64,000 nt of DNA from Rhodospirillales bacterium (GTDB lineage: Bacteria > Pseudomonadota > Alphaproteobacteria > UBA8366 > JADFVY01), in assembly GCA_020356105.1 (NCBI GenBank), contig CP070634.1:3306465-3370464 (forward strand), in the 5' to 3' direction. Each line of letters starts with the position of its first letter. Position 1 is the first letter of the stretch. The notes beneath the pieces are model-generated. The model did not search any database, was not told where the DNA came from, and was given only the letters and a program-made list of their open reading frames with translations. Of the stretch, positions 1-64,000 are shown piece by piece. The translations under genes were made by a program, and so were the position numbers.

Positions 1-1186
1 TCGACTGGTCGATATAGCTGTAGCGGACATCGCGGAACGGCTGCCGCGCTCTCAGCGTGGCAATGTGATCGTCCCACGTTCCATCGCTGAAATCCGCGCC
101 CGGCAACTCCCAACGCCGCCGGCCAAGCAGACTCTGCGGGTCCATGCCGCTCTTGAGCTCGAGCCCCGCGGAAAAATAGGTGAACCGAAGCTCCTCATCC
201 ATTTCCCAGAACCAGTCCGAGGCGACTTCGGCGAAATCAGCCAGCCGAGCTTCGCTGCGACCCAGCGATTCCTCGACCCGCCGAAGAGCGGTAATGTCCT
301 GGATTGTTCCGAAATGGCCGACGAAACTGTTTGCGCCGTCGAACTCGGCGCATCCGATCTCGCGAATGTAGCGAACCTCGCCGTCTGCGAGGACGACCCG
401 GTATTCGATGTCGAAGTCCCTGCCGTCCCTGTCGGAGGCATCCATCTCCTCGATCACGCGTTCCCGGTCGTCCGGATGGACATTGCGGTACATTTCGGCG
501 TTGGTCGAGGCATTCGGATCGGCCCAGCCGTCGGCGATTCGAAGGGCCTCGTCCGACGCATAGGTCAACTCGCCCTGTGTCGCCGACCAGCGCCAGTATC
601 CGAGTCGGGCCTGCTTCTGCGCCTCTCGCAGTTGGGCCTCGCGCTCGCGTAGCTGGCTTTCGGCGATCGTGCGCTCGGTTACGTCCTGTATCGTCCCGAA
701 CTGCGCGACGAAGTTGCCTTGTTCGTCGAACTCCGGCTCGCCGATCTCGTGCACATGGCGAATCTCGCCATCGGGCCGGACGATGCGGTAGGACAACTCG
801 AACTCGACGGGCCGGCGGTCTGCCTCGGCGTATGTCGCGAGGACGCGAGCCCTGTCCTCGGGATGAACATAGCGTGCCTCGGCCTCGTCGGCCGGATCCA
901 TCGCGTCGTGCGGCAAACCGAATATTGCGGCGTACGCCTCGGACCATGCGGTGAGGCCGCGCTGTTCGGAGGACCAGCGCCAATGGCCGAGTTTTGCGAT
1001 GCGCTGCGCTTGTTGCAGATATTTCTCGCTAACCCGGAGTCGTTCTGCCGCCAACTCGCCATCGGTGGGCTGGCTCGAAGCCCCGTTGCGGTCTGCCGAG
1101 GGCGGCGGTTCCGCCTCCGCCTCTTGGTCGTGAACGACCAGGGGCGTGCGACGCGCCGGATTGTCGAGGCCTTTGCCCATTCCCAT
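1..1186 (-). CDS. Multi-PAS sensory protein, C-terminus outside the window
   Basis: The first 395 codons of a signalling protein are visible; the reading frame stays open to the window edge, so its output domain is unknown. After a polar N-terminus of about 55 residues come at least three PAS domains: about 65-170, 195-300 and 320 onward. The first two are close copies of each other, each opening with LG(H/Y)WRWS and closing with the PAC-type string FGTIQD(V/I)T, joined by short helical linkers. PAS domains bind ligands or mediate dimerisation; proteins of this build usually end in a histidine kinase, GGDEF or EAL domain, which cannot be decided here. No signal peptide or membrane segment is seen, so it is probably cytoplasmic. 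Two in-frame ATGs (1186 and 1180) could start it. Confidence 0.85.
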   Translation of the reverse strand, partial: MGMGKGLDNPARRTPLVVHDQEAEAEPPPSADRNGASSQPTDGELAAERLRVSEKYLQQAQRIAKLGHWRWSSEQRGLTAWSEAYAAIFGLPHDAMDPADEAEARYVHPEDRARVLATYAEADRRPVEFELSYRIVRPDGEIRHVHEIGEPEFDEQGNFVAQFGTIQDVTERTIAESQLREREAQLREAQKQARLGYWRWSATQGELTYASDEALRIADGWADPNASTNAEMYRNVHPDDRERVIEEMDASDRDGRDFDIEYRVVLADGEVRYIREIGCAEFDGANSFVGHFGTIQDITALRRVEESLGRSEARLADFAEVASDWFWEMDEELRFTYFSAGLELKSGMDPQSLLGRRRWELPGADFSDGTWDDHIATLRARQPFRDVRYSYIDQS

Positions 1187-1226
1187 CTACACCAAACCCA
1201 GAGCGTCGCGATCACCGGCGATGGGC

Positions 1227-1255
1227 TTGCCCGCTCCCGTGCTTGCGCCTATTGT
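1227..1255 (+). promoter_or_regulatory. Candidate sigma-70 promoter for tRNA-Gln
   Basis: A -35-like TTGCCC (1227-1232) and a -10-like TATTGT (1250-1255) are separated by 17 bases. The expected start would lie about 25 bases before the mature tRNA. The boxes are only partial matches, so this rests mainly on spacing and position. Confidence 0.4.
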
Positions 1256-1286
1256 GCCGCCCGCCCGACCAAGCGACTCGCTCTGC

Positions 1287-1360
1287 TGGGGCGTAGCCAA
1301 GCGGTAAGGCAGCGGGTTTTGATCCCGTGATCGCAGGTTCGAATCCTGCCGCCCCAGCCA
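1287..1360 (+). tRNA. tRNA-Gln (anticodon UUG)
   Basis: The 74-base cloverleaf folds cleanly. The acceptor arm TGGGGCG pairs with CGCCCCA, followed by discriminator G and an encoded CCA end. The anticodon loop is TTTTGAT, giving anticodon TTG, and the T-loop GTTCGAATC is standard. The U1-A72 closing pair is typical of bacterial glutamine tRNAs. It stands alone, with no other tRNA nearby. The 286 bases that follow, up to the DUF3775 gene, show no convincing gene. Confidence 0.97.
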
Positions 1361-1646
1361 GTCTTCTCGCCGGGCCGCGATACGCCGCCGCCGATGCCGC
1401 GGTCAGCTCGCGGCGGTGCCATGCCAGACCCGTTTCCTGGTGTTTCATCTCGAACCTGCCCAGACCGCGCAAGGCGGTCAGATTCCCTGGTTTATGCCGC
1501 AGTCGGCCATGAGCCGCCACGACGGGCGGCGGGCCGTATCCAGCGACAATTATAGCAGGGAAGTAGTTTACTTACGGTTACCGGTCAGGTCGGATACAAG
1601 ACCCAAACGGCGGCACCGGCCACGTCATCACCCGATTGCGTCCGCT

Positions 1647-2120
1647 TCACAGGTGGATGGCCGTTATGTCCTCGCAAGACTGATCGAACAGGCTCAACGC
1701 CTCTTCGAGATAATCGCCGAGCAGCGGCGCGCCCAGCAGATAGTCGGCCGTGTGGCCGTGTTCGTCTCGCGCACGCCGGGCCTCCTCGCACGCGTCGTCC
1801 CATTCGTCCACCGAGTAATCGCCGCGACCTAGCCACATCAGGGCGACCAACTCAATCTGCTCGTCCTCGTTCAGATCGTCGACAAACGTCTTGACCTCCT
1901 GGTAGGTCAGGTCGTCGGCGTAATCCTGAAGAACCTCAAGCGAGCCCGAATCGGATGGATTGCCGCCCGGATCGGGTTCTTCGACGCCGACTTTCGCATC
2001 GAATTCTCGCGCCTTGATAATCAGATAACAAACTTTGTCGGGGCTGATGTCCGGCATCCCAATGTCCCTCCCCAGCAATTCCGTCAAGCCGAAATTGGAC
2101 CAGTTCCCGTGCTGCGGCAT
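1647..2120 (-). CDS. DUF3775 family protein
   Basis: A 157-residue acidic, soluble protein. Its features (SPDKVCYLIIKAREFDAK near the N-terminus, then a middle part rich in D and E with LVALMWLGRGDY) match the DUF3775 family of small alphaproteobacterial proteins, whose function is not known. No signal peptide or membrane helix is visible. It begins 9 bases after the stop of the MFS transporter gene and is read in the same direction, so the two are probably co-transcribed. Nothing in the sequence suggests a catalytic site. The family assignment comes from recall of its conserved strings. Confidence 0.75.
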   Translation of the reverse strand: MPQHGNWSNFGLTELLGRDIGMPDISPDKVCYLIIKAREFDAKVGVEEPDPGGNPSDSGSLEVLQDYADDLTYQEVKTFVDDLNEDEQIELVALMWLGRGDYSVDEWDDACEEARRARDEHGHTADYLLGAPLLGDYLEEALSLFDQSCEDITAIHL

Positions 2121-2129
2121 TGAGCTACG

Positions 2130-3440
2130 TCAAACTTGGTGAGGTGATCCCGCCTTCTCAAAACCGGGTGTCTCTTCGATAGTATCGGGCAGGTCCTCCC
2201 AATCCGCGGCGTCCTCGGGCACCTCCGGGTTCAGCGCGCCGGCGATCGGCGTGGTGCGCGGCGGCATGGCGACGAAGGCACTCCGCTCCGCCGCCGGCAC
2301 CGCTGCGCTCTGCGTCATCCGCCATCCCGTGAATGCCAGAATGAAGCCGAGCACCGCCGACAGAGCCCAGAAGAACCCGTCCGGCCCGAGGGTCGTCATG
2401 GCAAACGATACCGACACCGGGCCGAGACTGGCGCCCAGCCCGTTTATCAGCACGTAGCCGCTATTGGCCGCGACCATCTGGCTGGGCTCGAGATGGTCGT
2501 TCAGATGCGCGCCGAACAGCGAATACATCGGCAGGATCATGCCGCCGAGCAGGAAGACGAGGCCCAGCCTGCCGTGGGTCGATATCGACGGGTGGAGGGC
2601 GAGCAGAAGGCACAGAGCGGTCGCCAGCGCGGTGAGCACGACGATCACCTTGCGCCGGTCCAACCAGTCCGAGGTCTGTCCGATCGGCCATTGCAGCACC
2701 ATGCCGCCGAGCAGAACAAGGCCCATGAACAGCGACACCTCCGTGACGCTCATGCCGGCGGCGCGTGCGTAGACGGCGCCCATGCCGAAGACCATGCCGT
2801 TGGCGACGCCGGTGGCGAGGCCGCCGATCACGCCGAGTGGAGATATCCGGTAAAGCTGCCACAGGCTGACGCGGGACGGCGCGTCGAAGGCGGGCGCCGG
2901 CGAGGCGGTCAGGGAGATCGGTACCAGCGCCAGCGAGACCAGGACCGAGATCAGCACGAACAGGACGAAGCCGCCTGGATCGGCAAGATTCAAGAGAAGC
3001 TGGCCGAGTGTCATGCCGCCATAGGCGACAACCATGTAGATCGACAGAACCTGGCCCCGTGTCTCGTTCGTGGCGCGGTCATTCAGCCAACTTTCCGCAA
3101 CAACATACAGGCCCGCGAAGGAAAAACCGGTGACCAGCCGCATCGCACCCCAACTCCAGGGGTCGACGAACACCGCGTGGGCCAGAGCGGATGCCGAGGC
3201 GAGCGAGGCCAACGCGGCGAACACACGGATATGGCCGACGCGGCCGACGATGCCGGGGCTCAGAATCGATCCGGCGAGGAAACCGGCGAAATAGCCGGTC
3301 ATCACGAGGCCGGTCACCGTGGTCGGGAAACCCTCTAGGGTCGCGCGCACGCCGAGCAGGGTTCCCTGAAGTCCGTTGCCCAGCATGATCAGCGCCATGC
3401 CGAGGAGCAGCGCCCAGGCCGAAGCAATCGCCGAATACAT
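2130..3440 (-). CDS. MFS transporter (YcaD-like)
   Basis: A 436-residue integral membrane protein with about twelve hydrophobic segments in two halves, typical of the major facilitator superfamily. The string MTGYFAGFLAGS followed by R-V-G-H-I-R in the loop after the second helix fits the MFS signature of the YcaD/hypothetical transporter branch. The central loop between helices 6 and 7 is short, and the C-terminal 60 residues are cytoplasmic, polar and acidic. The substrate cannot be read from the sequence. The start at 3440 is chosen because AGGGAG lies about 8 bases upstream and the first helix begins at once; an upstream in-frame extension is arginine-rich and unlikely to be translated. 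It is divergent from the ECF sigma gene and followed by the DUF3775 gene. Confidence 0.85.
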   Translation of the reverse strand: MYSAIASAWALLLGMALIMLGNGLQGTLLGVRATLEGFPTTVTGLVMTGYFAGFLAGSILSPGIVGRVGHIRVFAALASLASASALAHAVFVDPWSWGAMRLVTGFSFAGLYVVAESWLNDRATNETRGQVLSIYMVVAYGGMTLGQLLLNLADPGGFVLFVLISVLVSLALVPISLTASPAPAFDAPSRVSLWQLYRISPLGVIGGLATGVANGMVFGMGAVYARAAGMSVTEVSLFMGLVLLGGMVLQWPIGQTSDWLDRRKVIVVLTALATALCLLLALHPSISTHGRLGLVFLLGGMILPMYSLFGAHLNDHLEPSQMVAANSGYVLINGLGASLGPVSVSFAMTTLGPDGFFWALSAVLGFILAFTGWRMTQSAAVPAAERSAFVAMPPRTTPIAGALNPEVPEDAADWEDLPDTIEETPGFEKAGSPHQV

Positions 3441-3655
3441 GATCACCGCTCCCTTCGGACCGCATGCCTTGCGGACGCTTATGCATGAATTTGCGCGGCG
3501 GCGGAATTGAAATTGTTCGATGGCGGACATGCAGCGACCCGCAGGCCGCCGATCCGGAGTCGAAGGCGCGGGAATAATCCTTGCGCTGGGCTGTACAAAC
3601 CGGTGTAAGAGCCGGGGCGGCAACGTTCCGTTCGAAGCTAGGGAGAGATATTACG

Positions 3656-4162
3656 TTGGACCTGTTCTGCGACAGTCTAGAACGCTGGATTCCGAATTTG
3701 CGGCGCTATGCGCGTGCCCTGACGCGGGACCGCGAGCAGGCGGACGATCTCGTTCAGGATTGCCTGGAGCGGGCGCTGTCGCGCCGGCATCTGTGGAACG
3801 AGGATGGCAACACGCGGGCCTGGTTGTTCACGATCATGCACAACATCCATGCCAATGATACGCGCCGCAACAGCAACCGGCCGGGCACCGTGCCGATCGA
3901 AGATGATGCCGCGCAGCCGGCGCGTCCGCCCGGGCAGATGCTCCGGGTGGCCGGGCTGGAAACCGCCGCTGCACTTCAAGAACTGCCGGATGAGCAGCGC
4001 CAGGTGATCCTGCTCGTCGCCCTCGAAGGGATGACGTACGGCGAGGTCGCCGAAACCCTCGGCGTCGCTCAAGGCACCGTGATGTCACGATTGTCGCGCG
4101 GGCGCGAGCGCCTGCGCCGGCTGATGGAGGATGGGGCCCCTGGCCTCAGGATTGTGAAATGA
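3656..4162 (+). CDS. ECF-family RNA polymerase sigma factor
   Basis: A compact sigma-70 family factor of about 168 residues. Region 2 is seen as RRYARALTRDREQADDLVQ with the following W-L-F-T-I-M-H-N helix (about residues 12-75), and region 4 as LPDEQRQVILLVALEGMTY followed by a helix-turn-helix ending SRLSRGRERLRR (about 105-155). It should direct RNA polymerase to a small regulon under stress. The TTG start at 3656 has GGGAGAG about 7 bases upstream; an earlier in-frame TTG at 3581 would add 25 residues that do not look like sigma factor. It overlaps the next gene by 4 bases (ATGA), the standard coupling of an ECF factor to its anti-sigma. A GGAATAA string at 3571 might be part of an autoregulated -35 box, which is speculative. 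Confidence 0.92.
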   Translation: MDLFCDSLERWIPNLRRYARALTRDREQADDLVQDCLERALSRRHLWNEDGNTRAWLFTIMHNIHANDTRRNSNRPGTVPIEDDAAQPARPPGQMLRVAGLETAAALQELPDEQRQVILLVALEGMTYGEVAETLGVAQGTVMSRLSRGRERLRRLMEDGAPGLRIVK

Positions 4163-4947
4163 ATGGAAAGCCGTACGATTTCGACGAGAGCGAGCTGCAT
4201 GCCTGGGTCGACGGGCAGCTGACCGAGGAGCGCCGTGCGGCGGTCGAAGCGGCGCTGGCCGCGGATGACGGGCTGGCTGCGCGGGCCGCGGCGTACCGGG
4301 AGCAGAACGACGAGATCCGCGCCCTGTTCGGGGCGACCGCGCTGGAACCGGTGCCCCGGCATCTGCAACCGCAGCGCATTGCCGCCCGCCGGAACCGGCG
4401 GCGCTGGCTAATGCCGGTCGCCGCTTCCGTGATATGGCTCGCGGCCGGGCTGGCCGGTGGATGGATTGCCCATGATCGGCTCGGCGGTGGCGGCGCCACC
4501 GTCGAGGCGGCCCGCCACGTCGCATCGCAGGCGCTGTCGGCGCATCGCGTCTATGCGGTCGAGGTGCGACATCCTGTGGAGGTCTTCGCCGATGAGGAGG
4601 CGCATCTGGTCAAGTGGCTGTCGAAGCGTCTCGGCCACGATATCCGCGTGCCGGATCTGGCCTCGCAGGGATTTCGCCTGGTCGGTGGCCGCCTTCTGCC
4701 GACCGCGGATGGCGAGCCCGCGGCGCAGTTCATGTACGAGAACACCGGCGGGCAGCGCGTGACGGTCTATGTATCGCTCTATCATTCGGGTCAGGAAACC
4801 GCTTTCCGCTATCAGGCGGTGCAGGACGTCGGCGCTTTCATCTGGCTGGAGCCGGAGCGAGGCTACGCGGTGGCCGGCGATATTCCCCGCGAACCCCTGC
4901 TGGCCGTCAGCCGGATCGTATACGACACGCTCGAGGCGGTCGAGTAG
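4159..4947 (+). CDS. Membrane anti-sigma factor
   Basis: A 262-residue protein with an N-terminal cytoplasmic helical domain (residues 8-60, containing ELHAWVDGQL, the usual start of anti-sigma domains), a positively charged stretch, one transmembrane helix at about 84-104, and a periplasmic C-terminal domain of about 150 residues. It should hold the adjacent sigma factor inactive at the inner membrane until a periplasmic signal arrives. The Cys-rich zinc motif (HxxxCxxC) of ZAS-type anti-sigmas is absent; the N-terminal domain has no cysteine at all, so redox sensing through that route is excluded. Its start overlaps the sigma stop. The nature of the signal is not visible. Confidence 0.85.
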   Translation: MNGKPYDFDESELHAWVDGQLTEERRAAVEAALAADDGLAARAAAYREQNDEIRALFGATALEPVPRHLQPQRIAARRNRRRWLMPVAASVIWLAAGLAGGWIAHDRLGGGGATVEAARHVASQALSAHRVYAVEVRHPVEVFADEEAHLVKWLSKRLGHDIRVPDLASQGFRLVGGRLLPTADGEPAAQFMYENTGGQRVTVYVSLYHSGQETAFRYQAVQDVGAFIWLEPERGYAVAGDIPREPLLAVSRIVYDTLEAVE

Positions 4948-5059
4948 GCCCCCCTGTCGTTTATCGCTGGCCACCGGAACGCGGTGCCGCGGGGGGGGTG
5001 GCATGTCCTGTTGACGCACACCGCGCCGCCCTGTGACAATCGTCGCTGCGGGAGGCGCC

Positions 5060-6583
5060 ATGAACCTCGCCAATCTGCTCGACCGCGCGGGGCGCGGATT
5101 CGCCAGCCGTCCGGCGCTGGCTTCGGGAACGCGGACGCTGTGCGACTACCGCGCGCTGGCGCGCCGCGCCGGCGCTCTGGCCGGCGGTCTGCGCGACCGG
5201 TTCGGCCTCGGGCCCGGGGACCGGGTCGCTTTGGTCATGCGCAACAGCCCGGAATACGTTGAATTGCTGTTCGCCTGCTGGCATGCCGGATTGATTGCGG
5301 TGCCGGTCAACGCCAAGCTGGCGGCGGCGGAGTTCCAGTTCATTCTCACCGACAGCGGCGCCCGGGTCTGCGTCGTTAGCGCCGATCTCGCCGCCACAAT
5401 CGGCGGGCTGGCTGGCCCCGAGGCGGTGGTCGAGATCGGCTCCGGGGATTGGTGCCAAGTGGCGGCGGCGGAGCCGGCAACGCTTGTCGAGACGGCGCCG
5501 GACGATGTCGCCTGGCTGTTCTATACCAGCGGGACCACCGGCCGGCCGAAAGGCGCAATGATTACCCACCGAAACCTGATGGCGATGTGCTGGGGCTATT
5601 TCGCCGATGTCGACTCCATTGCACCGGTCGATTCGATCGTTCATGCGGCGCCGATGTCGCACGGCTCGGGGTTGTATATCCTGCCGCATGTAATCGCGGG
5701 CGCGCTCCAGGTGGTGCCCGAATCGGGCGGGTTCGAGCCCGACGAGCTGCACCGCCTGTGTGATGCGCATCACGGCGCCACGGTGTTTGCCGCACCGACC
5801 ATGGTGCGCCGCATGGTCGCCCATGCGGAGGCGCGGGGCGCGGCGCCGGCCGGGCTGAAGGCCGTGGTCTATGGCGGCGGCCCGATGTATGTCGAGGATG
5901 GCCGCAAGGCGATCGCGCTGTTCGGTGGCCGGTTGGCCCAGATCTATGGCCAGGGCGAGAGCCCGATGACCATCACCTCGCTGGCGCGGCATCGCTTTCC
6001 CGAGCCTGCCGAGCCACGCTTCGAGGCCCGGCTGGGATCCGCCGGCATCGCCTTCGGCATCGTCGAACTCCGGGTGGCCGGTGCCGATGACGGGCCGCTG
6101 CCGCCCGGCGAGACCGGCGAGGTCCTGGTGCGCGGCGATCCGGTCATGCGCGGCTACTGGAACAACGCGGCGGCGACCGCCGAGACGCTGCGCGGCGGCT
6201 GGCTGCACACCGGCGATGTCGGTGTGCTGGATGCCGACGGGTATCTTGCGCTCAAGGATCGCAGCAAGGACGTGATCATCTCCGGCGGCGCCAACATCTA
6301 TCCGCGCGAGGTCGAGGAAGCGCTGCTTGCCCATCCTCGCGTGCAGGAGGTCTCGGTGATCGGCCAGCCGGACCCCGAATGGGGCGAGCGGGTGATCGCC
6401 TTCGTGGTCGCCGCGCCCGGCGCCGAGGTGTCGGCCGACGAGCTCGACCGTCTCTGCCTAGACCGGATCGCCCGGTTCAAGCGACCGAGGGCCTATCGCT
6501 TCGTCGACGCGCTGCCGAAGAACAACTATGGCAAGGTGCTGAAGACGGCCCTGCGCGAGATGATCGCAGCGGAACCCGCATAA
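5060..6583 (+). CDS. Acyl-CoA synthetase (AMP-forming, class I adenylate-forming enzyme)
   Basis: A 507-residue enzyme that activates a carboxylic acid with ATP to the acyl-adenylate and transfers it to CoA. The AMP-binding P-loop YTSGTTGRPKGA is at about residues 155-166, the adenine motif YGQGESPM near 296, the hinge LKDRSKDVIISGGANIYPRE near 397-416, and the catalytic lysine is in NYGKVLK close to the C-terminus. The general pattern is that of medium/long-chain fatty acid or aromatic acid CoA ligases; the chain length cannot be assigned. Start at 5060 is supported by GGGAGG 6 bases upstream, although a GTG at 5033 is in frame. It stands alone between unrelated genes. Confidence 0.92.
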   Translation: MNLANLLDRAGRGFASRPALASGTRTLCDYRALARRAGALAGGLRDRFGLGPGDRVALVMRNSPEYVELLFACWHAGLIAVPVNAKLAAAEFQFILTDSGARVCVVSADLAATIGGLAGPEAVVEIGSGDWCQVAAAEPATLVETAPDDVAWLFYTSGTTGRPKGAMITHRNLMAMCWGYFADVDSIAPVDSIVHAAPMSHGSGLYILPHVIAGALQVVPESGGFEPDELHRLCDAHHGATVFAAPTMVRRMVAHAEARGAAPAGLKAVVYGGGPMYVEDGRKAIALFGGRLAQIYGQGESPMTITSLARHRFPEPAEPRFEARLGSAGIAFGIVELRVAGADDGPLPPGETGEVLVRGDPVMRGYWNNAAATAETLRGGWLHTGDVGVLDADGYLALKDRSKDVIISGGANIYPREVEEALLAHPRVQEVSVIGQPDPEWGERVIAFVVAAPGAEVSADELDRLCLDRIARFKRPRAYRFVDALPKNNYGKVLKTALREMIAAEPA

Positions 6584-6625
6584 CGGCCGCCGTCTCGGGC
6601 TTCGGCGCCGGTCCCGCGCGGGGGC

Positions 6626-7444
6626 CTAGCCGCCGAACACCTTTCGCAGCAGCTCGGTGGTGCGGGCCGCCGGATCGTTGCGGATCGCCTCCTCCTCCCT
6701 GGCGACATGGTAGAACAGGCCGTCCAAAGCCCTGTCGACAGTGTAGGCGGTCAGGTCGGCCTTCACGTCGGGCACGAAGGGCACGGATTTGTATTGCGCG
6801 ATCATCGCATCATAGGACCGAATCGCGCCGACCTCGGCGAGGCTGCGGGCGACCACGGGCGTCATGCGCCGGGTCAGGGGCGGGGTCATCTTGCGCTGGA
6901 AATAGCGTGTCGCCGCATCGTCCGGACCGTTGAAGATCTGCACGACGTCGTCGAAGGTCATCTCGCCGATTGCTTGCCAGAACAGCGCCTTCGCTTCCGG
7001 CGCCGCTGCTTCGGCGGCCCGGTTCAGGCGCAGTTCGAGATCGTCCGCGTAACGGGACATGCCGACCGATTTGAGAACCGACTGCACCTTGCGCAGCGAA
7101 TCGGGCAGCGGAATATGGATCGCGGGGTCGAGATTGTACCCGTCGATTGCGCCGACCTGCGCGACCACCCGCGCAGTGCCGACGCGCAGCGCCTCCAACA
7201 GCCCGTCGCTCATCTCCCTGTTGGTTAGCCCCGACGACGATCCGCCGCGTCGAAGGGCTTCCTCCAGCTTCTCAAACCAGTTCTGTGCCGCCGCCCGGTG
7301 GCACAAGACCGCACTGAATCCGGCGGCCAAGCCCGCCAGGGCGGCCCGGCGGGACAACACCGCGCGACCCGGGTTCCGGCATCTCGCCCCGGCGCAGCGG
7401 GGTGGTGCGCTTCGGTGGGGCCGTCGGTGACTCGAACGTGCCAT
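6626..7444 (-). CDS. Exported DUF4197 domain protein with Tat-like signal
   Basis: A 272-residue exported protein. The N-terminus has an arginine-rich region then LSRRAALAGLAAG, a twin-arginine-type signal, with likely cleavage near residue 52 after AAA. The mature part matches DUF4197: the strings NREMSDGLLEALRVGT and the later QIFNGPDDAATRYFQ are typical of that family. DUF4197 proteins are periplasmic or lipoproteins of unknown function; there is no lipobox here. The start at 7444 has GAGGAGA upstream. It follows the pyroglutamyl peptidase gene by 13 bases in the same direction and could share its transcript. Confidence 0.8.
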   Translation of the reverse strand: MARSSHRRPHRSAPPRCAGARCRNPGRAVLSRRAALAGLAAGFSAVLCHRAAAQNWFEKLEEALRRGGSSSGLTNREMSDGLLEALRVGTARVVAQVGAIDGYNLDPAIHIPLPDSLRKVQSVLKSVGMSRYADDLELRLNRAAEAAAPEAKALFWQAIGEMTFDDVVQIFNGPDDAATRYFQRKMTPPLTRRMTPVVARSLAEVGAIRSYDAMIAQYKSVPFVPDVKADLTAYTVDRALDGLFYHVAREEEAIRNDPAARTTELLRKVFGG

Positions 7445-7457
7445 CCTGCGTGTCTCC

Positions 7458-8066
7458 TCAGGCGGCTTCCAGCGTTGCGCGAATGGCGATGCGGACCGCC
7501 TCGGCCATGCTCGCGAGCGGCAGCGAGGCGTGATGCGCCGCCTGCTCCGGCAGGAACGGCAGGTGGATGAAGCCACAGACCGGCGCCGGACGGCGCCGAT
7601 TCGCTGCCGAAAGCGCATGATACATCAGCGCGTTGCAGACGAAGCGCCCGGCATCATCCGAACATCGCACCGGCAGGGAAGCGGCCTTGAGGTCGCGCTC
7701 GATGGCCGCCAGCGGCAGCGTGCTTCGGAGCATATCGTCGGCATCCGCGACGATAGGGCCACGCAGCACGGCGCCGGCATTGTCGGCGATCTCGAAATCG
7801 AGAACGTTGGCGGCAACGCGTTCCAGCCGGATCGCCGCCTCGCCGGGATCGAGCCCGAGGCAGATGACGGCGCGCGGCGCGGATTCATCGATCAGCGCCT
7901 CGATGCGGGCGGCGAGCCCGGCATGGATGACGGGTAGAACCCGGCCGGCAACCTCGGCGCCGCCGATCTCAATACCGTCGAGCAGCCTTGCGACCGCCTC
8001 GGACGGGTTGTGGGCGTGCCCGCCATACGGCTCGAAGCCCGTCACCAATACGCGCTTCACCGGCAT
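7458..8066 (-). CDS. pcp: Pyroglutamyl-peptidase I (cysteine peptidase C15)
   Basis: A 202-residue cytoplasmic peptidase that removes N-terminal pyroglutamate. The start string VLVTGFEPYGG is typical of the family. The catalytic Glu is in RLERVAANV, the catalytic Cys in AGRFVCNALMY, and the catalytic His in GFIHLPFLPEQ, so the full triad is present. The start at 8066 is chosen because the family begins a few residues before VTGF; further in-frame ATGs at 8102 and 8111 are possible. It is divergent from the EF-hand gene, with about 130 bases between them. Confidence 0.93.
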   Translation of the reverse strand: MPVKRVLVTGFEPYGGHAHNPSEAVARLLDGIEIGGAEVAGRVLPVIHAGLAARIEALIDESAPRAVICLGLDPGEAAIRLERVAANVLDFEIADNAGAVLRGPIVADADDMLRSTLPLAAIERDLKAASLPVRCSDDAGRFVCNALMYHALSAANRRRPAPVCGFIHLPFLPEQAAHHASLPLASMAEAVRIAIRATLEAA

Positions 8067-8196
8067 TCCCGTCCGGTCCGGCCGTACCGAATTGTCTGGC
8101 ATTTGATCCATTTCTCGCGACGGAATCCGGTGTGCGGCGCCGTTCAAGGATCGATTGAAATAACACGATTCGACGATAACCAACGAGGAGATAATC

Positions 8197-8631
8197 ATGA
8201 AGACGCAGATCGTCCTTCTGACGATGATCATCGGCATCCTGGCGAGTGGCGCCGCCTGGGCCGCGACCCAAAGCGGCGACGGCAATCCCCAGCGGACGCG
8301 GTTCGAGCGTGTCGATGCGGACGGAAACGGGCGCATCGACCGGCAGGAATTCGGCGCGGCGCGCGAGGCTCGCTTCGCGCGCATGGATGCTGACGGCAAC
8401 GGCGCGATCACCCTGGCCGAGCTCGAGGATGCGGCGCGGCGCGACCATGCCGCGCGCCGGTTCGAGCGCATGGACGCGGATGCGGATGGGCAGGTGACGC
8501 GGCAAGAATTCGCAGCGCTGGGCGACCGGATGTTCGAGCATCTCGACGAGAACGCCGACGGCTATCTGTCCATGGGCGAGCTCGAGCGCCGCCGGCACCG
8601 CGGCGCCACGACCGGCGCTCCGGCGAACTGA
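8197..8631 (+). CDS. Secreted four-EF-hand calcium-binding protein
   Basis: A 144-residue protein with a signal peptide (cleavage after WAA, about residue 23) and four canonical EF-hand loops: 40-51, 64-75, 93-104 and 117-128, each of the form D-x-(D/N)-(G/A)-(D/N)-G with a Glu at position 12. It should bind calcium in the periplasm or outside the cell. AGGAG precedes the ATG. It lies directly upstream of the ECF sigma/anti-sigma/metal-sensor genes and is read in the same direction, but a strong hairpin lies between them, so it may be a target or partner rather than part of their operon. Confidence 0.88.
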   Translation: MKTQIVLLTMIIGILASGAAWAATQSGDGNPQRTRFERVDADGNGRIDRQEFGAAREARFARMDADGNGAITLAELEDAARRDHAARRFERMDADADGQVTRQEFAALGDRMFEHLDENADGYLSMGELERRRHRGATTGAPAN

Positions 8632-8639
8632 CGGAGGGC

Positions 8640-8670
8640 GCGCGCGGCGCCCGAGTGGGGTGCCGCGCGC
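8640..8670 (+). terminator. Hairpin after the EF-hand gene
   Basis: GCGCGCGGC (8640-8648) pairs perfectly with GCCGCGCGC (8662-8670) around a 13-base loop, 9 bases after the EF-hand stop codon. No run of T follows, so it may act as an mRNA 3' end stabiliser or weak terminator. Confidence 0.35.
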
Positions 8671-8747
8671 CGGTCGATGGATCGCGCAACCACGAACAAT
8701 GCGCGGCCGCCTTGCCGCGACCCGGGGCAACAACGCTATGATCGCAC

Positions 8748-9338
8748 ATGGCCGTTGACACCAAGGCGCGGCGCGGCGCCGATCCGATTGCAGCCGATGC
8801 GGCGCTGGTGGCCCGAATTGGCGCCGGCGATCCGACCGCCTGCCGGGCCCTCATGGACGCGCATCTTGGCCGCGTCCATGGCTATGCCTGGCGTATGCTC
8901 GGCGATGCCGGCGAGGCCGAGGACGTGGCCCAGGAATGCTTCCTGCGGCTGTGGCGGCAGGCCGGACGCTGGCGGGCCGAGGCAAGGGTTGCGACCTGGC
9001 TGCACCGGGTCGCACACAATCTGTGCATCGACCGGTTGCGCCGGCGCCGCGCGATCGCGGCGGAGGAGCCGCCGGACCGGGCCGACCCGGCCCCCGGCCC
9101 CGCCGGCGAGTCGCAGCGCGCCCGGGTGGCGCAGGCGGTGGCGGCGGCGCTGGCCCGCCTGCCGGAGCGCCAGCGCGCGGCGATCGCCCTGGTGCACTAC
9201 CAGGAGCTGGGAAATATCGAGGCCGCAGATATCATGGGGATCAGCGTCGAGGCGCTGGAATCGCTTCTGGCCCGCGGCCGCCGGGCGCTGCGCGCGGCGC
9301 TCGGCGCGATGCGGGACGATCTGATGGGAGAGCCGTGA
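8748..9338 (+). CDS. ECF-family RNA polymerase sigma factor
   Basis: A 196-residue ECF sigma factor. Region 2 spans about 25-95, with GYAWRMLGDAGEAEDVAQEC and the downstream T-W-L-H-R-V-A-H-N helix. Region 4 spans about 130-185, with LPERQRAAIALVHYQELGN and an HTH ending LLARGRRALR. The regions are joined by a proline-rich linker. It overlaps the next gene by one base (TGATG), which in turn overlaps the periplasmic sensor gene, giving a tight three-gene operon. The order sigma, anti-sigma, metal-type sensor resembles the logic of the cnrYXH nickel/cobalt system, with the order changed. Confidence 0.92.
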   Translation: MAVDTKARRGADPIAADAALVARIGAGDPTACRALMDAHLGRVHGYAWRMLGDAGEAEDVAQECFLRLWRQAGRWRAEARVATWLHRVAHNLCIDRLRRRRAIAAEEPPDRADPAPGPAGESQRARVAQAVAAALARLPERQRAAIALVHYQELGNIEAADIMGISVEALESLLARGRRALRAALGAMRDDLMGEP

Positions 9339-9790
9339 TGGCAGAGCGGAGTGATCGCAAGATGGACGAGGCAAGGCTGGCCGTGATTCTCGAGGCCTAT
9401 GGCGCCGATTCGCGCCGCTGGCCTGAGGACGAGCGCGCGGCGGCGCGCGCCCTCCTGGCCGGATCGGCCGAAGCGCGGGCTCTCAGGGACGCGGCAGAAG
9501 CGCTCGATACGCTCTTGGACGTGCCGGCGCCGCCGGCCCCGTCGCCCGAGCTGATGGCGGCGATCCTGGCCGCGGCGGAGCGGCCCTCCTGGCGTCAATG
9601 GCTGGTCGATCTCTGGCCGATTGGCCCCATCTGGCAGCCGGCCTCGGCCTTTGCCGCCGCGATCGTGCTCGGCATTGCGATCGGCGTCGGCGCGCCCGAC
9701 CTGGTGCTGCCCAATGGCGGCGATGCGCTGATCACCGAGGCCGAGAGCCTCGCCTTCGGCCCGGCATTCATTGCGGAGGACGCGTTATGA
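9338..9790 (+). CDS. Single-pass membrane protein, probable anti-sigma factor
   Basis: A 150-residue protein with a helical cytoplasmic part (residues 9-95, including ILEAYGADSRRWPEDERAA), one transmembrane helix at about 101-119 and a short periplasmic tail. Genes of this type commonly follow ECF sigma factors in alphaproteobacteria and are annotated as anti-sigma-like. The assignment is from position and topology; sequence similarity to characterised anti-sigmas such as CnrY is not obvious. It overlaps the sigma stop by one base and the next start by 4 bases, so translation of all three is coupled. Confidence 0.75.
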   Translation: MAERSDRKMDEARLAVILEAYGADSRRWPEDERAAARALLAGSAEARALRDAAEALDTLLDVPAPPAPSPELMAAILAAAERPSWRQWLVDLWPIGPIWQPASAFAAAIVLGIAIGVGAPDLVLPNGGDALITEAESLAFGPAFIAEDAL

Positions 9791-10284
9791 GCACCCCCAC
9801 TTCGCGCAGGCTGGCGATCGCGCTGGCCGTCTCGGTCGGCCTCAACCTGTTCCTTGCGGGCATGATCGCCTCGGCCTGGATCGCCAAGCGGCACTATGCC
9901 GACCGACCGGACCGCCCCGCCGCGGCCCTGGCGGGCGGCTTCGACTTCCGCCGCGGCCTCGCGGCGCTCGGCGACGAGGCCCGCCCGATCGCTCGCGAGA
10001 TCCGGCGTGACTTCGCCCCGCGGTTGCGCGAGTCCGGCCGCGAGGTGCGGGCTGCGCGCCAGGATGTCGGCGCCCTGCTGCTCCGCGAAGATCTCGATCC
10101 CGCGGCGCTGCAGGACGCGTTCGGCGAATTGCGGCAGGCCACCGACAACGCGCAGGCGACGATGCACGAGGCGCTGATCGAGACCATGACCCGGCTCGAC
10201 ACCGACCAGCGCCGCGCCTTCCTCGAGGCGGCGATGCGAGGGCGTCCCGGCGAGCGCCGGCCGCCGCGCGACGAAGGCGGGTAG
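9787..10284 (+). CDS. Periplasmic heavy-metal-sensor/Spy-like protein
   Basis: A 165-residue membrane-anchored protein: one N-terminal transmembrane helix (about 8-32), then an all-helical, highly charged periplasmic domain. The build matches the metal-resistance/periplasmic-sensor family that includes CnrX and ZraP. There are few histidines (near residue 35 and in TMHEALIETM), so the full metal-binding set of CnrX cannot be confirmed. It should sense a periplasmic signal, metal or envelope damage, and pass it to the adjacent anti-sigma factor. The start overlaps the anti-sigma stop (ATGA). The C-terminus is Arg/Pro-rich and likely disordered. Confidence 0.75.
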   Translation: MSTPTSRRLAIALAVSVGLNLFLAGMIASAWIAKRHYADRPDRPAAALAGGFDFRRGLAALGDEARPIAREIRRDFAPRLRESGREVRAARQDVGALLLREDLDPAALQDAFGELRQATDNAQATMHEALIETMTRLDTDQRRAFLEAAMRGRPGERRPPRDEGG

Positions 10285-10362
10285 CGCGGCCGTGCCGGCC
10301 GGCCCAAGTGCGAGGAACGGCCCCATGCAAAGGGTTTTTCTGCGGGTTTCAGCCGGGGAATT

Positions 10363-10377
10363 GCGAGGGCGCCTCGC
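10363..10377. terminator. Short hairpin between convergent genes
   Basis: GCGAGG and CCTCGC flank a 3-base loop in the 177-base gap between the convergent sensor and msrB genes. It has no T run, so its role as a terminator is only suggested by position. The rest of the gap shows no gene. Confidence 0.25.
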
Positions 10378-10461
10378 CCGCCAACACCTTCTATCCCACA
10401 TCTCCGACAGACAAGGGTGAGGCCGCCGGCCGGCGTCGACTGGGTTGCGGTCCGCTCCCCC

Positions 10462-10863
10462 TCACTCCTCCCGCGCCTTCAACGCCAGCGCCACCGAGTT
10501 CATGCAATACCGCTTGCCGGTCGGGTCCGGCCCGTCGTCGAAGACGTGGCCGAGATGGGCATCGCACGCGGCGCAGAGGATCTCGGTGCGGCGCATGAAC
10601 AGGCTGTTGTCCGCCTCCTCGGCCACCGCGTCCACGGCGATCGGGGCCCAGAAGCTGGGCCAGCCGGTGCCGGAGTCGAACTTCGTCTCAGACTCGAACA
10701 GCGCGTTGCCGCAGCAGGCGCAGACATAGGTTCCGGGCCTCTTGTCGTTCAGGAGCGCCCCGGTGAACGGCCGCTCCGTGCCCTTCTTGCGGCAGACCTT
10801 GTACTGCTCCGGCGTGAGGATCTGCCGCCATTCTTCGTCCGATTTCGTCACCTTCTCCGTCAT
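10462..10863 (-). CDS. msrB: Peptide-methionine (R)-S-oxide reductase
   Basis: A 133-residue MsrB that reduces methionine-R-sulfoxide in proteins, with electrons usually from thioredoxin. Zinc-binding cysteines are at 48, 51, 97 and 100 (two CxxC pairs), the substrate motif GTGWPSFW is at 66-73, and the catalytic Cys120 is in RYCMNS. Length and all key residues are normal, and no signal peptide is present, so it is cytoplasmic. Its start overlaps the stop of chaC by 4 bases, which makes a two-gene redox operon. Confidence 0.95.
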
Positions 10864-11561
10864 CTCGCCTCTCCGTACTCTCTGTGGCCTGCCGTCGTCC
10901 CGTCGAGCGCCCGCACCCTCTCCAGGATCGCGTGCAGCGGCCTCTCCGTGATTCCCAGCGCGTCCATGTGGGCGACGGTCTGCTCCAGGTACTCGCGGTT
11001 GCTGCCCAGCTTCCCGGTCGCCGTCGCCAGCGTCCGCGCGACCTTGTCGGGCGGCAGCTTACCGGCATAGCGTTTGCCGTCGCGGTTGATCACCCAGATG
11101 ATGGCGCACGCCTCCCCTTCGCGGCAGCGGATCCGCGCCCAGCGCGGGCGGTAGCCGTCCGCCACCATCTCGCGCTGCCAGACGAGCGCGAGCTCGCTCT
11201 CGCGGTCCTCGGCCGCGATGCGGTAGGCGATGCCGCAGCAGGAGCCGCCGCGGTCGAGGCCCAGCACGAGGCCGGGATTGTCGGGGCTGCCGCGGCCGAG
11301 TGGCGTCCACAGGCAGAAGCTGCGGTGCCAGCCATGCAGCAGCGCCGGGCGGCGCTCCAGGTAATGGAAGGCGGGGTTCCACATCAAGGAGCCGTAGCCG
11401 AAGACCCAGACATCCTCATCCGGTTCGATCCCGGCCAGCAAGCGCGCGCGCGATTCGGCCCGCTCCTCGTCGGTGTGGGGGCGCAGGATGCCGAGCCGCC
11501 GCCCCTCGGCGGCAAGCTCGGCGAACAGCCCGTCGCGGATGTTCTCGCGTCCGTATTCCAT
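10860..11561 (-). CDS. chaC: Gamma-glutamylcyclotransferase (ChaC type, glutathione-specific)
   Basis: A 233-residue ChaC-family enzyme that breaks glutathione into 5-oxoproline and Cys-Gly. The substrate loop VFGYGSLMW is at 53-61, and the expected catalytic Glu is at about 131 in VWQREM. An N-terminal helical extension of about 45 residues precedes the domain, which is usual for ChaC. It is the first gene of the chaC-msrB pair; both act in thiol or oxidative metabolism. Interestingly, the product 5-oxoproline is also the residue removed by pcp 3 kb away, though no functional link is shown. Confidence 0.9.
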
Positions 11562-11620
11562 GGCGTCTTATTTAGGGTATCGGCAGGCAAAGTAAAACCG
11601 GTGCCGGCCCGGTGGTGCGA

Positions 11621-11732
11621 CCTCACCCTTCGAGACGGTTGCTGCGCAGCCTTCTCTGTACGAGACTCAAAGATCATCGACGATACGTGCCTTATGCTGA
11701 GGAGGACCGCAGTCCCGTCTCGAAGCATGAGG
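11621..11732. repeat. Pair of inverted REP-like palindromic repeats
   Basis: Two copies of a short intergenic element face each other. The 18-base head at 11621-11638 (CCTCACCCTTCGAGACGG) matches 16 of 18 bases with the complement of 11715-11732. The second copy (11690-11732) is itself palindromic, with ends CCTTATGCT and AGCATGAGG and an inner GGACCGCAGTCC. The first copy carries GCTGCGCAGC instead. Elements with the string TTCGAGAC and GAGG ends are familiar in alphaproteobacterial intergenic space. They occupy most of the gap between chaC and the TPP enzyme gene. Confidence 0.7.
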
Positions 11733-11784
11733 TCGCGCTGGTCCTTCCCTAACCGAAAACGGGTGCTGACCCGGATAAAGGCCC

Positions 11785-13401
11785 TCACAGCCTCCCGTCA
11801 TAGGCTTTGCGGTCGATTTGCGCGGCAACGATGGTGAAGGTCTCTGCGGCAAGCCCCTTTTTCACCGCGGCGCCCAGCGCCTTGCGGTCACTGACCGAAA
11901 CGCCCCGACCGCCCATCGCCCTGGCGAGCGCGACCCAGTCGGTGGCCGCGTAATCGACGCCGAGGTTCGGCAGTTGGGCCTCGCGCTGCTTCTTCTCGAT
12001 CAGCGCCAGCGAAGCGTCGTCATAGATGACGATCACGACCGGCAGGGCGAGGTCGCGCAGCGTGGCGAGCTCGCCCAGCACCATCTCGAGCCCGGCATCG
12101 CCAGTGATCGCGACGACGGCGCGCTCCGGCGCTGCCATCTTGGCGCCGATCGCCAGCGGCAGGGCGCAGCCCATCGTGGCGAACCCCGTGGACTGGAGCA
12201 GCGTGCGCGGTTTCGCGCACGGCCAGACATGGCTCAACAGGATGCGATGCGCGCCGCTGTCGACGCAGGCGATGGCATCGTCCGGCAGGGCCTTGCGCAC
12301 CTCGTCGGCGACCGCCGCCGGCCCCCAATCCTCATCGGCACGGTACGCCTCTGCCAGTTCCTGGCGCACCCGCGCCGGCTCACCATCGGGCCACGAATCC
12401 GGGTTTGGCGTCAGTTGAAGCGACAGCGTCTTCAGGCTCGAGCCGATGTCGCCGATGAAGCTGACATTGGCCATATGGACGTAGTGGGTGTTCGGTGTCG
12501 CCGAGAATTCGATCACCGGCTTTTCGCTCGCATCCCACGGTGCGGTCCAGGCATGTCGCATCTCCACCGGATCGTAGCCGACCAGTAGCAAGAGGTCGCT
12601 CTGCGCGATCAGAGGCATCAGCAGACGGTCGGCGATCGGTGACAGGCCGGCCGCGCCGAGCGACAGGAAGTCCTCCTCGGGGAACACGCCCTTGGCCTTG
12701 TAGGTGGTGATCACCGGGATCGAGAAATCGAGTGCCAGCGCCGTCAGCATGTCCGGCGCGTCCTTCGATTCCAGGGTCTCGACGCCGGCGATGATCAGCG
12801 GCCGCTCGGCGCCCGAGAGCAGATGACGGGCCGAGACCATCTCCTCGCCGCCTGCGGGTCGGGACGGGATCGGGGTCGGCCGGCGGATCGGCGCCGTCGC
12901 CGGCTCATCCAGCGCGGCGACACCGACCGGCAGGTCGATATGGACGGGGCCGGGCGGCGCATCCATGGCGATCGACACCGCCTTGTCGGCGATCACGTCC
13001 GCGGCGCCGGGGACGACCTCGAAACTCGCCTTGACCAGCGGCCGCAAGATCGCGCCGTGATCCACGACCTGGTGCGTATAGGTCTGCCGTTCGTGCATGT
13101 CGACGGCACCGGAAATGACGATCAGCGGCACGCGGTCAAGCCGCGCATTGCCGACGACGTTGACCGCGTTCGCCAGCCCCGGCCCGATCGTCGTCAGCAG
13201 GACCGGCGGCGCACCGGTTGCGCTCCAGGCGCCTTCGGCCATGAAGCCCGCATTGTTCTCGTGCTTTGTGAGGACGAATTCGATGCCCTCGGCGCGCAGC
13301 GCCTCCATCAGCGTCAGGACCTCGCCGCCGGGGACGCCGAACACCCGGCGGCATCCGGCTTCGGCGAGTCGCTTGGCGATCAGTTGCGCGGCGGTTGCCA
13401 T
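11785..13401 (-). CDS. Thiamine-pyrophosphate enzyme, acetolactate-synthase-like
   Basis: A 538-residue TPP-dependent enzyme with the three-domain layout of the acetolactate synthase/benzoylformate decarboxylase group. The cofactor-activating Glu48 lies in TKHENNAGF, a central nucleotide-fold domain covers about 190-330, and the C-terminal TPP/metal motif starts at GDAGLEM (about residue 431) and ends at YDD. The usual motif is GDG...NN; here the metal-binding residues are D and D. No FAD-binding evidence was seen. The substrate is not known; a 2-keto acid or acyl carrier is plausible. It starts 8 bases after the acyl-CoA dehydrogenase stop, so both act in one transcript and perhaps one degradation path. 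Confidence 0.85.
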   Translation of the reverse strand: MATAAQLIAKRLAEAGCRRVFGVPGGEVLTLMEALRAEGIEFVLTKHENNAGFMAEGAWSATGAPPVLLTTIGPGLANAVNVVGNARLDRVPLIVISGAVDMHERQTYTHQVVDHGAILRPLVKASFEVVPGAADVIADKAVSIAMDAPPGPVHIDLPVGVAALDEPATAPIRRPTPIPSRPAGGEEMVSARHLLSGAERPLIIAGVETLESKDAPDMLTALALDFSIPVITTYKAKGVFPEEDFLSLGAAGLSPIADRLLMPLIAQSDLLLLVGYDPVEMRHAWTAPWDASEKPVIEFSATPNTHYVHMANVSFIGDIGSSLKTLSLQLTPNPDSWPDGEPARVRQELAEAYRADEDWGPAAVADEVRKALPDDAIACVDSGAHRILLSHVWPCAKPRTLLQSTGFATMGCALPLAIGAKMAAPERAVVAITGDAGLEMVLGELATLRDLALPVVIVIYDDASLALIEKKQREAQLPNLGVDYAATDWVALARAMGGRGVSVSDRKALGAAVKKGLAAETFTIVAAQIDRKAYDGRL

Positions 13402-13409
13402 GGTTCTCC

Positions 13410-14630
13410 TCAGCTGCGGTGCGGCAGGTTGAGATAGCCGTCGCGGGTCTGCGGCAGCTTGCGATCAAGAAGGCGCGACGCCACCACCGTGCGCAGGATC
13501 TGCGCGGTGCCGCCGCCGATCGTGAACATGCGGGCATCGCGGACCATGCGCTCCAGCGGAAGATCGCGCGAATAGCCGGCGGCCCCGAAGATCTGCAGCG
13601 CGTCGTTGGTCACGGAAATCGCCGACTCGCTGGCGAAAATCTTGGCCTGGGCGGCCCGGGCGACATCGGGGAAGCGCGATTCCGTGCCAGCGCCGGTTCC
13701 CGCCGCCGCGCGGTGCAGCAACAGCCGCGCCGCCTCAACCTTGGTGTGCATGTCGACCAGCATCCATTGCAGCCCCTGGAATTCGCAGATCGGGCGGTCG
13801 AACTGCTCACGCTCCTGGGCATAGTTCAGTGCCAAATCGTAAGCGCCGGCGGCGATCCCCAGCGCCACCGTGCCGGCCCCGAGCCGTTGCGCATTGTAGG
13901 CGTTCATCAGCCCGGCGAAGCCGCGCTGCACGCCCTCCGGCGGAATCAAAGCCATCTCTTCGGGAACCTCCAGATCCTCGAAGACGATCTCGGTTTCCGG
14001 GATGCCGCGCAGGCCCATGGTCCGCTCGCGGCGGCCGATCCGAAGGCCCGCCGGCGTGCCGGCGTCCGGATCGCGCACGACGATGAACCCGGCGATTCCC
14101 TGATCGATACCTTCCTCGAAGACCCGTGCGAAGATCAGGTGTAGCCGCGATACGCCGCCGCCGGTGATCCAGTGCTTGCTGCCGTTGAGGACATAGCGGT
14201 CGCCGCGTCGCTCGGCCCGCGTCTTCATTTGCGAGGCGGCGCTGCCGGCCCCGGGCTCGGTGATGCAGATCGCGGGCTTGTCGCCGCCCAGCACCAGCTC
14301 GGCGGCCAGCTGCTTCTGCTCGTCCGACCCGTATTTCATGATCGCGCCGATCGCGCCCATATTGCCCTCGACGACGATCCGGGCGGTCACGCCGCAGGCC
14401 TTGGCGATCTCCTCGACGATCAGCAGCACCTCGAGGTAGCCGAGGCCTTGGCCGCCAAATTCTTCGGGCAGGGTGAAGCCCATGAAGCCGGCCTTGACCA
14501 AAGTTTCGACATTGTCCCAGGGATACGCCTCGCCGCGGTCGATTTCCGCCGCCCGCGGAGCGAATTCGTTCGCCGCGAGAATCCTGGCCTGCTGCTGCAG
14601 GTCCTTTTGCGTCTGGCTCAACTCGAACAT
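13410..14630 (-). CDS. Acyl-CoA dehydrogenase family protein
   Basis: A 406-residue flavoenzyme of the acyl-CoA dehydrogenase fold, with the helical N-domain, the FAD-loop signature ITEPGAGS and later NGSKHWITGG, and the C-terminal helical domain. The position that carries the catalytic Glu in short and medium chain enzymes (YEGT) reads GGGT here (about residue 368), and the alternative position (ER in isovaleryl-CoA dehydrogenase) reads QR. The catalytic base must therefore lie elsewhere or be absent. Start at 14630 is supported by GGGGAG upstream. It is the first gene of the pair with the TPP enzyme. Confidence 0.88.
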   Translation of the reverse strand: MFELSQTQKDLQQQARILAANEFAPRAAEIDRGEAYPWDNVETLVKAGFMGFTLPEEFGGQGLGYLEVLLIVEEIAKACGVTARIVVEGNMGAIGAIMKYGSDEQKQLAAELVLGGDKPAICITEPGAGSAASQMKTRAERRGDRYVLNGSKHWITGGGVSRLHLIFARVFEEGIDQGIAGFIVVRDPDAGTPAGLRIGRRERTMGLRGIPETEIVFEDLEVPEEMALIPPEGVQRGFAGLMNAYNAQRLGAGTVALGIAAGAYDLALNYAQEREQFDRPICEFQGLQWMLVDMHTKVEAARLLLHRAAAGTGAGTESRFPDVARAAQAKIFASESAISVTNDALQIFGAAGYSRDLPLERMVRDARMFTIGGGTAQILRTVVASRLLDRKLPQTRDGYLNLPHRS

Positions 14631-14740
14631 GCTGACTCCCCGGGACGTCTTTGGGAACGGCGGCAAAATAGCCGGGATCGGGCGGTCGCGCCAGCGCCCT
14701 TGGCGCCGCGCCCGTCGTCGGCGAGTGTCGGGCCGGGATC

Positions 14741-15337
14741 CTACAGCCGCTTGAGGCAAAGGCCCAATTCGCCCGCTTCGGAGAGCACCGGAATCGTGCG
14801 CTCCTCCGCCTCGGCCAACAGGTCGCGCCGCACGGCCTGCCCGGCGCGGTCCCGCACGGCCACCGCGAAGGCGGTCAGCCGGACACGCCGCGGGTCGAGC
14901 GGTTCCAGCGTGAGGTCATAGGTGATCGCCGCGTTGCGACCATCGATCGTGCCCTCGGTTTCCACCGTCAGGGGCAGCGCGCCGTTCGCGTCCGGCCGGC
15001 CGACCAGCGCCTGCGCCCGCGCATACGTCTCCAGCATGAAGAAGCGGCTGACGTAGAAGGCGGACGGACCACTGTCGTCGGCGCGGGTGATGCCCACGAA
15101 CACGCCCTCCGAGAGGTCCAGCCGCTCATCGCAGGAATCTCCGGCAGTTGCCGCCCAGTCGCCGGCGAAATCGTAATGCAGCACGATCCGTTCGGGTCGG
15201 TCGATCGGTGCGGGCGGCGTCGTCGCGCAGCCGAACAGGGCGAGCGCCAGGCCGAGGGCGGCGCTCGCGCGCCGGCGACTCGCCGCAATCGTGGCGGCCC
15301 GCGCGCCCGCCTGGTTAATTCGAAGCTGCGCCGTCAC
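14741..15337 (-). CDS. Uncharacterised lipoprotein
   Basis: A 198-residue predicted lipoprotein: an arginine-rich N-region, a hydrophobic stretch and a lipobox LFGC with Cys37 as the lipidated residue. The mature part is a beta-rich domain of unknown family, with only two further cysteines (CDERL and LGLCLKRL), which might form a disulfide. The GTG start overlaps the stop of the large channel gene by 4 bases, so the two are translationally coupled. I do not recognise a family. A shorter N-terminus starting nearer the hydrophobic stretch cannot be excluded. Confidence 0.65.
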   Translation of the reverse strand: MTAQLRINQAGARAATIAASRRRASAALGLALALFGCATTPPAPIDRPERIVLHYDFAGDWAATAGDSCDERLDLSEGVFVGITRADDSGPSAFYVSRFFMLETYARAQALVGRPDANGALPLTVETEGTIDGRNAAITYDLTLEPLDPRRVRLTAFAVAVRDRAGQAVRRDLLAEAEERTIPVLSEAGELGLCLKRL

Positions 15338-17841
15338 GACGGCTTCTCGGGATCGATGCCGGTGGCCGCGGGTGGAGACTCGGCGTCGGCCGCCGATTCT
15401 GCCGGGGCATCCGCTGTCGCCCCAGTCGGCCGACCGGCATCCGCCGTCACGCCGGCCGGGGCGTTTCGATCCTTGATGTGGAGATCGCGCTGCGGGAACG
15501 GGATCTCGATCCCGTGCTCGCGGAAGGCCGCGTTGATCGCGAATCTAAGATCGGTCGAAACGACTATGATCTGCCCGATATCGTACAGATAGGCCCGCAA
15601 CTCGAAGATCAGCGCGGAGTCGCCGAAATCCTTAAACCTGACGTAAGGGGGCGGTTGTTTTGTGACCTGCGAATTCGCCGCGGCCACGTCGAGCAGGATC
15701 TGTCGCACGCGCTCCGGGTCGGAACCATAGGCGACACCGACTGGGATCTCGACCCGGCCGAGGCGGTCCTTGTGCGTCCAGTTGGTGACCGAGGTCGAGA
15801 GCAGCTCGGAATTCGGGATGATCACCGATGCGCGCTGGAATGTCTCGATCTCGGTCGCCCGCACTTGGATTCGCTTGACCGTTCCCTCGTTGGTTCCGAC
15901 CACCACCCAGTCGCCGACCTGGATCGGTCTTTCGATCAACAGGATGATGCCCGAGACGAAATTGTTGACCACGTTCTGCAGGCCGAAGCCGATGCCGACG
16001 GAGAGGGCGCCGAAGATCAGCGCCAGATTCGACAGATCGATACCGCCCACGGAGATGGCCACCACCGCGGCCACGAAGATGCCGAGATATCCGAAGCCCG
16101 CCGCCACCGAATGCTGCAGGCCTCGTTCCATCTGGGTTTCCGGCAGCACCCGTTCGGCGAGGCCCCGCTGCAGCCAGCGAACGACGACGAGCGCGACGAT
16201 GAAGACGAGCAGGGCGGTGGCGATGTCGGCCATCGAGATCGTCACGCTGCCGATCTGAAGGCTGGACAATACGCCGATCAGCCACTCCGCGAGCGGCAGA
16301 ACCGGGATGTCCCAGACCGGAGCAATGGCAAAGACGGCGGCGATCAGGACCAACAAGTCCAGTGCGGCGCGCAGCCAGAAGCGGATCAGACGGCGGGCGC
16401 GGTGTTTGAGCTGTAATCGCTCGATGGTCAGCTGGGAGCGCAGGCCAATACTGATCAGGTCACGCAGAAATCCGCGCAGCAGGTACAACAACCCCCCGAC
16501 CACCCCGGTGCCCAGCAGGTTGTTGATGACGAAGGTTCCAAAATTCGTGAAGCCGACGACCGTGCCGATGATCGCGGCGACCGTCAGAACGATTGCCAGG
16601 CGCCGGACGAAATGCAGAACCGGCCGGCCTCGCTGCGACGGCGGCTCGTCCGCCTCGGAGGGTTCGGTCGCCTCCTCGGGTTCAGGTCGAGGCCCCTCGC
16701 CGCTCCACAGCGTGCGCCGCAGCAGCACGAGCAGGCCAAGCCCCTCGACGACGTTGAACAGCAGGGCGTAAGTGGCGCGCAGTTCCTCCGAATAGATCAG
16801 GCCGCCGGCGAACGCCTCACCGACGCGGAAGAAGAAGAAATCGACGGCATAGAACGCGGCGAGAAAACTGATCACCCGTGCTAGCTGCTGGGCGTTTTCG
16901 CGCGACAGGCCTGCGACACGCCATTGCGGCATGTCGGGCGCCAGGGCTGCCCTCGGCAGAGCCGTGGCCAGAATGAACAGGATCAGAGACTGGCAGGCCA
17001 GCGCGACCAAATGCGGGAACGGGCCCGCCAATTCCGGGCCGGCGATCGACACGCGGACCAGGACAACGGTGACGACGGCGGCCGGAATGAGGCCGCGTGC
17101 GAGGCCCTCGGCGAAGGCCCCGATCAGTCGCTGTGTGAAGGTTGGCTCGGCGACCGCCGGGTCGCGACCGAAGCGCCGCAGCAAGAACCGCCGCACAAGC
17201 CAGCCGGCGATCAGCGCCCCCGCGATGAATCCGATGTCACGCGGAAACAGCCTTAGCTGCGACTCCCTTGGCGCTGCGGCGATCCGCGTGAGGACCTGGG
17301 CTGCCTCCGGCAGCGCGGCCTTCAAGGTCGTCGGCAACAGTGGAGACGGATAGCGAATTCGCAGCTTGGCCGTCAGCCGTTCGAAATACAGGGCAGAGAT
17401 CCGCTCCTCGAGCGATGCGGCCCTCGCCAGCGCAAGTTCCGCCAAGGCGATGCGGCCCCGGTAATCTGTGATGTCCGCCTTGTACTGGGCCCGCTGAGCG
17501 GCAACATCGGGGTCCTCCGCCGCGTCCGGCTCGGCCGGTGGCGGTCCGAGCGCCGCGATCAACTGCTCGAGCGTATTGACCGCGCGCTGCGCGCGGGCCC
17601 GCTCAGCAAGCGCCGTCGCCTCGACGTCGTTGGTGATCTTCTGGAACTCGTCGGAACGCGCAGGATCCCGCCCGACGCCGGAAACATACTCCTCCACCGC
17701 GGCAAGCTTGCGGTTCCAGTCCGCCACGCTGACGCTGAACGGGCGCGACGGCTCGGTCGGCATGACCTGCGCGTCCGCAACGCCGCTGCCGGTGGGCCAG
17801 GCGACGAGCAAGATGAGAAGGCAGCGCAGGAGCGATCGCAT
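15334..17841 (-). CDS. Large mechanosensitive channel (MscS superfamily, DUF3772 type)
   Basis: A protein of about 835 residues with a cleavable signal peptide (MRSLLRCLLILLV...), a periplasmic coiled-coil domain of about 170 residues of DUF3772 type, around ten transmembrane helices, and a C-terminal MscS module. The pore helix region GALSVGIGFGLQNVVNNFVSG is near residue 610, followed by the beta domain with GDWVVVGTNEGTVKRI, then an alpha/beta domain and a Pro/Ala-rich tail. It should open under membrane tension after hypo-osmotic shock; the periplasmic domain suggests an extra sensing role. The start at 17841 is chosen for the signal peptide; an in-frame start at 17934 would add 31 residues. 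Confidence 0.88.
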   Translation of the reverse strand: MRSLLRCLLILLVAWPTGSGVADAQVMPTEPSRPFSVSVADWNRKLAAVEEYVSGVGRDPARSDEFQKITNDVEATALAERARAQRAVNTLEQLIAALGPPPAEPDAAEDPDVAAQRAQYKADITDYRGRIALAELALARAASLEERISALYFERLTAKLRIRYPSPLLPTTLKAALPEAAQVLTRIAAAPRESQLRLFPRDIGFIAGALIAGWLVRRFLLRRFGRDPAVAEPTFTQRLIGAFAEGLARGLIPAAVVTVVLVRVSIAGPELAGPFPHLVALACQSLILFILATALPRAALAPDMPQWRVAGLSRENAQQLARVISFLAAFYAVDFFFFRVGEAFAGGLIYSEELRATYALLFNVVEGLGLLVLLRRTLWSGEGPRPEPEEATEPSEADEPPSQRGRPVLHFVRRLAIVLTVAAIIGTVVGFTNFGTFVINNLLGTGVVGGLLYLLRGFLRDLISIGLRSQLTIERLQLKHRARRLIRFWLRAALDLLVLIAAVFAIAPVWDIPVLPLAEWLIGVLSSLQIGSVTISMADIATALLVFIVALVVVRWLQRGLAERVLPETQMERGLQHSVAAGFGYLGIFVAAVVAISVGGIDLSNLALIFGALSVGIGFGLQNVVNNFVSGIILLIERPIQVGDWVVVGTNEGTVKRIQVRATEIETFQRASVIIPNSELLSTSVTNWTHKDRLGRVEIPVGVAYGSDPERVRQILLDVAAANSQVTKQPPPYVRFKDFGDSALIFELRAYLYDIGQIIVVSTDLRFAINAAFREHGIEIPFPQRDLHIKDRNAPAGVTADAGRPTGATADAPAESAADAESPPAATGIDPEKPS

Positions 17842-18374
17842 GTCGATCAAGCCGGAGGGGCGTGACGCTGGCGAGCCATGCGGACCGGCGTGCCGGCCGG
17901 GATGCGCGGCTCTTGTGTCGGTGCGATCTCGCACTGGATGTGGGGCGCCGATGCGCTCATGGTCCGTCTTTGCGAGTAGATCATCCTAAAACAGTTCCAG
18001 TCGGCCAGTGTCGGACGGCACAAGCTGGGGCACCGAAGCGGCAGCACGGCAAGTCGGTCGGCGCCGCGCCCCCGTGATCGGAACAACACCGCGCCGGCAT
18101 GCCCAATACTTGCGTCCGGCCGTCTGCCCTGATCCAAGTCCTTCGCAGATTCCCGGCCTATGTTCAAGCCGCGCGTTTGACGGCGCTTCCGGATGTCTCA
18201 GCGCAGTCGCTACCGTATGGGGGGAGATATCCCCGCTATTGGAGATGATCAGAAGTAATATACATTCCCATCTCGTCGGAAAGATGCCAAAACACGTGCC
18301 CGGTCATCTCTGACATCATTCCGATTCGTGGCCTGACGCCCGGAATATCCCGGGCATTTCTTTTGGAGGTGAAG
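17842..18374. other. Intergenic region, 533 bases, divergent promoters
   Basis: This gap lies between the channel gene and the SGNH esterase gene, which point away from each other. It has normal GC content on the left and is more AT-rich from about 18235 onward. The only clear structure is the hairpin at 18338-18355. A frame on the minus strand (17847-17959, beginning at an ATG) could encode a 37-residue peptide just before the channel gene, but I see no family or ribosome site convincing enough to call it. No RNA gene was recognised. Confidence 0.6.
18338..18355 (+). promoter_or_regulatory. Hairpin followed by T-rich run at the esterase ribosome site
   Basis: GCCCGG (18338-18343) pairs perfectly with CCGGGC (18350-18355) across a 6-base loop and is followed by ATTTCTTTT. 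This is the shape of an intrinsic terminator, yet it sits 20 bases before the esterase ATG, with the ribosome site GGAGGTG right behind it. It could be an attenuator or a translation-control hairpin for the downstream gene. Confidence 0.5.
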
Positions 18375-19622
18375 ATGTTGTCCCGATTTCGCTTGCCGGT
18401 ATTGTCGGTGTTACTGTTCGCAGTCGCCATTGTACCATCCGCAGCAGAACCGAAATCGGTCGATTTTTCCCGCCTCGTGGTGGTCGGCGACTCGCTGTCC
18501 GCCGGTTACCAGAACAGCTGCCTGCTCGGGACCCAGCAGGTGAACTCTTACGCCAATCTGGTCGCCCAACGAGCTGGTGCGAATCTGCAGTTGCCATTGA
18601 TCGGCGAGCCGGGCTTTCCGCCCTGCCTGGTGCTGATCGACCCCGGCCCGCCACCGCTGGTCGACCTGGTTTCCACCGCGTTCGGGATACGGCTGGACCC
18701 GACGGTGCGGACCCGAAATCTCTCGGTTCCGGGCGCGCGGGTCGGGGACGCGCTGGACGCCGCGCCCAGCAACGGTTTTCATGGGCTCTTCGGCCTTCCG
18801 TTTGCCGAACTCCACGCGGCGGTGCTGCAGGGTCATGGCGGCGTACCCCGGAGCCAGGTGGACCTTGCGATCGAGCTCGAGCCGACCGCGCTGATCGTGT
18901 GGCTGGGCGGCAACGACGTGCTGTGGGCGGCGATCGGGGGAGATCCGATCTTCGTGACGCCCGAGGCCGTCTTCCGCGCCGGTTACGAAGACATGCTGGC
19001 GCGGCTGGCGGCGACCGGCGCGGCCATGCTGGTCGCCAATATCCCGGATGCGACCACGATCCCCTTCCTGACGGCGGCCGAGGCCGTTGAGGAGATCGCC
19101 GGCGTGCCGATGGCCGTATTCGGGCTGGCCCCCGGCGATTACGTGACGCCGCTCGCCTGGCGATTCGTCCTCACCGGCGCGCCGCTGCCGGACGGAGTCG
19201 TGGTCGACGCGGCGGAACTGGCGCAGATCCAGACCGCCATCGATGGCTTCAACGAGATCATCGCCGAGCAGGCCGCGCTGCATGGCGCCGCGCTGGTCGA
19301 CATGAACGCCGTTCTGCGGTTTGTCAGCCAGTTCGGCGTTGTGGTCGGTGGGCGCCGGCTGACGGCGGATTTCCTCGGCGGCATGTTCACTCTCGACGGA
19401 ATCCATCCGACCAACACCGGCCACGCCGTCATGGCGAACGAATTCATTCGCGGGTTCAACCGGGCCTTCGGTGCCGGTCTTCGACCCTATTCGACGCGTG
19501 AAATCGAGGCGATCATGGACGCGGACCCGCTCGTGTTCGACTCGACCGGCAACCCGCCCTGGTCGCCGACCGCTCTCGAGGTGCTGCGCGACCTCGACGT
19601 GATCGGCGCCGGTGCCTTCTAG
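18375..19622 (+). CDS. Secreted SGNH/GDSL esterase or lipase
   Basis: A 415-residue exported hydrolase with a signal peptide (cleavage near residue 24, SAAEP). Block I is GDSLSAGY with the nucleophile Ser40. Block III is LGGNDVLW near residue 178, and block V is [10 protein letters not shown], giving Asp and His of the triad near 341-344. It should hydrolyse an ester or lipid in the periplasm or outside. The C-terminal 60 residues after the triad are of unknown use. The ATG is preceded by GGAGGTG. The gene converges on ygiD with a 4-base overlap at the 3' ends. Confidence 0.9.
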
Positions 19623-20386
19623 CCGAATGCGAAGGCCCGCATCGACAGCACGCCGTAGATCCATGCGCTGTGGATGACGCGACCTGCACCGCCACCGGCC
19701 CCCATGGCGACCGGCAGCGGCAGCAGATGTTCGGGCGTCGGATGGCTGCGGGCGTAATGCGGCGTCTGCGTTATGCGGGCCATGGCATCGCTGTCGCCGG
19801 CCTCCACCAACACGGTCGTCCAAGCCTCGAACTTGGCCGCATAGTCCTCCGGCGGGTCGTTAATGTCGTGCTGCCGAAACTCGCGCAGATTGTGGGTCAG
19901 GCCGCCGCTGGCCAGGATCAGCACCCCGTCTTCGCGTAACGGCCGCAGGGCCGCACCGAGGGCGAGGTGATGCGCCGCATCGCGCCCCGGCTGCACCGAC
20001 AGTTGCACCACCGGCACGTCCGCCTCGGGGTACATGAACCGCAGCGGCATCCAGGCGCCATGATCGAGCCCCCGGTCCGGGTCCAATGTTGCCCCCGTCA
20101 GCTCCGCCGCGCGGGCGGCAAGCGTCGGCTCTCCCGGGGCCGGGTATTCGATCTCGTAGAGCGGCGCCGGGAAGCCGTAGAAGTCGTGGATCGTACGCGG
20201 ATACGCCGCCGCGCCGGCCGCCGGGGCGTCCGTCTCCCAGTGGGCCGAGACGCAAAGCACCGCCCGCGGCCGCGGCAACTGCCGGCCAAGGCTCTTGAGA
20301 AACGCCGCCGTCTCGTCCGGCTGCATCGCCATCATCGGCGAGCCGTGGCCGACGAACAAAACCGGCATCCGGGTATCCGCGCTCAT
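19619..20386 (-). CDS. ygiD: Class III extradiol dioxygenase (4,5-DOPA dioxygenase, YgiD family)
   Basis: A 255-residue LigB-type extradiol ring-cleaving dioxygenase. The metal-binding histidines typical of the family are visible: His14 in FVGHGSP, His49 in VSAHWE, and later ones in LTHNLREF and TPEHLLPL. The E. coli member YgiD opens the ring of L-DOPA between carbons 4 and 5; the real substrate here is unknown but should be a catechol-like compound. It is the last gene of a five-gene operon (wrbA, yqjG, pirin, doxX, ygiD) and would cleave catechols formed from quinone reduction. Confidence 0.88.
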
Positions 20387-20438
20387 CCTTCGGTGCCGCC
20401 GCGACAGATGGCGCCCTTGGACGGTGCCGCCGGCCGCA

Positions 20439-20903
20439 TCAAAATTCGCGCCCGAGCTTGCGGTCGACGGAATAGGCGCCGCCGCCTCGGATCAGGATGG
20501 CCAGCGCGACGACGCCCCACATCAAGGGGTATTCGTAGCCGCCCTTGTTCCAGAAGAATCCGGCATCCCAGTGCACATAGAAAGCTGCGACCGCCATGAA
20601 TCCGACCACCATCGCGGCGATCGGGCGGGTCAGGAAGCCGACCGCCAGCAAGATGCCGCCGAAGAACTCGAGTAGCGCGATCACCCAGGCCCAGAACACG
20701 CCGGGCGCGAGGCCGAGCGAGTCCATGAAGCCGGCCGTGCCGTCGATGGCGCCGGCGGTGAACAGCTTGGCGTAGCCGTGCGGAATCAACAGCACGCCGG
20801 TAATGACGCGTACCATCAACCAGGTATAGGGAGAGAATGTCTCGTAGATGCCGCCAAGGGCGGGGATAATCAGCCTGCTTCTATCCATCGGCGGGTGCGT
20901 CAT
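20439..20903 (-). CDS. DoxX family membrane protein (YqjF-like)
   Basis: A 154-residue protein with four hydrophobic helices. The family string [16 protein letters not shown] is at the first helix, and [18 protein letters not shown] follows in the third. DoxX/YqjF proteins sit in the inner membrane; some take part in thiol-redox detoxification, but the biochemical reaction is not settled. In E. coli the homologue yqjF lies next to the glutathionyl-hydroquinone reductase gene yqjG and responds to nitroaromatic breakdown products through YhaJ. The start is marked by AAGGAG, and the gap to the pirin stop is 43 bases. Confidence 0.85.
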
Positions 20904-20946
20904 CTTGGCGTCTCCTTTGTGATCGGGTGGTTGTCGGGATAGCCGA

Positions 20947-21648
20947 TCAGGGCAGATCGGCAAGCAACAGCTCGCTGTCTTCGATCGCTTCGATGGTGAT
21001 GCTGGTCTCGTCGGCGATGGCGAGCCCGTCGCGCATTTCGACCCGCTGTCCGTTGACGAGAACGGCGCCGGTCGCGGGCACGAGATAGCCGCGGCGGCCG
21101 GCGGCAAATTGGTGCGTGACGGTGGTGGCGGCAAGCAGCGTTGCGCCGTACAGGGTTACATCCTGGTGGATCGGCAACGCTTCTTCAACTCCTGCCTCGC
21201 CCGAGGCGAGCGGGACCAGAACGCCGGCCCGGTCGGCCTTCGGAAAGGCCCGGCTTTCCCAGCGCGGCGCGTGGCCTGCGGCGTCGGTCTGGAACCAGAT
21301 CTGGAAGATCCAGGTGTCTTCGTCTTCGCGATTGTATTCCGAGTGCACGACGCCGGTTCCCGCCGACATCACCTGGACATCGCCGGCCTCCGTGCGGCCC
21401 CGGTTGCCCATGCTGTCCTCATGTGTGATGGCGCCGCGCCGGACGTAGGTCACGATCTCGAAATCGCGATGGGGATGGGGATCGAAGCCGCGCCCCGGCC
21501 GGATGATGTCGTCGTTCCAGACCCGCAGGACGCCGTGTCCCATGCGATCGCGATCGTAATATTCACCGAAGCTGAAATGGTGCCGCGCGCTCAGCCAGTC
21601 CAGCTCGAACCGGCCGAGTTCCGCAAACGGGCGAAGATCGACGCTCAT
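20947..21648 (-). CDS. Pirin family bicupin (YhaK/YhhW type)
   Basis: A 233-residue pirin with two cupin domains. The N-terminal metal site is complete: His58 and His60 in FDPHPHRDFEIVTYV, His102 and Glu104 in VVHSEYN. Some pirins show quercetin 2,3-dioxygenase activity, and others act as redox-sensing regulators. Its start overlaps the stop of the glutathione transferase gene by 4 bases, so the two are made in step. Its placement in a quinone-reducing operon favours a role in oxidising aromatic products, which is inference. Confidence 0.9.
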   Translation of the reverse strand: MSVDLRPFAELGRFELDWLSARHHFSFGEYYDRDRMGHGVLRVWNDDIIRPGRGFDPHPHRDFEIVTYVRRGAITHEDSMGNRGRTEAGDVQVMSAGTGVVHSEYNREDEDTWIFQIWFQTDAAGHAPRWESRAFPKADRAGVLVPLASGEAGVEEALPIHQDVTLYGATLLAATTVTHQFAAGRRGYLVPATGAVLVNGQRVEMRDGLAIADETSITIEAIEDSELLLADLP

Positions 21649-22634
21649 GCCGCCCTCCGCAGCTTTTCGCGGCCATGCGGCGTCGTAAAATCGATGTCCG
21701 GGCCGGCCGGGACGATGCCGGTCGGGTTGATCGTGCGGTGGCTGCGATAATAATGGTCCTTGATATGCGGGATATTGACGGTCTCGGCGATGCCCGGAAC
21801 CTGGTAAAGCTCACGCGTCCAGGCCCAGAGGCTGGGGTAGTCGACCAGGCGTCGCAGGTTGCATTTGAAATGCCCGACATAGACGGCATCGAACCGGATC
21901 AGGGTCGTGAACAGCCGCCAATCCGCCTCGGTCAGTCGTGCGCCGGCAAGGTAGCGCTGTTTCGAGAGCCGCGCCTCTAACGCGTCGAGCTCGTCGAACA
22001 GGGTGCGGACAGCCTCGTCGTAGGCCGCCTGGGAAGTTGCGAAGCCAGCCTTGTAGACGCCGTTGTTGACCCGGTCATAGATGGAAGCATTTAGCGTGTC
22101 GATCTCGTCGCGTAGCTCCTCGGGATAGAAATCGGGGCCGGTCGCACCGACTTCGTTGAACGCCGCATTGAACATGCGGATGATCTCCGCCGATTCGTTG
22201 CTGACGATGGTGCCGGTCTTCCTGTCCCACAACACGGGAACGGTGACCCTGCCGGTATAGCCCGGGTCGGCGGCCGTATAGACCTCGTGCAGGCGGGTCG
22301 CGCCGTTGACGATGTCGGGGATGACGCCGCCGCCCGGATCGAACGTCCACCCTTCGTTCAGCATCAGCGGGTTGACGATCGACACCGAGATCATCTCCTC
22401 AAGACCCTTCAGGGCGCGCAGGATCAGAGTGCGATGCGCCCAGGGACAGGCCAGCGACACGTATAGGTGATAACGTCCGGGTTCGGCCGCAAACCCGGCG
22501 TCGCCGGTCGGTCCGGCGGCACCATCCGCCGTCACCCAGCTGCGGAACGCCGACTCCTGCCGCACGAACCGGCCACCGGTTTTCTTGGTGTCGTACCATT
22601 CATCGTGCCATTTCCCTTCGATTAGTCGTCCCAT
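21645..22634 (-). CDS. yqjG: Glutathionyl-hydroquinone reductase (Xi-class glutathione transferase)
   Basis: A 329-residue enzyme of the YqjG/PcpF class, longer than ordinary glutathione transferases. The catalytic Cys63 is in SLACPWAHR, and the C-terminal half has the conserved strings YLAGARLTEADWRLFTTL and FDAVYVGHFKCN. It reduces glutathionyl-hydroquinones back to hydroquinone and glutathione, rescuing quinones that have reacted with thiols. It is the second gene of the operon, 53 bases after wrbA and coupled to the pirin gene. No signal peptide is present; it acts in the cytoplasm. Confidence 0.93.
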   Translation of the reverse strand: MGRLIEGKWHDEWYDTKKTGGRFVRQESAFRSWVTADGAAGPTGDAGFAAEPGRYHLYVSLACPWAHRTLILRALKGLEEMISVSIVNPLMLNEGWTFDPGGGVIPDIVNGATRLHEVYTAADPGYTGRVTVPVLWDRKTGTIVSNESAEIIRMFNAAFNEVGATGPDFYPEELRDEIDTLNASIYDRVNNGVYKAGFATSQAAYDEAVRTLFDELDALEARLSKQRYLAGARLTEADWRLFTTLIRFDAVYVGHFKCNLRRLVDYPSLWAWTRELYQVPGIAETVNIPHIKDHYYRSHRTINPTGIVPAGPDIDFTTPHGREKLRRAA

Positions 22635-22687
22635 CTATCCCTCGCAATCGATGTAATGTATTTCCCGCCGCCGCTTTCGCTCTGACA

Positions 22688-23290
22688 TCAAGCGGCCAGC
22701 TTCTTTGCGATCTCCGCCACATGGCGGCCCTGGAAACGGGCCAGTTCCAGCTCGTTTTCGCTGGGTTGGCGCGACCCGTCACCGCCGGCGATCGTCGTTG
22801 CCCCGTAGGGCGATCCGCCGGTGATCTCATCGACCGTCATCTGGCCCTGAGCCGAGTAGGGCAGGCCGACGACGAGCATGCCCTGGTGCAGCAGCGTCGT
22901 ATGGAAGCTGGTGATGGTCGTTTCCTGGCCACCATGCTGCGTCGCCGTGCTGACGAAGACGCTTCCAACCTTGCCGATCAGCGCCCCCTTCATCCATAAC
23001 CCGCCGGTCTGGTCGAGGAAGTTACGCATTTGCGCCGCCATGTTGCCGAACCGCGTGGGCGTACCAAAGATGATCGCATCGTAGTCGGCCAGCTCGTCGA
23101 TGCTGGCGACCGGCGCCGCCTGCTCCAGCTTCATACCCGATGATTTGGCGACGTCTTCCGGCACCAACTCGGGCACACGCTTTACCGCGACCTCGACCCC
23201 GTCGACCAATTTCGCGCCTGCCGCGATGGCTTCCGCCATGGTTTCGATATGTCCGTAACTACTGTAGTACAGCACCAGAACCTTGCTCAT
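22688..23290 (-). CDS. wrbA: NAD(P)H:quinone oxidoreductase, WrbA type
   Basis: A 200-residue flavodoxin-like enzyme that reduces quinones by two electrons with NAD(P)H, avoiding semiquinone radicals. The FMN phosphate loop is [12 protein letters not shown], the loop [19 protein letters not shown] is diagnostic of WrbA, and TQHGGQETT completes the FMN site. GGAGCAGAGA precedes the ATG. It is the first gene of the quinone/electrophile operon and is divergent from the LysR gene, with the palindromic operator between them. Confidence 0.95.
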
Positions 23291-23410
23291 TCTCTGCTCC
23301 ATTGTTGCTGTCAGCCCGCGACGGAATTCCCGCGGCGAGCGCCTTCGTTCCGCTGTCCCGACGACAATGGGGTCTGTCGCTGGACAGGACAATCTGCCGT
23401 GGAGTAAAAA

Positions 23411-23435
23411 CATTGTTTCTCTGAGATAAACAATG
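23411..23435. promoter_or_regulatory. Palindromic operator between wrbA and its LysR regulator
   Basis: CATTGTTT (23411-23418) and AAACAATG (23428-23435) form a perfect 8-base inverted repeat with a 9-base centre. It lies in the 156-base divergent gap, close to the LysR start and about 120 bases from the wrbA start. AT-rich dyads containing T-N11-A are the usual LysR-type binding sites. The position fits both autorepression and activation of the operon. Confidence 0.65.
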
Positions 23436-23446
23436 GCTGGTTTGCG

Positions 23447-24352
23447 GTGGACAATCTTCCCCATATGGCGGTCTTTGCGCGGGTCGTAGAGACCAAGAGC
23501 TTTACCGGGGCGGCACACCGTCTCGGTATGTCGAAGGCGGCGGTAAGCAAGCACGTCTCGAAGCTCGAGGAACGGCTCGGCGCGCGATTGCTGAACCGCA
23601 CCACGCGGCGGCTCAGCCTGACGGAAGTTGGCGCGGCGTTCTACGAACGGTGTGCGCGGATTGTAACGGAAGCCGAGGAGGCCGAGCTTGCGGTATCCCG
23701 GCTCAGTGCTGCGCCACGCGGAACCCTCAAGATCGACGTGCCGGTCAATTTCGGGATGCAATATCTGGCACCGCTGCTGCCGCCGTTCATGCTGCAGCAT
23801 CCCGAATTGCGGGTCGACATGGCCTTCAACGACCGCTTCGTGGATCTCGTCGAAGAGGGGTGCGACCTTGCGATCCGCATCGGTGAACTTCCTGATTCCA
23901 GCCTGATGGCGCGGAAATTGGCGGAAACGGAATCAGTGATCTGTGCCGCGCCGTCATACTGGGATCGACATGGCCGCCCGAAAGACCCGGGCGAGCTCGC
24001 CAATCACGACTGCTTTGCCTACAGCTATCTTGCGACTGGCAGCGAGTGGCGCCTCGAGGGGCCTGACGGTGCCGTCGCAATCCGTACGTCCGGCTCCCTG
24101 ACCGCAAACAACGGCGACGTGCTGCGCCAGGCGGCGGTCGCCGGGATCGGCGTCGTCGCGATGCCCGTGTTCATCGTTTGCGACGACTTGCGCGTCGGGC
24201 GGCTGGAGCCGGTATTGCAGCGCTATCGATTTCCGACCCGCGGGATCTACGCGGTCTACCCGCATAATCGCCATCTCTCGGCCAAGGTGCGCGCCTTCAT
24301 CGACCATCTGGTCGACGCGCTCGACCCGGCGCCATGGGCGGGCTGCTGCTGA
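23447..24352 (+). CDS. LysR family transcriptional regulator (YhaJ/CrgA-like)
   Basis: A 301-residue LysR-type regulator: an N-terminal winged HTH (about 5-62, with [23 protein letters not shown] shortened here as its core), a linker helix, and a C-terminal periplasmic-binding-like effector domain. It is divergent from the wrbA-yqjG-pirin-doxX-ygiD operon and very probably regulates it. The likely effector is a quinone, catechol or other electrophile. The GTG start at 23447 gives the usual short N-terminus; an ATG at 23465 is a second option. The coding region starts only 12 bases after the operator, which suggests that binding represses its own gene. Confidence 0.9.
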
Positions 24353-24457
24353 GCCCGCGGGCCGGGCGCGACCCATCAACTCCGCGTTATCTCACGCTCC
24401 CGTTAATTCTTCGCGATCGGCCGTTGCTCTAGCATGCGGTCTCGAAAGGAGCGTGCG

Positions 24458-25138
24458 ATGCCCCTCCACCGGCAGTCCGCGAGAACGGTTTCGGCGATCC
24501 CGGCCGTCCTGCTCTGTGCGTCGATCGGCCTGGTCGTCACGGCCATGTGCAGCGGCGCCTGGGGCCAGCAGAACAGCGCACCGCTCGCCACACCGAAGAG
24601 CCATTTCAAGGTCGAGCGTCCGGCCGATATGCTGCCCGACACGGCCGAAACCTTATACCAGAACATCCGCGCGGAGATGGCGGCGGGATATGCCCTGGCG
24701 CGACTTCCGGAGCTGCGGAACTATCTGTCCTGGCGGCGCTTCAACAAGGCGCCGTACCGGTCGGCCACGCATGGCGCTCGATACGTCAACAATTATGCGA
24801 ACAGCGTCGGAGAGGCCTACGGCGCCTTCGAACGGGCTGGGCGTTTGCCCGAAGGCGCGATCCTCGTCAAGGACAGTTTCACCGCGACCGTAAATGGCGG
24901 GATCTTTCCCGGACCGATGTTTGTCATGGAGAAGATGGCCGTCGGCTTCAGCCCGGAAAGCGGCGACTGGCGTTACCGGATGATCATGCCCGACGGCAGC
25001 CTGTTCGGGGAGACCAACGGGGTGAATTCCGACAGCGTGGCCTTCTGCATCGGCTGTCATGCCACGCGAGCGGGCACCGATCATCTCTTCTTCCTGCCGA
25101 AGGACTACCGTCTGCGGCCGTTCGAAGCGAACCACTAG
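24458..25138 (+). CDS. Cytochrome P460 family haem protein
   Basis: A 226-residue exported protein with an N-terminal signal or anchor (about residues 10-36) and a cytochrome P460 domain ending in the haem-attachment motif CIGCH (197-201). P460 haem proteins carry a c-type haem with an extra covalent link and oxidise hydroxylamine or nitric oxide in some bacteria. The crosslinking Lys or Tyr cannot be identified from sequence alone. The domain string SWRRFNKAPYRSATHG is typical of the family. The start at 24458 has AAAGGAG upstream. It follows the LysR gene by 105 bases, and a hairpin follows the stop. Confidence 0.82.
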   Translation: MPLHRQSARTVSAIPAVLLCASIGLVVTAMCSGAWGQQNSAPLATPKSHFKVERPADMLPDTAETLYQNIRAEMAAGYALARLPELRNYLSWRRFNKAPYRSATHGARYVNNYANSVGEAYGAFERAGRLPEGAILVKDSFTATVNGGIFPGPMFVMEKMAVGFSPESGDWRYRMIMPDGSLFGETNGVNSDSVAFCIGCHATRAGTDHLFFLPKDYRLRPFEANH

Positions 25139-25195
25139 CGCCGGCCGGGTCGCCGTTCGGAGCCGCGGGGGTGAGACGATCGGAGACAACCTGTT

Positions 25196-25220
25196 GCGCC
25201 GCCAAAATCTGGCGCGGCGC
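25196..25220 (+). terminator. Hairpin after the cytochrome P460 gene
   Basis: GCGCCGCCA pairs with TGGC and GGCGC around the loop AAATC, with a 2-base bulge on the right arm. It lies 57 bases after the P460 stop. There is no clear T run, but AT-rich DNA begins right after it. Confidence 0.4.
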
Positions 25221-25464
25221 CCCTGTGCGTATTAAAGTAATCAAAAAATAAAACGCACTTGCTAATCATTTACATATTTTGCAACAAGGCGAATCAGTAA
25301 ATAATATTACGGCTCATGCGAGCATATTATTCAATCAATTTTGATTTATACAGTAAATTTATTCATTGATTTTTTCGCATCGGAGCCTCCATGATCTGCA
25401 ATCGCACGCGGGTCCTGCCAACGCGCCGTGTGCAGGTCAACGGACAGATCTTCAGGAGGCAGAA
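25221..25464 (+). promoter_or_regulatory. AT-rich leader of the porin gene with nested palindromes
   Basis: About 160 bases (25228-25385) are strongly AT-rich compared with the surrounding DNA. Inside it are an 8-base inverted repeat AATAATAT/ATATTATT (25300-25307 and 25324-25331), an inner GCTC/GAGC pair (25312-25315 and 25320-25323), and a separate dyad AATCAA/TTGATT (25333-25346). They could be binding sites for a regulator such as an OmpR or IHF-like protein, or a structured mRNA leader. No gene is seen here. Confidence 0.55.
25279..25307 (+). promoter_or_regulatory. Candidate sigma-70 promoter for the porin gene
   Basis: TTGCAA (25279-25284) and TAATAT (25302-25307) are spaced by 17 bases. 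The expected start would be near 25314, leaving a leader of about 150 bases before the porin ATG. The -10 box overlaps the left arm of the long inverted repeat, which would let a bound protein block it. Confidence 0.5.
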
Positions 25465-26613
25465 ATGGAAACAACACATCGTTCACTTCGACGACCAGGT
25501 GGTGCGGTTCGGGGCTTTGCCGCGACCGCGGCGGTCATGCTCGCTCTCGCGGGCCAGACGACCGCTCCCGCTTCGGCCCAGGAGGTAACATCCGGCAATG
25601 ACAACATCCGGCTTACGCTGTCCGGCCAGATCAATCGCGGGCTGCTCCATGTCGACGACGGATCCAACACCGCGTTGCTGAACGTCGACAACGACGGTTC
25701 ATCGACCCGGGTTCGCTTTGTCGGGGTCGGCAACTACAACGAGGAAATCGCTGTCGGCACCGTGTTCGAGGTCCAGCTGGAGTCCAACTCGACGGGCAAT
25801 ATCAAGATCGACGGTTCGGCCCCCGGCGAGGCGGACGGCTTCACCAAGCGCAATCTGGAGATCTATGGCAACCACTCGCGGTTCGGTCGGATCTGGCTGG
25901 GGCACGGGAGCACGGCATCGGACGGCACGTCGGAGGCCGATCTGTCAGGAACCGGGGTCATCGGGTATTCCTCGGTCGCCGATATGGCCGGGGGAATCGA
26001 GTTCGGCGGTTTGGGCGTGGGTCCGCAGATCAACGAGGTGTTCAGCAACCTGGACGGGCTCAGCCGCGATGACCGGATCCGCTACGATACGCCCAATCTC
26101 AGTGGCTTTACGGTTTCGGCGAGCTATGCCGACAGTCGCAAGTCCGACATTGCTCTGCGCTTCGCCGGCGATGTCGGCGCCGGCCTCAAGCTTGTCGGCG
26201 CGGTGGCCTACTCGATCAACGGCAATATCGACTCCCAGGTCAACGGCTCGCTCTCCCTTCTGCACGAGTCAGGGTTCAACGTGACCGCCGCCGCCGGCGC
26301 GCAGGACCTGCAGGCCGGCGCCGTCAACCCGAATCGCGACCCGTCCTTCTGGTACGCCAAGCTGGGATATTTGTGGGGCGGCGGCCTCGGCGATACCGCC
26401 ATCGGCGTCGATTACGCATCGGCCGAGGAAGTGCAGGACGTCGTTGCGGCGACCGGCGATGAGTTCACCTCCTATGGCGTCTTCGTCGTGCAGAGCATCG
26501 ACAGGATCGCCACCGATCTGTATCTCGGAGCCCGCAACCATAAACTTGATCGTGTCGGGCAGAATTACGACGATATCTTCGCCGTGCTCGGCGGCGCGCG
26601 CATCAAGTTCTGA
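25465..26613 (+). CDS. Outer-membrane porin
   Basis: A 382-residue general porin. It has a signal peptide (cleavage near ASA-QE, about residue 39) and then alternating beta-strands such as IRLTLSGQINRGLLHV, a form common in alphaproteobacterial porins, ending in the outer-membrane terminal residue Phe (ARIKF). The loop with DRIRYDTPNLSGFTVSASYAD is diagnostic of the Gram-negative porin family. It should form a trimeric pore for small hydrophilic solutes. AGGAGG precedes the ATG at 25465. A small lipoprotein gene follows by 10 bases. Confidence 0.92.
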   Translation: METTHRSLRRPGGAVRGFAATAAVMLALAGQTTAPASAQEVTSGNDNIRLTLSGQINRGLLHVDDGSNTALLNVDNDGSSTRVRFVGVGNYNEEIAVGTVFEVQLESNSTGNIKIDGSAPGEADGFTKRNLEIYGNHSRFGRIWLGHGSTASDGTSEADLSGTGVIGYSSVADMAGGIEFGGLGVGPQINEVFSNLDGLSRDDRIRYDTPNLSGFTVSASYADSRKSDIALRFAGDVGAGLKLVGAVAYSINGNIDSQVNGSLSLLHESGFNVTAAAGAQDLQAGAVNPNRDPSFWYAKLGYLWGGGLGDTAIGVDYASAEEVQDVVAATGDEFTSYGVFVVQSIDRIATDLYLGARNHKLDRVGQNYDDIFAVLGGARIKF

Positions 26614-26623
26614 GGAAACGGCG

Positions 26624-26848
26624 ATGACAAACGCGAACTCTGCGCAGGTTTTGATATCCCGGTTCAAGCGACACCTGGCCATCGGAATTCTGGCTGGCCT
26701 GCTCGCCGCCTGTTCCGGCGTCGAGCCGATCAGCTACACGCCGATCGACCAGATTCCGCCGGGGCCGGGGCTGTTCAGCGGTGAGGATGGCGTCTTTACG
26801 CTCTATGAATCAGGCCGCCGCGACACCGAGGACGACGCGGATGACTAG
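26624..26848 (+). CDS. Small predicted lipoprotein
   Basis: A 74-residue protein with a lipobox LLAAC (Cys30), leaving a mature peptide of only about 44 residues that ends in a very acidic tail (DTEDDADD). It starts 10 bases after the porin stop, with GAGG overlapping the stop codon, so it is translated from the same message. I do not recognise a family. It may accompany the porin in the outer membrane, which is inference from linkage only. Confidence 0.7.
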   Translation: MTNANSAQVLISRFKRHLAIGILAGLLAACSGVEPISYTPIDQIPPGPGLFSGEDGVFTLYESGRRDTEDDADD

Positions 26849-26940
26849 GCGGTCGAACGAATAGCCGATCCGGCCCTTTGGCCGCGGTCGCGTCTAGGAT
26901 CGGGGCATTGCCGGCAACTGTTGGCGGCCATACCGCTTGC

Positions 26941-26958
26941 GGGGCGGATTAATGCCCC
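26941..26958. terminator. Hairpin between the porin unit and the vWA operon
   Basis: GGGGC (26941-26945) and GCCCC (26954-26958) flank an 8-base AT-containing loop in the 156-base gap between convergent genes. It is a short stem without a T run, called mainly because of its position. Confidence 0.3.
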
Positions 26959-27004
26959 GGCCCCTGGACGGGACGGGGAGGTGCTGAACCACGGCCGGAT
27001 TCGA

Positions 27005-29080
27005 CTATTGCCCCTCGCGACGCCAGGCGAAGACCATCGCGCCAAGGGCGAGCATCAGGGCCAGCAGCCCGGGATAGGCCGGCACCTGGCGGACGCCGGT
27101 GACGAGGTAGTCGCCGTTGGCGACGAGGCCGATCCATCCGCGCCCGACATGGCTGCGGTCCGCCTTGACCCGGCGGATCGACGGCAAGCCGTCGGAGAGC
27201 CAGTTGACGGAGCCGCCTGTCGCCGTCGCGACCGGCGCAGCGACCGCCGCGTTCGCCCGGACGTCGGCGAATTCCAGCGGGTTGAGCGCACCGACCGCGG
27301 CCATCGCGACGTTGATGCCGTCGCTGACCCTGTAGAGGCCGGCCGCGGTGACCGGAACGGTCGCCTCGTAACGCCCCGGCTTTGTCTCGGTGAGTTCGAC
27401 CGATACGGTCTCGCCGTCCGGCTGCAGCAGTTCGATCGGCCAGTCGTCCGGTTCGACGCTGCGCCGGACGATCTTCAGCTTGTCGTCCTCGACCGTCGCG
27501 ACAATTGATTCTTCCTCGAGATCCGGTTCCTGCATCAGCCAGTGCGCCATGCGGCGCAGCAGTTCCGCCTGCGGGCCGCCGCCTTCGTATCCGCGCGCCC
27601 ACAACCAGATATGATCACTGTTGATCTGCGCCACGCGGCCCAGGCCGATGCGATCAAGGATCACGAGGGGGCGGTCCTCGGCGCCGGTCATCAACACGTG
27701 GCCGCGTCGGGCGTCGACATCCATCAGCCGGAACCAGCGACCCCATTTCGGCTCCTCGCCGCCGCCGCCGTGACCGGGCAGATCGGCCGTGACCGGGTGG
27801 CGATGGCCAGTTTCGGTGACGACCGGCCGGAAACCGCGCTCGATTATGGCGCCGGTCGGCTCGCCCGGTAGCGCTGCGCCGAGCGGGGTCCGGTAGATGC
27901 TGTAGGGGCTGGCGAATGTCGGACCGACGGCCTCCAGAAGGGCGCCACCGCCCATCACGTAATCGACAATGTTCTGCAGATAGACCGGCGGCAGGACGCC
28001 GCGCCGCCGGTAGCGGTCGAAGATCACGAGATCGAACTCGTGCAGCTTGACCTCGAACAGCTCGCGGGTCGGGAACGAAATCAGCGAAAGCTCGTTGATC
28101 GGGGTGCCGTCCTGTTTTTCCGGCGGCCGAAGGATCGTGAAATGGACCAGATCGACGGACGGGTCCGACTTCAGCAGGTTGCGCCAGGTCCGCTCGCCGG
28201 CGTGCGGTTCGCCGGATACCAGCAGCACCCGCAACCGGTCGCGCACGCCATTGATCTCGATCACCGCGCGATTGTTGGCCAGGGTCAGCTCCGACGGCCC
28301 GCCATCGACCGACAGCTCCAGGATCGTCGGCCCGGCATGCTCCAACGTCACCGGTATCTCGGTGTTCTGGCCGATCCGCACTTCGAAACCCTCGACCCGG
28401 CCGTCCGGATGCCGCAGTTCAACGAGGGCGCTCCCCCCTGCCGGGCCGCCCTGATCGTCGACGCGGACCGTCACACTCACCGTATCGTCGACGATCCCGT
28501 AACTCGGCGAGCGCGTGACCACCAGGCGTCGGTCCCGTTCGTCCGGTGCGCCGGTCAACAAAACGTGCACCGGTCCGGGAAGTCCGCCCGACGCCGGGTC
28601 TTCGGGCAAGTCGTGGATCTGCCCGTCGGTCAGGACAATCGTCCCGGCGATCCGTCGCGGCGGCACATCGGCCAGCAGCCGGATCAGGGGATCGACCATG
28701 CGTGTGCCTTCGTCGGCTGCGGCGACCGACTCGTGGCGCAGCGTCAGGACGCGGACCTCGAGCGTATCGTCGTGCACCGCAAGCCGCTCGCGGATCGTCG
28801 CCAGCGCTTCGTCCAGCTGTGCGCGACGCATTCCCACCGACTGGCTCGGCGTGTCGTCGACCACCAGTGCCGCGACGTCCTTCAGGGGTTCGCGCTCCTC
28901 TTCGACCAGAGACGGGTTGGCAAGCGCCAGGAGGAGGGCGCTCGCCGCCAGCAACCGGAACCCCGTCCCGCGCGCCTGCACCAGAAATCCCGGCAACAGC
29001 GCCAGGACGGCAAGCCCCGCCAGGACCGCGAGAACGGTCCACGGGAACAATGGTGCGAATTCTATAGCGGTCGTCGACAT
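27005..29080 (-). CDS. Membrane protein with vWA-like and amidotransferase-like regions
   Basis: A 691-residue protein with two N-terminal transmembrane helices (about 12-34 and 42-56), a von Willebrand A-like domain whose metal site reads D75-x-T77-x-S79 followed by IVLTDG near residue 150, a long beta-rich periplasmic part, a class I amidotransferase-like fold around residues 290-520, and a C-terminal helix (about 667-686). It is the last gene of the moxR-DUF58-DUF4159 operon, a widespread alphaproteobacterial set whose task is unknown. By analogy with MoxR/vWA pairs, it may take part in assembly or insertion of cofactors into an envelope complex. It starts 8 bases after the DUF4159 gene. 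Confidence 0.75.
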   Translation of the reverse strand: MSTTAIEFAPLFPWTVLAVLAGLAVLALLPGFLVQARGTGFRLLAASALLLALANPSLVEEEREPLKDVAALVVDDTPSQSVGMRRAQLDEALATIRERLAVHDDTLEVRVLTLRHESVAAADEGTRMVDPLIRLLADVPPRRIAGTIVLTDGQIHDLPEDPASGGLPGPVHVLLTGAPDERDRRLVVTRSPSYGIVDDTVSVTVRVDDQGGPAGGSALVELRHPDGRVEGFEVRIGQNTEIPVTLEHAGPTILELSVDGGPSELTLANNRAVIEINGVRDRLRVLLVSGEPHAGERTWRNLLKSDPSVDLVHFTILRPPEKQDGTPINELSLISFPTRELFEVKLHEFDLVIFDRYRRRGVLPPVYLQNIVDYVMGGGALLEAVGPTFASPYSIYRTPLGAALPGEPTGAIIERGFRPVVTETGHRHPVTADLPGHGGGGEEPKWGRWFRLMDVDARRGHVLMTGAEDRPLVILDRIGLGRVAQINSDHIWLWARGYEGGGPQAELLRRMAHWLMQEPDLEEESIVATVEDDKLKIVRRSVEPDDWPIELLQPDGETVSVELTETKPGRYEATVPVTAAGLYRVSDGINVAMAAVGALNPLEFADVRANAAVAAPVATATGGSVNWLSDGLPSIRRVKADRSHVGRGWIGLVANGDYLVTGVRQVPAYPGLLALMLALGAMVFAWRREGQ

Positions 29081-29088
29081 CCGTGGCC

Positions 29089-31836
29089 CTACTGCCCGAG
29101 CCGTTCCAGGATCGCCGGAACGTGCACCTGGTCCGATTTGTAGTTGCCGGTCAGCGTGTACATGACGAGATTGACGCCGAACCGGAACGCCATCTCGCGT
29201 TGCGCCTCTCCGCCGGGGACCACCGGAAAGATCGGCAGGCCCGCTTCATCTATCGCCCAGGCGGCGGCCCAGTCGTTGCCGCCGATGATGACGCGCGATA
29301 CGCCGTCATTGACCCGCTCGCCCGGCTGTTCTACCCAGACTCGGTCTCCGGCCCAGCGACCGGGAAACTCCTGGGTCAGATAGAACGCTTTCGTCAGGAC
29401 ATGATCCACCGGCACCGGCAGCAGGCGCGGGATGTCCAGACCGCGCGCCAGCGCCCGCAGCTGTTGGGTGCCGGGTCCGACACCTGCGCCGCCATAGCTG
29501 CCGTCCCGGGTGTCGAACAGAATCGTACCGCCGGTTTCCATGTATCGGTTGACGCGCGCCACGGTCTCCGGCGAGAGCGGCGGCTGATCCGGGGCGATCG
29601 GCCAGTACAGCAGCGGGAAGAACGCCAGCTCGTCGCGCGCCACGTCGATTCCGACCGGCGGGCCGGCCTCCACGGCGGTCCGTCGCCGCAGGACCAGCGT
29701 CAGCCCCTCGAGCCCTGCGCGGCTGGTGCTGTCGATCGAGTCGACACCCGTCAGCACGTAGGCCAGCCGCGTGTCGAGCGTCGCCTCGAGCGCCAGGACG
29801 TCGGGGTCGTGGGCCGATTGCGCCGCGGCACGGTCCGGCGCATGCAGGAGCGCGGCCCCAGCGAGCGCGAGTACGGTCGCCGCCGCCGGCATCGCGCGAC
29901 GACTTGGGGATCGCAGGAAACCACGCATCGCCAGGCTCACCATGCCGTCGAGCAGCAGCAGGATCAGCGCCGCAGCCAGCATCCAGGGCATGAGGTCCAG
30001 TTCCGTCGCCTCGAAATAGGGTGACGACGAGATACCGTCCGGTAGCAGGAGGGGTCGCAGAGCACTCACCGACGGTCCGAGATTCAGCGCGCGCCGCTCG
30101 GCGTCCGTGCCGTAGTAGCCGGGCGGCGTGCGCGGGCCCGGACTTGTCTCGTCGAACGCATCGGCCCGGACCGGCATCGCGGCCGGGGGCGGACGGGTCA
30201 GCCGGCCCACACCATCCAGCACCTCCAGCGGCGGCAACGGGCGGCGGGAGGCGGAGTCACCACCGACCCCGCGGCTCATCGCCACCGTGCGCTCCAGCAT
30301 CTCGACGAACAGGCCGGAGATGGCAAGGTTCGACCAGTCCGGATTGGCCGTCGTGTGCATCAGAACCAGCCAGCCCTGGCCCCGTCGTTCCGCGGTAACC
30401 AGCGGCGTGCCGTCCTGCAGACGCGCCCAGGTCTTCGACGGCAGGTCGAGCGTCGGCTCGGCGAGGACCTGCCGGGCGACCCGGACGTCGGGAGGGATCG
30501 CCAGGCCGTGGTACGGCGTGCCCTCGGCGAACGAAGCGAGGCGGGCCGGCTCGGTCCACAGCATCGCCCCGCCGAGCGCCCGTCCGCCGCTGCGCAGCAG
30601 AACCGGGGTCAGGCCGTCATCTTCGCCCTGCGCCATACGGGGGCCAGCGAACCGCAGCACCACGCCCCCCTGTTGGATCCAGCGATCAAGCGCCTGCGCC
30701 TCGGTGGATACCAGCGTATGGCCGTCGGGGATGACGATCGCGGCACGGTTGGCCGCAATCAACTCGTCGAACGGTCCGCGCTGGACCTCGCCATACGGAT
30801 CGAGCGCGCGCTCGATGTAATAGAGTTCGTCGAGCAGCGACAGGTCGGCATCCAGCGGGCTGGCCGACACCAGGCCGACAGGCCGCCGCCGCCACCGCTC
30901 ATCGAGCAGGGCGACCCCGCCGGCCGTTCCGGCGTTCTCGATCTCGATACGCACGACCTCGTTGCGCAGTTCCAGCGGCAGCGAAAACGGGACTCGGGCC
31001 GCCGTCTTGCCGGACGCAATGGTAACGTCCTCACCGGCCAAGACCCGCCCGTCCTGGCCGATCGCCCGCATGCGCAGGCTCTGCTCGGCCGCATCGGAGG
31101 CACGACGTACGGTCGCGGTAAATTCCACCGCGCCCGGCTCCGGCGGCAGCACCACCGGGGGCACCAGGAGCGGCGAGTCGTTGAGGACGTGAAGGCTTGC
31201 GGTGCGGCGCAGGGCATTCGCGAGAGCGTCGCTCCCGGGATCGTGCAAGCCGTCGCTGACCCATACGATTGATCCGATCTCGCCGATCTCGACGCCGGAC
31301 AGCGCATTGGCGGCCGCGGTGCGGTCGACCGACCAGGGCTTCGGCTGCAGGGCGCCGACCAGATTCCGGGCCTCGGCGGCAAGCAACATACCGCTCGGAG
31401 CGGGCGCCTGTCCGGCCTCGCCGGGCGCCGTCGACAGGAGGATCACCGGTCGCTCGCTGCGATCCGCCCGATCGATCAGGGCGACGAGCGCTTCCCGGCG
31501 CTTGTCCCAATCCGCGGCCGCGGCCCAGCCGTCGTCGACCACCAGCATCAGCGCGCCGCTGCCGGTCAACGCGCCGCCGGGGTTGAGCAGGGGATGCGCC
31601 AGGCCGATCATCAGCAGGGCCGCCATCGTCAGGCGCAAGAGGATCAACCACCAAGGTGCGGCGGCCGGTGTCTCTTCCTTGGACTGCAGGCCGAACAGCA
31701 AACGGATCGGGGGAAAGCGCAAGATGCGCGGCATCGGCGGCGTGATGCGCAGCAGCCACCAGAGCGCCGGCAACAGGATCAGCGCCAACAGCATGGCCGG
31801 CGACGCGAACGCGATGGGGCCGAGCTCCAGCATCAT
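29089..31836 (-). CDS. DUF4159 domain protein with BatA-like N-terminus
   Basis: A 915-residue membrane protein. Its N-terminus (about 1-90) has two helices and matches the aerotolerance-regulator (BatA) N-terminal family, followed by a vWA-like domain whose metal motif is lost (VVDDGWAAA instead of DxSxS). Another helix is at about 615-640, a second hydrophobic segment at 655-680, and DUF4159 occupies roughly 700-910. The start at 31836 overlaps the DUF58 stop as ATGA; a GTG at 31851 is an alternative. DUF4159 has no known enzymatic function. It is the third gene of the moxR operon. Confidence 0.82.
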   Translation of the reverse strand: MMLELGPIAFASPAMLLALILLPALWWLLRITPPMPRILRFPPIRLLFGLQSKEETPAAAPWWLILLRLTMAALLMIGLAHPLLNPGGALTGSGALMLVVDDGWAAAADWDKRREALVALIDRADRSERPVILLSTAPGEAGQAPAPSGMLLAAEARNLVGALQPKPWSVDRTAAANALSGVEIGEIGSIVWVSDGLHDPGSDALANALRRTASLHVLNDSPLLVPPVVLPPEPGAVEFTATVRRASDAAEQSLRMRAIGQDGRVLAGEDVTIASGKTAARVPFSLPLELRNEVVRIEIENAGTAGGVALLDERWRRRPVGLVSASPLDADLSLLDELYYIERALDPYGEVQRGPFDELIAANRAAIVIPDGHTLVSTEAQALDRWIQQGGVVLRFAGPRMAQGEDDGLTPVLLRSGGRALGGAMLWTEPARLASFAEGTPYHGLAIPPDVRVARQVLAEPTLDLPSKTWARLQDGTPLVTAERRGQGWLVLMHTTANPDWSNLAISGLFVEMLERTVAMSRGVGGDSASRRPLPPLEVLDGVGRLTRPPPAAMPVRADAFDETSPGPRTPPGYYGTDAERRALNLGPSVSALRPLLLPDGISSSPYFEATELDLMPWMLAAALILLLLDGMVSLAMRGFLRSPSRRAMPAAATVLALAGAALLHAPDRAAAQSAHDPDVLALEATLDTRLAYVLTGVDSIDSTSRAGLEGLTLVLRRRTAVEAGPPVGIDVARDELAFFPLLYWPIAPDQPPLSPETVARVNRYMETGGTILFDTRDGSYGGAGVGPGTQQLRALARGLDIPRLLPVPVDHVLTKAFYLTQEFPGRWAGDRVWVEQPGERVNDGVSRVIIGGNDWAAAWAIDEAGLPIFPVVPGGEAQREMAFRFGVNLVMYTLTGNYKSDQVHVPAILERLGQ

Positions 31837-32741
31837 TTGCGCGCCGTCCACTCGACCATGCCGGCCATTGCCGTATACAGCGGCAACAGAGCGGTCTGCG
31901 GCGGGTGGTCGGTGTGATGAAGGATGAAGCCCCAGCCGGCCCGTCGGGCGATATCGCCGATCGCCTCGCGGTGCGCCGCCAGCCGGTGTCGATATCCGTC
32001 ACGCACCGATTCGACCCGTCCCATCAGCGCCTCACCCTCGCCCTCGAAGCCGGCAAAGCGGACCCGCCCGCTGAACGGCAGGCTCTCCTCCGCGGGATCG
32101 AGAATCTGGACGATCTGGCCGCGCACGCCGCGACTGGCATAGCCGGTCACGACATCTCGGAACGCGTCCACATCCGAGAGGAAGTCGCCGAACATGGCGA
32201 TATGGGCGGCCCGCGGCAGGGGCGCGACTCTGGGCAGGCTTTCGTTGCCGGCGACATCGTTGAGGACAACATCGGCGACGCGGTTGAAGCCGGCCCGCCC
32301 GGTGCTCGGCAGCTGGTCGCTGCCCAGCATCGTCACGCGCTCGCCGCCGCGTACCAGCAGCGCCGCCGTGGCAAGCAGCAGCAGGTCGGCGCGTTCGCGC
32401 TTGGTGACGAGTTCCGCGCCCGACGCGTATTCCATCGAAGGCGAGGCGTCGCGCCATAACCAGACGCTCTGCGCCGCTTCCCATTCGCGCTCGCGCACGA
32501 ACACGGCCTGCGACTTTGCCGATTGCCGCCAATCAATGCTGGTGGTCGAATCGCCGGGTTCGTAACGGCGGAACTGCCAGAACGATTCCCCCTGGCCGAC
32601 GCGCCGCCGGCCATGCACGCCCTGCGCCACGGTCTGGGCGACGCGGTCGGCGGCGACGAGCAGGGGTGGCAGCGCGCCGCCGAGCCGCTCCGCCTCCTGT
32701 CGCCGGTCCATCGCCGACCGATTGCGCATGACCCCCTGCAT
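31833..32741 (-). CDS. DUF58 domain protein
   Basis: A 302-residue cytoplasmic protein of the DUF58 family. The hallmark EPGDSTTSIDWRQSAK sits near residue 60, and a vWA-like core follows with an intact metal motif DASPSME. DUF58 proteins almost always follow a MoxR ATPase, as here, and probably act as its partner. It starts 14 bases after the moxR stop. The start at 32741 is preceded by GAGG; a second ATG is at 32729. No transmembrane helix is present, unlike many DUF58 proteins that carry two. Confidence 0.88.
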   Translation of the reverse strand: MQGVMRNRSAMDRRQEAERLGGALPPLLVAADRVAQTVAQGVHGRRRVGQGESFWQFRRYEPGDSTTSIDWRQSAKSQAVFVREREWEAAQSVWLWRDASPSMEYASGAELVTKRERADLLLLATAALLVRGGERVTMLGSDQLPSTGRAGFNRVADVVLNDVAGNESLPRVAPLPRAAHIAMFGDFLSDVDAFRDVVTGYASRGVRGQIVQILDPAEESLPFSGRVRFAGFEGEGEALMGRVESVRDGYRHRLAAHREAIGDIARRAGWGFILHHTDHPPQTALLPLYTAMAGMVEWTARK

Positions 32742-32755
32742 CCGCCGCCTCGCCG

Positions 32756-33787
32756 TCAGGTCAGCGGTTCCGCCAGGCGGGCGATGATCTGCTCGATCGT
32801 CACGCCCTCCGCCCGGGCCGCAAAATTCAGCGCCATGCGATGGCGCAGCACCGGTCCGGCCAATGCCAGCACATCCTCGATCGACGGTGCGAGACGTCCC
32901 TCGAGCACGGCGCGCGCGCGACAGGCGAGCATCAATGCCTGGCTGGCGCGTGGCCCCGGACCCCATGCCACATGCGCCTTGATCTCGGCGATGTCGCTGC
33001 TCTCCGGTCGACCCGAGCGAACCAGCGTCAGAATCGCTTCCGCCACCTTCTCGCCGACCGGTGCCTGGCGCACCAGCCGCTGCGCCGCGATCAGCGACTC
33101 ACCGTCGAATACCGCCGGCGGCAATTCCTCGCCCAGCCCCGTCGTCACCGTCATCATCCGGCGCTCGGCGTCCGCATCGGGATAACCGACGTCGATTTCC
33201 AGGAGGAAACGGTCCAGCTGCGCTTCGGGCAGCGGATAGGTCCCCTCCTGCTCCAGTGGGTTCTGGGTTGCCAGAACGTGGAAAGGTGACGGCAAGGGGT
33301 GATAGTGACCCGCGACCGAGACCCTGTGCTCCTGCATCGCCTGGAGCAGGGCCGATTGGGTGCGCGGGCTCGCCCGATTGATCTCGTCGGCCATCAGCAG
33401 CTGGCAGAACACCGGGCCCTTGATGAAGCGGAAGCTGCGCGTTCCGGTTTCGGACTCTTCCAGCACCTCGGATCCCAGAATGTCGGCCGGCATCAGATCG
33501 GGCGTGAACTGCACGCGGCGCTCGTTCAGACCGAGCACCTGTCCGAGGGTCTCGACCAGTTTGGTCTTGCCAAGGCCAGGTACACCGACGAGAAGCGCGT
33601 GCCCGCCGGACAACAGCGTGATCAGCGTCTGCTCAACGATCTCCCCCTGCCCGAAAATGATTCGGCCGATATGCTCACGCGTCCTGACCAGCGTATCTCC
33701 GAGCTTTTCGATCTCGCCGGCGAGCCTCCGCGCCTCGGCATCCGACGTGGTCTGCCGCTCAGCGGGGTTTGTGTCTGTGCTGCTCAC
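32756..33787 (-). CDS. moxR: MoxR family AAA+ ATPase
   Basis: A 343-residue AAA+ ATPase. Walker A is GVPGLGKT (68-75), Walker B is LLMADE (130-135), sensor 1 is in LATQNP, and the MoxR string QEHRVSVAGHYHPLPSPF is present, with a C-terminal helical lid. MoxR ATPases act as chaperones for assembly of multi-subunit or metal-containing complexes, with vWA proteins as adaptors. It is the first gene of a four-gene operon that runs to 27005 and is divergent from the DUF1285-nudL-cca operon. Confidence 0.95.
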   Translation of the reverse strand: MSSTDTNPAERQTTSDAEARRLAGEIEKLGDTLVRTREHIGRIIFGQGEIVEQTLITLLSGGHALLVGVPGLGKTKLVETLGQVLGLNERRVQFTPDLMPADILGSEVLEESETGTRSFRFIKGPVFCQLLMADEINRASPRTQSALLQAMQEHRVSVAGHYHPLPSPFHVLATQNPLEQEGTYPLPEAQLDRFLLEIDVGYPDADAERRMMTVTTGLGEELPPAVFDGESLIAAQRLVRQAPVGEKVAEAILTLVRSGRPESSDIAEIKAHVAWGPGPRASQALMLACRARAVLEGRLAPSIEDVLALAGPVLRHRMALNFAARAEGVTIEQIIARLAEPLT

Positions 33788-33874
33788 GCTTATCTCCAGT
33801 TTTACGATCCCTAAATATATGGCGACGATTTTAGTGCGATGCGGATCATTCTAAAACAGGTATATGGCGGCATC

Positions 33875-34444
33875 ATGAGAAGGCAAGGCCCGCAACCGAC
33901 GAACAAGCGAGATCAAGACACCGCCGATCGGCCCGCAGGCGACAGAGAACCGCCGTTCGGAGGGGACGAAGCCGAGACGTTACCGATCCGCATCGCCCGC
34001 GATGGTCAATGGTATTATCGTGATTCGCCGATCCGGCGCGTCGAACTCGTCCGGCTGTTTTCGACCGCGCTGCGACGCGACGAGGCGGGCCGGTATTGGC
34101 TGCAGACCCCGACGGAACGCGGTCTGATCGAAGTCGAGGATGCGCCGTTCACCGCCGTCGAGCTCGCCGTTGAAGGGCAGGGCCAGTCCATGGCGCTTCG
34201 GTTCCGCAACAATCTCGGCGAATGGGTGACTGCTGGCCGCGATCATCCGATCAGCATGACAATTGATGCTGACACCGGTGAACCCTCACCCTATATCCTG
34301 ATACGTAACGGATTGCAGGCGCTGATTGTCCGGTCCGTGTTCTATCAGTTGGTCGATCTGGCGGTCCCTGCGCAGCGGGCTGGCCACGAGGTGCTCGGGG
34401 TTTGGAGCAATGGCGTCTTTTTCGAGCTGGGAGAATATGAGTGA
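33875..34444 (+). CDS. DUF1285 family protein
   Basis: A 189-residue protein with the DUF1285 pattern: an N-terminal polar stretch, then LPIRIARDGQWYYRDSPIRR and RYWLQTPTERGLIEVEDAPF. The fold is a pair of beta barrels according to what is known of the family; the function is not known. It is the first gene of the conserved order DUF1285-nudL-cca. Start assignment is uncertain: ATG at 33875 is used, but an in-frame ATG at 33839 is possible and neither has a strong ribosome site. Its stop overlaps the next GTG start by 4 bases. Confidence 0.82.
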   Translation: MRRQGPQPTNKRDQDTADRPAGDREPPFGGDEAETLPIRIARDGQWYYRDSPIRRVELVRLFSTALRRDEAGRYWLQTPTERGLIEVEDAPFTAVELAVEGQGQSMALRFRNNLGEWVTAGRDHPISMTIDADTGEPSPYILIRNGLQALIVRSVFYQLVDLAVPAQRAGHEVLGVWSNGVFFELGEYE

Positions 34445-35070
34445 AGCCGGCGTCGGTTGCGCATGAACTGATCGCGGAGCGGGTCGAGCGGGCCGCGGAT
34501 TGGCGTGCCGAGCGCCAGGCGCGCACGCCGCACGGCGATCATGACCTCAACCCGGGGCTTCGCCCGACCGGTGCCTTGACCCCCGCGGCCGTTCTGGTGC
34601 CGCTGGTGTTGCGGACTGACGGCCCGACCGTTTTGCTGACCCAGCGCACCGACCATCTGAACGATCATGCGGGGCAGATCAGTTTCCCCGGCGGTCGAAT
34701 CGAGGCGGACGACGAAACGCCGGAGGCGGCCGCATTGCGCGAGACCGAGGAGGAGGTTGGTCTGTCCCGCGCGAAAATTCGACTGATCGGTCGGCTCGAT
34801 ACTTACATCGTGAGGACCGGGTTCATCGTGACCCCCGCGGTCGGATTTGTACATCCGCCATTCGATATCGATCCCGATCCATTCGAGGTTGCCGAGGTCT
34901 TCGAGGTGCCGCTGAGCTTCATCATGGATCGCGCGAACCACCAGCGCCGGAGCCGCGAATTCCGGGGTGTGCAGCGGTCGTTCTATGTGCTTGAGTATGA
35001 ACACCGCTATATCTGGGGGGCGACGGCGGCCATGCTGGTCAATTTCGTCGATATCCTGGACGGGCGGTGA
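34441..35070 (+). CDS. CoA pyrophosphatase (Nudix hydrolase, NudL type)
   Basis: A 209-residue Nudix enzyme. The CoA-pyrophosphatase motif LLTQRTDHLNDHAGQISFPG is followed by the Nudix box ending ALRETEEEVG (about residues 84-107), with the catalytic glutamates in REtEEE. It hydrolyses CoA or its derivatives to 3',5'-ADP and phosphopantetheine, clearing oxidised CoA. The GTG start overlaps the DUF1285 stop, which makes translation coupled. Further downstream, cca begins after 49 bases. Confidence 0.92.
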   Translation: MKPASVAHELIAERVERAADWRAERQARTPHGDHDLNPGLRPTGALTPAAVLVPLVLRTDGPTVLLTQRTDHLNDHAGQISFPGGRIEADDETPEAAALRETEEEVGLSRAKIRLIGRLDTYIVRTGFIVTPAVGFVHPPFDIDPDPFEVAEVFEVPLSFIMDRANHQRRSREFRGVQRSFYVLEYEHRYIWGATAAMLVNFVDILDGR

Positions 35071-35119
35071 GGCCGACCCGGCGAGAGCAACGCGTCGCCG
35101 CGGCGCAGAGCGGCGGACC

Positions 35120-36358
35120 ATGACCGACACGCGCATCGAACCCCAATCCTGGATGACGGCGCCGGCCACATGTGCCGTGCTGGCTCCGCTGCGGGCTGGC
35201 GGTGCCGGCGTCCGATTTGTCGGGGGGTGCGTGCGCGACGCGGTTGCGGGCCGGCCGATATCGGATATCGACCTCGCAACCGATGTGTCGCCGGAGCGGG
35301 TGATGGAACTGCTCGATGCGGCGGGTCTGAAGGTGATCCCGACCGGCATCGAACACGGTACGGTGACGGTGGTCTCAGATGGCCGGCCATATGAAGTCAC
35401 GACGTTGCGGCACGATATCGAGACCGACGGTCGCCATGCCGTGGTTGCGTTTACCGATGACTGGGAAGCCGATGCCGCACGTCGCGACTTCACCATGAAC
35501 GCGTTGTCGCTGGAACCTGACGGTCTCTTGCACGACCCGTTCGGCGGCGTCGCGGACCTTCGGGCGGGACGGGTGCGCTTCGTCGGCGATCCGCGTCAGC
35601 GAATTGCCGAGGACGTTCTGCGCCTGCTGCGGTTTTTCCGGTTCTATGCCCATTACGGCGCCCCGCCGCCCGACCCCGCATCGCTTGGCGCATGCCGGGA
35701 AATGGCCCATCTGTTGCCACGACTGTCTGCCGAGCGCGTCCGGGTGGAACTCCTGAAGCTGCTGTCTGCACCGGATCCGGCGTCCGTCATCCGCGTGATG
35801 CGAGATGAGGGCGTTCTCGACCACTTCCTGGCCCAAGCCACCGGGATCGACCGTCTCGCCCGACTGGTCGATATCGAGGCCGCACTCGACCTCAACGATC
35901 CGCTGCGGCGGCTGGCCGCGGTTTTGCCGGTGGACGGCGAGTCGGCCCGTCACCTGGCCCAGGGCCTGCGCCTGTCGAACGCGGAACGGGACCGGCTGGT
36001 CGAGATGGTGGCACCGCCGTTGGAGATCTCGCCCGCGCTCGGTCCCCCCGCCCGCCGCCAGCTACTTTATAGGATCGGGGAATCGTCCTGGATCGACCTC
36101 GTGTTGATCGCCTGGGCCGATGGCCTCGCCGCGCCTGACGATCCGGATTGGAGGGCGTTGCTCCGCGCTTCCGAGGGTTGGCGTCGGCCGGAGTTTCCGC
36201 TCGACGGACGCGACGTCAAGCGGCTCGGCATGGCCGAGGGGGCGGTCGTTGGCGAATTGCTGCGAGCGGTCGAGGTCTGGTGGATCGCGGGCGATTTTTC
36301 GGCGGGCCGCAAGGAATGCCTCGCCAAGCTGCGCAACCTCGCGCGGTCTCTGTCTTGA
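35120..36358 (+). CDS. cca: CCA-adding tRNA nucleotidyltransferase
   Basis: A 412-residue class II nucleotidyltransferase. The nucleotide site GGCVRD is at 35-40, the catalytic metal pair is DIDLATD (49-55), the neck region RRDFTMNAL is near 136, and the basic helix RIAEDVLRLLRFFRFYA follows. It adds or repairs the 3' CCA of tRNA. Alphaproteobacterial members of this length lack the phosphohydrolase domain, as here. Its stop codon is directly followed, with no spacer, by the stop codon of the convergent gene at 36359. Confidence 0.93.
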   Translation: MTDTRIEPQSWMTAPATCAVLAPLRAGGAGVRFVGGCVRDAVAGRPISDIDLATDVSPERVMELLDAAGLKVIPTGIEHGTVTVVSDGRPYEVTTLRHDIETDGRHAVVAFTDDWEADAARRDFTMNALSLEPDGLLHDPFGGVADLRAGRVRFVGDPRQRIAEDVLRLLRFFRFYAHYGAPPPDPASLGACREMAHLLPRLSAERVRVELLKLLSAPDPASVIRVMRDEGVLDHFLAQATGIDRLARLVDIEAALDLNDPLRRLAAVLPVDGESARHLAQGLRLSNAERDRLVEMVAPPLEISPALGPPARRQLLYRIGESSWIDLVLIAWADGLAAPDDPDWRALLRASEGWRRPEFPLDGRDVKRLGMAEGAVVGELLRAVEVWWIAGDFSAGRKECLAKLRNLARSLS

Positions 36359-36922
36359 TCACTCTTTCGTGCGGGCCAGAACACCTTCCAACTCGCGCAA
36401 TGCCATGCCGTCCCGGTAACGGATGAAGCGAAGATCCATGCCCAGATCGGTCAAGGTGCGTTCGTAGACCCGAAGCTCGTAGTGCCCATCATCCAGAACG
36501 TTCATCGCGTACACGCCGAGGGTCTGTCCGCGGATGCTTGCCCAAGCGACGGTGTCGCCTTTTAGTAGGTCCGGTGTCCGGCGTTGCGCGAACATGCTCT
36601 CGCGGAGCATGGGTTCGTAGAAATCATGCGCACCGGATCGGACGAACACCTGGGTTTCCGATCGCCACTTGACGCCGGGCACGGCGCGCACCGGTCCCTT
36701 GCGGATGACCGTGGATGTGTAGATCGAGAAGCCTTTGCGGGATGGTTCGATGGCGACGATGATGTCTCGAAACTCACCGGCTGTTTCGATCCGGGCGTTG
36801 CCGACATACGTGCCGAAGAAATCCTCGATGGTCGCGTCCTGTGCGGCGGCGCCGCCGGACATCGCCGCCGTCAGAATGATCGCGCCGGTCAGCGCGCGCA
36901 GATTGCGTCGCCTACTGGCCAT
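36359..36922 (-). CDS. Secreted protein of unknown family, paralogue 2
   Basis: A 187-residue exported protein with a signal peptide ending near SGGAAAQ (about residue 25). Its mature part resembles that of the upstream neighbour: both start with a FFG...G string after the signal, carry GD...WA near the middle, a TL.VYA strand, and end with R-x-L-E. The family is not recognised; the pattern of short beta strands suggests a lipocalin-like or small barrel domain. The start at 36922 overlaps the neighbour's stop by 11 bases; a TTG at 36931 is also in frame. Confidence 0.75.
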   Translation of the reverse strand: MASRRRNLRALTGAIILTAAMSGGAAAQDATIEDFFGTYVGNARIETAGEFRDIIVAIEPSRKGFSIYTSTVIRKGPVRAVPGVKWRSETQVFVRSGAHDFYEPMLRESMFAQRRTPDLLKGDTVAWASIRGQTLGVYAMNVLDDGHYELRVYERTLTDLGMDLRFIRYRDGMALRELEGVLARTKE

Positions 36923-37388
36923 AACGCTCAAGCCTGCCTTTCGAGGTCCGGGGCTCGGCGCCGCTGACCACCTGCCGAACGACGAGGTCCAGGTCGCTGG
37001 CCGACACCGTGTAGGTGTAGTTGTCGATCCGATAGCCGCCGTGTTCGCCGATCAGGGCTGCATAGACGATCAGGGTTTTGCCATCGAGACGCGCCCAATA
37101 GAACGGGTCGCCCTCCAGGATCCGACCGTCGGCGACGGATTTGAAAACGTTTGGCCGTCCGGCCGGCTCGAAGGTCTCCGAGATTCGCGGCGGCCATGAC
37201 ACCGCGAATCCGCGGCCGGTTCGCCGAATGACAACGGTGAAATCCCCCTCGGCAGTGCCGTCATCGACCGCAAGCTTGCCGCGGAACTGCCCGAAGAATC
37301 CCTCCGGCAGGGTCTGTTGCGCATACGCCGTCGAGGCGGCGAGAACCAGCGCCAGGCCCGGCAAGGCCGCATGAAACAGAGCTCGCAT
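36912..37388 (-). CDS. Secreted protein of unknown family, paralogue 1
   Basis: A 158-residue exported protein with a clear signal peptide (cleavage near AYAQ, residue 24). The mature region of about 134 residues shares with the downstream gene the strings FFG, GD-x-F/V-x-W-A-R-(L/I), KTLIVYA versus QTLGVYA, and a final RLERYGQ versus LEGVLARTKE. There is no cysteine in the mature part and no known catalytic motif. It lies 51 bases downstream of hemF and may be part of the trmL-hemF transcript. Function unknown. Confidence 0.75.
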   Translation of the reverse strand: MRALFHAALPGLALVLAASTAYAQQTLPEGFFGQFRGKLAVDDGTAEGDFTVVIRRTGRGFAVSWPPRISETFEPAGRPNVFKSVADGRILEGDPFYWARLDGKTLIVYAALIGEHGGYRIDNYTYTVSASDLDLVVRQVVSGAEPRTSKGRLERYGQ

Positions 37389-37439
37389 GTCCACAACCGT
37401 TCTTTTCGACCACCCCTTCAAATCTAGGGCAAAAACGGC

Positions 37440-38300
37440 TCAAGGCCAACGCGCTTCCGGCGGCATCGACATCAATATCGCATCGACGTTGCCGCCGGTC
37501 ATCAGGCCGAATTTGGTGCCTCTGTCGTAGAGCAGGTTGAACTCGACATAACGACCCCGGCGAACGAGCTGATGCTCGCGCTGTGCTGGCGTCCATGGCT
37601 CGTTCATATGCCGGCGCACGATTTTCGGATAGACCGTCAGAAATGCCTGGCCAACGTCCCGGGTGAAGGCGAAATCGGCCTGCCAGCCGCCGCTGTTCAG
37701 ATTGTCGAAGAAAATGCCGCCGACGCCGCGCGGCTCGTTGCGGTGTTTCAGAAAGAAGTACTCGTCGCACCATTTGCGGAAGCGCTCATGATAGCCAGGA
37801 TCGTGCTTGTCGCACGCGGCCTTGAGCGCGGCATGGAAGGCAGCCGTGTCGTCATCGTCGGGATAGATGGGCGTCAGATCCGCACCGCCGCCGAACCAGC
37901 TCTGTTCGGTCACGATGTGGCGCGTGTTCATGTGCACCGCCGGAACCAGCGGCGACTGCATATGCGCAACCAGCGAGATCCCGCTCGCCCAGAAGCGGCC
38001 GGATGTCGCGGCTCCGGGGATCTGTTGGCGGAAATCCTCCGAAAACGTTCCGTGCACCGTCGAGACGTTGACCCCGACCTTCTCGAAGACGCGCCCGCGC
38101 ATGACCGACATGACGCCGCCGCCGCCATCCCCGGAGGGATCCGGGCGCTGCCAGGCGGTGCGCTCGAACCGCCCCGCCGGACGATCGGACAACGGCCCCG
38201 CAAGTTCGTCCTCCAGCCGTTCGAACGCCTCGCAGATATCGTCACGCAGTCTTTCGAACCAGTCGCGCGCCAGTTCTTTTCGCTCTGCCGTATCGTCCAT
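37440..38300 (-). CDS. hemF: Oxygen-dependent coproporphyrinogen III oxidase
   Basis: A 286-residue enzyme that decarboxylates coproporphyrinogen III to protoporphyrinogen IX with molecular oxygen. Hallmarks are [21 protein letters not shown], and the C-terminal [18 protein letters not shown]. The presence of this aerobic enzyme shows that the organism can make haem with oxygen. The start at 38300 is preceded by AAAGGA; an in-frame ATG at 38321 lacks a ribosome site. It begins 22 bases after trmL in the same direction, and the haem-rich bc1 complex is encoded next door on the other strand. Confidence 0.95.
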
Positions 38301-38322
38301 GCATGCCGTCCTTTTGTTCATG

Positions 38323-38778
38323 CTACCGCGGAAACCCGCCGCATTGTCGCAACCCCTCGCCCAGAACCATCGCCGCCGCTGCGACCACGTTCAGCGATCG
38401 CGCGCCATCGGCGAGCGGCACCCGGATCCGCGCATCCGCCAGACTATGCACCTCGTCCGGTGCGCCCGCGCTCTCGCGTCCCAGCAGCAATACGTCCCGG
38501 GCCCGAAACCTGAACTCGGTATGCGCGAGCGAGGCGCGCGTCGTCAACAGCACCAGGCGCTCCGAGCGGTCCCGCGCCTGCAGGAATGCGGACCAGGACG
38601 CATGGCGCGTCACGTCGACCCGGTCGAGATAGTCCATGCCTGCACGGCGCAAATGGCGGTCCGACCACACGAAGCCGCACGGCTCGATAACGTCGACAGC
38701 GACGTTGAGGCAAGCAGCAAGTCGCAGGACTGCACCGGTGTTCTGGGGAATATCGGGCTGAAACAGGGCGAGACGCAT
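38323..38778 (-). CDS. trmL: tRNA (cytidine/uridine-34 2'-O)-methyltransferase
   Basis: A 151-residue SPOUT methyltransferase that methylates the wobble position of tRNA-Leu. Conserved strings are [19 protein letters not shown] at the start, [11 protein letters not shown] in the centre, and [15 protein letters not shown], which forms the trefoil knot binding S-adenosylmethionine. Length is typical. It is the first gene of the trmL-hemF unit and is divergent from petABC, with 176 bases between them. Confidence 0.93.
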
Positions 38779-38823
38779 CGTCGCAGGGTTCCCCTCAATC
38801 GGAAAATTCGACAGGCGGAGGCT

Positions 38824-38851
38824 TTGCTTTCCGCCGGAATTGCATTATACG
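38824..38851 (+). promoter_or_regulatory. Candidate promoter for petABC
   Basis: TTGCTT (38824-38829) and TATACG (38846-38851) are spaced by 16 bases, about 100 bases before the petA ATG. A small inverted pair GGCGGA/TCCGCC (around 38815-38835) overlaps the -35 side. This is the best sigma-70-like site in the divergent gap. Confidence 0.4.
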
Positions 38852-38954
38852 GTCGGCGGCGTGGTGGAACAGCGCTGTCATCTGGTCGCCGCGCGGGGCA
38901 ATTGCAGTGCCGTTCGTGCTCGACGGGCGGTCCATCAAGGATGGGGATCGAAGA

Positions 38955-39506
38955 ATGGCGGATGAGATTCAGACGTCGGATACGTCTGACGAGGAGTCAT
39001 CCCGGCGGGATTTCTTGTACCTTGCGACCCTCGCCGGCGGCGCCGGCCTGGGACTCGCCTTCATGTGGCCGATCATCGACAGCATGAATCCCGCGGCGGA
39101 CGTTCTGGCGCTATCGTCGGTGGAGGTCGATCTCAGTCCCATCGAGGAGGGCCAGAGCATAACCGTCCGATGGCGCGGTAAACCCGTGTTCATTCGCCGG
39201 CGCACGGCCGAGGAAATCGAACAGGCGCGTGCCGTGAGTCTCGCCGATCTGCCGGATCCTCAGGCCGATGCCGATCGTGTGCAAAGGCCGGAATGGCTGA
39301 TCATGGTTGGCGTTTGCACGCATCTCGGCTGTATTCCGCTGGGTCAGAAGACCGGTGATCCGAAGGGCGAGTTCGGCGGCTGGTTCTGCCCGTGTCACGG
39401 CTCGCATTACGATACCTCGGGCCGCATTCGCAAAGGCCCGGCGCCGGCGAACCTCGCGGTGCCGCAACACACCTTCCTCGACGATAACATCGTGCGCATC
39501 GGCTGA
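38955..39506 (+). CDS. petA: Ubiquinol-cytochrome c reductase iron-sulfur (Rieske) subunit
   Basis: A 183-residue Rieske protein. It starts with a twin-arginine signal [10 protein letters not shown] that also serves as the membrane anchor, followed by the hinge. The [2Fe-2S] cluster is held by CTHLGC and CPCHGS, with the two Cys and two His in place. It passes electrons from ubiquinol to cytochrome c1 in the periplasm. The ATG at 38955 has GGGGA upstream. It is the first gene of the petABC operon, and the next gene begins after 10 bases. Confidence 0.96.
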
Positions 39507-39516
39507 CGGGGCGATC

Positions 39517-40791
39517 ATGGCGACCAAGACAGAATTCAAGAATCCGGTCGTGCGCTGGGTCGACGACCGTCTGCCCGTGTTCACGTATCTCGATCACGAG
39601 TACAACCAGTTCCCGATGCCGAGGAACCTGAATTACTGGTGGAACTTCGGCGCGCTTGCCTCGGTCGTTCTGATATTGATGATCCTCACCGGCATCATGC
39701 TGGCGATGCAGTACACGCCGCATGTCGATTATGCCTTCGAGAGCGTCGAGCGGATCATGCGCGACGTCAATTACGGCTGGCTGCTGCGCTATCTCCACAT
39801 GAACGGCGCCTCGATGTTCTTCATCGTCGTCTATATCCACATGTTCCGCGGGCTGTACTACGGCTCCTACCACGCGCCCCGCGAGCTTTTGTGGATGCTG
39901 GGCGTGGTGATCGTCCTCTTGATGATGGCCACCGCGTTCATGGGCTACGTGCTTCCGTGGGGCCAGATGAGTTTCTGGGGCGCGACGGTCATCACCAATC
40001 TGTTCTCGGCGATCCCCTGGGTCGGAGATGTCATCGTGACCTGGCTATGGGGCGGCTTCTCGGTCGACAACCCGACTCTGAACCGGTTCTACGCGCTGCA
40101 CTATCTGTTGCCCTTCGTGATCTTCGCCGTCGTGGCGCTGCACGTGATTGCGGTGCATATCACCGGTTCGAACAATCCCAAGGGTATCGACGTCCAGGTG
40201 CCGCGCGATACGGTCACCTTCCATCCCTATTTCACTGCGAAGGATTCGGTCGGGCTGGTCGCATTCCTGCTGTTCTTCTCCGCGGTCGTCTTCTTCGCGC
40301 CGAATGTGTTTGGCGAACCCGACAATTACATCAAGGCGAACCCGCTGCAGACGCCGCCGCATATCGTGCCGGAGTGGTACTTCCTGCCGTTCTATGCGAT
40401 CCTTCGGGCGGTGCCCGACAATTTCATCGGCGGCTGGGTTACCGGCTGGATGGGGGTCACGTTCGTGAGCGCCAAACTGGCCGGTGTCATCGCGATGTTC
40501 GGCTCAATCGCCGTCCTGTTTCTGCTGCCCTGGCTCGACAGGTCAAAAGTGCGGAGCGCCCGCTATCGGCCGGTTCACAACGCGTTCTTCTGGGTCTTCC
40601 TCGTCGATTGCTTTGTGCTTGGCTGGGTCGGCGCCAATCCGGCCGAAGGCATGTTCATCTGGATCGGCCGCGTCGCGACGGCGTGGTACTTCGTGCATTT
40701 CCTGATCATCATTCCGCTGGTCAGCATGATCGAGACCCCAAGACCCGTGCCGGCCAGCATCAGCGAGCCGGTCCTGAAGGAGAAGGCGTGA
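39517..40791 (+). CDS. petB: Cytochrome b subunit of the bc1 complex
   Basis: A 424-residue membrane protein with eight main helices. Haem-binding histidines are in [14 protein letters not shown] with YIHMFRG, and in [11 protein letters not shown] with [12 protein letters not shown]. The quinol-oxidation loop has the PEWY motif in [12 protein letters not shown]. It is the core of complex III and carries the two b haems. The gene stop overlaps the petC start (TGATG). All features agree with an alphaproteobacterial bc1 complex. Confidence 0.97.
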
Positions 40792-41558
40792 TGCGGAGGT
40801 TGCGGTCAATTGCCGTTGTTCTGGCGATGTTTGCTGCCGGCGCGACCGGTGTGTGGGCGGCTGGCGAGAAGATAGAGATCCCCGACAGGGACTGGTCGTG
40901 GAACGGGCCGCTCGGCAGCTTCGACCGTGCCGAGCTGCAGCGCGGGCTGCAGGTCTATACCGAGGTCTGCGCCTCCTGTCACAGCCTGCGCCTTCTGGCA
41001 TATCGCAATCTTGCCGCGCTTGGATATGGCGAGGAGGAGATCAAGGCATACGCTGCCAACTACGAGGTCGAGGACGGGCCGAACGATCAGGGCGAGATGT
41101 TCCTTCGCGCCGCAATTCCGTCGGATCGTTTCGTGCCGCCCTTTGCCAACGAGCAGGCGGCCCGCGCCGCCAACAACGGGGCGTATCCGCCCGACCTGTC
41201 GCTGATGACCAAGGCGCGCAAGAACGGGGCCAATTACGTATTCGCGCTTCTCACCGGCTATCAGGACGAACCGCCCGAAGGCTTCCAGCTGATGGACGGG
41301 ATGTATTACAACAAGGTCTTTCCCGGCCACCAGATCGCGATGGCGCCCCCCCTGTTCGAGGACGGGGTCGAGTACGCCGACGGAACCGAGGCGACCGTCG
41401 AACGGATGGCCGCCGACACTACCGCCTTCCTTGCCTGGGCGGCGGAGCCCGAGCTGGAGGACCGCAAGTCCATGGGGATCTGGGTCCTCAGCGTTTTGGC
41501 GATCCTGTTCGTCATGACCGTGGCGGTCAAACGCCAGGTCTGGTCCGACGTTCATTGA
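40791..41558 (+). CDS. petC: Cytochrome c1 subunit of the bc1 complex
   Basis: A 255-residue protein with a signal peptide (cleavage near VWAAG, residue 24), a c-type haem site CASCH followed by SLRLLAYRN, the axial methionine in QIAMAPPL, and a C-terminal membrane anchor (about 229-247). It receives electrons from the Rieske centre and passes them to soluble or membrane cytochrome c. It completes the petABC operon; no other subunit gene follows. A 141-base gap separates it from mtnP. Confidence 0.96.
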   Translation: MRRLRSIAVVLAMFAAGATGVWAAGEKIEIPDRDWSWNGPLGSFDRAELQRGLQVYTEVCASCHSLRLLAYRNLAALGYGEEEIKAYAANYEVEDGPNDQGEMFLRAAIPSDRFVPPFANEQAARAANNGAYPPDLSLMTKARKNGANYVFALLTGYQDEPPEGFQLMDGMYYNKVFPGHQIAMAPPLFEDGVEYADGTEATVERMAADTTAFLAWAAEPELEDRKSMGIWVLSVLAILFVMTVAVKRQVWSDVH

Positions 41559-41699
41559 TGACCGGCGTGTCGGGTCGCGCCGGGCGAGCGGACCGCGGAC
41601 CGGCCACAGGTATCAGGCCCGCCGGCATTGCCGGTTGATCCCGCCGGCGGCAAGCCCGATACTCGGGCCCACAAACGACACGCAGCCAGGGGGGCTCTG

Positions 41700-42587
41700 A
41701 TGGGCGAGGCGACGACGCCACCGGTCGTCGGGATCATCGGCGGCAGCGGAATCTATGACATGGGCGGCCTCGACTCGGTTGAGTGGCGCCGGATCGAAAG
41801 CCCGTTCGGCGCGCCGTCGGACGAGCTGATGTTCGCCGAGCTGGCTGGCCAGAAGATGGTGTTCCTGCCGCGACACGGCCGCGGCCACCGGATTCCGCCG
41901 GGCGAGATCAATTTCCGGGCCAATATCGATGCGCTGAAACGGGCGGGGGTCACCGAGATCCTGTCGCTGTCGGCGGTTGGTTCGCTCCGGGAGGAGCTCG
42001 ATCCGGGGACCTTCGTCATCGTCGACCAGTTCATCGACCGGACATTCGCGCGAAACAAGAGCTTCTTTGGCACCGGCATGGCGGGTCACGTGTCGATGGC
42101 GGACCCGGTCTGCCGTCGGCTCGGCGGCCATATCGAGGCGGCGGCGCGGCGTACCGGCATCCACACGGTGCATGGTGGTACATATCTCGTCATGGAAGGG
42201 CCGCAGTTCTCCACCCGCGCCGAATCCGAGCTGTACCGCAGCTGGGGCTGCGATGTCATCGGCATGACGAACATGCCGGAGGCCAAGCTCGCGCGTGAGG
42301 CGGAGATGTGTTACGCCACGATCGCCATGGTCACCGATTACGACTGCTGGCATCCCGGGCACGAGGACGTGACCGTCGACGCCGTTATCAAGGTGTTGCT
42401 CGACAATGCCGAACGGGCGCGCGGTCTGGTCCGCGAGGTTGCACCGCTCCTCACGGGGCGCACCGGCCAGTGCAGCGCCGGGTGCCACCGGGCGCTCGAC
42501 GCGGCGCTGATCACCGCACCGGAGGCGCGCGATCCGGATCTGCTGAAAAAGCTCGGCGCGGTGGCCGGACGGGCTCTGGGTGCCTGA
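41700..42587 (+). CDS. mtnP: S-methyl-5'-thioadenosine phosphorylase
   Basis: A 295-residue nucleoside phosphorylase. Phosphate-binding and substrate strings are GIIGGSGIYD, FLPRHGRGHRIPPGEINFRAN, GGTYLVMEGPQFSTRAES and GMTNMPEAKLARE. It splits methylthioadenosine from polyamine or homoserine-lactone synthesis into adenine and methylthioribose-1-phosphate. The last Asp region TDYDCWHPGHEDVTVD separates it from purine nucleoside phosphorylases. GGGGGG precedes the ATG. It overlaps the VOC gene by 8 bases. Confidence 0.94.
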   Translation: MGEATTPPVVGIIGGSGIYDMGGLDSVEWRRIESPFGAPSDELMFAELAGQKMVFLPRHGRGHRIPPGEINFRANIDALKRAGVTEILSLSAVGSLREELDPGTFVIVDQFIDRTFARNKSFFGTGMAGHVSMADPVCRRLGGHIEAAARRTGIHTVHGGTYLVMEGPQFSTRAESELYRSWGCDVIGMTNMPEAKLAREAEMCYATIAMVTDYDCWHPGHEDVTVDAVIKVLLDNAERARGLVREVAPLLTGRTGQCSAGCHRALDAALITAPEARDPDLLKKLGAVAGRALGA

Positions 42588-43488
42588 TCCCGCGACGCCT
42601 ATCGACGCCGGAAGGTCGGCCATCACCGGTATCGACCACAGCGTGGTCGGGGTCGATGACTTGGAATCTGCCCGTGCCCGTTACGAGAGCTTCGGCTTTA
42701 CCCTTACGCCGCGCGGCCGCCATATCGGCTGGGCCACGGCGAATTACTGCATCATGTTTGCCGCAGATTATATCGAATTGCTCGGGATTCTCGAACCGGG
42801 CGCCTACAGTGCCGGTCTCGACTCGACGCTGGCCGAGCGGGGCGAGGGCATCCTGAAGCTCGCGCTCAGCAGCGCGGATGCTGACGCGACCCACGCCTTC
42901 CTCGCCGCCAAGGGCCTCGTTTCGGCTCCGGTCGCGGATCTTGCGCGAGAACTGGAGATTCCGGGAAACACGGTGCTGCCGAGATTCCGCCTCGTCCACC
43001 CCGCGCCGCCGGCGCTTCCCGGGTTGCCGGGTTTCATCTGCCAGCATCTGACGCCCGACCTGTTGCGGCAGGAGACGTGGTGCGTGCACCGGAATACCGC
43101 GACCGGCGTTGCCTCCTACCTCGTGGTCGCCGACGAGCCAGCGGTGCTGCGTGACGGATGGGCTCGTCTGCTCGGCCCGGCCGCCACGAAACTCGATCGG
43201 TCGCGGCTGGTTGTCGAAACCGCCAGGGCACGGCTCGAGTTCGTAGCGTCGGACGCGCTGGCCCGCGACTTTGCCGGGATCGACGGCGGGTTCCTGAAAT
43301 CGGGAATGATCGCCGGTATGCGCATCGCGGTGGCCGACATGGCGGCCGCCGAGTTCTGTCTCGCGGAAGCCGGCGTCGCTCTTCTGCACCGGGCCGGGCA
43401 GCTGATCGTTCCGCCGCAGCATGCCTGTGGTGCGATTCTGGTGTTCGAGCAGACGCCCCGGGGCGGTGCTGGCTCCGGCCGGCCCTAG
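42580..43488 (+). CDS. VOC (glyoxalase-like) family protein
   Basis: A 302-residue protein with two glyoxalase-like halves. The first begins ITGIDHSVVGVDDLESARA and continues to about 110, the second starts near 165 with a weaker repeat. His20 in IDHSVVG could be a metal ligand, with Glu in YIELLGIL as the partner, as in the glyoxalase-like family of this size. The substrate is unknown. The GTG start overlaps mtnP by 8 bases, and the gene converges on the dienelactone hydrolase gene with a 4-base overlap. Confidence 0.78.
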   Translation: MPDPATPIDAGRSAITGIDHSVVGVDDLESARARYESFGFTLTPRGRHIGWATANYCIMFAADYIELLGILEPGAYSAGLDSTLAERGEGILKLALSSADADATHAFLAAKGLVSAPVADLARELEIPGNTVLPRFRLVHPAPPALPGLPGFICQHLTPDLLRQETWCVHRNTATGVASYLVVADEPAVLRDGWARLLGPAATKLDRSRLVVETARARLEFVASDALARDFAGIDGGFLKSGMIAGMRIAVADMAAAEFCLAEAGVALLHRAGQLIVPPQHACGAILVFEQTPRGGAGSGRP

Positions 43489-44153
43489 CCGACGTGCTGC
43501 CGCAGGAAGGCGAGCGTCCGCTCGCGGGCCGTGGCGGCGGCGGCCGCGTGGTAACTGCCGCGCTGGTCGCAGTTGAAGCCGTGACCCGCGCCCTCATAGA
43601 TATGGACGGGAATGTCCGCATGGGCCGCCCGCACCGCTTCGACATCCGTCATCGGGATGCTGGCGTCCTCGGTGCCGAAATGCAGCATCACCGGGCAGCG
43701 CGGGGTCTCGTCCCTGAAGTCCTTGATCTGTCCTCCGTAATAGCTGACCGCGGCCGAGAGGCCGTCAATCCGCGTTGCCGCCAGCCAGGCCAGCGTCCCG
43801 CCCATGCAGTATCCGATAACGCCCTTCTCAATGCCGCTGAGGGCCGCGACGGCCGCCGCGATGTCGATCACCGCATCGTCCCAGGACATGCGGCCCTTCA
43901 GTTCCCGGCCGCTGGCCACGCTATCCGCATCGTAGCCGTACTCGACGCCCCGTTCGATCCGGTCGAACAGCGCCGGGGCGATGGCCACGTAACCGTCCGC
44001 GGCGTAACCGTCGGCGACGCTGCGGATATGCGAATTGATGCCGAAGATCTCCTGGATGATGACAAGCCCGCCGCGCGCGGTGCCCGGCGGGTCGGCCCGG
44101 TACGCGCCCAATTCGTGGCCATCCGCCGCCATCAGTCTGATCGTCTCGCCCAT
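43485..44153 (-). CDS. Dienelactone hydrolase family protein
   Basis: A 222-residue alpha/beta hydrolase of the dienelactone hydrolase family. The triad is Cys116 in GYCMGGT, Asp163 in TEDASIP, and His191 in GAGHGFNC, with the supporting Glu35 in QEIFGI. True carboxymethylenebutenolidase would act in chlorocatechol or protoanemonin breakdown, but most family members have unknown substrates. AGGGAGG precedes the ATG at 44153. It follows the ychF stop by 65 bases in the same direction. Confidence 0.9.
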   Translation of the reverse strand: MGETIRLMAADGHELGAYRADPPGTARGGLVIIQEIFGINSHIRSVADGYAADGYVAIAPALFDRIERGVEYGYDADSVASGRELKGRMSWDDAVIDIAAAVAALSGIEKGVIGYCMGGTLAWLAATRIDGLSAAVSYYGGQIKDFRDETPRCPVMLHFGTEDASIPMTDVEAVRAAHADIPVHIYEGAGHGFNCDQRGSYHAAAAATARERTLAFLRQHVG

Positions 44154-44218
44154 GCCGTCCTCCCTGTCGCCACAACGGTGCACCGCGAATTGCGGCGCCG
44201 TTCCCGGATTATGTGCGA

Positions 44219-45316
44219 TCACACATTGAATCGAAAGAGGAACACGTCGCCGTCGCGCGCGACATAGTCCTTGCCCTCCAGCCGCATGCGGCCGGCATCC
44301 TTGGCGCCCAGCTCGCCGCCGCACCGGACGTAGTCCTCATACGAGATGGTCTCCGCGCGGATGAAGCCCTTCTGGAAATCGGTGTGGATGACGCCGGCGG
44401 CTTCGGGCGCCTTTGCACCGCGCCGCACGGTCCAGGCTCGGGCCTCCTTCGGGCCAGCTGTGAAAAAGGTGATCAGGTCGAGCAGCGCGTATCCGGCGCG
44501 GATGACGCGGGCGAGGCCGGTCTCCTCCAGCCCCAGCGAATGCAGGAATTCCTGTTTCTCGGCCTCGGATTCGAGCAGTGCGACCTCGGCCTCGATCGCA
44601 GCCGAGATGACGACGCAGGCGGCGCCCATGCGCTCCGCCCGTTCTGCGACACGGGTCGAATGCGCATTGCCCGCGGCGGCGCTGTCTTCGTCGACATTGC
44701 AGGCGTACAGCACCGGCTTCGCCGTCAGGAGCTGGAGCATCTGGAACCGGCCGCGCTGCTCGGGCTCGAGCTTCGCCTCGCGCGCCGGACGCCCGTCCTG
44801 CAAGGGGTCCAGCGCCGCGCGCATCACTGCGACCTGCGCCTTCGCCTCCTTGTCACCGGTCGTCGCGCGCTTCTCGAGCGGTACGATGCGTCGCTCCAGG
44901 CTTTCAAGATCGGCCAGCATGAGCTCGGTCTCGACGGTCTCGGCATCGCGGATCGGATCGACGGACGCCTCGACATGGGTGATATCGCCCTCGAAGCAGC
45001 GCAGGACATGGACGATGGCATCGACCTCGCGGATATTGGCAAGGAACTGGTTGCCGAGCCCCTCGCCCTTCGAAGCGCCACGCACGAGACCGGCGATATC
45101 GACGAATTCGAGGAAGGTCGGGGTGACCTTCGCCGATTTCGCCAGTTCCGCGATCCGGTCCAGCCGCGGGTCCGGCACCGCCACCCGCCCGGTGTTCGGC
45201 TCGATCGTGCAGAACGGGTAGTTCGCCGATTCGGCGGCGGCGGTCTGCGTCAATGCGTTGAACAGCGTCGACTTGCCCACATTCGGCAGGCCGATGATGC
45301 CGCATTTGAAGCCCAT
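44219..45316 (-). CDS. ychF: Redox-regulated ATPase YchF
   Basis: A 365-residue Obg-related P-loop protein that prefers ATP. Motifs are GLPNVGKST (9-17), the switch region DIAGLVRGASKGEGLGN, NVDE in place of NKxD, a coiled-coil insertion, and a C-terminal TGS domain with the string IHTDFQKGFIRAE. It is linked to ribosome function and oxidative stress response. It lies 29 bases downstream of pth, in the usual prs-rplY-pth-ychF order. Confidence 0.96.
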   Translation of the reverse strand: MGFKCGIIGLPNVGKSTLFNALTQTAAAESANYPFCTIEPNTGRVAVPDPRLDRIAELAKSAKVTPTFLEFVDIAGLVRGASKGEGLGNQFLANIREVDAIVHVLRCFEGDITHVEASVDPIRDAETVETELMLADLESLERRIVPLEKRATTGDKEAKAQVAVMRAALDPLQDGRPAREAKLEPEQRGRFQMLQLLTAKPVLYACNVDEDSAAAGNAHSTRVAERAERMGAACVVISAAIEAEVALLESEAEKQEFLHSLGLEETGLARVIRAGYALLDLITFFTAGPKEARAWTVRRGAKAPEAAGVIHTDFQKGFIRAETISYEDYVRCGGELGAKDAGRMRLEGKDYVARDGDVFLFRFNV

Positions 45317-45345
45317 CTTCCTCTTGTCCTCAATGAACGGTGCTG

Positions 45346-45972
45346 TCAGCCGTCGTTCTCGCGCGGCGGCGCGACGTCGTCGGGTCGCGCCGGCTTCGGC
45401 GGCGGCGGGAAGACCTGCAATGCGACCCGACTCATGAATGCGCCATCGTCACCCTCGATGAGGATCGGCGCGGCGTCGGCGATCGCATCGATCACGCGTG
45501 ACATCACCGGCAGTTCCGCCTTGGCGAAATCGCTCAGCACATGGCCCTGCACCCGTTGCTTGCTGCCCGGATGACCGATGCCGACCCGGACCCGGCGAAA
45601 ATCGTTGCCGATATGGGCGTCGATGCTGCGCAGCCCGTTGTGTCCGGCAAGGCCGCCGCCCCGCCTGACGCGGACCTTGCCGGGCACAAGGTCGAGCTCG
45701 TCGTAGATGACGATGACATCGGCCGGCGCCAGCTTGAAAAAGCGCATCGCGGCGCCAACCGCGCGGCCGGACTCGTTCATGAACGTGGTCGGCTTGATGG
45801 CCAGGATCCTGCTGTCGGCGATTTTCCCCTCGGCGGTCAGCGCCTGGAATCGGGCGCGCCAGGCGCCAAAGGAATGGCGGCGAACGATCTCGTCCACCGC
45901 CATGTAACCGATATTGTGCCGGTTCTTTTCGTATTTGGGGCCGGGATTGCCCAGGCCGACAAGAAGAAGCAT
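45346..45972 (-). CDS. pth: Peptidyl-tRNA hydrolase
   Basis: A 208-residue enzyme that frees tRNA from stalled peptidyl-tRNA. The catalytic His19 is in KNRHNIGY, Asn66 is in TFMNESG, Asp94 is in [10 protein letters not shown], and the loop [12 protein letters not shown] is complete. The C-terminus ends in a proline-rich tail with no known role. It starts 12 bases after the rplY stop, and the two genes belong to the same transcript. Confidence 0.95.
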
Positions 45973-45984
45973 CGATCCGTCCGG

Positions 45985-46668
45985 TCAGTCCTCCGAGGAT
46001 TCGCCGGCGGCCTCTTCCTCGCCGCCTTCCGCGGCTTCGCCCTCTTCGCCCTCGATCTCCTCTTCTTCTTCGCCTTCCACCTCCTCTTCCTCTTCCTTCA
46101 AGAGGGCGGCGGCGATGGTGGCCACGGTAAAATCGCGGTCGGTGATCGTCGGCGCGACGCCTTCCGGCATCGTGATGGCGCTGATATGAAGACTGTCGCC
46201 GATGTCCAGCCCGGTCAGATCGAACTCGAACTGTTCCGGTATGTCGTCGACGCCACAGACGACCTCGACCTCGTGCCGCACGATGTTCAGGAGGCCGCCG
46301 CGCTTGATTCCTGGGCTCTCCTCTTCATTGATGAAGACGCATGGCACGTTGACGTTGGTACGGGTGGCCTTGGTCACGCGCAGGAAATCCACGTGCAACG
46401 CGCGGCCGTTCACCGGGTGGAACTGCACGTCGCGCGGCAGGACCCGCTCGGACCCGCCGCCGTCGATATTCACGGAGTAGACCGTCGAGAAGAAGCCGCC
46501 GGTGTTGAGCTGCTTGCGCAGTTCACGTGGCTCCAGTGAGATCGTCGCGGGGTCCTTCTGGTCGCCGTAGATCACGGCGGGCACCCGGCCCGCGCGGCGT
46601 ACGGCCCGGGCGGCCCCCTTTCCGGCCCGGTCGCGCGGAATAGCGCTGATGACGTTCGAATCGCTCAT
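45985..46668 (-). CDS. rplY: 50S ribosomal protein L25/Ctc
   Basis: A 227-residue long-form L25 (TL5/Ctc type) that binds 5S rRNA through its N-terminal beta barrel (about 1-95, with GRVPAVIYGD) and has an extra C-terminal domain. It ends in a strongly acidic tail from about residue 188, made almost only of Glu and Ala/Gly, encoded by low-complexity GAA/GAG repeats. Such tails are common in alphaproteobacteria. GGGAGC precedes the ATG at 46668. The gap to the prs stop is 95 bases. Confidence 0.94.
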   Translation of the reverse strand: MSDSNVISAIPRDRAGKGAARAVRRAGRVPAVIYGDQKDPATISLEPRELRKQLNTGGFFSTVYSVNIDGGGSERVLPRDVQFHPVNGRALHVDFLRVTKATRTNVNVPCVFINEEESPGIKRGGLLNIVRHEVEVVCGVDDIPEQFEFDLTGLDIGDSLHISAITMPEGVAPTITDRDFTVATIAAALLKEEEEEVEGEEEEEIEGEEGEAAEGGEEEAAGESSED

Positions 46669-46763
46669 AATTCTGCTCCCAAAGTTCCGATTCGCGGCGC
46701 GGCCTCCAGGGGTGCCGTCACCGCGGGCGATGCCGCTCTTGCGCGGCGGGCGCTGTTCTACAC

Positions 46764-47699
46764 TCAATCGAACAGGCTGGAAACCGATTTTTCACCGGCG
46801 ATGCGTTCGATCGCATCGGCCAGCAACGGGGCGATCGAGACCTGCACGATATTGTGTGCCACCCGGACCGCCTCCGTCGGCGGGATGCTGTCGGTGATCA
46901 CCAGGCCTTCCATCGGAGACGAGGTGACGCGCGCTACCGCGCCGCCGGACAGCACGCCGTGGGTCACATAGGCGGATACCGATTTGGCCCCCTTGTCGAC
47001 CAGGGCCTGCGCCGCGTTGCACAGCGTGCCCGCCGAGTCGACGATGTCGTCCACCAGGATGCAGGTCCGGTTCTTGACGTCGCCGATGATGTTCATCACC
47101 TCCGATATGCCGGCCCGCTCGCGCCGCTTGTCGATAATGGCAAGATCGGCCTCGAGACGCTTGGCGATGCCGCGCGCCCGCACGACGCCGCCGACATCGG
47201 GCGAGACGATGACCAGCTGGTTGCCCTGTTTCTTGTGGGTTTCGATATGGGCGACGAACACCGGCGACGAGAACAGATTGTCGGTCGGGATGTCGAAGAA
47301 GCCCTGTATCTGCCCGGCGTGAAGTTCCAGAGTCAGCACCCGGTCGGCACCCGCCGTGGTGATCAGGTTCGCCACCAGCTTGGCCGAGATCGGCGTGCGC
47401 GGCCCGGTCTTGCGGTCCTGGCGGGCATAGCCGAAATAGGGGATGACGGCGGTGATGCGCCGCGCCGAGCCGCGCCGCAGCGCATCGATGATCACCAGGA
47501 GTTCCATCAGGTTGTCGTTCGCCGGGAAGCAGGTCGACTGGACGACGAACACGTCCTCGCCCCGAACGTTCTCGAGAATCTCCACGAACACTTCCTGATC
47601 GGAAAAGCGGCGGATCGCCGCCTCGGTCAGGGGCACGCCCAGCTTTGCGGAAATCGCTTCCGACAGCGGCCGGTTGCTGTTGCCACTGAGGATCTTCAT
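46764..47699 (-). CDS. prs: Ribose-phosphate pyrophosphokinase
   Basis: A 311-residue PRPP synthase. The ATP flag is at [15 protein letters not shown], the PRPP-binding loop is [13 protein letters not shown], and the regulatory loop is present. It makes phosphoribosyl pyrophosphate from ribose-5-phosphate and ATP for purines, pyrimidines, His, Trp and NAD. It is the first gene of prs-rplY-pth-ychF. A 222-base gap upstream holds no other clear gene except a doubtful small frame. Confidence 0.96.
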
Positions 47700-47844
47700 G
47701 TTATGTCCCGCATCCCCCGGATCCGGCCCCGCCGGCACCTTGGAAAAGACTCCAATGCCCCGTATCGCCGCGCGCCGGCCGGGGCGCGCCTTCTATATCA
47801 AGCGGTCGCGACGCTGTAAACGTTCAATGGTCGCGGTTCCCCGG

Positions 47845-47916
47845 TCAGAGCAGAACTGCGCAGCTTGCCGCAAGGCAGAGCAGCAAAAATGCGAACATGT
47901 AGATCAGCCAGGGCAC
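47845..47916 (-). CDS. Doubtful small hydrophobic ORF
   Basis: A frame of 23 residues (GTG at 47916, or 17 residues from an ATG at 47898) begins 5 bases after the stop of the M24-fold gene and encodes an almost fully hydrophobic peptide, including FAFLLLCLAASCAVLL. It could be a single-pass small membrane protein translated after the upstream gene. There is no visible ribosome site, and chance is a real possibility. Confidence 0.2.
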   Translation of the reverse strand: MPWLIYMFAFLLLCLAASCAVLL

Positions 47917-47921
47917 GGGAC

Positions 47922-49085
47922 TCAGGCCACCGTCAGCTCCAGCGACGCCTTCGAGAGGGGCTCGCTGCCGGTCTCCGTGACCAGCGAGGTGCGGGCCAGC
48001 GTCATGGCGACCCCCGAGACGGAATCGAACAGGATCATGTGGATGAAGAACACCATGCCCGGTGCCGCCTCCACTGGGTTGCCGTGATACAGCATGGGCC
48101 AGTCCATCCAGGTCGGCGCGTAGGTCGCACCGAGGCTGTAGCCGCAGGCGTTGAGCCGATGCTCGGCGAGGCCGGACGCGTCCAATACGCGGGCATGGGC
48201 ATCGAACACCTCGCCGACCGGATGCCCCGGTCGCAACGCCTCTTCGCAGGCCGAAAGGGCGTCACGCGCCGCCGCATGCAAATCGAGATGCCGGGCCTTG
48301 GGCTTGCCGACCACGATGGTGCGCATCAGCGCCGCATGGTAGTGCCGGTACACGCCGGCGAATTCGAGGGTCAGCTGATCCCGCTCGGACAGTGTGCGCC
48401 GCCCGGTATAATACCGGCACATCAGAGCACCGGGCCCGGAGCCGATGATCGTCTCGTTTGCCGGATCGTCGCCACCGCCCTTGAACACCACGCCCTGCAT
48501 GGCGGCGAGGATATCGCCTTCGAACGCCCCGGGTTCGGCGAGCGCGACCGCGGCATCCCACGAGGCATCGGCCAGCTCGGCCGCCTTGCGGAGATAGTCC
48601 AGCTCCGACGGGCTCTTGATCAGGCGCAGGCGGCTGACGAGCAATGATGCGTCCGTCAGGTCGGCGAAGCCCTGCAGCGCATCCCGCAGCCGCAATCCGT
48701 TGCCGGCGTTGAGCCCGTGCGAGTCCCATTCGACGCCAAGCTGTTTGCCCCGGCACCCCGCCGAGTCGAGAAGGGCCTTCAACTCGGCGATTGGATCGGC
48801 GCCCTCTCGATCCTGCCAGACATGTATCCGATCGGGCGGAATCACCGAGGTAAACTGCGCCTGGCGCAGGTCCGGAGCGCGGGTCAGAAGGAACATGCCG
48901 CCGCCGGCGCTCAGGTACAGACACTGGAACCAGCAGTAACCGAATGTATCGTAGCCGGTCAGCCAGTACATGCTCTCCTGCCGAAAGACCAGCAGGCCAT
49001 CGAGGCCGTCGCGCTGCATCGCGGCGCAGGCGCGATCACGCCGCCCCGCAAGCTCCGCCTCGCTGAAATGGAGATGCTGCTCCAT
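47922..49085 (-). CDS. M24-fold hydrolase lacking the metal-binding residues
   Basis: A 387-residue pita-bread protein: an N-terminal creatinase-type domain (about 10-150) and a C-terminal M24 domain. In true metallopeptidases the five metal ligands are D, D, H, E, E. Here the first pair region reads LEFAGVYRHYHAALMRT, the His-containing GHGxG loop reads CGYSLGATY, and the first Glu region reads FFIHMIL, so none of the expected ligands is kept. Creatinase shows that this fold can work without metal; ectoine hydrolase (DoeA) is another possible relative. GGAGGAAACC precedes the ATG. It follows pgeF by 17 bases, at the end of the lgt operon. Confidence 0.82.
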   Translation of the reverse strand: MEQHLHFSEAELAGRRDRACAAMQRDGLDGLLVFRQESMYWLTGYDTFGYCWFQCLYLSAGGGMFLLTRAPDLRQAQFTSVIPPDRIHVWQDREGADPIAELKALLDSAGCRGKQLGVEWDSHGLNAGNGLRLRDALQGFADLTDASLLVSRLRLIKSPSELDYLRKAAELADASWDAAVALAEPGAFEGDILAAMQGVVFKGGGDDPANETIIGSGPGALMCRYYTGRRTLSERDQLTLEFAGVYRHYHAALMRTIVVGKPKARHLDLHAAARDALSACEEALRPGHPVGEVFDAHARVLDASGLAEHRLNACGYSLGATYAPTWMDWPMLYHGNPVEAAPGMVFFIHMILFDSVSGVAMTLARTSLVTETGSEPLSKASLELTVA

Positions 49086-49102
49086 GGTTTCCTCCGACTC
49101 GG

Positions 49103-49900
49103 CTAGCCCGCAATGACGATCGCTGATAACTCGCGGCCGTAATCGGGTTCGGCGGCAAGCGTGGTCCGCCGATAGCTGAAGAACCGATCGGCCTCGGCGA
49201 AGGTGTCGGCGTCGATCTGCCCGGTCGCCGCGATCGACAGGCGGGCCAGCCGGCTCTCGATGTAACCGGCGAGATCGAACAGCGGATGATCCGGGCGGCG
49301 GCCCGGTCGGAAGAAGCGCTCGTTGGCGGGGTCCTGTGCGGTGAAGGCGTCCGGAAACTCTGGCCCGACTTCGTACGACGCCTGGCCGATGCACGGCCCG
49401 ATCGCGGCGTGGATCGTTTCGCGCGCCGCTCCCAGGCTTTCCAGGGCGGCGACCGTCGCCTCGAGCACACCGGCCACGGCGCCCTTCCAGCCCGCATGCG
49501 CCGCGCCGATCACCGCGCTGCCGTCCGGCTTGCGTCCGGACAGCAGAACGGGCGCGCAGTCGGCGGTCAGGATACCGAGCGCGACACCCGGCCGATCGGT
49601 GACTTGGGCGTCGGCGCGCGGCGCGTTTTGCGGCGGCCGGGCGCGATCCATCACCGCGACGTCGGTGCCGTGGACCTGATAGACGGTGGTCAGCGCGGCC
49701 GCCGGCAGGTCGAGCGCGGCCATCGCGCGCCGCCTGTTCTCGCAAATGTTATCGCGCTCGTCGCCGGAACCGTAACCGGCATTCAGCGAGTCGTAGACGC
49801 CCCCGCTGACCCCACCCTGACGCGTAAAGAAGGCGTGACGCACGCCATCCAGGGCGGCCAGATTTGCGTCGGTCAGATAGGGCGGCGGCGAATCCGTCAT
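49103..49900 (-). CDS. pgeF: Peptidoglycan editing factor / purine nucleoside phosphorylase (PgeF, LACC1 family)
   Basis: A 265-residue protein of the YfiH/DUF152 family. Its zinc- or copper-binding residues lie in YQVHGTDV, LTADCAPVLL and AAHAGWKG, with GPCIGQASYEVG conserved behind. Bacterial PgeF removes wrongly placed amino acids from peptidoglycan precursors, and homologues also act on purine nucleosides. The start at 49900 is used; an upstream ATG at 49918 overlaps the previous stop (ATGA) and would add six residues. It is the third gene of the lgt-midA-pgeF-M24 operon. Confidence 0.92.
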   Translation of the reverse strand: MTDSPPPYLTDANLAALDGVRHAFFTRQGGVSGGVYDSLNAGYGSGDERDNICENRRRAMAALDLPAAALTTVYQVHGTDVAVMDRARPPQNAPRADAQVTDRPGVALGILTADCAPVLLSGRKPDGSAVIGAAHAGWKGAVAGVLEATVAALESLGAARETIHAAIGPCIGQASYEVGPEFPDAFTAQDPANERFFRPGRRPDHPLFDLAGYIESRLARLSIAATGQIDADTFAEADRFFSYRRTTLAAEPDYGRELSAIVIAG

Positions 49901-49914
49901 GAAGATGTTCGGCC

Positions 49915-51006
49915 TCATTGCTGCTCGATGAATCCGGGTGGCGCCGGCGATCCGGGCGGGGTGATCGCCAGCGCCTTGAACAGGGTGCCCATTTCCTCCG
50001 CGGCGATCAAGCGATGGCAGGCGGCGTCGATTTCGAGCGCCTGCGCCGGTGTCGCCCCGCGGCGCAGGCGGTGCGCCCGCTCGGCGATGCCCAGCCGCGA
50101 CAGAAAAAGGCCCTGAGGCACCGGCCCGTATACCGCTGCCCCGGCGACGGCCGCCGCCGCCGACAGGGTCGCGAAATCGACATGCGCGGTCAGATCGGCC
50201 TCGCCCGGGGCCTCCAGCGGATCGTGGCGTGCATGTCCGCGGACGGCCTGCAGGGTCTCGCCCGGGGCGCTCATCGCATGGCCGTAGTCGATGATCAGCG
50301 CAGCGCCGCCATGGCGCACGATGCGGTGGCCGATCTGCTCGGCCAGGGTCAGTGCGGCGGGGCAGACTTCCGCGACATCGCCGACCCGCGCCAGTGCGAT
50401 GGTCTCCGGGGGGATCGGCGGGCGCGGTTCCGCTTCTTGCGCCAGGACGACGCGGAACCCGGCACCATCCGGGTCGAGTCCGACCAATCGTTCGCACCAG
50501 CCCGCCTCGGTCAATTCGAACTGACGCACCGGCAGCGCGTCGAAAAACTCGTTGGCGATCAGAAACGCCGGGCCGCCCGGCACCGATTGCAGACTGCGAT
50601 GCCATTGCACCGGATAGTCGGCGAGGACGTGCCGCTGTCTTGTGCGCAACGGCGGGCTGGTCTCCACCAGATGGATCGCCAGCGAACCGAGAAATTCGGG
50701 AAGCATGCGCGCGGCGCGCAGGGCGTCCGCCATCAGCGTGCCGCGGCCGGGGCCGAGTTCGACGAGGGCCGCCGGCCGTGGTGCCAGCGTGGTGCGCCAC
50801 ACCTGCGCGCACCACAGGCCGACCAATTCTCCGAACATCTGGCTGATTTCGGGGGCGGTGACGAAATCGCCGGCCACGCCGAAGGGATCCCGGGTCGAAT
50901 AATACCCGTATTCCGGATGACCGAGTGCTTCACCCATGAAGTCCGCGATGCTCAGCGGTCCCGCGCTGATGACCCTGTCGCGCAGGAGATCGGCCAGGGC
51001 GCTCAA
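49915..51006 (-). CDS. MidA/NDUFAF7-like SAM-dependent methyltransferase
   Basis: A 363-residue methyltransferase of the DUF185/MidA family. The family string HPEYGYYSTRDPFGVAGDF is near residue 55, followed by FVTAPEISQMFGELVGLW, and the SAM-binding motif ELGPGRGTLMAD is near residue 98. The mitochondrial homologue NDUFAF7 dimethylates an arginine of complex I subunit NDUFS2, so a role in complex I assembly is possible. The TTG start at 51006 overlaps the lgt stop by 4 bases (TTGA); a longer start inside lgt is less likely. Confidence 0.88.
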   Translation of the reverse strand: MSALADLLRDRVISAGPLSIADFMGEALGHPEYGYYSTRDPFGVAGDFVTAPEISQMFGELVGLWCAQVWRTTLAPRPAALVELGPGRGTLMADALRAARMLPEFLGSLAIHLVETSPPLRTRQRHVLADYPVQWHRSLQSVPGGPAFLIANEFFDALPVRQFELTEAGWCERLVGLDPDGAGFRVVLAQEAEPRPPIPPETIALARVGDVAEVCPAALTLAEQIGHRIVRHGGAALIIDYGHAMSAPGETLQAVRGHARHDPLEAPGEADLTAHVDFATLSAAAAVAGAAVYGPVPQGLFLSRLGIAERAHRLRRGATPAQALEIDAACHRLIAAEEMGTLFKALAITPPGSPAPPGFIEQQ

Positions 51007-51830
51007 GCGGTGACCGGCTCTCGTCGCAGCGCCCGCCACACGAGGTAGGCGCCGCCCAGCAGCATCGGAAGCGTCAGCCATTGGCCCCAGGTCGTGCCGA
51101 AGCTGAGCAATCCAATGTGACTGTCGGGCTCGCGCAGGGTTTCGACGAAACCGCGCCCAAGCGCATATCCGGCAAGGAAGACGCCGGTGGTCAGCCCGGG
51201 GCGGCGCAACGCCTTCGGCGGGCCGAGCACGAGGATCGCGAGAACGAGGAACAGCACGACGCCCTCGAGCGCGGCCTCGTAAAGCTGGCTTGGATGGCGC
51301 GGCAGATTGTCCGGGGCGTGGGGGAAGATCATGGCCCAAGGGACGGTGGCGGGTCGGCCCCACAATTCACCATTGATGAAATTGGCGACCCGTCCCAGGA
51401 ACAGGCCGATCGGCGCGGCCGCGCAGACGATATCCGTCAGGCCGAGGAACGGGATGCGGTGGCGACGGGCGAATACCAGCATTGCGATCACGACGCCGAC
51501 CAGGCCGCCATGAAAAGACATGCCGCCCTTCCAGACCTTCAGGATCTCCAGCGGGTTGGCGAGATAGAAGCTGGGCTTGTAGAACAGAACGATGCCCAGA
51601 CGCGCGCCGACGATCACGCCCAGGGTCGCCCATAGCAGGAAGTCGTCGATTTGGCGCGGCGTGACGAGATTGGGTGGCTTGGCGGCCAGCCGCATGCAGT
51701 ACTGCCAGGCGAGCAGCAGCCCGACGATGTAGGACATCGCGTACCAGCGGATCGGCAGGACCAGGTCGGTGAAGGGCAGCGGTATGTTGAACATCACCGG
51801 GTCGAAATCGACCACCATATAGGCTTCCAT
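51003..51830 (-). CDS. lgt: Prolipoprotein diacylglyceryl transferase
   Basis: A 275-residue inner-membrane enzyme with seven helices that transfers a diacylglyceryl group from phosphatidylglycerol to the lipobox Cys of prolipoproteins. Conserved parts are GGMSFHGGLVG, the Lgt signature GRVANFINGELWGR, and RHPSQLYEA. Its substrates include the lipoproteins predicted in this window. AAGGA precedes the ATG at 51830; a second ATG at 51818 is in frame. It is the first gene of its operon and is divergent from ubiK. Confidence 0.95.
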   Translation of the reverse strand: MEAYMVVDFDPVMFNIPLPFTDLVLPIRWYAMSYIVGLLLAWQYCMRLAAKPPNLVTPRQIDDFLLWATLGVIVGARLGIVLFYKPSFYLANPLEILKVWKGGMSFHGGLVGVVIAMLVFARRHRIPFLGLTDIVCAAAPIGLFLGRVANFINGELWGRPATVPWAMIFPHAPDNLPRHPSQLYEAALEGVVLFLVLAILVLGPPKALRRPGLTTGVFLAGYALGRGFVETLREPDSHIGLLSFGTTWGQWLTLPMLLGGAYLVWRALRREPVTA

Positions 51831-51988
51831 ACGCTGCGAGTCCTTGCATGATCGGATCCCGGCGTGCCGCGCGCGTCGGCGCGGGGCGCGAGGTGTCCCT
51901 GTTATAGGTATCGGATGCGCAGACCGCAAGGGACGCTATAGGTTGCGCCGGTCGGGCGCGGAGCGTATAGCTGGCGCAGGATCTGGCG

Positions 51989-52002
51989 AACTCCCGGGAG
52001 TT
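51989..52002 (+). promoter_or_regulatory. Perfect palindrome over the ubiK ribosome site
   Basis: AACTCCCGGGAGTT is a 14-base perfect palindrome that contains the GGGAG ribosome site of ubiK and ends 6 bases before its ATG. It could bind a protein dimer or shape translation; its function is unproven. Confidence 0.35.
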
Positions 52003-52008
52003 TGAATC

Positions 52009-52347
52009 ATGCAGGTGGACAATCGACTGCTCGACGATCTGGCCCGTCTGGCCGGCGGCGCCGCCGGTGCCCTGTCGGGCGTGCGTGGCGAGGTCGAGGC
52101 CCGGTTGAAGGAGCAATTCGAGCGCATTCTCGCGGAAATGGACGTCGTATCACGCGAAGAGTTCGAAGCCGTCAAGGCCATCGCGGCCAAGGCGCGCACG
52201 GAGCAGGAGCGTCTCGAGAGACGGGTCGCCGCCCTGGAGGCGGCGCTTGCCGGCCGCCCGGCGGCGCCGAAGTCGACGCGGAGTCGGTCCTCCAAGGCAA
52301 AGTCGCCGGAGTCCGGCGGGTCCGCGGCCCGCAAATCGGCGGACTGA
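52009..52347 (+). CDS. ubiK: Ubiquinone biosynthesis accessory factor UbiK (BMFP)
   Basis: A 112-residue protein with the YqiC/BMFP pattern: an N-terminal amphipathic helix (VDNRLLDDLARLAGGAAGAL), a coiled-coil at about 55-85 (EEFEAVKAIAAKAR and LERRVAALEAAL), and a disordered basic tail. UbiK helps the late steps of ubiquinone synthesis, and related BMFP proteins promote membrane fusion in vitro. It is divergent from lgt. Confidence 0.88.
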   Translation: MQVDNRLLDDLARLAGGAAGALSGVRGEVEARLKEQFERILAEMDVVSREEFEAVKAIAAKARTEQERLERRVAALEAALAGRPAAPKSTRSRSSKAKSPESGGSAARKSAD

Positions 52348-52496
52348 TTATCCACAAGAAATATCCGCAGCTCGGCTTTCCGGGCTTGCGCTGCTGATTC
52401 CCCCTGTGGCAGTCTAGGTTTTGTGGTGTTCGCGTCGCTGAACGCTAGATATTGAGCGCTCGGGACCGCGATCCCCCAATGCTGAAGGGGGTGCCG

Positions 52497-53000
52497 ATGG
52501 GGATGACGCTCGAGCGAGCCGGTAGCCGGACGGTCAATCCGCTCGATCTGCTGGAAGAACTGGCCAGTACGCAGGGCTGGCCGCATATCCGCGCTGCGGA
52601 TGATGAGTTCGTGACCGAACCATCCCGGCGGTGGTGCGCCTACAAGCTGCATTTCATCTGGCAGGAGGATTTGAATGCGCTGCACCTTCACTGCGGCATT
52701 GATATCCGTGTGCCCGAGGAAAAACGGCGGGCGATCAACGACCTCCTGGCCTCGATCAACCAACGGCTGTGGCTTGGCCATTTCGAGGTGGCCGCGGACG
52801 ACCCGATGCCGACATTCCGCCATACGCTCCTGACGCGCGGGCAATTCGCTCCCGGCGTCGAGCAGCTCGAGGATTTGGTCGAGGTCGCTCTCGACGAATG
52901 CGACAGATACTACCCGGCATTCCAATTCGTCCTGTGGGCGGGTCATCCACCCGATCAGGCGATTTCGGCGGCGCTGATCGAGACGGTCGGCGAGGCGTGA
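52497..53000 (+). CDS. YbjN domain-containing protein
   Basis: A 167-residue soluble protein of the YbjN family in its alphaproteobacterial form. Typical strings are NPLDLLEELASTQGWPHIR near the start, LHLHCGIDIRVPEEKR in the centre, and GRFRHTL-like features (TFRHTLLTRG). YbjN resembles type III secretion chaperones in fold, and its function is not settled. The start at 52497 is fixed by GAAGGGGGT 5 bases upstream; earlier in-frame starts exist. It precedes proC by 7 bases. Confidence 0.85.
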   Translation: MGMTLERAGSRTVNPLDLLEELASTQGWPHIRAADDEFVTEPSRRWCAYKLHFIWQEDLNALHLHCGIDIRVPEEKRRAINDLLASINQRLWLGHFEVAADDPMPTFRHTLLTRGQFAPGVEQLEDLVEVALDECDRYYPAFQFVLWAGHPPDQAISAALIETVGEA

Positions 53001-53007
53001 CTCTCCC

Positions 53008-53838
53008 GTGGCGCGCGATGTTGAACGTCTGACCCGCCCGCTGCTCCTCCTGGGTTGCGGGAAGATGGGCGGCGCCATGCTGTCCGGCTGGCTCGAAAGC
53101 GGTATCGTCGATGCCGGGGTCGCCGTGGTCGATCCGCTCGGAGCCCCGGATTTCGCCGGCAAAGCCAAGGTGACGGTCCACACCGCGCTCGATGATGTGC
53201 CTGACGGGCTCGCGCCTGAGGTCGTGGTGTTCGCCGTCAAGCCGCAGCAAATGGCCGAAGCGGCGCCGGGCACCCGACGCTTCGCCGCCGCCGATACGGT
53301 GTTTCTGTCGATAGCGGCGGGCACGCCGATCCGCTATTTCGCGAAGCTACTGGGCCGCGACGCGGCCATCGTCCGCGCAATGCCCAATACCCCCGCGGCG
53401 ATCGGCCAAGGCATCACCGTCGCCTGCCCGAACGCGACCGTGTCGGACGCGCAGCTTGCCCTGTGCCGGGCGCTGCTTGGCGCTGTTGGCGAGGTTCTGA
53501 CGATCGACGACGAGTCGCTGATCGATCCGGTGACCGCAGTGTCCGGCAGCGGGCCGGCCTATGTCTTTCTGCTGATCGAGTGCCTGGCCGAGGCCGGCGC
53601 GCAGGCGGGTCTGCCGCCGCCGCTCGCGGCACGGCTCGCCCTGGTCACTATCGCTGGGGCGGGGCAGCTGGCGCTGCGAGGCGATGATTCGCCGGAACAG
53701 CTTCGCAGGAACGTGACCAGCCCGGGCGGAACCACGGCAGCTGCGCTGGAGGTGTTGATGGCCGAGAGCGGGCTGCAATCGCTGATGACCCGCGCCGTCG
53801 CCGCGGCCACGCGGCGCGGACGGGAGCTGGCGGGATAG
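53008..53838 (+). CDS. proC: Pyrroline-5-carboxylate reductase
   Basis: A 276-residue NAD(P)H-dependent enzyme for the last step of proline synthesis. The Rossmann loop is LLGCGKMGGAML, the central string is AMPNTPAAIGQGITV, and the C-terminal signature is NVTSPGGTTAAALEVL. The GTG start lies 7 bases after the YbjN gene stop; that order is often seen in alphaproteobacteria. The next gene, ybaK-like, starts 2 bases after its stop, so all three form an operon. Confidence 0.95.
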   Translation: MARDVERLTRPLLLLGCGKMGGAMLSGWLESGIVDAGVAVVDPLGAPDFAGKAKVTVHTALDDVPDGLAPEVVVFAVKPQQMAEAAPGTRRFAAADTVFLSIAAGTPIRYFAKLLGRDAAIVRAMPNTPAAIGQGITVACPNATVSDAQLALCRALLGAVGEVLTIDDESLIDPVTAVSGSGPAYVFLLIECLAEAGAQAGLPPPLAARLALVTIAGAGQLALRGDDSPEQLRRNVTSPGGTTAAALEVLMAESGLQSLMTRAVAAATRRGRELAG

Positions 53839-53840
53839 GC

Positions 53841-54329
53841 GTGGCCACGGGGTCGGCCGGCGTTGCAAGGGTCCGCTCGGCCCTCGCCGCGCGCGGGGTG
53901 TCGTTCGAGATTCGCGAACTCGCGCAATCGACCCGAACGGTCGCCGATGCGGCGAGGGCGGTTGGATGCGATCCCGCCCAGATCGCCAAATCGATCATCT
54001 TCCGCGGGGCCGCAAGCGGTCGGCCGGTTCTGGTCGTGGCCAGCGGGACCAACCGGGTCGATGAGACTGCGGTCGGGGCATGGCTCGGCGAGCGGCTCGC
54101 GAAGGCCGACGCGGACTTCGTGCGTCGCGAGTGCGGGTTTGTCATCGGCGGCGTGCCGCCCCTCGGTCACGTGCGGCCGCTCGTGACCTTCATCGATGCG
54201 GATCTGCTGGCGTTCGACGACGTCTGGGCGGCGGCGGGCGCGCCCAATGCCGTGTTCCGGATCGCCCCGGCCGACCTGGTCGCCTGCTCGGACGGAACGG
54301 TTGCCGAGATCGCCTTGCGGGGCATTTGA
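53841..54329 (+). CDS. YbaK/EbsC family aminoacyl-tRNA deacylase
   Basis: A 162-residue trans-editing domain protein. The family core includes a conserved Lys in AQIAKSIIF and the loop GGVPPLGH. Members clear mischarged tRNAs, for example Cys- or Ala-tRNA-Pro; the specificity here is unknown, though the neighbouring proC makes a link to proline tRNA attractive. The GTG start at 53841 is used. Length matches that of single-domain members. Confidence 0.88.
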   Translation: MATGSAGVARVRSALAARGVSFEIRELAQSTRTVADAARAVGCDPAQIAKSIIFRGAASGRPVLVVASGTNRVDETAVGAWLGERLAKADADFVRRECGFVIGGVPPLGHVRPLVTFIDADLLAFDDVWAAAGAPNAVFRIAPADLVACSDGTVAEIALRGI

Positions 54330-54400
54330 TTCGCCCCATCTATAAGGGGGACGGTATGATCAGGCCGGTCATACCCGAGATCGCATCAGGGAGTTCGAGC

Positions 54401-55042
54401 ATGGCAAAGAAACCATCGGCCCCGAAGTCGGGGGCAGGCAAGGGCGGCGCCAAGGATATCGAGACCAGGCTGGTCGACGCCATGCTGTCGCTTGTCGAGA
54501 CCGAGGGCTGGCGCGGCACGACGGTAGCGGGGATCGCCCACGCCGCAGGGGTGCCGTTGTCAGACCTGCATCCGAAATATGGCTCGCGACTGGCGATCGT
54601 CGCGGCGTACATGCGCCGTATCGACAGGGCGGTCGTCACGGCGGATTTCGGGTTCGGACCCGAAGACTCAGCGCGTGACCGGCTGTTTGAGGTCATGATG
54701 CGGCGATTCGATGCGCTTCGCCTGCATCGCGAGGCGCTGCGGCGCATCCGCGCGGGCATCATGGCGGACCCGCCCGCCGCGCTCGCGCTGCTGCCGGTCA
54801 TCGGCTGCTCCATGGCGTGGACGCTCGAGGCGGCGGAGATCCCTTCGGACGGCGCCTCCGGGGGCCTGAAGGCTGCGGGTCTGACCGCGGTGTGGGGCAA
54901 GACCCTTCAAGTCTGGCTCGAGGACGAGACACCGGATCTCGCGCGGACGATGGCCGCACTCGACCGCAATCTGGGCCGCGCCAGCCGGGTTGCCGAGGTG
55001 CTGTTCGGACGGCGCGGCCGGCCCACGGCGGAGGCCGCCTGA
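54401..55042 (+). CDS. TetR-type regulator with COQ9-like features
   Basis: A 213-residue protein: a Lys/Ala/Gly-rich N-terminus, a TetR-like HTH (about 20-70, with GWRGTTVAGIAHAAGVPLSD), and a helical C-domain containing RDRLFEVMMRRFDALRLHRE. This arrangement is shared by alphaproteobacterial TetR regulators found next to phasin genes and by the TetR-fold ubiquinone factor COQ9. Whether it binds DNA or a lipid cannot be told from sequence. AGGGAG precedes the ATG at 54401; ATG at 54356 is an alternative. It lies directly upstream of the phasin promoter. Confidence 0.75.
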   Translation: MAKKPSAPKSGAGKGGAKDIETRLVDAMLSLVETEGWRGTTVAGIAHAAGVPLSDLHPKYGSRLAIVAAYMRRIDRAVVTADFGFGPEDSARDRLFEVMMRRFDALRLHREALRRIRAGIMADPPAALALLPVIGCSMAWTLEAAEIPSDGASGGLKAAGLTAVWGKTLQVWLEDETPDLARTMAALDRNLGRASRVAEVLFGRRGRPTAEAA

Positions 55043-55068
55043 CGCGCTGTATGTGCACCGCACAAATT

Positions 55069-55083
55069 TGCTGCAACGCAACA
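55069..55083 (+). promoter_or_regulatory. Operator copy 1 upstream of the phasin promoter
   Basis: TGCTGCAACGCAACA matches copy 2 in 14 of 15 bases. It lies just before the -35 box. TGC/GCA-rich sites of this kind are reported for PhaR-type regulators of polyhydroxyalkanoate granule genes; assignment here is inference. Confidence 0.6.
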
Positions 55084-55091
55084 TTTTTTTC

Positions 55092-55119
55092 TTGACGCCT
55101 TGAATTCGGTCCCTATAAT
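55092..55119 (+). promoter_or_regulatory. Sigma-70 promoter of the phasin gene
   Basis: TTGACG (55092-55097) and a perfect TATAAT (55114-55119) are spaced by 16 bases. The expected transcription start lies near 55126, inside or next to operator copy 2. This is the strongest promoter match in the window. Confidence 0.8.
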
Positions 55120-55126
55120 TCCGAAA

Positions 55127-55141
55127 TGCTGCAGCGCAACA
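55127..55141 (+). promoter_or_regulatory. Operator copy 2 at the phasin transcription start
   Basis: TGCTGCAGCGCAACA differs from copy 1 by one base and starts 58 bases after it. Bound protein would block the start of transcription. A third, degenerate version in the other orientation is suggested at 55148-55163 (GCGTTGTGCATCGCAA). Confidence 0.6.
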
Positions 55142-55184
55142 TGATGCGTTGTGCATCGCAACCAGGAATTCAGGAGACACGAAA

Positions 55185-55613
55185 ATGGCGACCGCCAACC
55201 CCTACGGTGCTTTCGACTTCACCAAGATGATGGCCGACTTCAAGATCCCGGCCGTCGACGTCGACAAGATCATGGCCGCGCAGAAGAAGAACCTCGAGAC
55301 GCTGACGTCGGCCAACAAGCTGGCCGCCGAAGCGGTGCAGTCGATGTTCGAGCGCCAGGCCGTCATCGTGCGCGAGAACGTCGAGGAGCTGACCGCCGCC
55401 GTCCAGGAGTTGCTCGCCGCCGGCGAGCCGAAGGACAAGGTGGCGCGGCAGGCCGAGCTGACCCGCGAGACGATCGAGCGTGCCGTGGCGAACCTCAAGG
55501 AGCTCAATGAATCCGTTGCCAAGACCAACGGCGCGGTGTTCGAGATCCTGAACAAGCGTTTCGTCGAGGGCCTTGACGAGGTCAAGGGCCTGGTGAAGAA
55601 CGGCAAGAAGTAA
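55185..55613 (+). CDS. Phasin family protein
   Basis: A 142-residue amphipathic, helical protein of the phasin type: FDFTKMMADFKIP at the start, then KKNLETLTSANKLAAEAVQSM and KELNESVAKTNGAVFEIL. Phasins coat polyhydroxyalkanoate granules and are made in large amounts when polymer is stored; this implies that the organism makes PHA, although no synthase is in the window. AGGAGA precedes the ATG. Codon use is strongly biased to C-ending codons, fitting high expression, and the gene has its own strong promoter and terminator. Confidence 0.9.
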   Translation: MATANPYGAFDFTKMMADFKIPAVDVDKIMAAQKKNLETLTSANKLAAEAVQSMFERQAVIVRENVEELTAAVQELLAAGEPKDKVARQAELTRETIERAVANLKELNESVAKTNGAVFEILNKRFVEGLDEVKGLVKNGKK

Positions 55614-55663
55614 TTCGCCGATAGATCCGCTTCGGCCGCACTCCTCCCGCGTCCGAAGAATCC

Positions 55664-55690
55664 GGCCGCTCCCGCCCTGCGGGAGCGGCC
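55664..55690 (+). terminator. Strong hairpin terminator after the phasin gene
   Basis: GGCCGCTCCCGC (55664-55675) pairs without mismatch with GCGGGAGCGGCC (55679-55690) around a 3-base loop. It lies 50 bases after the phasin stop and is followed by AACTATTT, a weak T-containing stretch. Confidence 0.7.
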
Positions 55691-55766
55691 AACTATTTGG
55701 GCGCTTTGCGGCCGCGCAGACGGATGCTAGCGTTGTTGGTGCGAGACCGCGCCCGGAGACGATGGC

Positions 55767-56102
55767 ATGACGATAACGTTCGACGACTTCTTGCGGGTCG
55801 ACATCCGCGTCGGGACGATTTCCCGCGCGGAGCCGTTTCCCGAAGCGCGCAAACCCGCTTATCGGCTGTGGATCGATTTCGGGCCGGAGATCGGCGAGAA
55901 GAAGACATCGGCGCAGCTCACACGCCACTATGCGATCGACGCCCTGCCCGGCCGTCAGGTGATTGCCGTCGTCAATTTCCCAGCCAAGCAGATCGGTCCG
56001 TTCCGCTCGGAGGTTCTGGTGCTCGGCGTGCCCGATGCGGACGGCGAGGTCGTGCTTCTCGGGCCGAGTCACGACGTGCCCGACGGTGGCCGCATGTACT
56101 GA
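55767..56102 (+). CDS. CsaA-like tRNA-binding domain protein
   Basis: A 111-residue single EMAP-type OB-fold. The start FLRVDIRVGTISRAEPFPEARKP is shortened here to its core DIRVGTI and EARKPAY; the centre has IGEKKTSAQL; and VVNFPAKQIGPFRSEVLVLG closes the fold. CsaA binds tRNA and has been linked to protein export as a chaperone in Bacillus. It stands alone between the phasin unit and the histidine kinase gene. Confidence 0.9.
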   Translation: MTITFDDFLRVDIRVGTISRAEPFPEARKPAYRLWIDFGPEIGEKKTSAQLTRHYAIDALPGRQVIAVVNFPAKQIGPFRSEVLVLGVPDADGEVVLLGPSHDVPDGGRMY

Positions 56103-56158
56103 GCGGCCGTGGGCGCCCGTCCCCGGATCGCGCCGACGCCCTGCGCCGGCCGCCAATG

Positions 56159-57481
56159 TCAGAGCGGCAGCCTGATCCGTGCCCGCAGGCCGCCATGCGG
56201 CGAGTCCTCGAGCGTGATGTCGCCGCCGTGGCTGCGCACGAGGTCACGAGCGATGGCCAGGCCCAGCCCGGTGCCGCCGGTGTCGGGGTTGCGCGACTCG
56301 TCGAGCCGGTAGAACGGTCGAAACACGTCCTCCCTGTGAGCTTCCGGGATGCCGGGCCCGTCATCGTCGACGGTAATGTCGATCGCTTCGCCACGGCGGC
56401 CCGCCCTGACCCAGATGTTCTGCCCGTACTTGCGGGCATTGACCAGCAGGTTGTCGAGCGCCCGGCGAATGGCATCGGGCCGCAACCAGGCTTCCAGCGT
56501 GCCTTCGATGTGGCAGTCGATGTTAACCTTGTTGCGCCGCCAGCCGGCAACCACATCCCGAACGAGGGTCGCGAGATCCACACGCTGTCCGGCCTCGTTG
56601 TCCTCGCCACGGGCGAATGTGAGGTATCCCTCGATCATTCGCTCCATCTCCGCCACGTCGTCCGTCAGCTCCGAGACTGCCTCGCTCTCGGGCAGCATTG
56701 CGAGCTGCAGCTTGATTCGCGTGATGGGTGTGCGCAGATCGTGGCTGACCCCGGACAGCATATCCGTGCGCTGGCGAATCTGTCGCCGCAACCGCTCGCG
56801 CATCACGTTGAAGGCTGCTGCTGCCTGACGAACTTCCTGGGCGCCTTCCGGCTTGAAGTTCATATCGAGATCGCGGCCCTTTCCGAATTGATCCGCCGCG
56901 TGCGCGAGCCGGGATATCGGTCGGACTTGGTTGCGCATGAAGATCGACGCCACCGCGAACAGCACGAGCGAGGTTCCGACCATCCACATGATGAAGATAT
57001 AGGTCGTGGTGCTGAACAGGCGCTTGCCGGGCACCACCACGGTCATAACCAGATCCTGCAACTGGATGTCGACGATGACGCGTTGTTGGTACGCCGACGA
57101 ATCGATCTGGATGGGCCGTTCGATCCGGCCTTTCAGCGCCTGCGACAGGAAGAAGTCGATTTGTGCATTGTTGTCCGACATGTCTGCCGGCACGATGACC
57201 CCCTCGCGGATCGATATCGCGAGCCCGAAATTGCGTCGCGCCATATCGAAAACTGCGGCGCGCGAATCTTCGCTGGGGCTCTGCCGCAGCAGCTCGATGA
57301 CCTGCGCAATATCCCCGGCAATCGAGTTCGACAGGCGGCGGGTGATCGTATCCCAATGTCGATCGTAGAAGATCCAGGTCGATACCACCTGCAGGAGGAT
57401 CAGGGGTGTGACGATGATCAGCAGGGAGCGGCCGAACAGAGAGCGCGGCAGGATGTTGTTCTTGAGCAAGCTGACAAGCAT
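56159..57481 (-). CDS. Membrane sensor histidine kinase (EnvZ-like)
   Basis: A 440-residue kinase. Helix 1 (about 18-38) and helix 2 (about 163-187) enclose a periplasmic sensor domain of about 125 residues. A HAMP domain follows (188-240), then the phospho-acceptor box GVSHDLRTPITRIKLQL, the N-box LDNLLVNARKYG, the G1 box DDGPGIP and the G2 box GGTGLGLAIA. The arrangement and gene order correspond to EnvZ/OmpR-type systems. It starts 9 bases after the response regulator stop. The signal is unknown; osmotic or envelope cues are likely. Confidence 0.93.
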   Translation of the reverse strand: MLVSLLKNNILPRSLFGRSLLIIVTPLILLQVVSTWIFYDRHWDTITRRLSNSIAGDIAQVIELLRQSPSEDSRAAVFDMARRNFGLAISIREGVIVPADMSDNNAQIDFFLSQALKGRIERPIQIDSSAYQQRVIVDIQLQDLVMTVVVPGKRLFSTTTYIFIMWMVGTSLVLFAVASIFMRNQVRPISRLAHAADQFGKGRDLDMNFKPEGAQEVRQAAAAFNVMRERLRRQIRQRTDMLSGVSHDLRTPITRIKLQLAMLPESEAVSELTDDVAEMERMIEGYLTFARGEDNEAGQRVDLATLVRDVVAGWRRNKVNIDCHIEGTLEAWLRPDAIRRALDNLLVNARKYGQNIWVRAGRRGEAIDITVDDDGPGIPEAHREDVFRPFYRLDESRNPDTGGTGLGLAIARDLVRSHGGDITLEDSPHGGLRARIRLPL

Positions 57482-57490
57482 ATCTGGCAG

Positions 57491-58183
57491 TCAATCCGGC
57501 CGCAGCACATAGCCCTGGCCGCGGATGGTCTGCAGGTACCGCGGATTCTTTGGCTCCGGTTCGATCTTGCGCCGCAGCCGTGCCACCTGAACGTCGACCG
57601 CGCGGTCGCCGCCGATCCCGCAGCGCTCGCCGAGCCACTCCCGGCTCAACACCTTGCCGGGCGTCTCGGACAAAACGCCGAGCAGGCTGGTCTCGGCAGT
57701 CGTCAAGCGGACGATGTCGCCGTCCAGGTCCATGAGGCTCGCGCGATTTCGGTCGAACACCAGCGAACCGAGGCGGATCTCGCGCGTGGACTCGACCTGC
57801 GGCGCTTCGGACAGGGTGCGCTTGAGGATGGTGCGGATGCGCAGCAGCAATTCGCGCGGCTCGAACGGTTTCGGCAAATAGTCGTCGGCGCCGGCCTCGA
57901 GACCACCGATGCGGTCGGAGGGTTCTCCCATCGCCGTGAGCATCAGGATCGGTACGTTGTTGTGAGCCTGGCGCAGCGAACGTGCCAACTCCAGGCCGCT
58001 CTCGCCGGGCATCATGACATCGAGGACGATCAGGTCGAACGTGATGCCGCGCTGCAGGCGGCGCGCCTCGGCTGCGCCTTCGGCCGAGGTGACCATGAAG
58101 CCGTTGTCGCTCAGGTACCGGTGCAATAGGTCGCGCAGGCGCCTGTCGTCGTCGACGACAAGGATGTGGCGGATGTCATCCAT
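57491..58183 (-). CDS. OmpR-family response regulator
   Basis: A 230-residue regulator. Its receiver domain (about 5-118) has the acidic pair VVDDDRR, the phosphorylated Asp in IVLDVMMPGESG, and the Lys in YLPKPFEPREL. The C-terminal winged-helix (about 135-228) has the string LTTAETSLLGVL and RLRRKIEPEPKNPRYLQTIRG shortened at its end. It is the cognate partner of the kinase downstream and lies 33 bases after the MarR gene; the three genes probably share a transcript. Confidence 0.94.
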   Translation of the reverse strand: MDDIRHILVVDDDRRLRDLLHRYLSDNGFMVTSAEGAAEARRLQRGITFDLIVLDVMMPGESGLELARSLRQAHNNVPILMLTAMGEPSDRIGGLEAGADDYLPKPFEPRELLLRIRTILKRTLSEAPQVESTREIRLGSLVFDRNRASLMDLDGDIVRLTTAETSLLGVLSETPGKVLSREWLGERCGIGGDRAVDVQVARLRRKIEPEPKNPRYLQTIRGQGYVLRPD

Positions 58184-58216
58184 GCCCCCGATTATACGGC
58201 CGGACCACGACCGCGC

Positions 58217-58741
58217 CTAGCGGCGGGGCGGACCCGGCCGTTCGAACCGGGCCCGATCCGGCGCGCCGGCGATGATCCCCAGCAGAACCTTGCGGAAGCC
58301 CTCCACCGCCTCCGCGCCGGCCTCGCGATACGCCTTGGCGATGCGGGCGCGCTGATCGGCCGAGACTCGTTCCTCGAGCGTATGGCCCGCGGCTGTCAGC
58401 GCCAGCAGCCGCTGCCTGCGATCGCGCGTGCCCTGGCGCTGCTCGACATAGCCTTTTTCGATCAGCTGGCCCAGCACGCGGTTCAAGCTCTGTTTGGTGA
58501 TGCGCAGGATGCCCAGCAGCTCGCTGACGGTGATCCCCGGGTGGCGGCCGATGAAATGGAGCGCCCGATGATGTGCCCGTCCAAAGCCATGCTGGGCCAG
58601 GATCGCGTCCGGTTCGGCGGTAAAGTCGCGATAGGCGAAGAACAGCAGTTCCATCGCCTGACGAAGTTCCTGGTCGCGCAGAAACAGCGGATTGATCCCG
58701 TGTTTCGAGGCGCCGTGAGGCGGCAATTTTACGTCAGCCAT
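58217..58741 (-). CDS. MarR family transcriptional regulator
   Basis: A 174-residue winged-helix regulator. The HTH is in GITVSELLGILRITKQSLNR, and the wing is in GYVEQRQGTRDRRQRLLALT. MarR proteins are dimers that release DNA when they bind aromatic or oxidised ligands. It is divergent from ilvE, with 154 bases between the starts, and is followed by the response regulator gene. Its control of either neighbour is a reasonable guess. Confidence 0.9.
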   Translation of the reverse strand: MADVKLPPHGASKHGINPLFLRDQELRQAMELLFFAYRDFTAEPDAILAQHGFGRAHHRALHFIGRHPGITVSELLGILRITKQSLNRVLGQLIEKGYVEQRQGTRDRRQRLLALTAAGHTLEERVSADQRARIAKAYREAGAEAVEGFRKVLLGIIAGAPDRARFERPGPPRR

Positions 58742-58895
58742 GTTGACTTATATGCAACGAAATGGTATGTGGACGCAAGGCCAAACGACACAAACGAACA
58801 AAAAACACGGACTGCATGTTCGATCCGTTCGTCGAAGTCGTCGATCGAGGCCGCGTGCGACACGCAAAAACTTGGAGCTGCGGGGGTGTAATTCA

Positions 58896-59795
58896 ATGTC
58901 CATGATGCCGTTTGACGACCGCCCTGGCCACATATGGTTCGATGGGGAGTTGATCCCCTGGAAGGATGCCCGTGTGCATCTTCTCAGTCACGCGCTGCAC
59001 TATGCATCCGCTGTTTTCGAGGGTGAGCGCGTCTATGACGGGCGGATCTTCAAGTTGACCGAACATACAGAGCGCCTGCACGATTCGGCCCGGCAACTTG
59101 ATTTCCGGATCCCCTGGACGACCGAACAGATCGACGAGGCCTGCCGGCAAGTCGTGGCGGCGCAGGGAATTTCTGACGGATACGTCCGGCCGATCGCGTG
59201 GCGCGGCGCGGAAATGATGGGCGTTTCGGCGCAGCACACGAAGATCCATCTCGGAATCGCGGCCTGGGAATGGCCCGCCTATTTCTCGCCGGAGGCGCGG
59301 ATGGAGGGGATCCGCATGCAGATTTCGAAATGGCGTCGCCCCGATCCGCGGACGATACCCGCGAAGTCGAAAGCGGCGGGCCTGTACATGATCTGCACGC
59401 TGTCGAAGCACGCGGCGGAACGTGCGGGCTACAACGATGCGTTGATGCTGGACTGGCGCGGCCAGGTCGCCGAGGCGACCGGGGCCAATATCTTCCTCAA
59501 CATTGGCGGCACGCTGCATACGCCGACCCCGGACTGCTTCCTCGACGGCATCACGCGTCGCACGGTCATCGCGCTGGCCAAGTCGCGGCAGATCGAGATC
59601 GTCGAGCGGGCGATCATGCCGGAGGAGTTGGCCGATGCGAGCGAGGTGTTTCTGACCGGAACGGCGGTCGAGGTGACACCGGTCCGAGAGATCGACGGAT
59701 ACCGTTTCACCCCGGGCGAATTGACGCGGGTCCTGATGGAGGATTACGACGCCGAGGTGCACCGGGAGGTGCCGGTGACCCTCAACGCCGCCTGA
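58896..59795 (+). CDS. ilvE: Branched-chain amino acid aminotransferase
   Basis: A 299-residue fold-type IV PLP enzyme for the last step of Ile, Val and Leu synthesis. The start HIWFDGELIPWKDARVHLLS is shortened here to its core; ALHYASAVFEGERVY is conserved, the PLP lysine is Lys159 in AKSKAAGLYM, and Glu193 in VAEATGANIF contacts the pyridine ring. GGGGGTG precedes the ATG at 58896. It is divergent from the MarR gene, and the region between them should contain the promoters of both. Confidence 0.93.
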   Translation: MSMMPFDDRPGHIWFDGELIPWKDARVHLLSHALHYASAVFEGERVYDGRIFKLTEHTERLHDSARQLDFRIPWTTEQIDEACRQVVAAQGISDGYVRPIAWRGAEMMGVSAQHTKIHLGIAAWEWPAYFSPEARMEGIRMQISKWRRPDPRTIPAKSKAAGLYMICTLSKHAAERAGYNDALMLDWRGQVAEATGANIFLNIGGTLHTPTPDCFLDGITRRTVIALAKSRQIEIVERAIMPEELADASEVFLTGTAVEVTPVREIDGYRFTPGELTRVLMEDYDAEVHREVPVTLNAA

Positions 59796-59868
59796 CTGCG
59801 ATCCGATCGCTGCGATCGAGAGCGTTCCGTTCGCCCGGCCCGTCCGGCCGCGCCAGACCGAGGATACG

Positions 59869-60762
59869 TCAGTTGCCTGTGCCGAGCGCGCCCAGCCATG
59901 CGTCCACCTGGATCAGCCCGAGGAACACCAGCAGGGGAATCGGCAGCGACGCCAGGGCGATGGTTACCACGAACCACGGCCAGCGATAGAGCCTGGTGAA
60001 TCCGCTTATCAGTGCGATTCCGCCGCCACCGCCCAGCACCGAGTTGCCTGGCATGTTGATCAGAAGTGCGAACAAAAGATAGCGGTGGCGCAAGAGAAAG
60101 GCAGCAAGGCGTCCGGTGCGCGTCGTCCCGAGCCTCGTCTGACGAACGAACCGCGCCAGCGCGGATTGCTCTGTCGGTGCCGACGTATTCGTCAGGCCGT
60201 GCCGCGCGAGCCAGTGGCCGACCCATTCCACCGGCATGTAGCGGCCGGCGGCATAGGCCAGCGACAGCCCGGAAATCGTTGCCAGCCAGGCCGCCACTGC
60301 GCCGTCACGGCCGAATACCGTCATCATCAAGAGACCCATCTCGACGCTGGGCACAAATGGCAGCCCCAGCAGGATCGCCAGGGTGACGGCGCTGGCGACC
60401 AGCGCCCCCATCCCCATTGACTCGCGCAGCGATGCAAGGGTTTCGCGGATCTCGACCACCTCGAGATGGGACAGGTAATGTCCGAAGACGATCAGGGCGA
60501 CCCAGATCAGGGTGGCGATGATCGCGCGTAGACTTAAGAAATGCGAGGGCCGCAGCGCCACGAGAAGCAACAGAGTCGCCAGCGCCACCAACGAAGCCTG
60601 CGTGGCGAGGACCTTCAAGCCGGGTCCCGGGACCGGCCCGACCTCAAACAAGAATCGGTGCAGCAGTTCATGTGCGACCAGCACGAAAACGGCCCAGACC
60701 GCAACCGCAAGGCCAAGCCGTGCGACCGCCATCCGCCTCGGCGCGTCCGATGTCCCCTGCAT
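59869..60762 (-). CDS. Polytopic membrane protein, VTT/DedA-like
   Basis: A 297-residue membrane protein with about six or seven hydrophobic segments. The central part (about 135-275) with GLPFVPSVEMGLLMMTVFG and LATISGLSLAYAAGRY looks like the VTT/SNARE-associated (DedA-type) fold, whose members move lipids across membranes; the first 100 residues are three extra helices. The relation is weak and the function is not known. It is convergent with ilvE and lies 25 bases after the moaE stop if counted along the strand order, so its link to the cofactor genes is uncertain. Confidence 0.65.
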   Translation of the reverse strand: MQGTSDAPRRMAVARLGLAVAVWAVFVLVAHELLHRFLFEVGPVPGPGLKVLATQASLVALATLLLLVALRPSHFLSLRAIIATLIWVALIVFGHYLSHLEVVEIRETLASLRESMGMGALVASAVTLAILLGLPFVPSVEMGLLMMTVFGRDGAVAAWLATISGLSLAYAAGRYMPVEWVGHWLARHGLTNTSAPTEQSALARFVRQTRLGTTRTGRLAAFLLRHRYLLFALLINMPGNSVLGGGGGIALISGFTRLYRWPWFVVTIALASLPIPLLVFLGLIQVDAWLGALGTGN

Positions 60763-60787
60763 TCAGCCCCCGGCGCGGCGTTGGCGG

Positions 60788-61270
60788 CTATTTCGCCGCC
60801 TTACCCGCGGTTTGTCGCGGTTCTTTCCATCGCGCCGCCGCTGCGTCGTCGCTCTGTCGCGCGGCGACCCAGCGGGCGCCGGCATCGGTTTCCTCCAGCT
60901 TCCAGAACGGGGCCTTCGTCTTCAGCCAATCTATCAGGAATTCGCAGGACTCGATGGCCGCCTTGCGGTGGGCGCTGGCGGTGATCACGAGGACGATACG
61001 GTCGCCCGGTTCCAGGCGTCCGTGGCGGTGGACGATCAACGTGGCATCGAGAGGCCAGCGCCGTCGCGCCTCGGTCTCGATTTCGCCCAGCATCTTTTCC
61101 GTCATGCCGGCGTAGTGTTCCAGCGTCATGGCCGTGATTGGCCGCTCTCCCGCTATGTCCCGCACAAGGCCGAGAAAGCACGACACCCCACCGATATCGG
61201 TCCGGCCGGCCGTCAGCGCTGCGAGTTCGGCGCCGACGTCGAAATCCTCGCGTTGCACACGAACCGCCAT
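60788..61270 (-). CDS. moaE: Molybdopterin synthase catalytic subunit
   Basis: A 160-residue large subunit of molybdopterin synthase. The catalytic lysines are Lys117 and Lys124 in the string IDWLKTKAPFWKLEE, and HRKAAIESCEFLIDWLK is the family core. With MoaD thiocarboxylate it inserts the dithiolene sulfurs into precursor Z (cPMP). The C-terminus ends in a basic tail. It starts 3 bases after the moaD stop; the four genes mobB, moeA, moaD and moaE form one tightly packed operon. Confidence 0.95.
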   Translation of the reverse strand: MAVRVQREDFDVGAELAALTAGRTDIGGVSCFLGLVRDIAGERPITAMTLEHYAGMTEKMLGEIETEARRRWPLDATLIVHRHGRLEPGDRIVLVITASAHRKAAIESCEFLIDWLKTKAPFWKLEETDAGARWVAARQSDDAAAARWKEPRQTAGKAAK

Positions 61271-61273
61271 TTC

Positions 61274-61525
61274 TCAGCCGCCGGTCATGGGCGGAAACAA
61301 AGCGATCTCATCGCCCGCGGCAATGGCGGCGTCGAGACCTGCGAATTCGTGATTGACCGCAACGCGGATCGCCGAGGTGTCGCTCAGTGCCGCCTGGTAC
61401 GCGGGTCCGCGGGTCTTCAACCAGTCGATCAACTGGCCGACATTCTTGACGTCCGCCGGCAGGTCGACTGTTTCCTCGCCGGCACCCACGCGCTGCCGCA
61501 GCCAGGCAAAATACAGTATCTTCAT
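61274..61525 (-). CDS. moaD: Molybdopterin synthase sulfur-carrier subunit
   Basis: An 83-residue ubiquitin-like sulfur carrier. It begins MKILYFAWLRQRVG, has the usual AVNHEFA and GDEIALFPPMTGG strings, and ends in the double glycine that becomes a thiocarboxylate. Its ATG overlaps the moeA stop codon by 4 bases (ATGA). The size and the C-terminal GG leave little doubt. Confidence 0.95.
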   Translation of the reverse strand: MKILYFAWLRQRVGAGEETVDLPADVKNVGQLIDWLKTRGPAYQAALSDTSAIRVAVNHEFAGLDAAIAAGDEIALFPPMTGG

Positions 61526-62778
61526 GTCAGAACCTCGCTGAATGGCAGAAAATCGGCCGTGCTCCCGGACTCCAGATAGGTGACGTCGGCCGCCAAGTCC
61601 AGCAGACCATCGGCCTCGACCATGGATGACAGAATCCCGGCCCCGCTCCTGCCATGCTTGACTGCGAGCGGCATGCCATCCTGGCCGGTCTGCAACTTGG
61701 CGCGCACGAATTCCCGCCGGCCGGCCTTCTTGCTGTAGTCGAAATCGACCGTTACCCGATACCGGTGTGGCGATATCTCGGCGACCCCTGCCAGCCGCAA
61801 CAGCAACGGACGCGCCACTAGAAGAAACGTCACCAGGGCCGCGCCCGGGTTGCCGGGCAGGCCGACGATCGGCGTTGCTCCGATCTGGCCCATCGCGACC
61901 GGCCGTCCCGGTTTTATCGCGAGGCGCCAGAAATGCATGCTTCCACTGGCCTCCACCGCGGCCTTGACGTGGTCTTCTTCGCCGACCGAGACCCCGCCGG
62001 AGGTCAGCAAAAGGTCGTGGCATGCGGCCGCCGCCGAGAGCGCCTCGCGGATCACCGCGGCGTCGTCCGGCAGGATTCCCAGATCGCGCACCGTGCAGCC
62101 GAGCCGCGATACCGCGCCAACGAGCATATGCCTGTTGGCGTCGTAAATCGCGCCGTCGGGGAGGGGCTGACCGGGTTCGCGAACCTCGTCGCCGGTCGAA
62201 AATATGGCCACCCGCAACGGCTCGTAAACCACGACGTCGGTCTGCCCGACCGCCGCGGCAAGCCCCAGATCCTGCGGTCGCAGGCGCCGGCCCCGTCGCA
62301 GGATAGTCTGGCCCCGCTTGACATCCTCTCCGCGCCGGCGCCGGTTGGCGCCCTTGGCGATGCCCGGTGCAAGGATCACGTGATCGCCGTCCTCGCGGCA
62401 ATCCTCCTGCATCATCACCGTGTCGAGTCCGTCGGGCATGGCTGCACCGGTGAATATGCGGATCGCCTCACCGCGTCGCGCGGCCCGGCCGAGCGGGTGG
62501 CCCGCCGCGGCCCGGCCCGTCACCGGCAGACGCGTCTGTCGTGACGGATCGAGATCGTCGAAACACACGGCATAGCCGTCGACCGCCGAATTGTCGTGTG
62601 GTGGCACATCGGCAGCCGCCACGATGTCCTCGGCCAGCACGCGGTCGGCCGCCTCCGCAAGCGGTACCGTCTGAATGTCGCGCACCGGCCGAAGCCTCTC
62701 GTCGAGCAAGGCCAGCGCCTCATCCAGCGGCATCAAAGTGCCGCCATGCGCAAAACAATCGTCGCTAAGCTGTGCCAT
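61522..62778 (-). CDS. moeA: Molybdopterin molybdenumtransferase
   Basis: A 418-residue MoeA that inserts molybdate into adenylated molybdopterin. Key strings are the N-terminal PHDNSAVDGYAV, GAAMPDGLDTVMMQED, the MPT-binding SGGVSVGEEDHV, and VGLPGNPGAALVTF near the active site. The start at 62778 is preceded by the mobB coding end, with a 14-base overlap. It is the second gene of the operon. Confidence 0.95.
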   Translation of the reverse strand: MAQLSDDCFAHGGTLMPLDEALALLDERLRPVRDIQTVPLAEAADRVLAEDIVAAADVPPHDNSAVDGYAVCFDDLDPSRQTRLPVTGRAAAGHPLGRAARRGEAIRIFTGAAMPDGLDTVMMQEDCREDGDHVILAPGIAKGANRRRRGEDVKRGQTILRRGRRLRPQDLGLAAAVGQTDVVVYEPLRVAIFSTGDEVREPGQPLPDGAIYDANRHMLVGAVSRLGCTVRDLGILPDDAAVIREALSAAAACHDLLLTSGGVSVGEEDHVKAAVEASGSMHFWRLAIKPGRPVAMGQIGATPIVGLPGNPGAALVTFLLVARPLLLRLAGVAEISPHRYRVTVDFDYSKKAGRREFVRAKLQTGQDGMPLAVKHGRSGAGILSSMVEADGLLDLAADVTYLESGSTADFLPFSEVLT

Positions 62779-63286
62779 GCCGTACCTCGACCGCGAGGCC
62801 GGAATGTTCGAGGATGAAGTCGGCGATCGCCGAGACGTCATCGAGGCCGAGAACCGGCACCGGGAGTCCCCCGATGGCCTCGTTGCTCGCCACCGCGACG
62901 ATACGATTGTCTTCCATGCAGATCAACGGCTTGCCCAGCGCCGGCCGGTGCACTTCCAGCTTCGGGTGTTGGTACGTCTTGAACCCCTCCACCATGACAA
63001 GATCGACGGGCGTCATGTGTCGCAGGAGATCCTTGATGGCCGGCTCGCCGGCCTCTCGGTTTTCATGCATCAGCGCCCACCGCATGCCGCCGGAAATCAT
63101 GACCTCGGTCGCACCGGCACTTCGATGCTCGAACGAATCCTTGCCGGGCGTATCGATCTCGAAGGTGTGATGGGCGTGCTTGATCGTCGAGACCGTGTAG
63201 CCCCGGCCGGTGATCTCGGGCAAGAGACGTACCATCAGGGTCGTCTTGCCGCTCCCGCTCCAACCCGCAAGTCCAAAAATCTTCAT
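62765..63286 (-). CDS. mobB: Molybdopterin-guanine dinucleotide biosynthesis protein B
   Basis: A 173-residue P-loop GTPase. Walker A is GWSGSGKTTL (8-17), and the strings STIKHAHHTFEIDTPGKDS and EGFKTYQHPKLEVHR are characteristic. It helps attach GMP to the molybdenum cofactor; its presence means bis-MGD enzymes of the DMSO reductase type are likely in this organism. It ends inside moeA (14-base overlap) and starts 31 bases after the pgsA stop. Confidence 0.94.
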   Translation of the reverse strand: MKIFGLAGWSGSGKTTLMVRLLPEITGRGYTVSTIKHAHHTFEIDTPGKDSFEHRSAGATEVMISGGMRWALMHENREAGEPAIKDLLRHMTPVDLVMVEGFKTYQHPKLEVHRPALGKPLICMEDNRIVAVASNEAIGGLPVPVLGLDDVSAIADFILEHSGLAVEVRHGTA

Positions 63287-63317
63287 CGGTATCCCAAACC
63301 CGCTGCGACGTTGCCCG

Positions 63318-63929
63318 TTAGTCGGTCTTGGTCGCCGTCTCGTTTCTCGCATCGCCCGGAGTCTCTTCCGCCATGTGCCGCAGCCCCGAGCGCATGTAAT
63401 CGTAGCCGGTGATGATCGTCAGGATGGCGGCGATCCACAGCAGCGCTTCGCCGATCGCCACTGTGGTGAGCGCCGGATGAATGAACACCGGACCCGCCTC
63501 GCCGAGGATCAGGAATCCCAGCGCCGTCATTTGCACGCCGGTTTTCCACTTGGCCAGCTTGCTGACCGGCACGCCGACTTCGATGCCGGCGAGAAACTCC
63601 CGCAGGCCGGACACCAGGATTTCCCGGCAGAGGATGACGAGCGCCGGGAGGATCACCAGTCCGCGGATGCTGCCCGACCACACCAGCATCAGCAGCAGGG
63701 CCGCAACCAGCAGCTTGTCCGCGACGGGGTCGAGAAACCTGCCGAGGCTCGAGATCTTGCCCATGGAGCGTGCCAGCAACCCGTCGAAATAATCGGTCAC
63801 GCCGGCCAGGATGAACAGCACCAGCGTGACCCAGCGGCCGACATCGCCGCCGATCCAGAACATGCCGACGATCAGCGGGATCGCGAGGATCCGCGAGACG
63901 GTCAACAGATTCGGCAGGCTGTAAAGCAT
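63318..63929 (-). CDS. pgsA: Phosphatidylglycerophosphate synthase
   Basis: A 203-residue inner-membrane enzyme with about five to six helices that joins CDP-diacylglycerol to glycerol-3-phosphate. The CDP-alcohol phosphotransferase motif is complete: DG-x2-AR-x8-G-x3-D-x3-D in DYFDGLLARSM and GRFLDPVADK. It makes phosphatidylglycerol, the lipid donor for Lgt, which is encoded 12 kb away. GGAGAG precedes the ATG. It precedes the molybdenum-cofactor genes in the same direction. Confidence 0.94.
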   Translation of the reverse strand: MLYSLPNLLTVSRILAIPLIVGMFWIGGDVGRWVTLVLFILAGVTDYFDGLLARSMGKISSLGRFLDPVADKLLVAALLLMLVWSGSIRGLVILPALVILCREILVSGLREFLAGIEVGVPVSKLAKWKTGVQMTALGFLILGEAGPVFIHPALTTVAIGEALLWIAAILTIITGYDYMRSGLRHMAEETPGDARNETATKTD

Positions 63930-63945
63930 CGACTCTCCGGGACAG

Positions 63946-64000
63946 CTAGCTCGTCTCGTCCAGCGGGGGCATGCGTCGCGGCATTCTAGCGTTCGTCATG
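63946..64000 (-). CDS. C-terminal tail of an upstream gene, cut by the window
   Basis: A frame without stops enters from the window edge and ends at TAG (63946-63948), 16 bases before the pgsA start. The visible end reads MTNARMPRRMPPLDETS. In many alphaproteobacteria uvrC precedes pgsA, but 17 residues are too few to confirm that here. Confidence 0.35.
   Translation of the reverse strand, partial: MTNARMPRRMPPLDETS

Follow-up and report, generated by a model that had tools for sequence, protein, structure and literature searches.

The window, i.e. the whole stretch of 64 kb that was analysed, contains a phasin gene preceded by a gene for a TetR-type protein, and the gap of 142 bp between the end of the latter (55042) and the start of the former (55185) houses four putative operator boxes (Table 1). 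An earlier reading of the DNA without database searches (the sequence-only reading) had described this region as a phasin promoter bracketed by two 15-base operators with a looser third copy downstream. The downstream gene is indeed a phasin gene according to its Phasin_2 match, the two 15-mers, TGCTGCAACGCAACA and TGCTGCAGCGCAACA, differ by a single base and enclose TTGACG-N16-TATAAT, and the third copy is real. What did not hold was the form of the sites; instead of 15-base direct repeats they are 17-bp palindromes, and there are four of them, box 0 having been overlooked. All four share the core TGCRNYGCA, in fuller form YTKN-TGC-RNY-GCA-NMAR, and their centres at 55058, 55076, 55134 and 55156 give spacings of 18, 58 and 22 bp. 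Box 2 spans about +1 to +15 and, being downstream of the -10 box, covers the start region, where the second operator had been placed. Judged from their positions, the boxes are sited where the promoter would be blocked.

Table 1. Features of the phasin locus (positions are those of the window; box centres are relative to the predicted start site, expected near 55126-55127).
Feature	Position	Strand	Sequence	Remarks
TetR-fold/COQ9-like gene	54401..55042	+		Upstream neighbour; COQ9 20.1 bits, just under cut-off
PhaR box 0 (predicted)	55050..55066	.	TATGTGCACCGCACAAA	Centre about -69
PhaR box 1 (predicted)	55068..55084	.	TTGCTGCAACGCAACAT	Centre about -51, just upstream of -35; includes 15-mer 1
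15-mer 1	55069-55083		TGCTGCAACGCAACA	From the sequence
-35 hexamer	55092..55097	+	TTGACG	From the sequence
-10 hexamer	55114..55119	+	TATAAT	From the sequence; spacer 16
PhaR box 2 (predicted)	55126..55142	.	ATGCTGCAGCGCAACAT	Centre about +7, over predicted start site; includes 15-mer 2
15-mer 2	55127-55141		TGCTGCAGCGCAACA	From the sequence
PhaR box 3 (predicted)	55148..55164	.	GTTGTGCATCGCAACCA	Centre about +29; the looser third copy
Phasin gene, 142 aa	55185..55613	+		Pfam Phasin_2 9e-22; TIGR01841 over cut-off

When searching the 64 kb for positions with at most two mismatches to the 15-mer pattern solely these two sites appeared, with 0.28 expected in shuffled sequence, a rarity that on its own is weak evidence because the pattern was derived from the same sites. 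An independent test was made with a palindromic matrix of 47 sites from phasin promoters of families other than this one; its four best positions in the window are 55064-55088 (26.9), 55122-55146 (23.7), 55046-55070 (17.1) and 55144-55168 (10.3), the fourth (box 3) narrowly ahead of the next site (10.2 at 52668). The motif obtained from the aligned sites, T-K-N-TGC-RNY-GCA-N-M-A, equals the palindrome consensus of PhaR in R. eutropha, YTKNTGCRNYGCANMAR, as given in PMC12849132, to which all four boxes show one or two mismatches (one in box 0).

Alignments with related genomes showed that the array is conserved to different degrees. Four boxes are present in G001, of the same genus, with identical spacings (18, 58 and 22) and in G006 (19, 58 and 21), three together with a degenerate first box in G005 (where the fourth core match falls inside the upstream gene), three in G004 and two in G002. 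The core of box 0 is kept in G001, G006 and G004 and is one base off in G005, the core of box 3 is kept in G001, G005 and G006, and box 1 is conserved across the family and the order, while the start-site block ATGCTGCANCGCARCA (box 2) is the best conserved segment of the family alignment. Most relatives carry TTGAC at the position equivalent to the -35 box and all six aligned family members retain TATAWT as the -10 box. Beyond this family, elsewhere in the order and the class, the promoter is likewise bracketed by two boxes. The earlier suggestion of putative repressor sites on either side of the RNA polymerase footprint is supported.

The geometry was analysed in 24 promoters, comprising the phasin promoter at 55069-55163, 22 promoters in relatives and that of a second phasin gene of the same genome. 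The centres of the paired boxes are 55–67 bp apart (mean 59); the upstream box is centred 13–17 bp before the -35 box in 23 of the 24, and the downstream box 15–17 bp past the -10 box in 20 of the 24, a figure that is less certain because the -10 box is weakly called in some distant genomes and was looked for only between the two operator boxes. The outlier, G009, is probably a miscalled promoter. The operator geometry is near-constant in many phasin promoters, each operator being mostly centred some 15 bp beyond its neighbouring hexamer, either -35 or -10.

The genome harbours a single phaR gene (1280437-1281030), encoding a protein of 197 aa which matches the NCBIfam equivalog TIGR01848 (141.7 bits, cut-off 109) and holds both domains, PHB_acc_N and PHB_acc (PF07879 and PF05233, over cut-off). 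When comparing genomes that either harbour or lack PhaR, 24 of the 38 phasin loci in genomes with PhaR had at least two boxes and none of the six in genomes without it had a box pair (Fisher P 0.005, which is not an independent-sample probability because the genomes are related, the PhaR-less ones in the comparison being mostly small, AT-rich and distant). One good box is retained in a PhaR-less draft genome (G075), and in 7 of the 38 genomes with PhaR the 300 bp examined contain no intact box. The sites follow PhaR and not the TetR-type gene, since boxes persist where that gene is missing and no pair occurs in PhaR-less genomes. PhaR had been one of two candidates in the sequence-only reading, and both the identity of the motif with the published PhaR box and the co-occurrence of box pairs with PhaR point to it. 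PhaR binding, repression and release by PHB are known for other species (PMC12542648, PMC12849132, PMC3570403), and by analogy with these it is very probable that the phasin promoter is PhaR-controlled, with the boxes binding PhaR when PHB is lacking and thereby blocking RNA polymerase, and with PHB releasing PhaR; the release by granules, proposed earlier, is in line with homology and literature.

According to the proposed mechanism PhaR would, without PHB, occupy all four boxes, two upstream of the -35 box and two at or after the start site. Dimers on boxes 1 and 2 would block RNA polymerase sterically at both ends of the promoter, while boxes 0 and 3 would contribute affinity, and the paired boxes are probably bound cooperatively. 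As PHB granules form PhaR would be drawn to the polymer and off the DNA, upon which phasin would be made and coat the granule.

That boxes flank the promoter on either side also led to the earlier suggestion of looping, where PhaR at the upstream and downstream boxes would be joined by dimer-dimer contacts in a lac-like loop of promoter DNA. Such an arrangement has been proposed for phaP1 of R. eutropha (PMC12849132) and PhaR binding has been reported to be sigmoid and cooperative (PMC3570403), but in vitro one box is enough for binding in S. meliloti (PMC12542648), the spacings of 55–67 bp show no significant helical phasing (R 0.43, P 0.14 relative to a null of equal spread), and they are accounted for by the nearly fixed distance of the operators from the two promoter hexamers. 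The 58 bp found here correspond to 5.5 turns, which makes boxes 1 and 2 face opposite sides of the DNA, and because of this and of the variation in spacing between species looping is possible but not indicated; we consider it unlikely.

The TetR-type protein encoded upstream was the second candidate, which would bind the boxes and repress the phasin gene. Its gene is located directly upstream of the phasin gene in many relatives, and in Pseudomonas phasin genes are under the control of PhaD, a protein of the TetR family (PMC9049629). The distribution across genomes argues against it, since at least two boxes are present at 11 of 14 assessable loci without the gene upstream compared to 11 of 22 with it, both boxes are present in G014 and G020 where no match to the gene is found anywhere, and G056 has kept the gene while PhaR and the boxes are absent. 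Boxes of this kind also occur at phaR, ppa and the second phasin gene, all far from the TetR-type gene. Among solved folds the predicted structure of the protein (pLDDT 88) comes closest to human COQ9, which provides the top Foldseek matches, followed by KstR and a TetR-like protein of Nitrosomonas. The segment of the protein's recognition helix shows little conservation and is short in the model. On distribution and fold the protein was rejected as regulator of the phasin gene, a role that appears highly improbable. That the repeats are chance or non-regulatory is the least credible explanation of all, for although the G+C-rich genome abounds in TGC/GCA words (32 matches to the reversed control of the published 17-mer) the four boxes are conserved at near-constant positions in the family and are the best four matrix sites of the window.

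A TetR_N match persists in most homologues of the TetR-type protein and a COQ9 match is present in some; human COQ9 is a lipid-binding protein. Conservation is higher in the ligand-side motif, RDRLFDVLMRRFDAL, and in the COQ9-like C-terminus than in the putative DNA recognition-helix segment, and the protein may bind lipid rather than DNA. Across Alphaproteobacteria the gene is widely retained upstream of phasin genes, and its product may be a lipid-binding, granule-related protein. An imperfect 23-bp palindrome 5' of the gene, GGTATGATCAGGCCGGTCATACC (54353-54375), was considered as its own operator and rejected, as it is not conserved in the same-genus genome.

The possible regulon was sampled by pattern searches of the genome. 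The pattern TGYTGCNNNGCANCA gave 27 matches (both strands counted) against one for the reversed control, while the published 17-mer at one mismatch had limited specificity, with 114 matches compared to 32 for its reversed control. A search at phaR, phaC and other phasin genes had been proposed; phaR has two strong boxes in its own promoter, ATGCTGCGCAGCAAAAT and ATGTTGCGCAGCAAAAC, and the second phasin gene has two bracketing its promoter, around TTGACA, but upstream of the class I phaC no box was seen when the sequence was read by eye. Good matches were also found upstream of ppa, for which a PhaR site is likewise predicted in S. meliloti (PMC12542648), a MaoC hydratase, methylmalonyl-CoA mutase, serC, a small HTH gene, and the divergent crotonyl-CoA carboxylase/reductase (ccr) and mutase genes. 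The sites at 663354, 353953 and 1129759 have an ambiguous target gene or an intragenic position, and an Rfam search of ten loci revealed nothing credible resembling a PhaR-controlled small RNA like MmgR.

The divergent promoter of ccr and a methylmalonyl-CoA mutase-family CoA mutase contains a good PhaR-type box and a degenerate second one (L170 around 1500-1550, genome 2350239). The MaoC-domain hydratase has PhaR-type boxes directly 5' (L176 1450-1520, genome 2919638) and is possibly a PhaJ-like supplier of PHB monomers. The HTH protein, of 96 aa, is preceded by two such boxes 32 bp apart (L006, genome 493929 and 493961) and possibly acts as a secondary regulator under PhaR. Near phaR a small divergent gene without family match (L033 2776-3241) and a protein with a sub-cut-off resemblance to PhaC, a subunit of class III PHA synthase, and with PhaR-type boxes at its end (L174 1501-2748) were observed. 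A tentative proposal, which we would not yet favour over its contrary, is that PhaR of this lineage uses a conserved four-box array, i.e. two close pairs flanking the promoter, and governs ccr and the divergent mutase (ethylmalonyl-CoA entry), methylmalonyl-CoA mutase, the MaoC hydratase and ppa.

Among known systems the closest likeness is to phaP1 of R. eutropha H16, with the same palindrome, a sigma-70 promoter, a phasin gene, and sites upstream of the -35 box and at the start; according to PMC12849132, which cites Potter et al., one footprint lies directly upstream of the -35 box and one around the start, and steric hindrance is proposed, possibly aided by LacI-like dimer-dimer contacts. 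The two differ in that the inner pair is here accompanied by two additional outer boxes, while the predicted third site of R. eutropha is intragenic (PMC12849132). PhaR (AniA) of Sinorhizobium meliloti, which is sequestered by PHB, recognises the core YGCRNYGCR with AT-rich arms, and the core YGC-RNY-GCR, the arms, two copies per phasin promoter and ppa as predicted target are shared, but in phaP1 and phaP2 of that organism the two copies, either one sufficient for binding, flank the -35 box alone whereas the boxes here enclose the entire -35/-10 pair (PMC12542648). The motif also resembles CTGCNNNGCAG of R. sphaeroides (PMC12542648). In Bradyrhizobium diazoefficiens phaP1 has, as here, two boxes with a GC-N3-GC core, which in that organism both contribute to binding, but these are 17 nt apart around the -35 box with the proximal one overlapping the -10 box, in contrast to centres 58 bp apart (PMC10888616).

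Since the motif is identical to the palindrome of R. eutropha and the layout to that of its phaP1, the locus is a well-conserved fresh example of a known switch, slightly different in its outer box pair and in that the boxes stay clear of the promoter hexamers. With it, a granule-sensing switch that is well studied in other bacteria is extended to an as yet unstudied lineage of Alphaproteobacteria. By the geometry rule, according to which the operators are mostly centred some 15 bp beyond the two hexamers, phasin genes repressed by PhaR can be predicted from the sequence by itself. For the predicted regulon, a direct tie is suggested from PHB granules to the crotonyl-CoA and propionyl-CoA carbon routes, and if the proposal of a four-box array and wider regulon is true, the state of the granules would directly set the use of acetyl-CoA and crotonyl-CoA.
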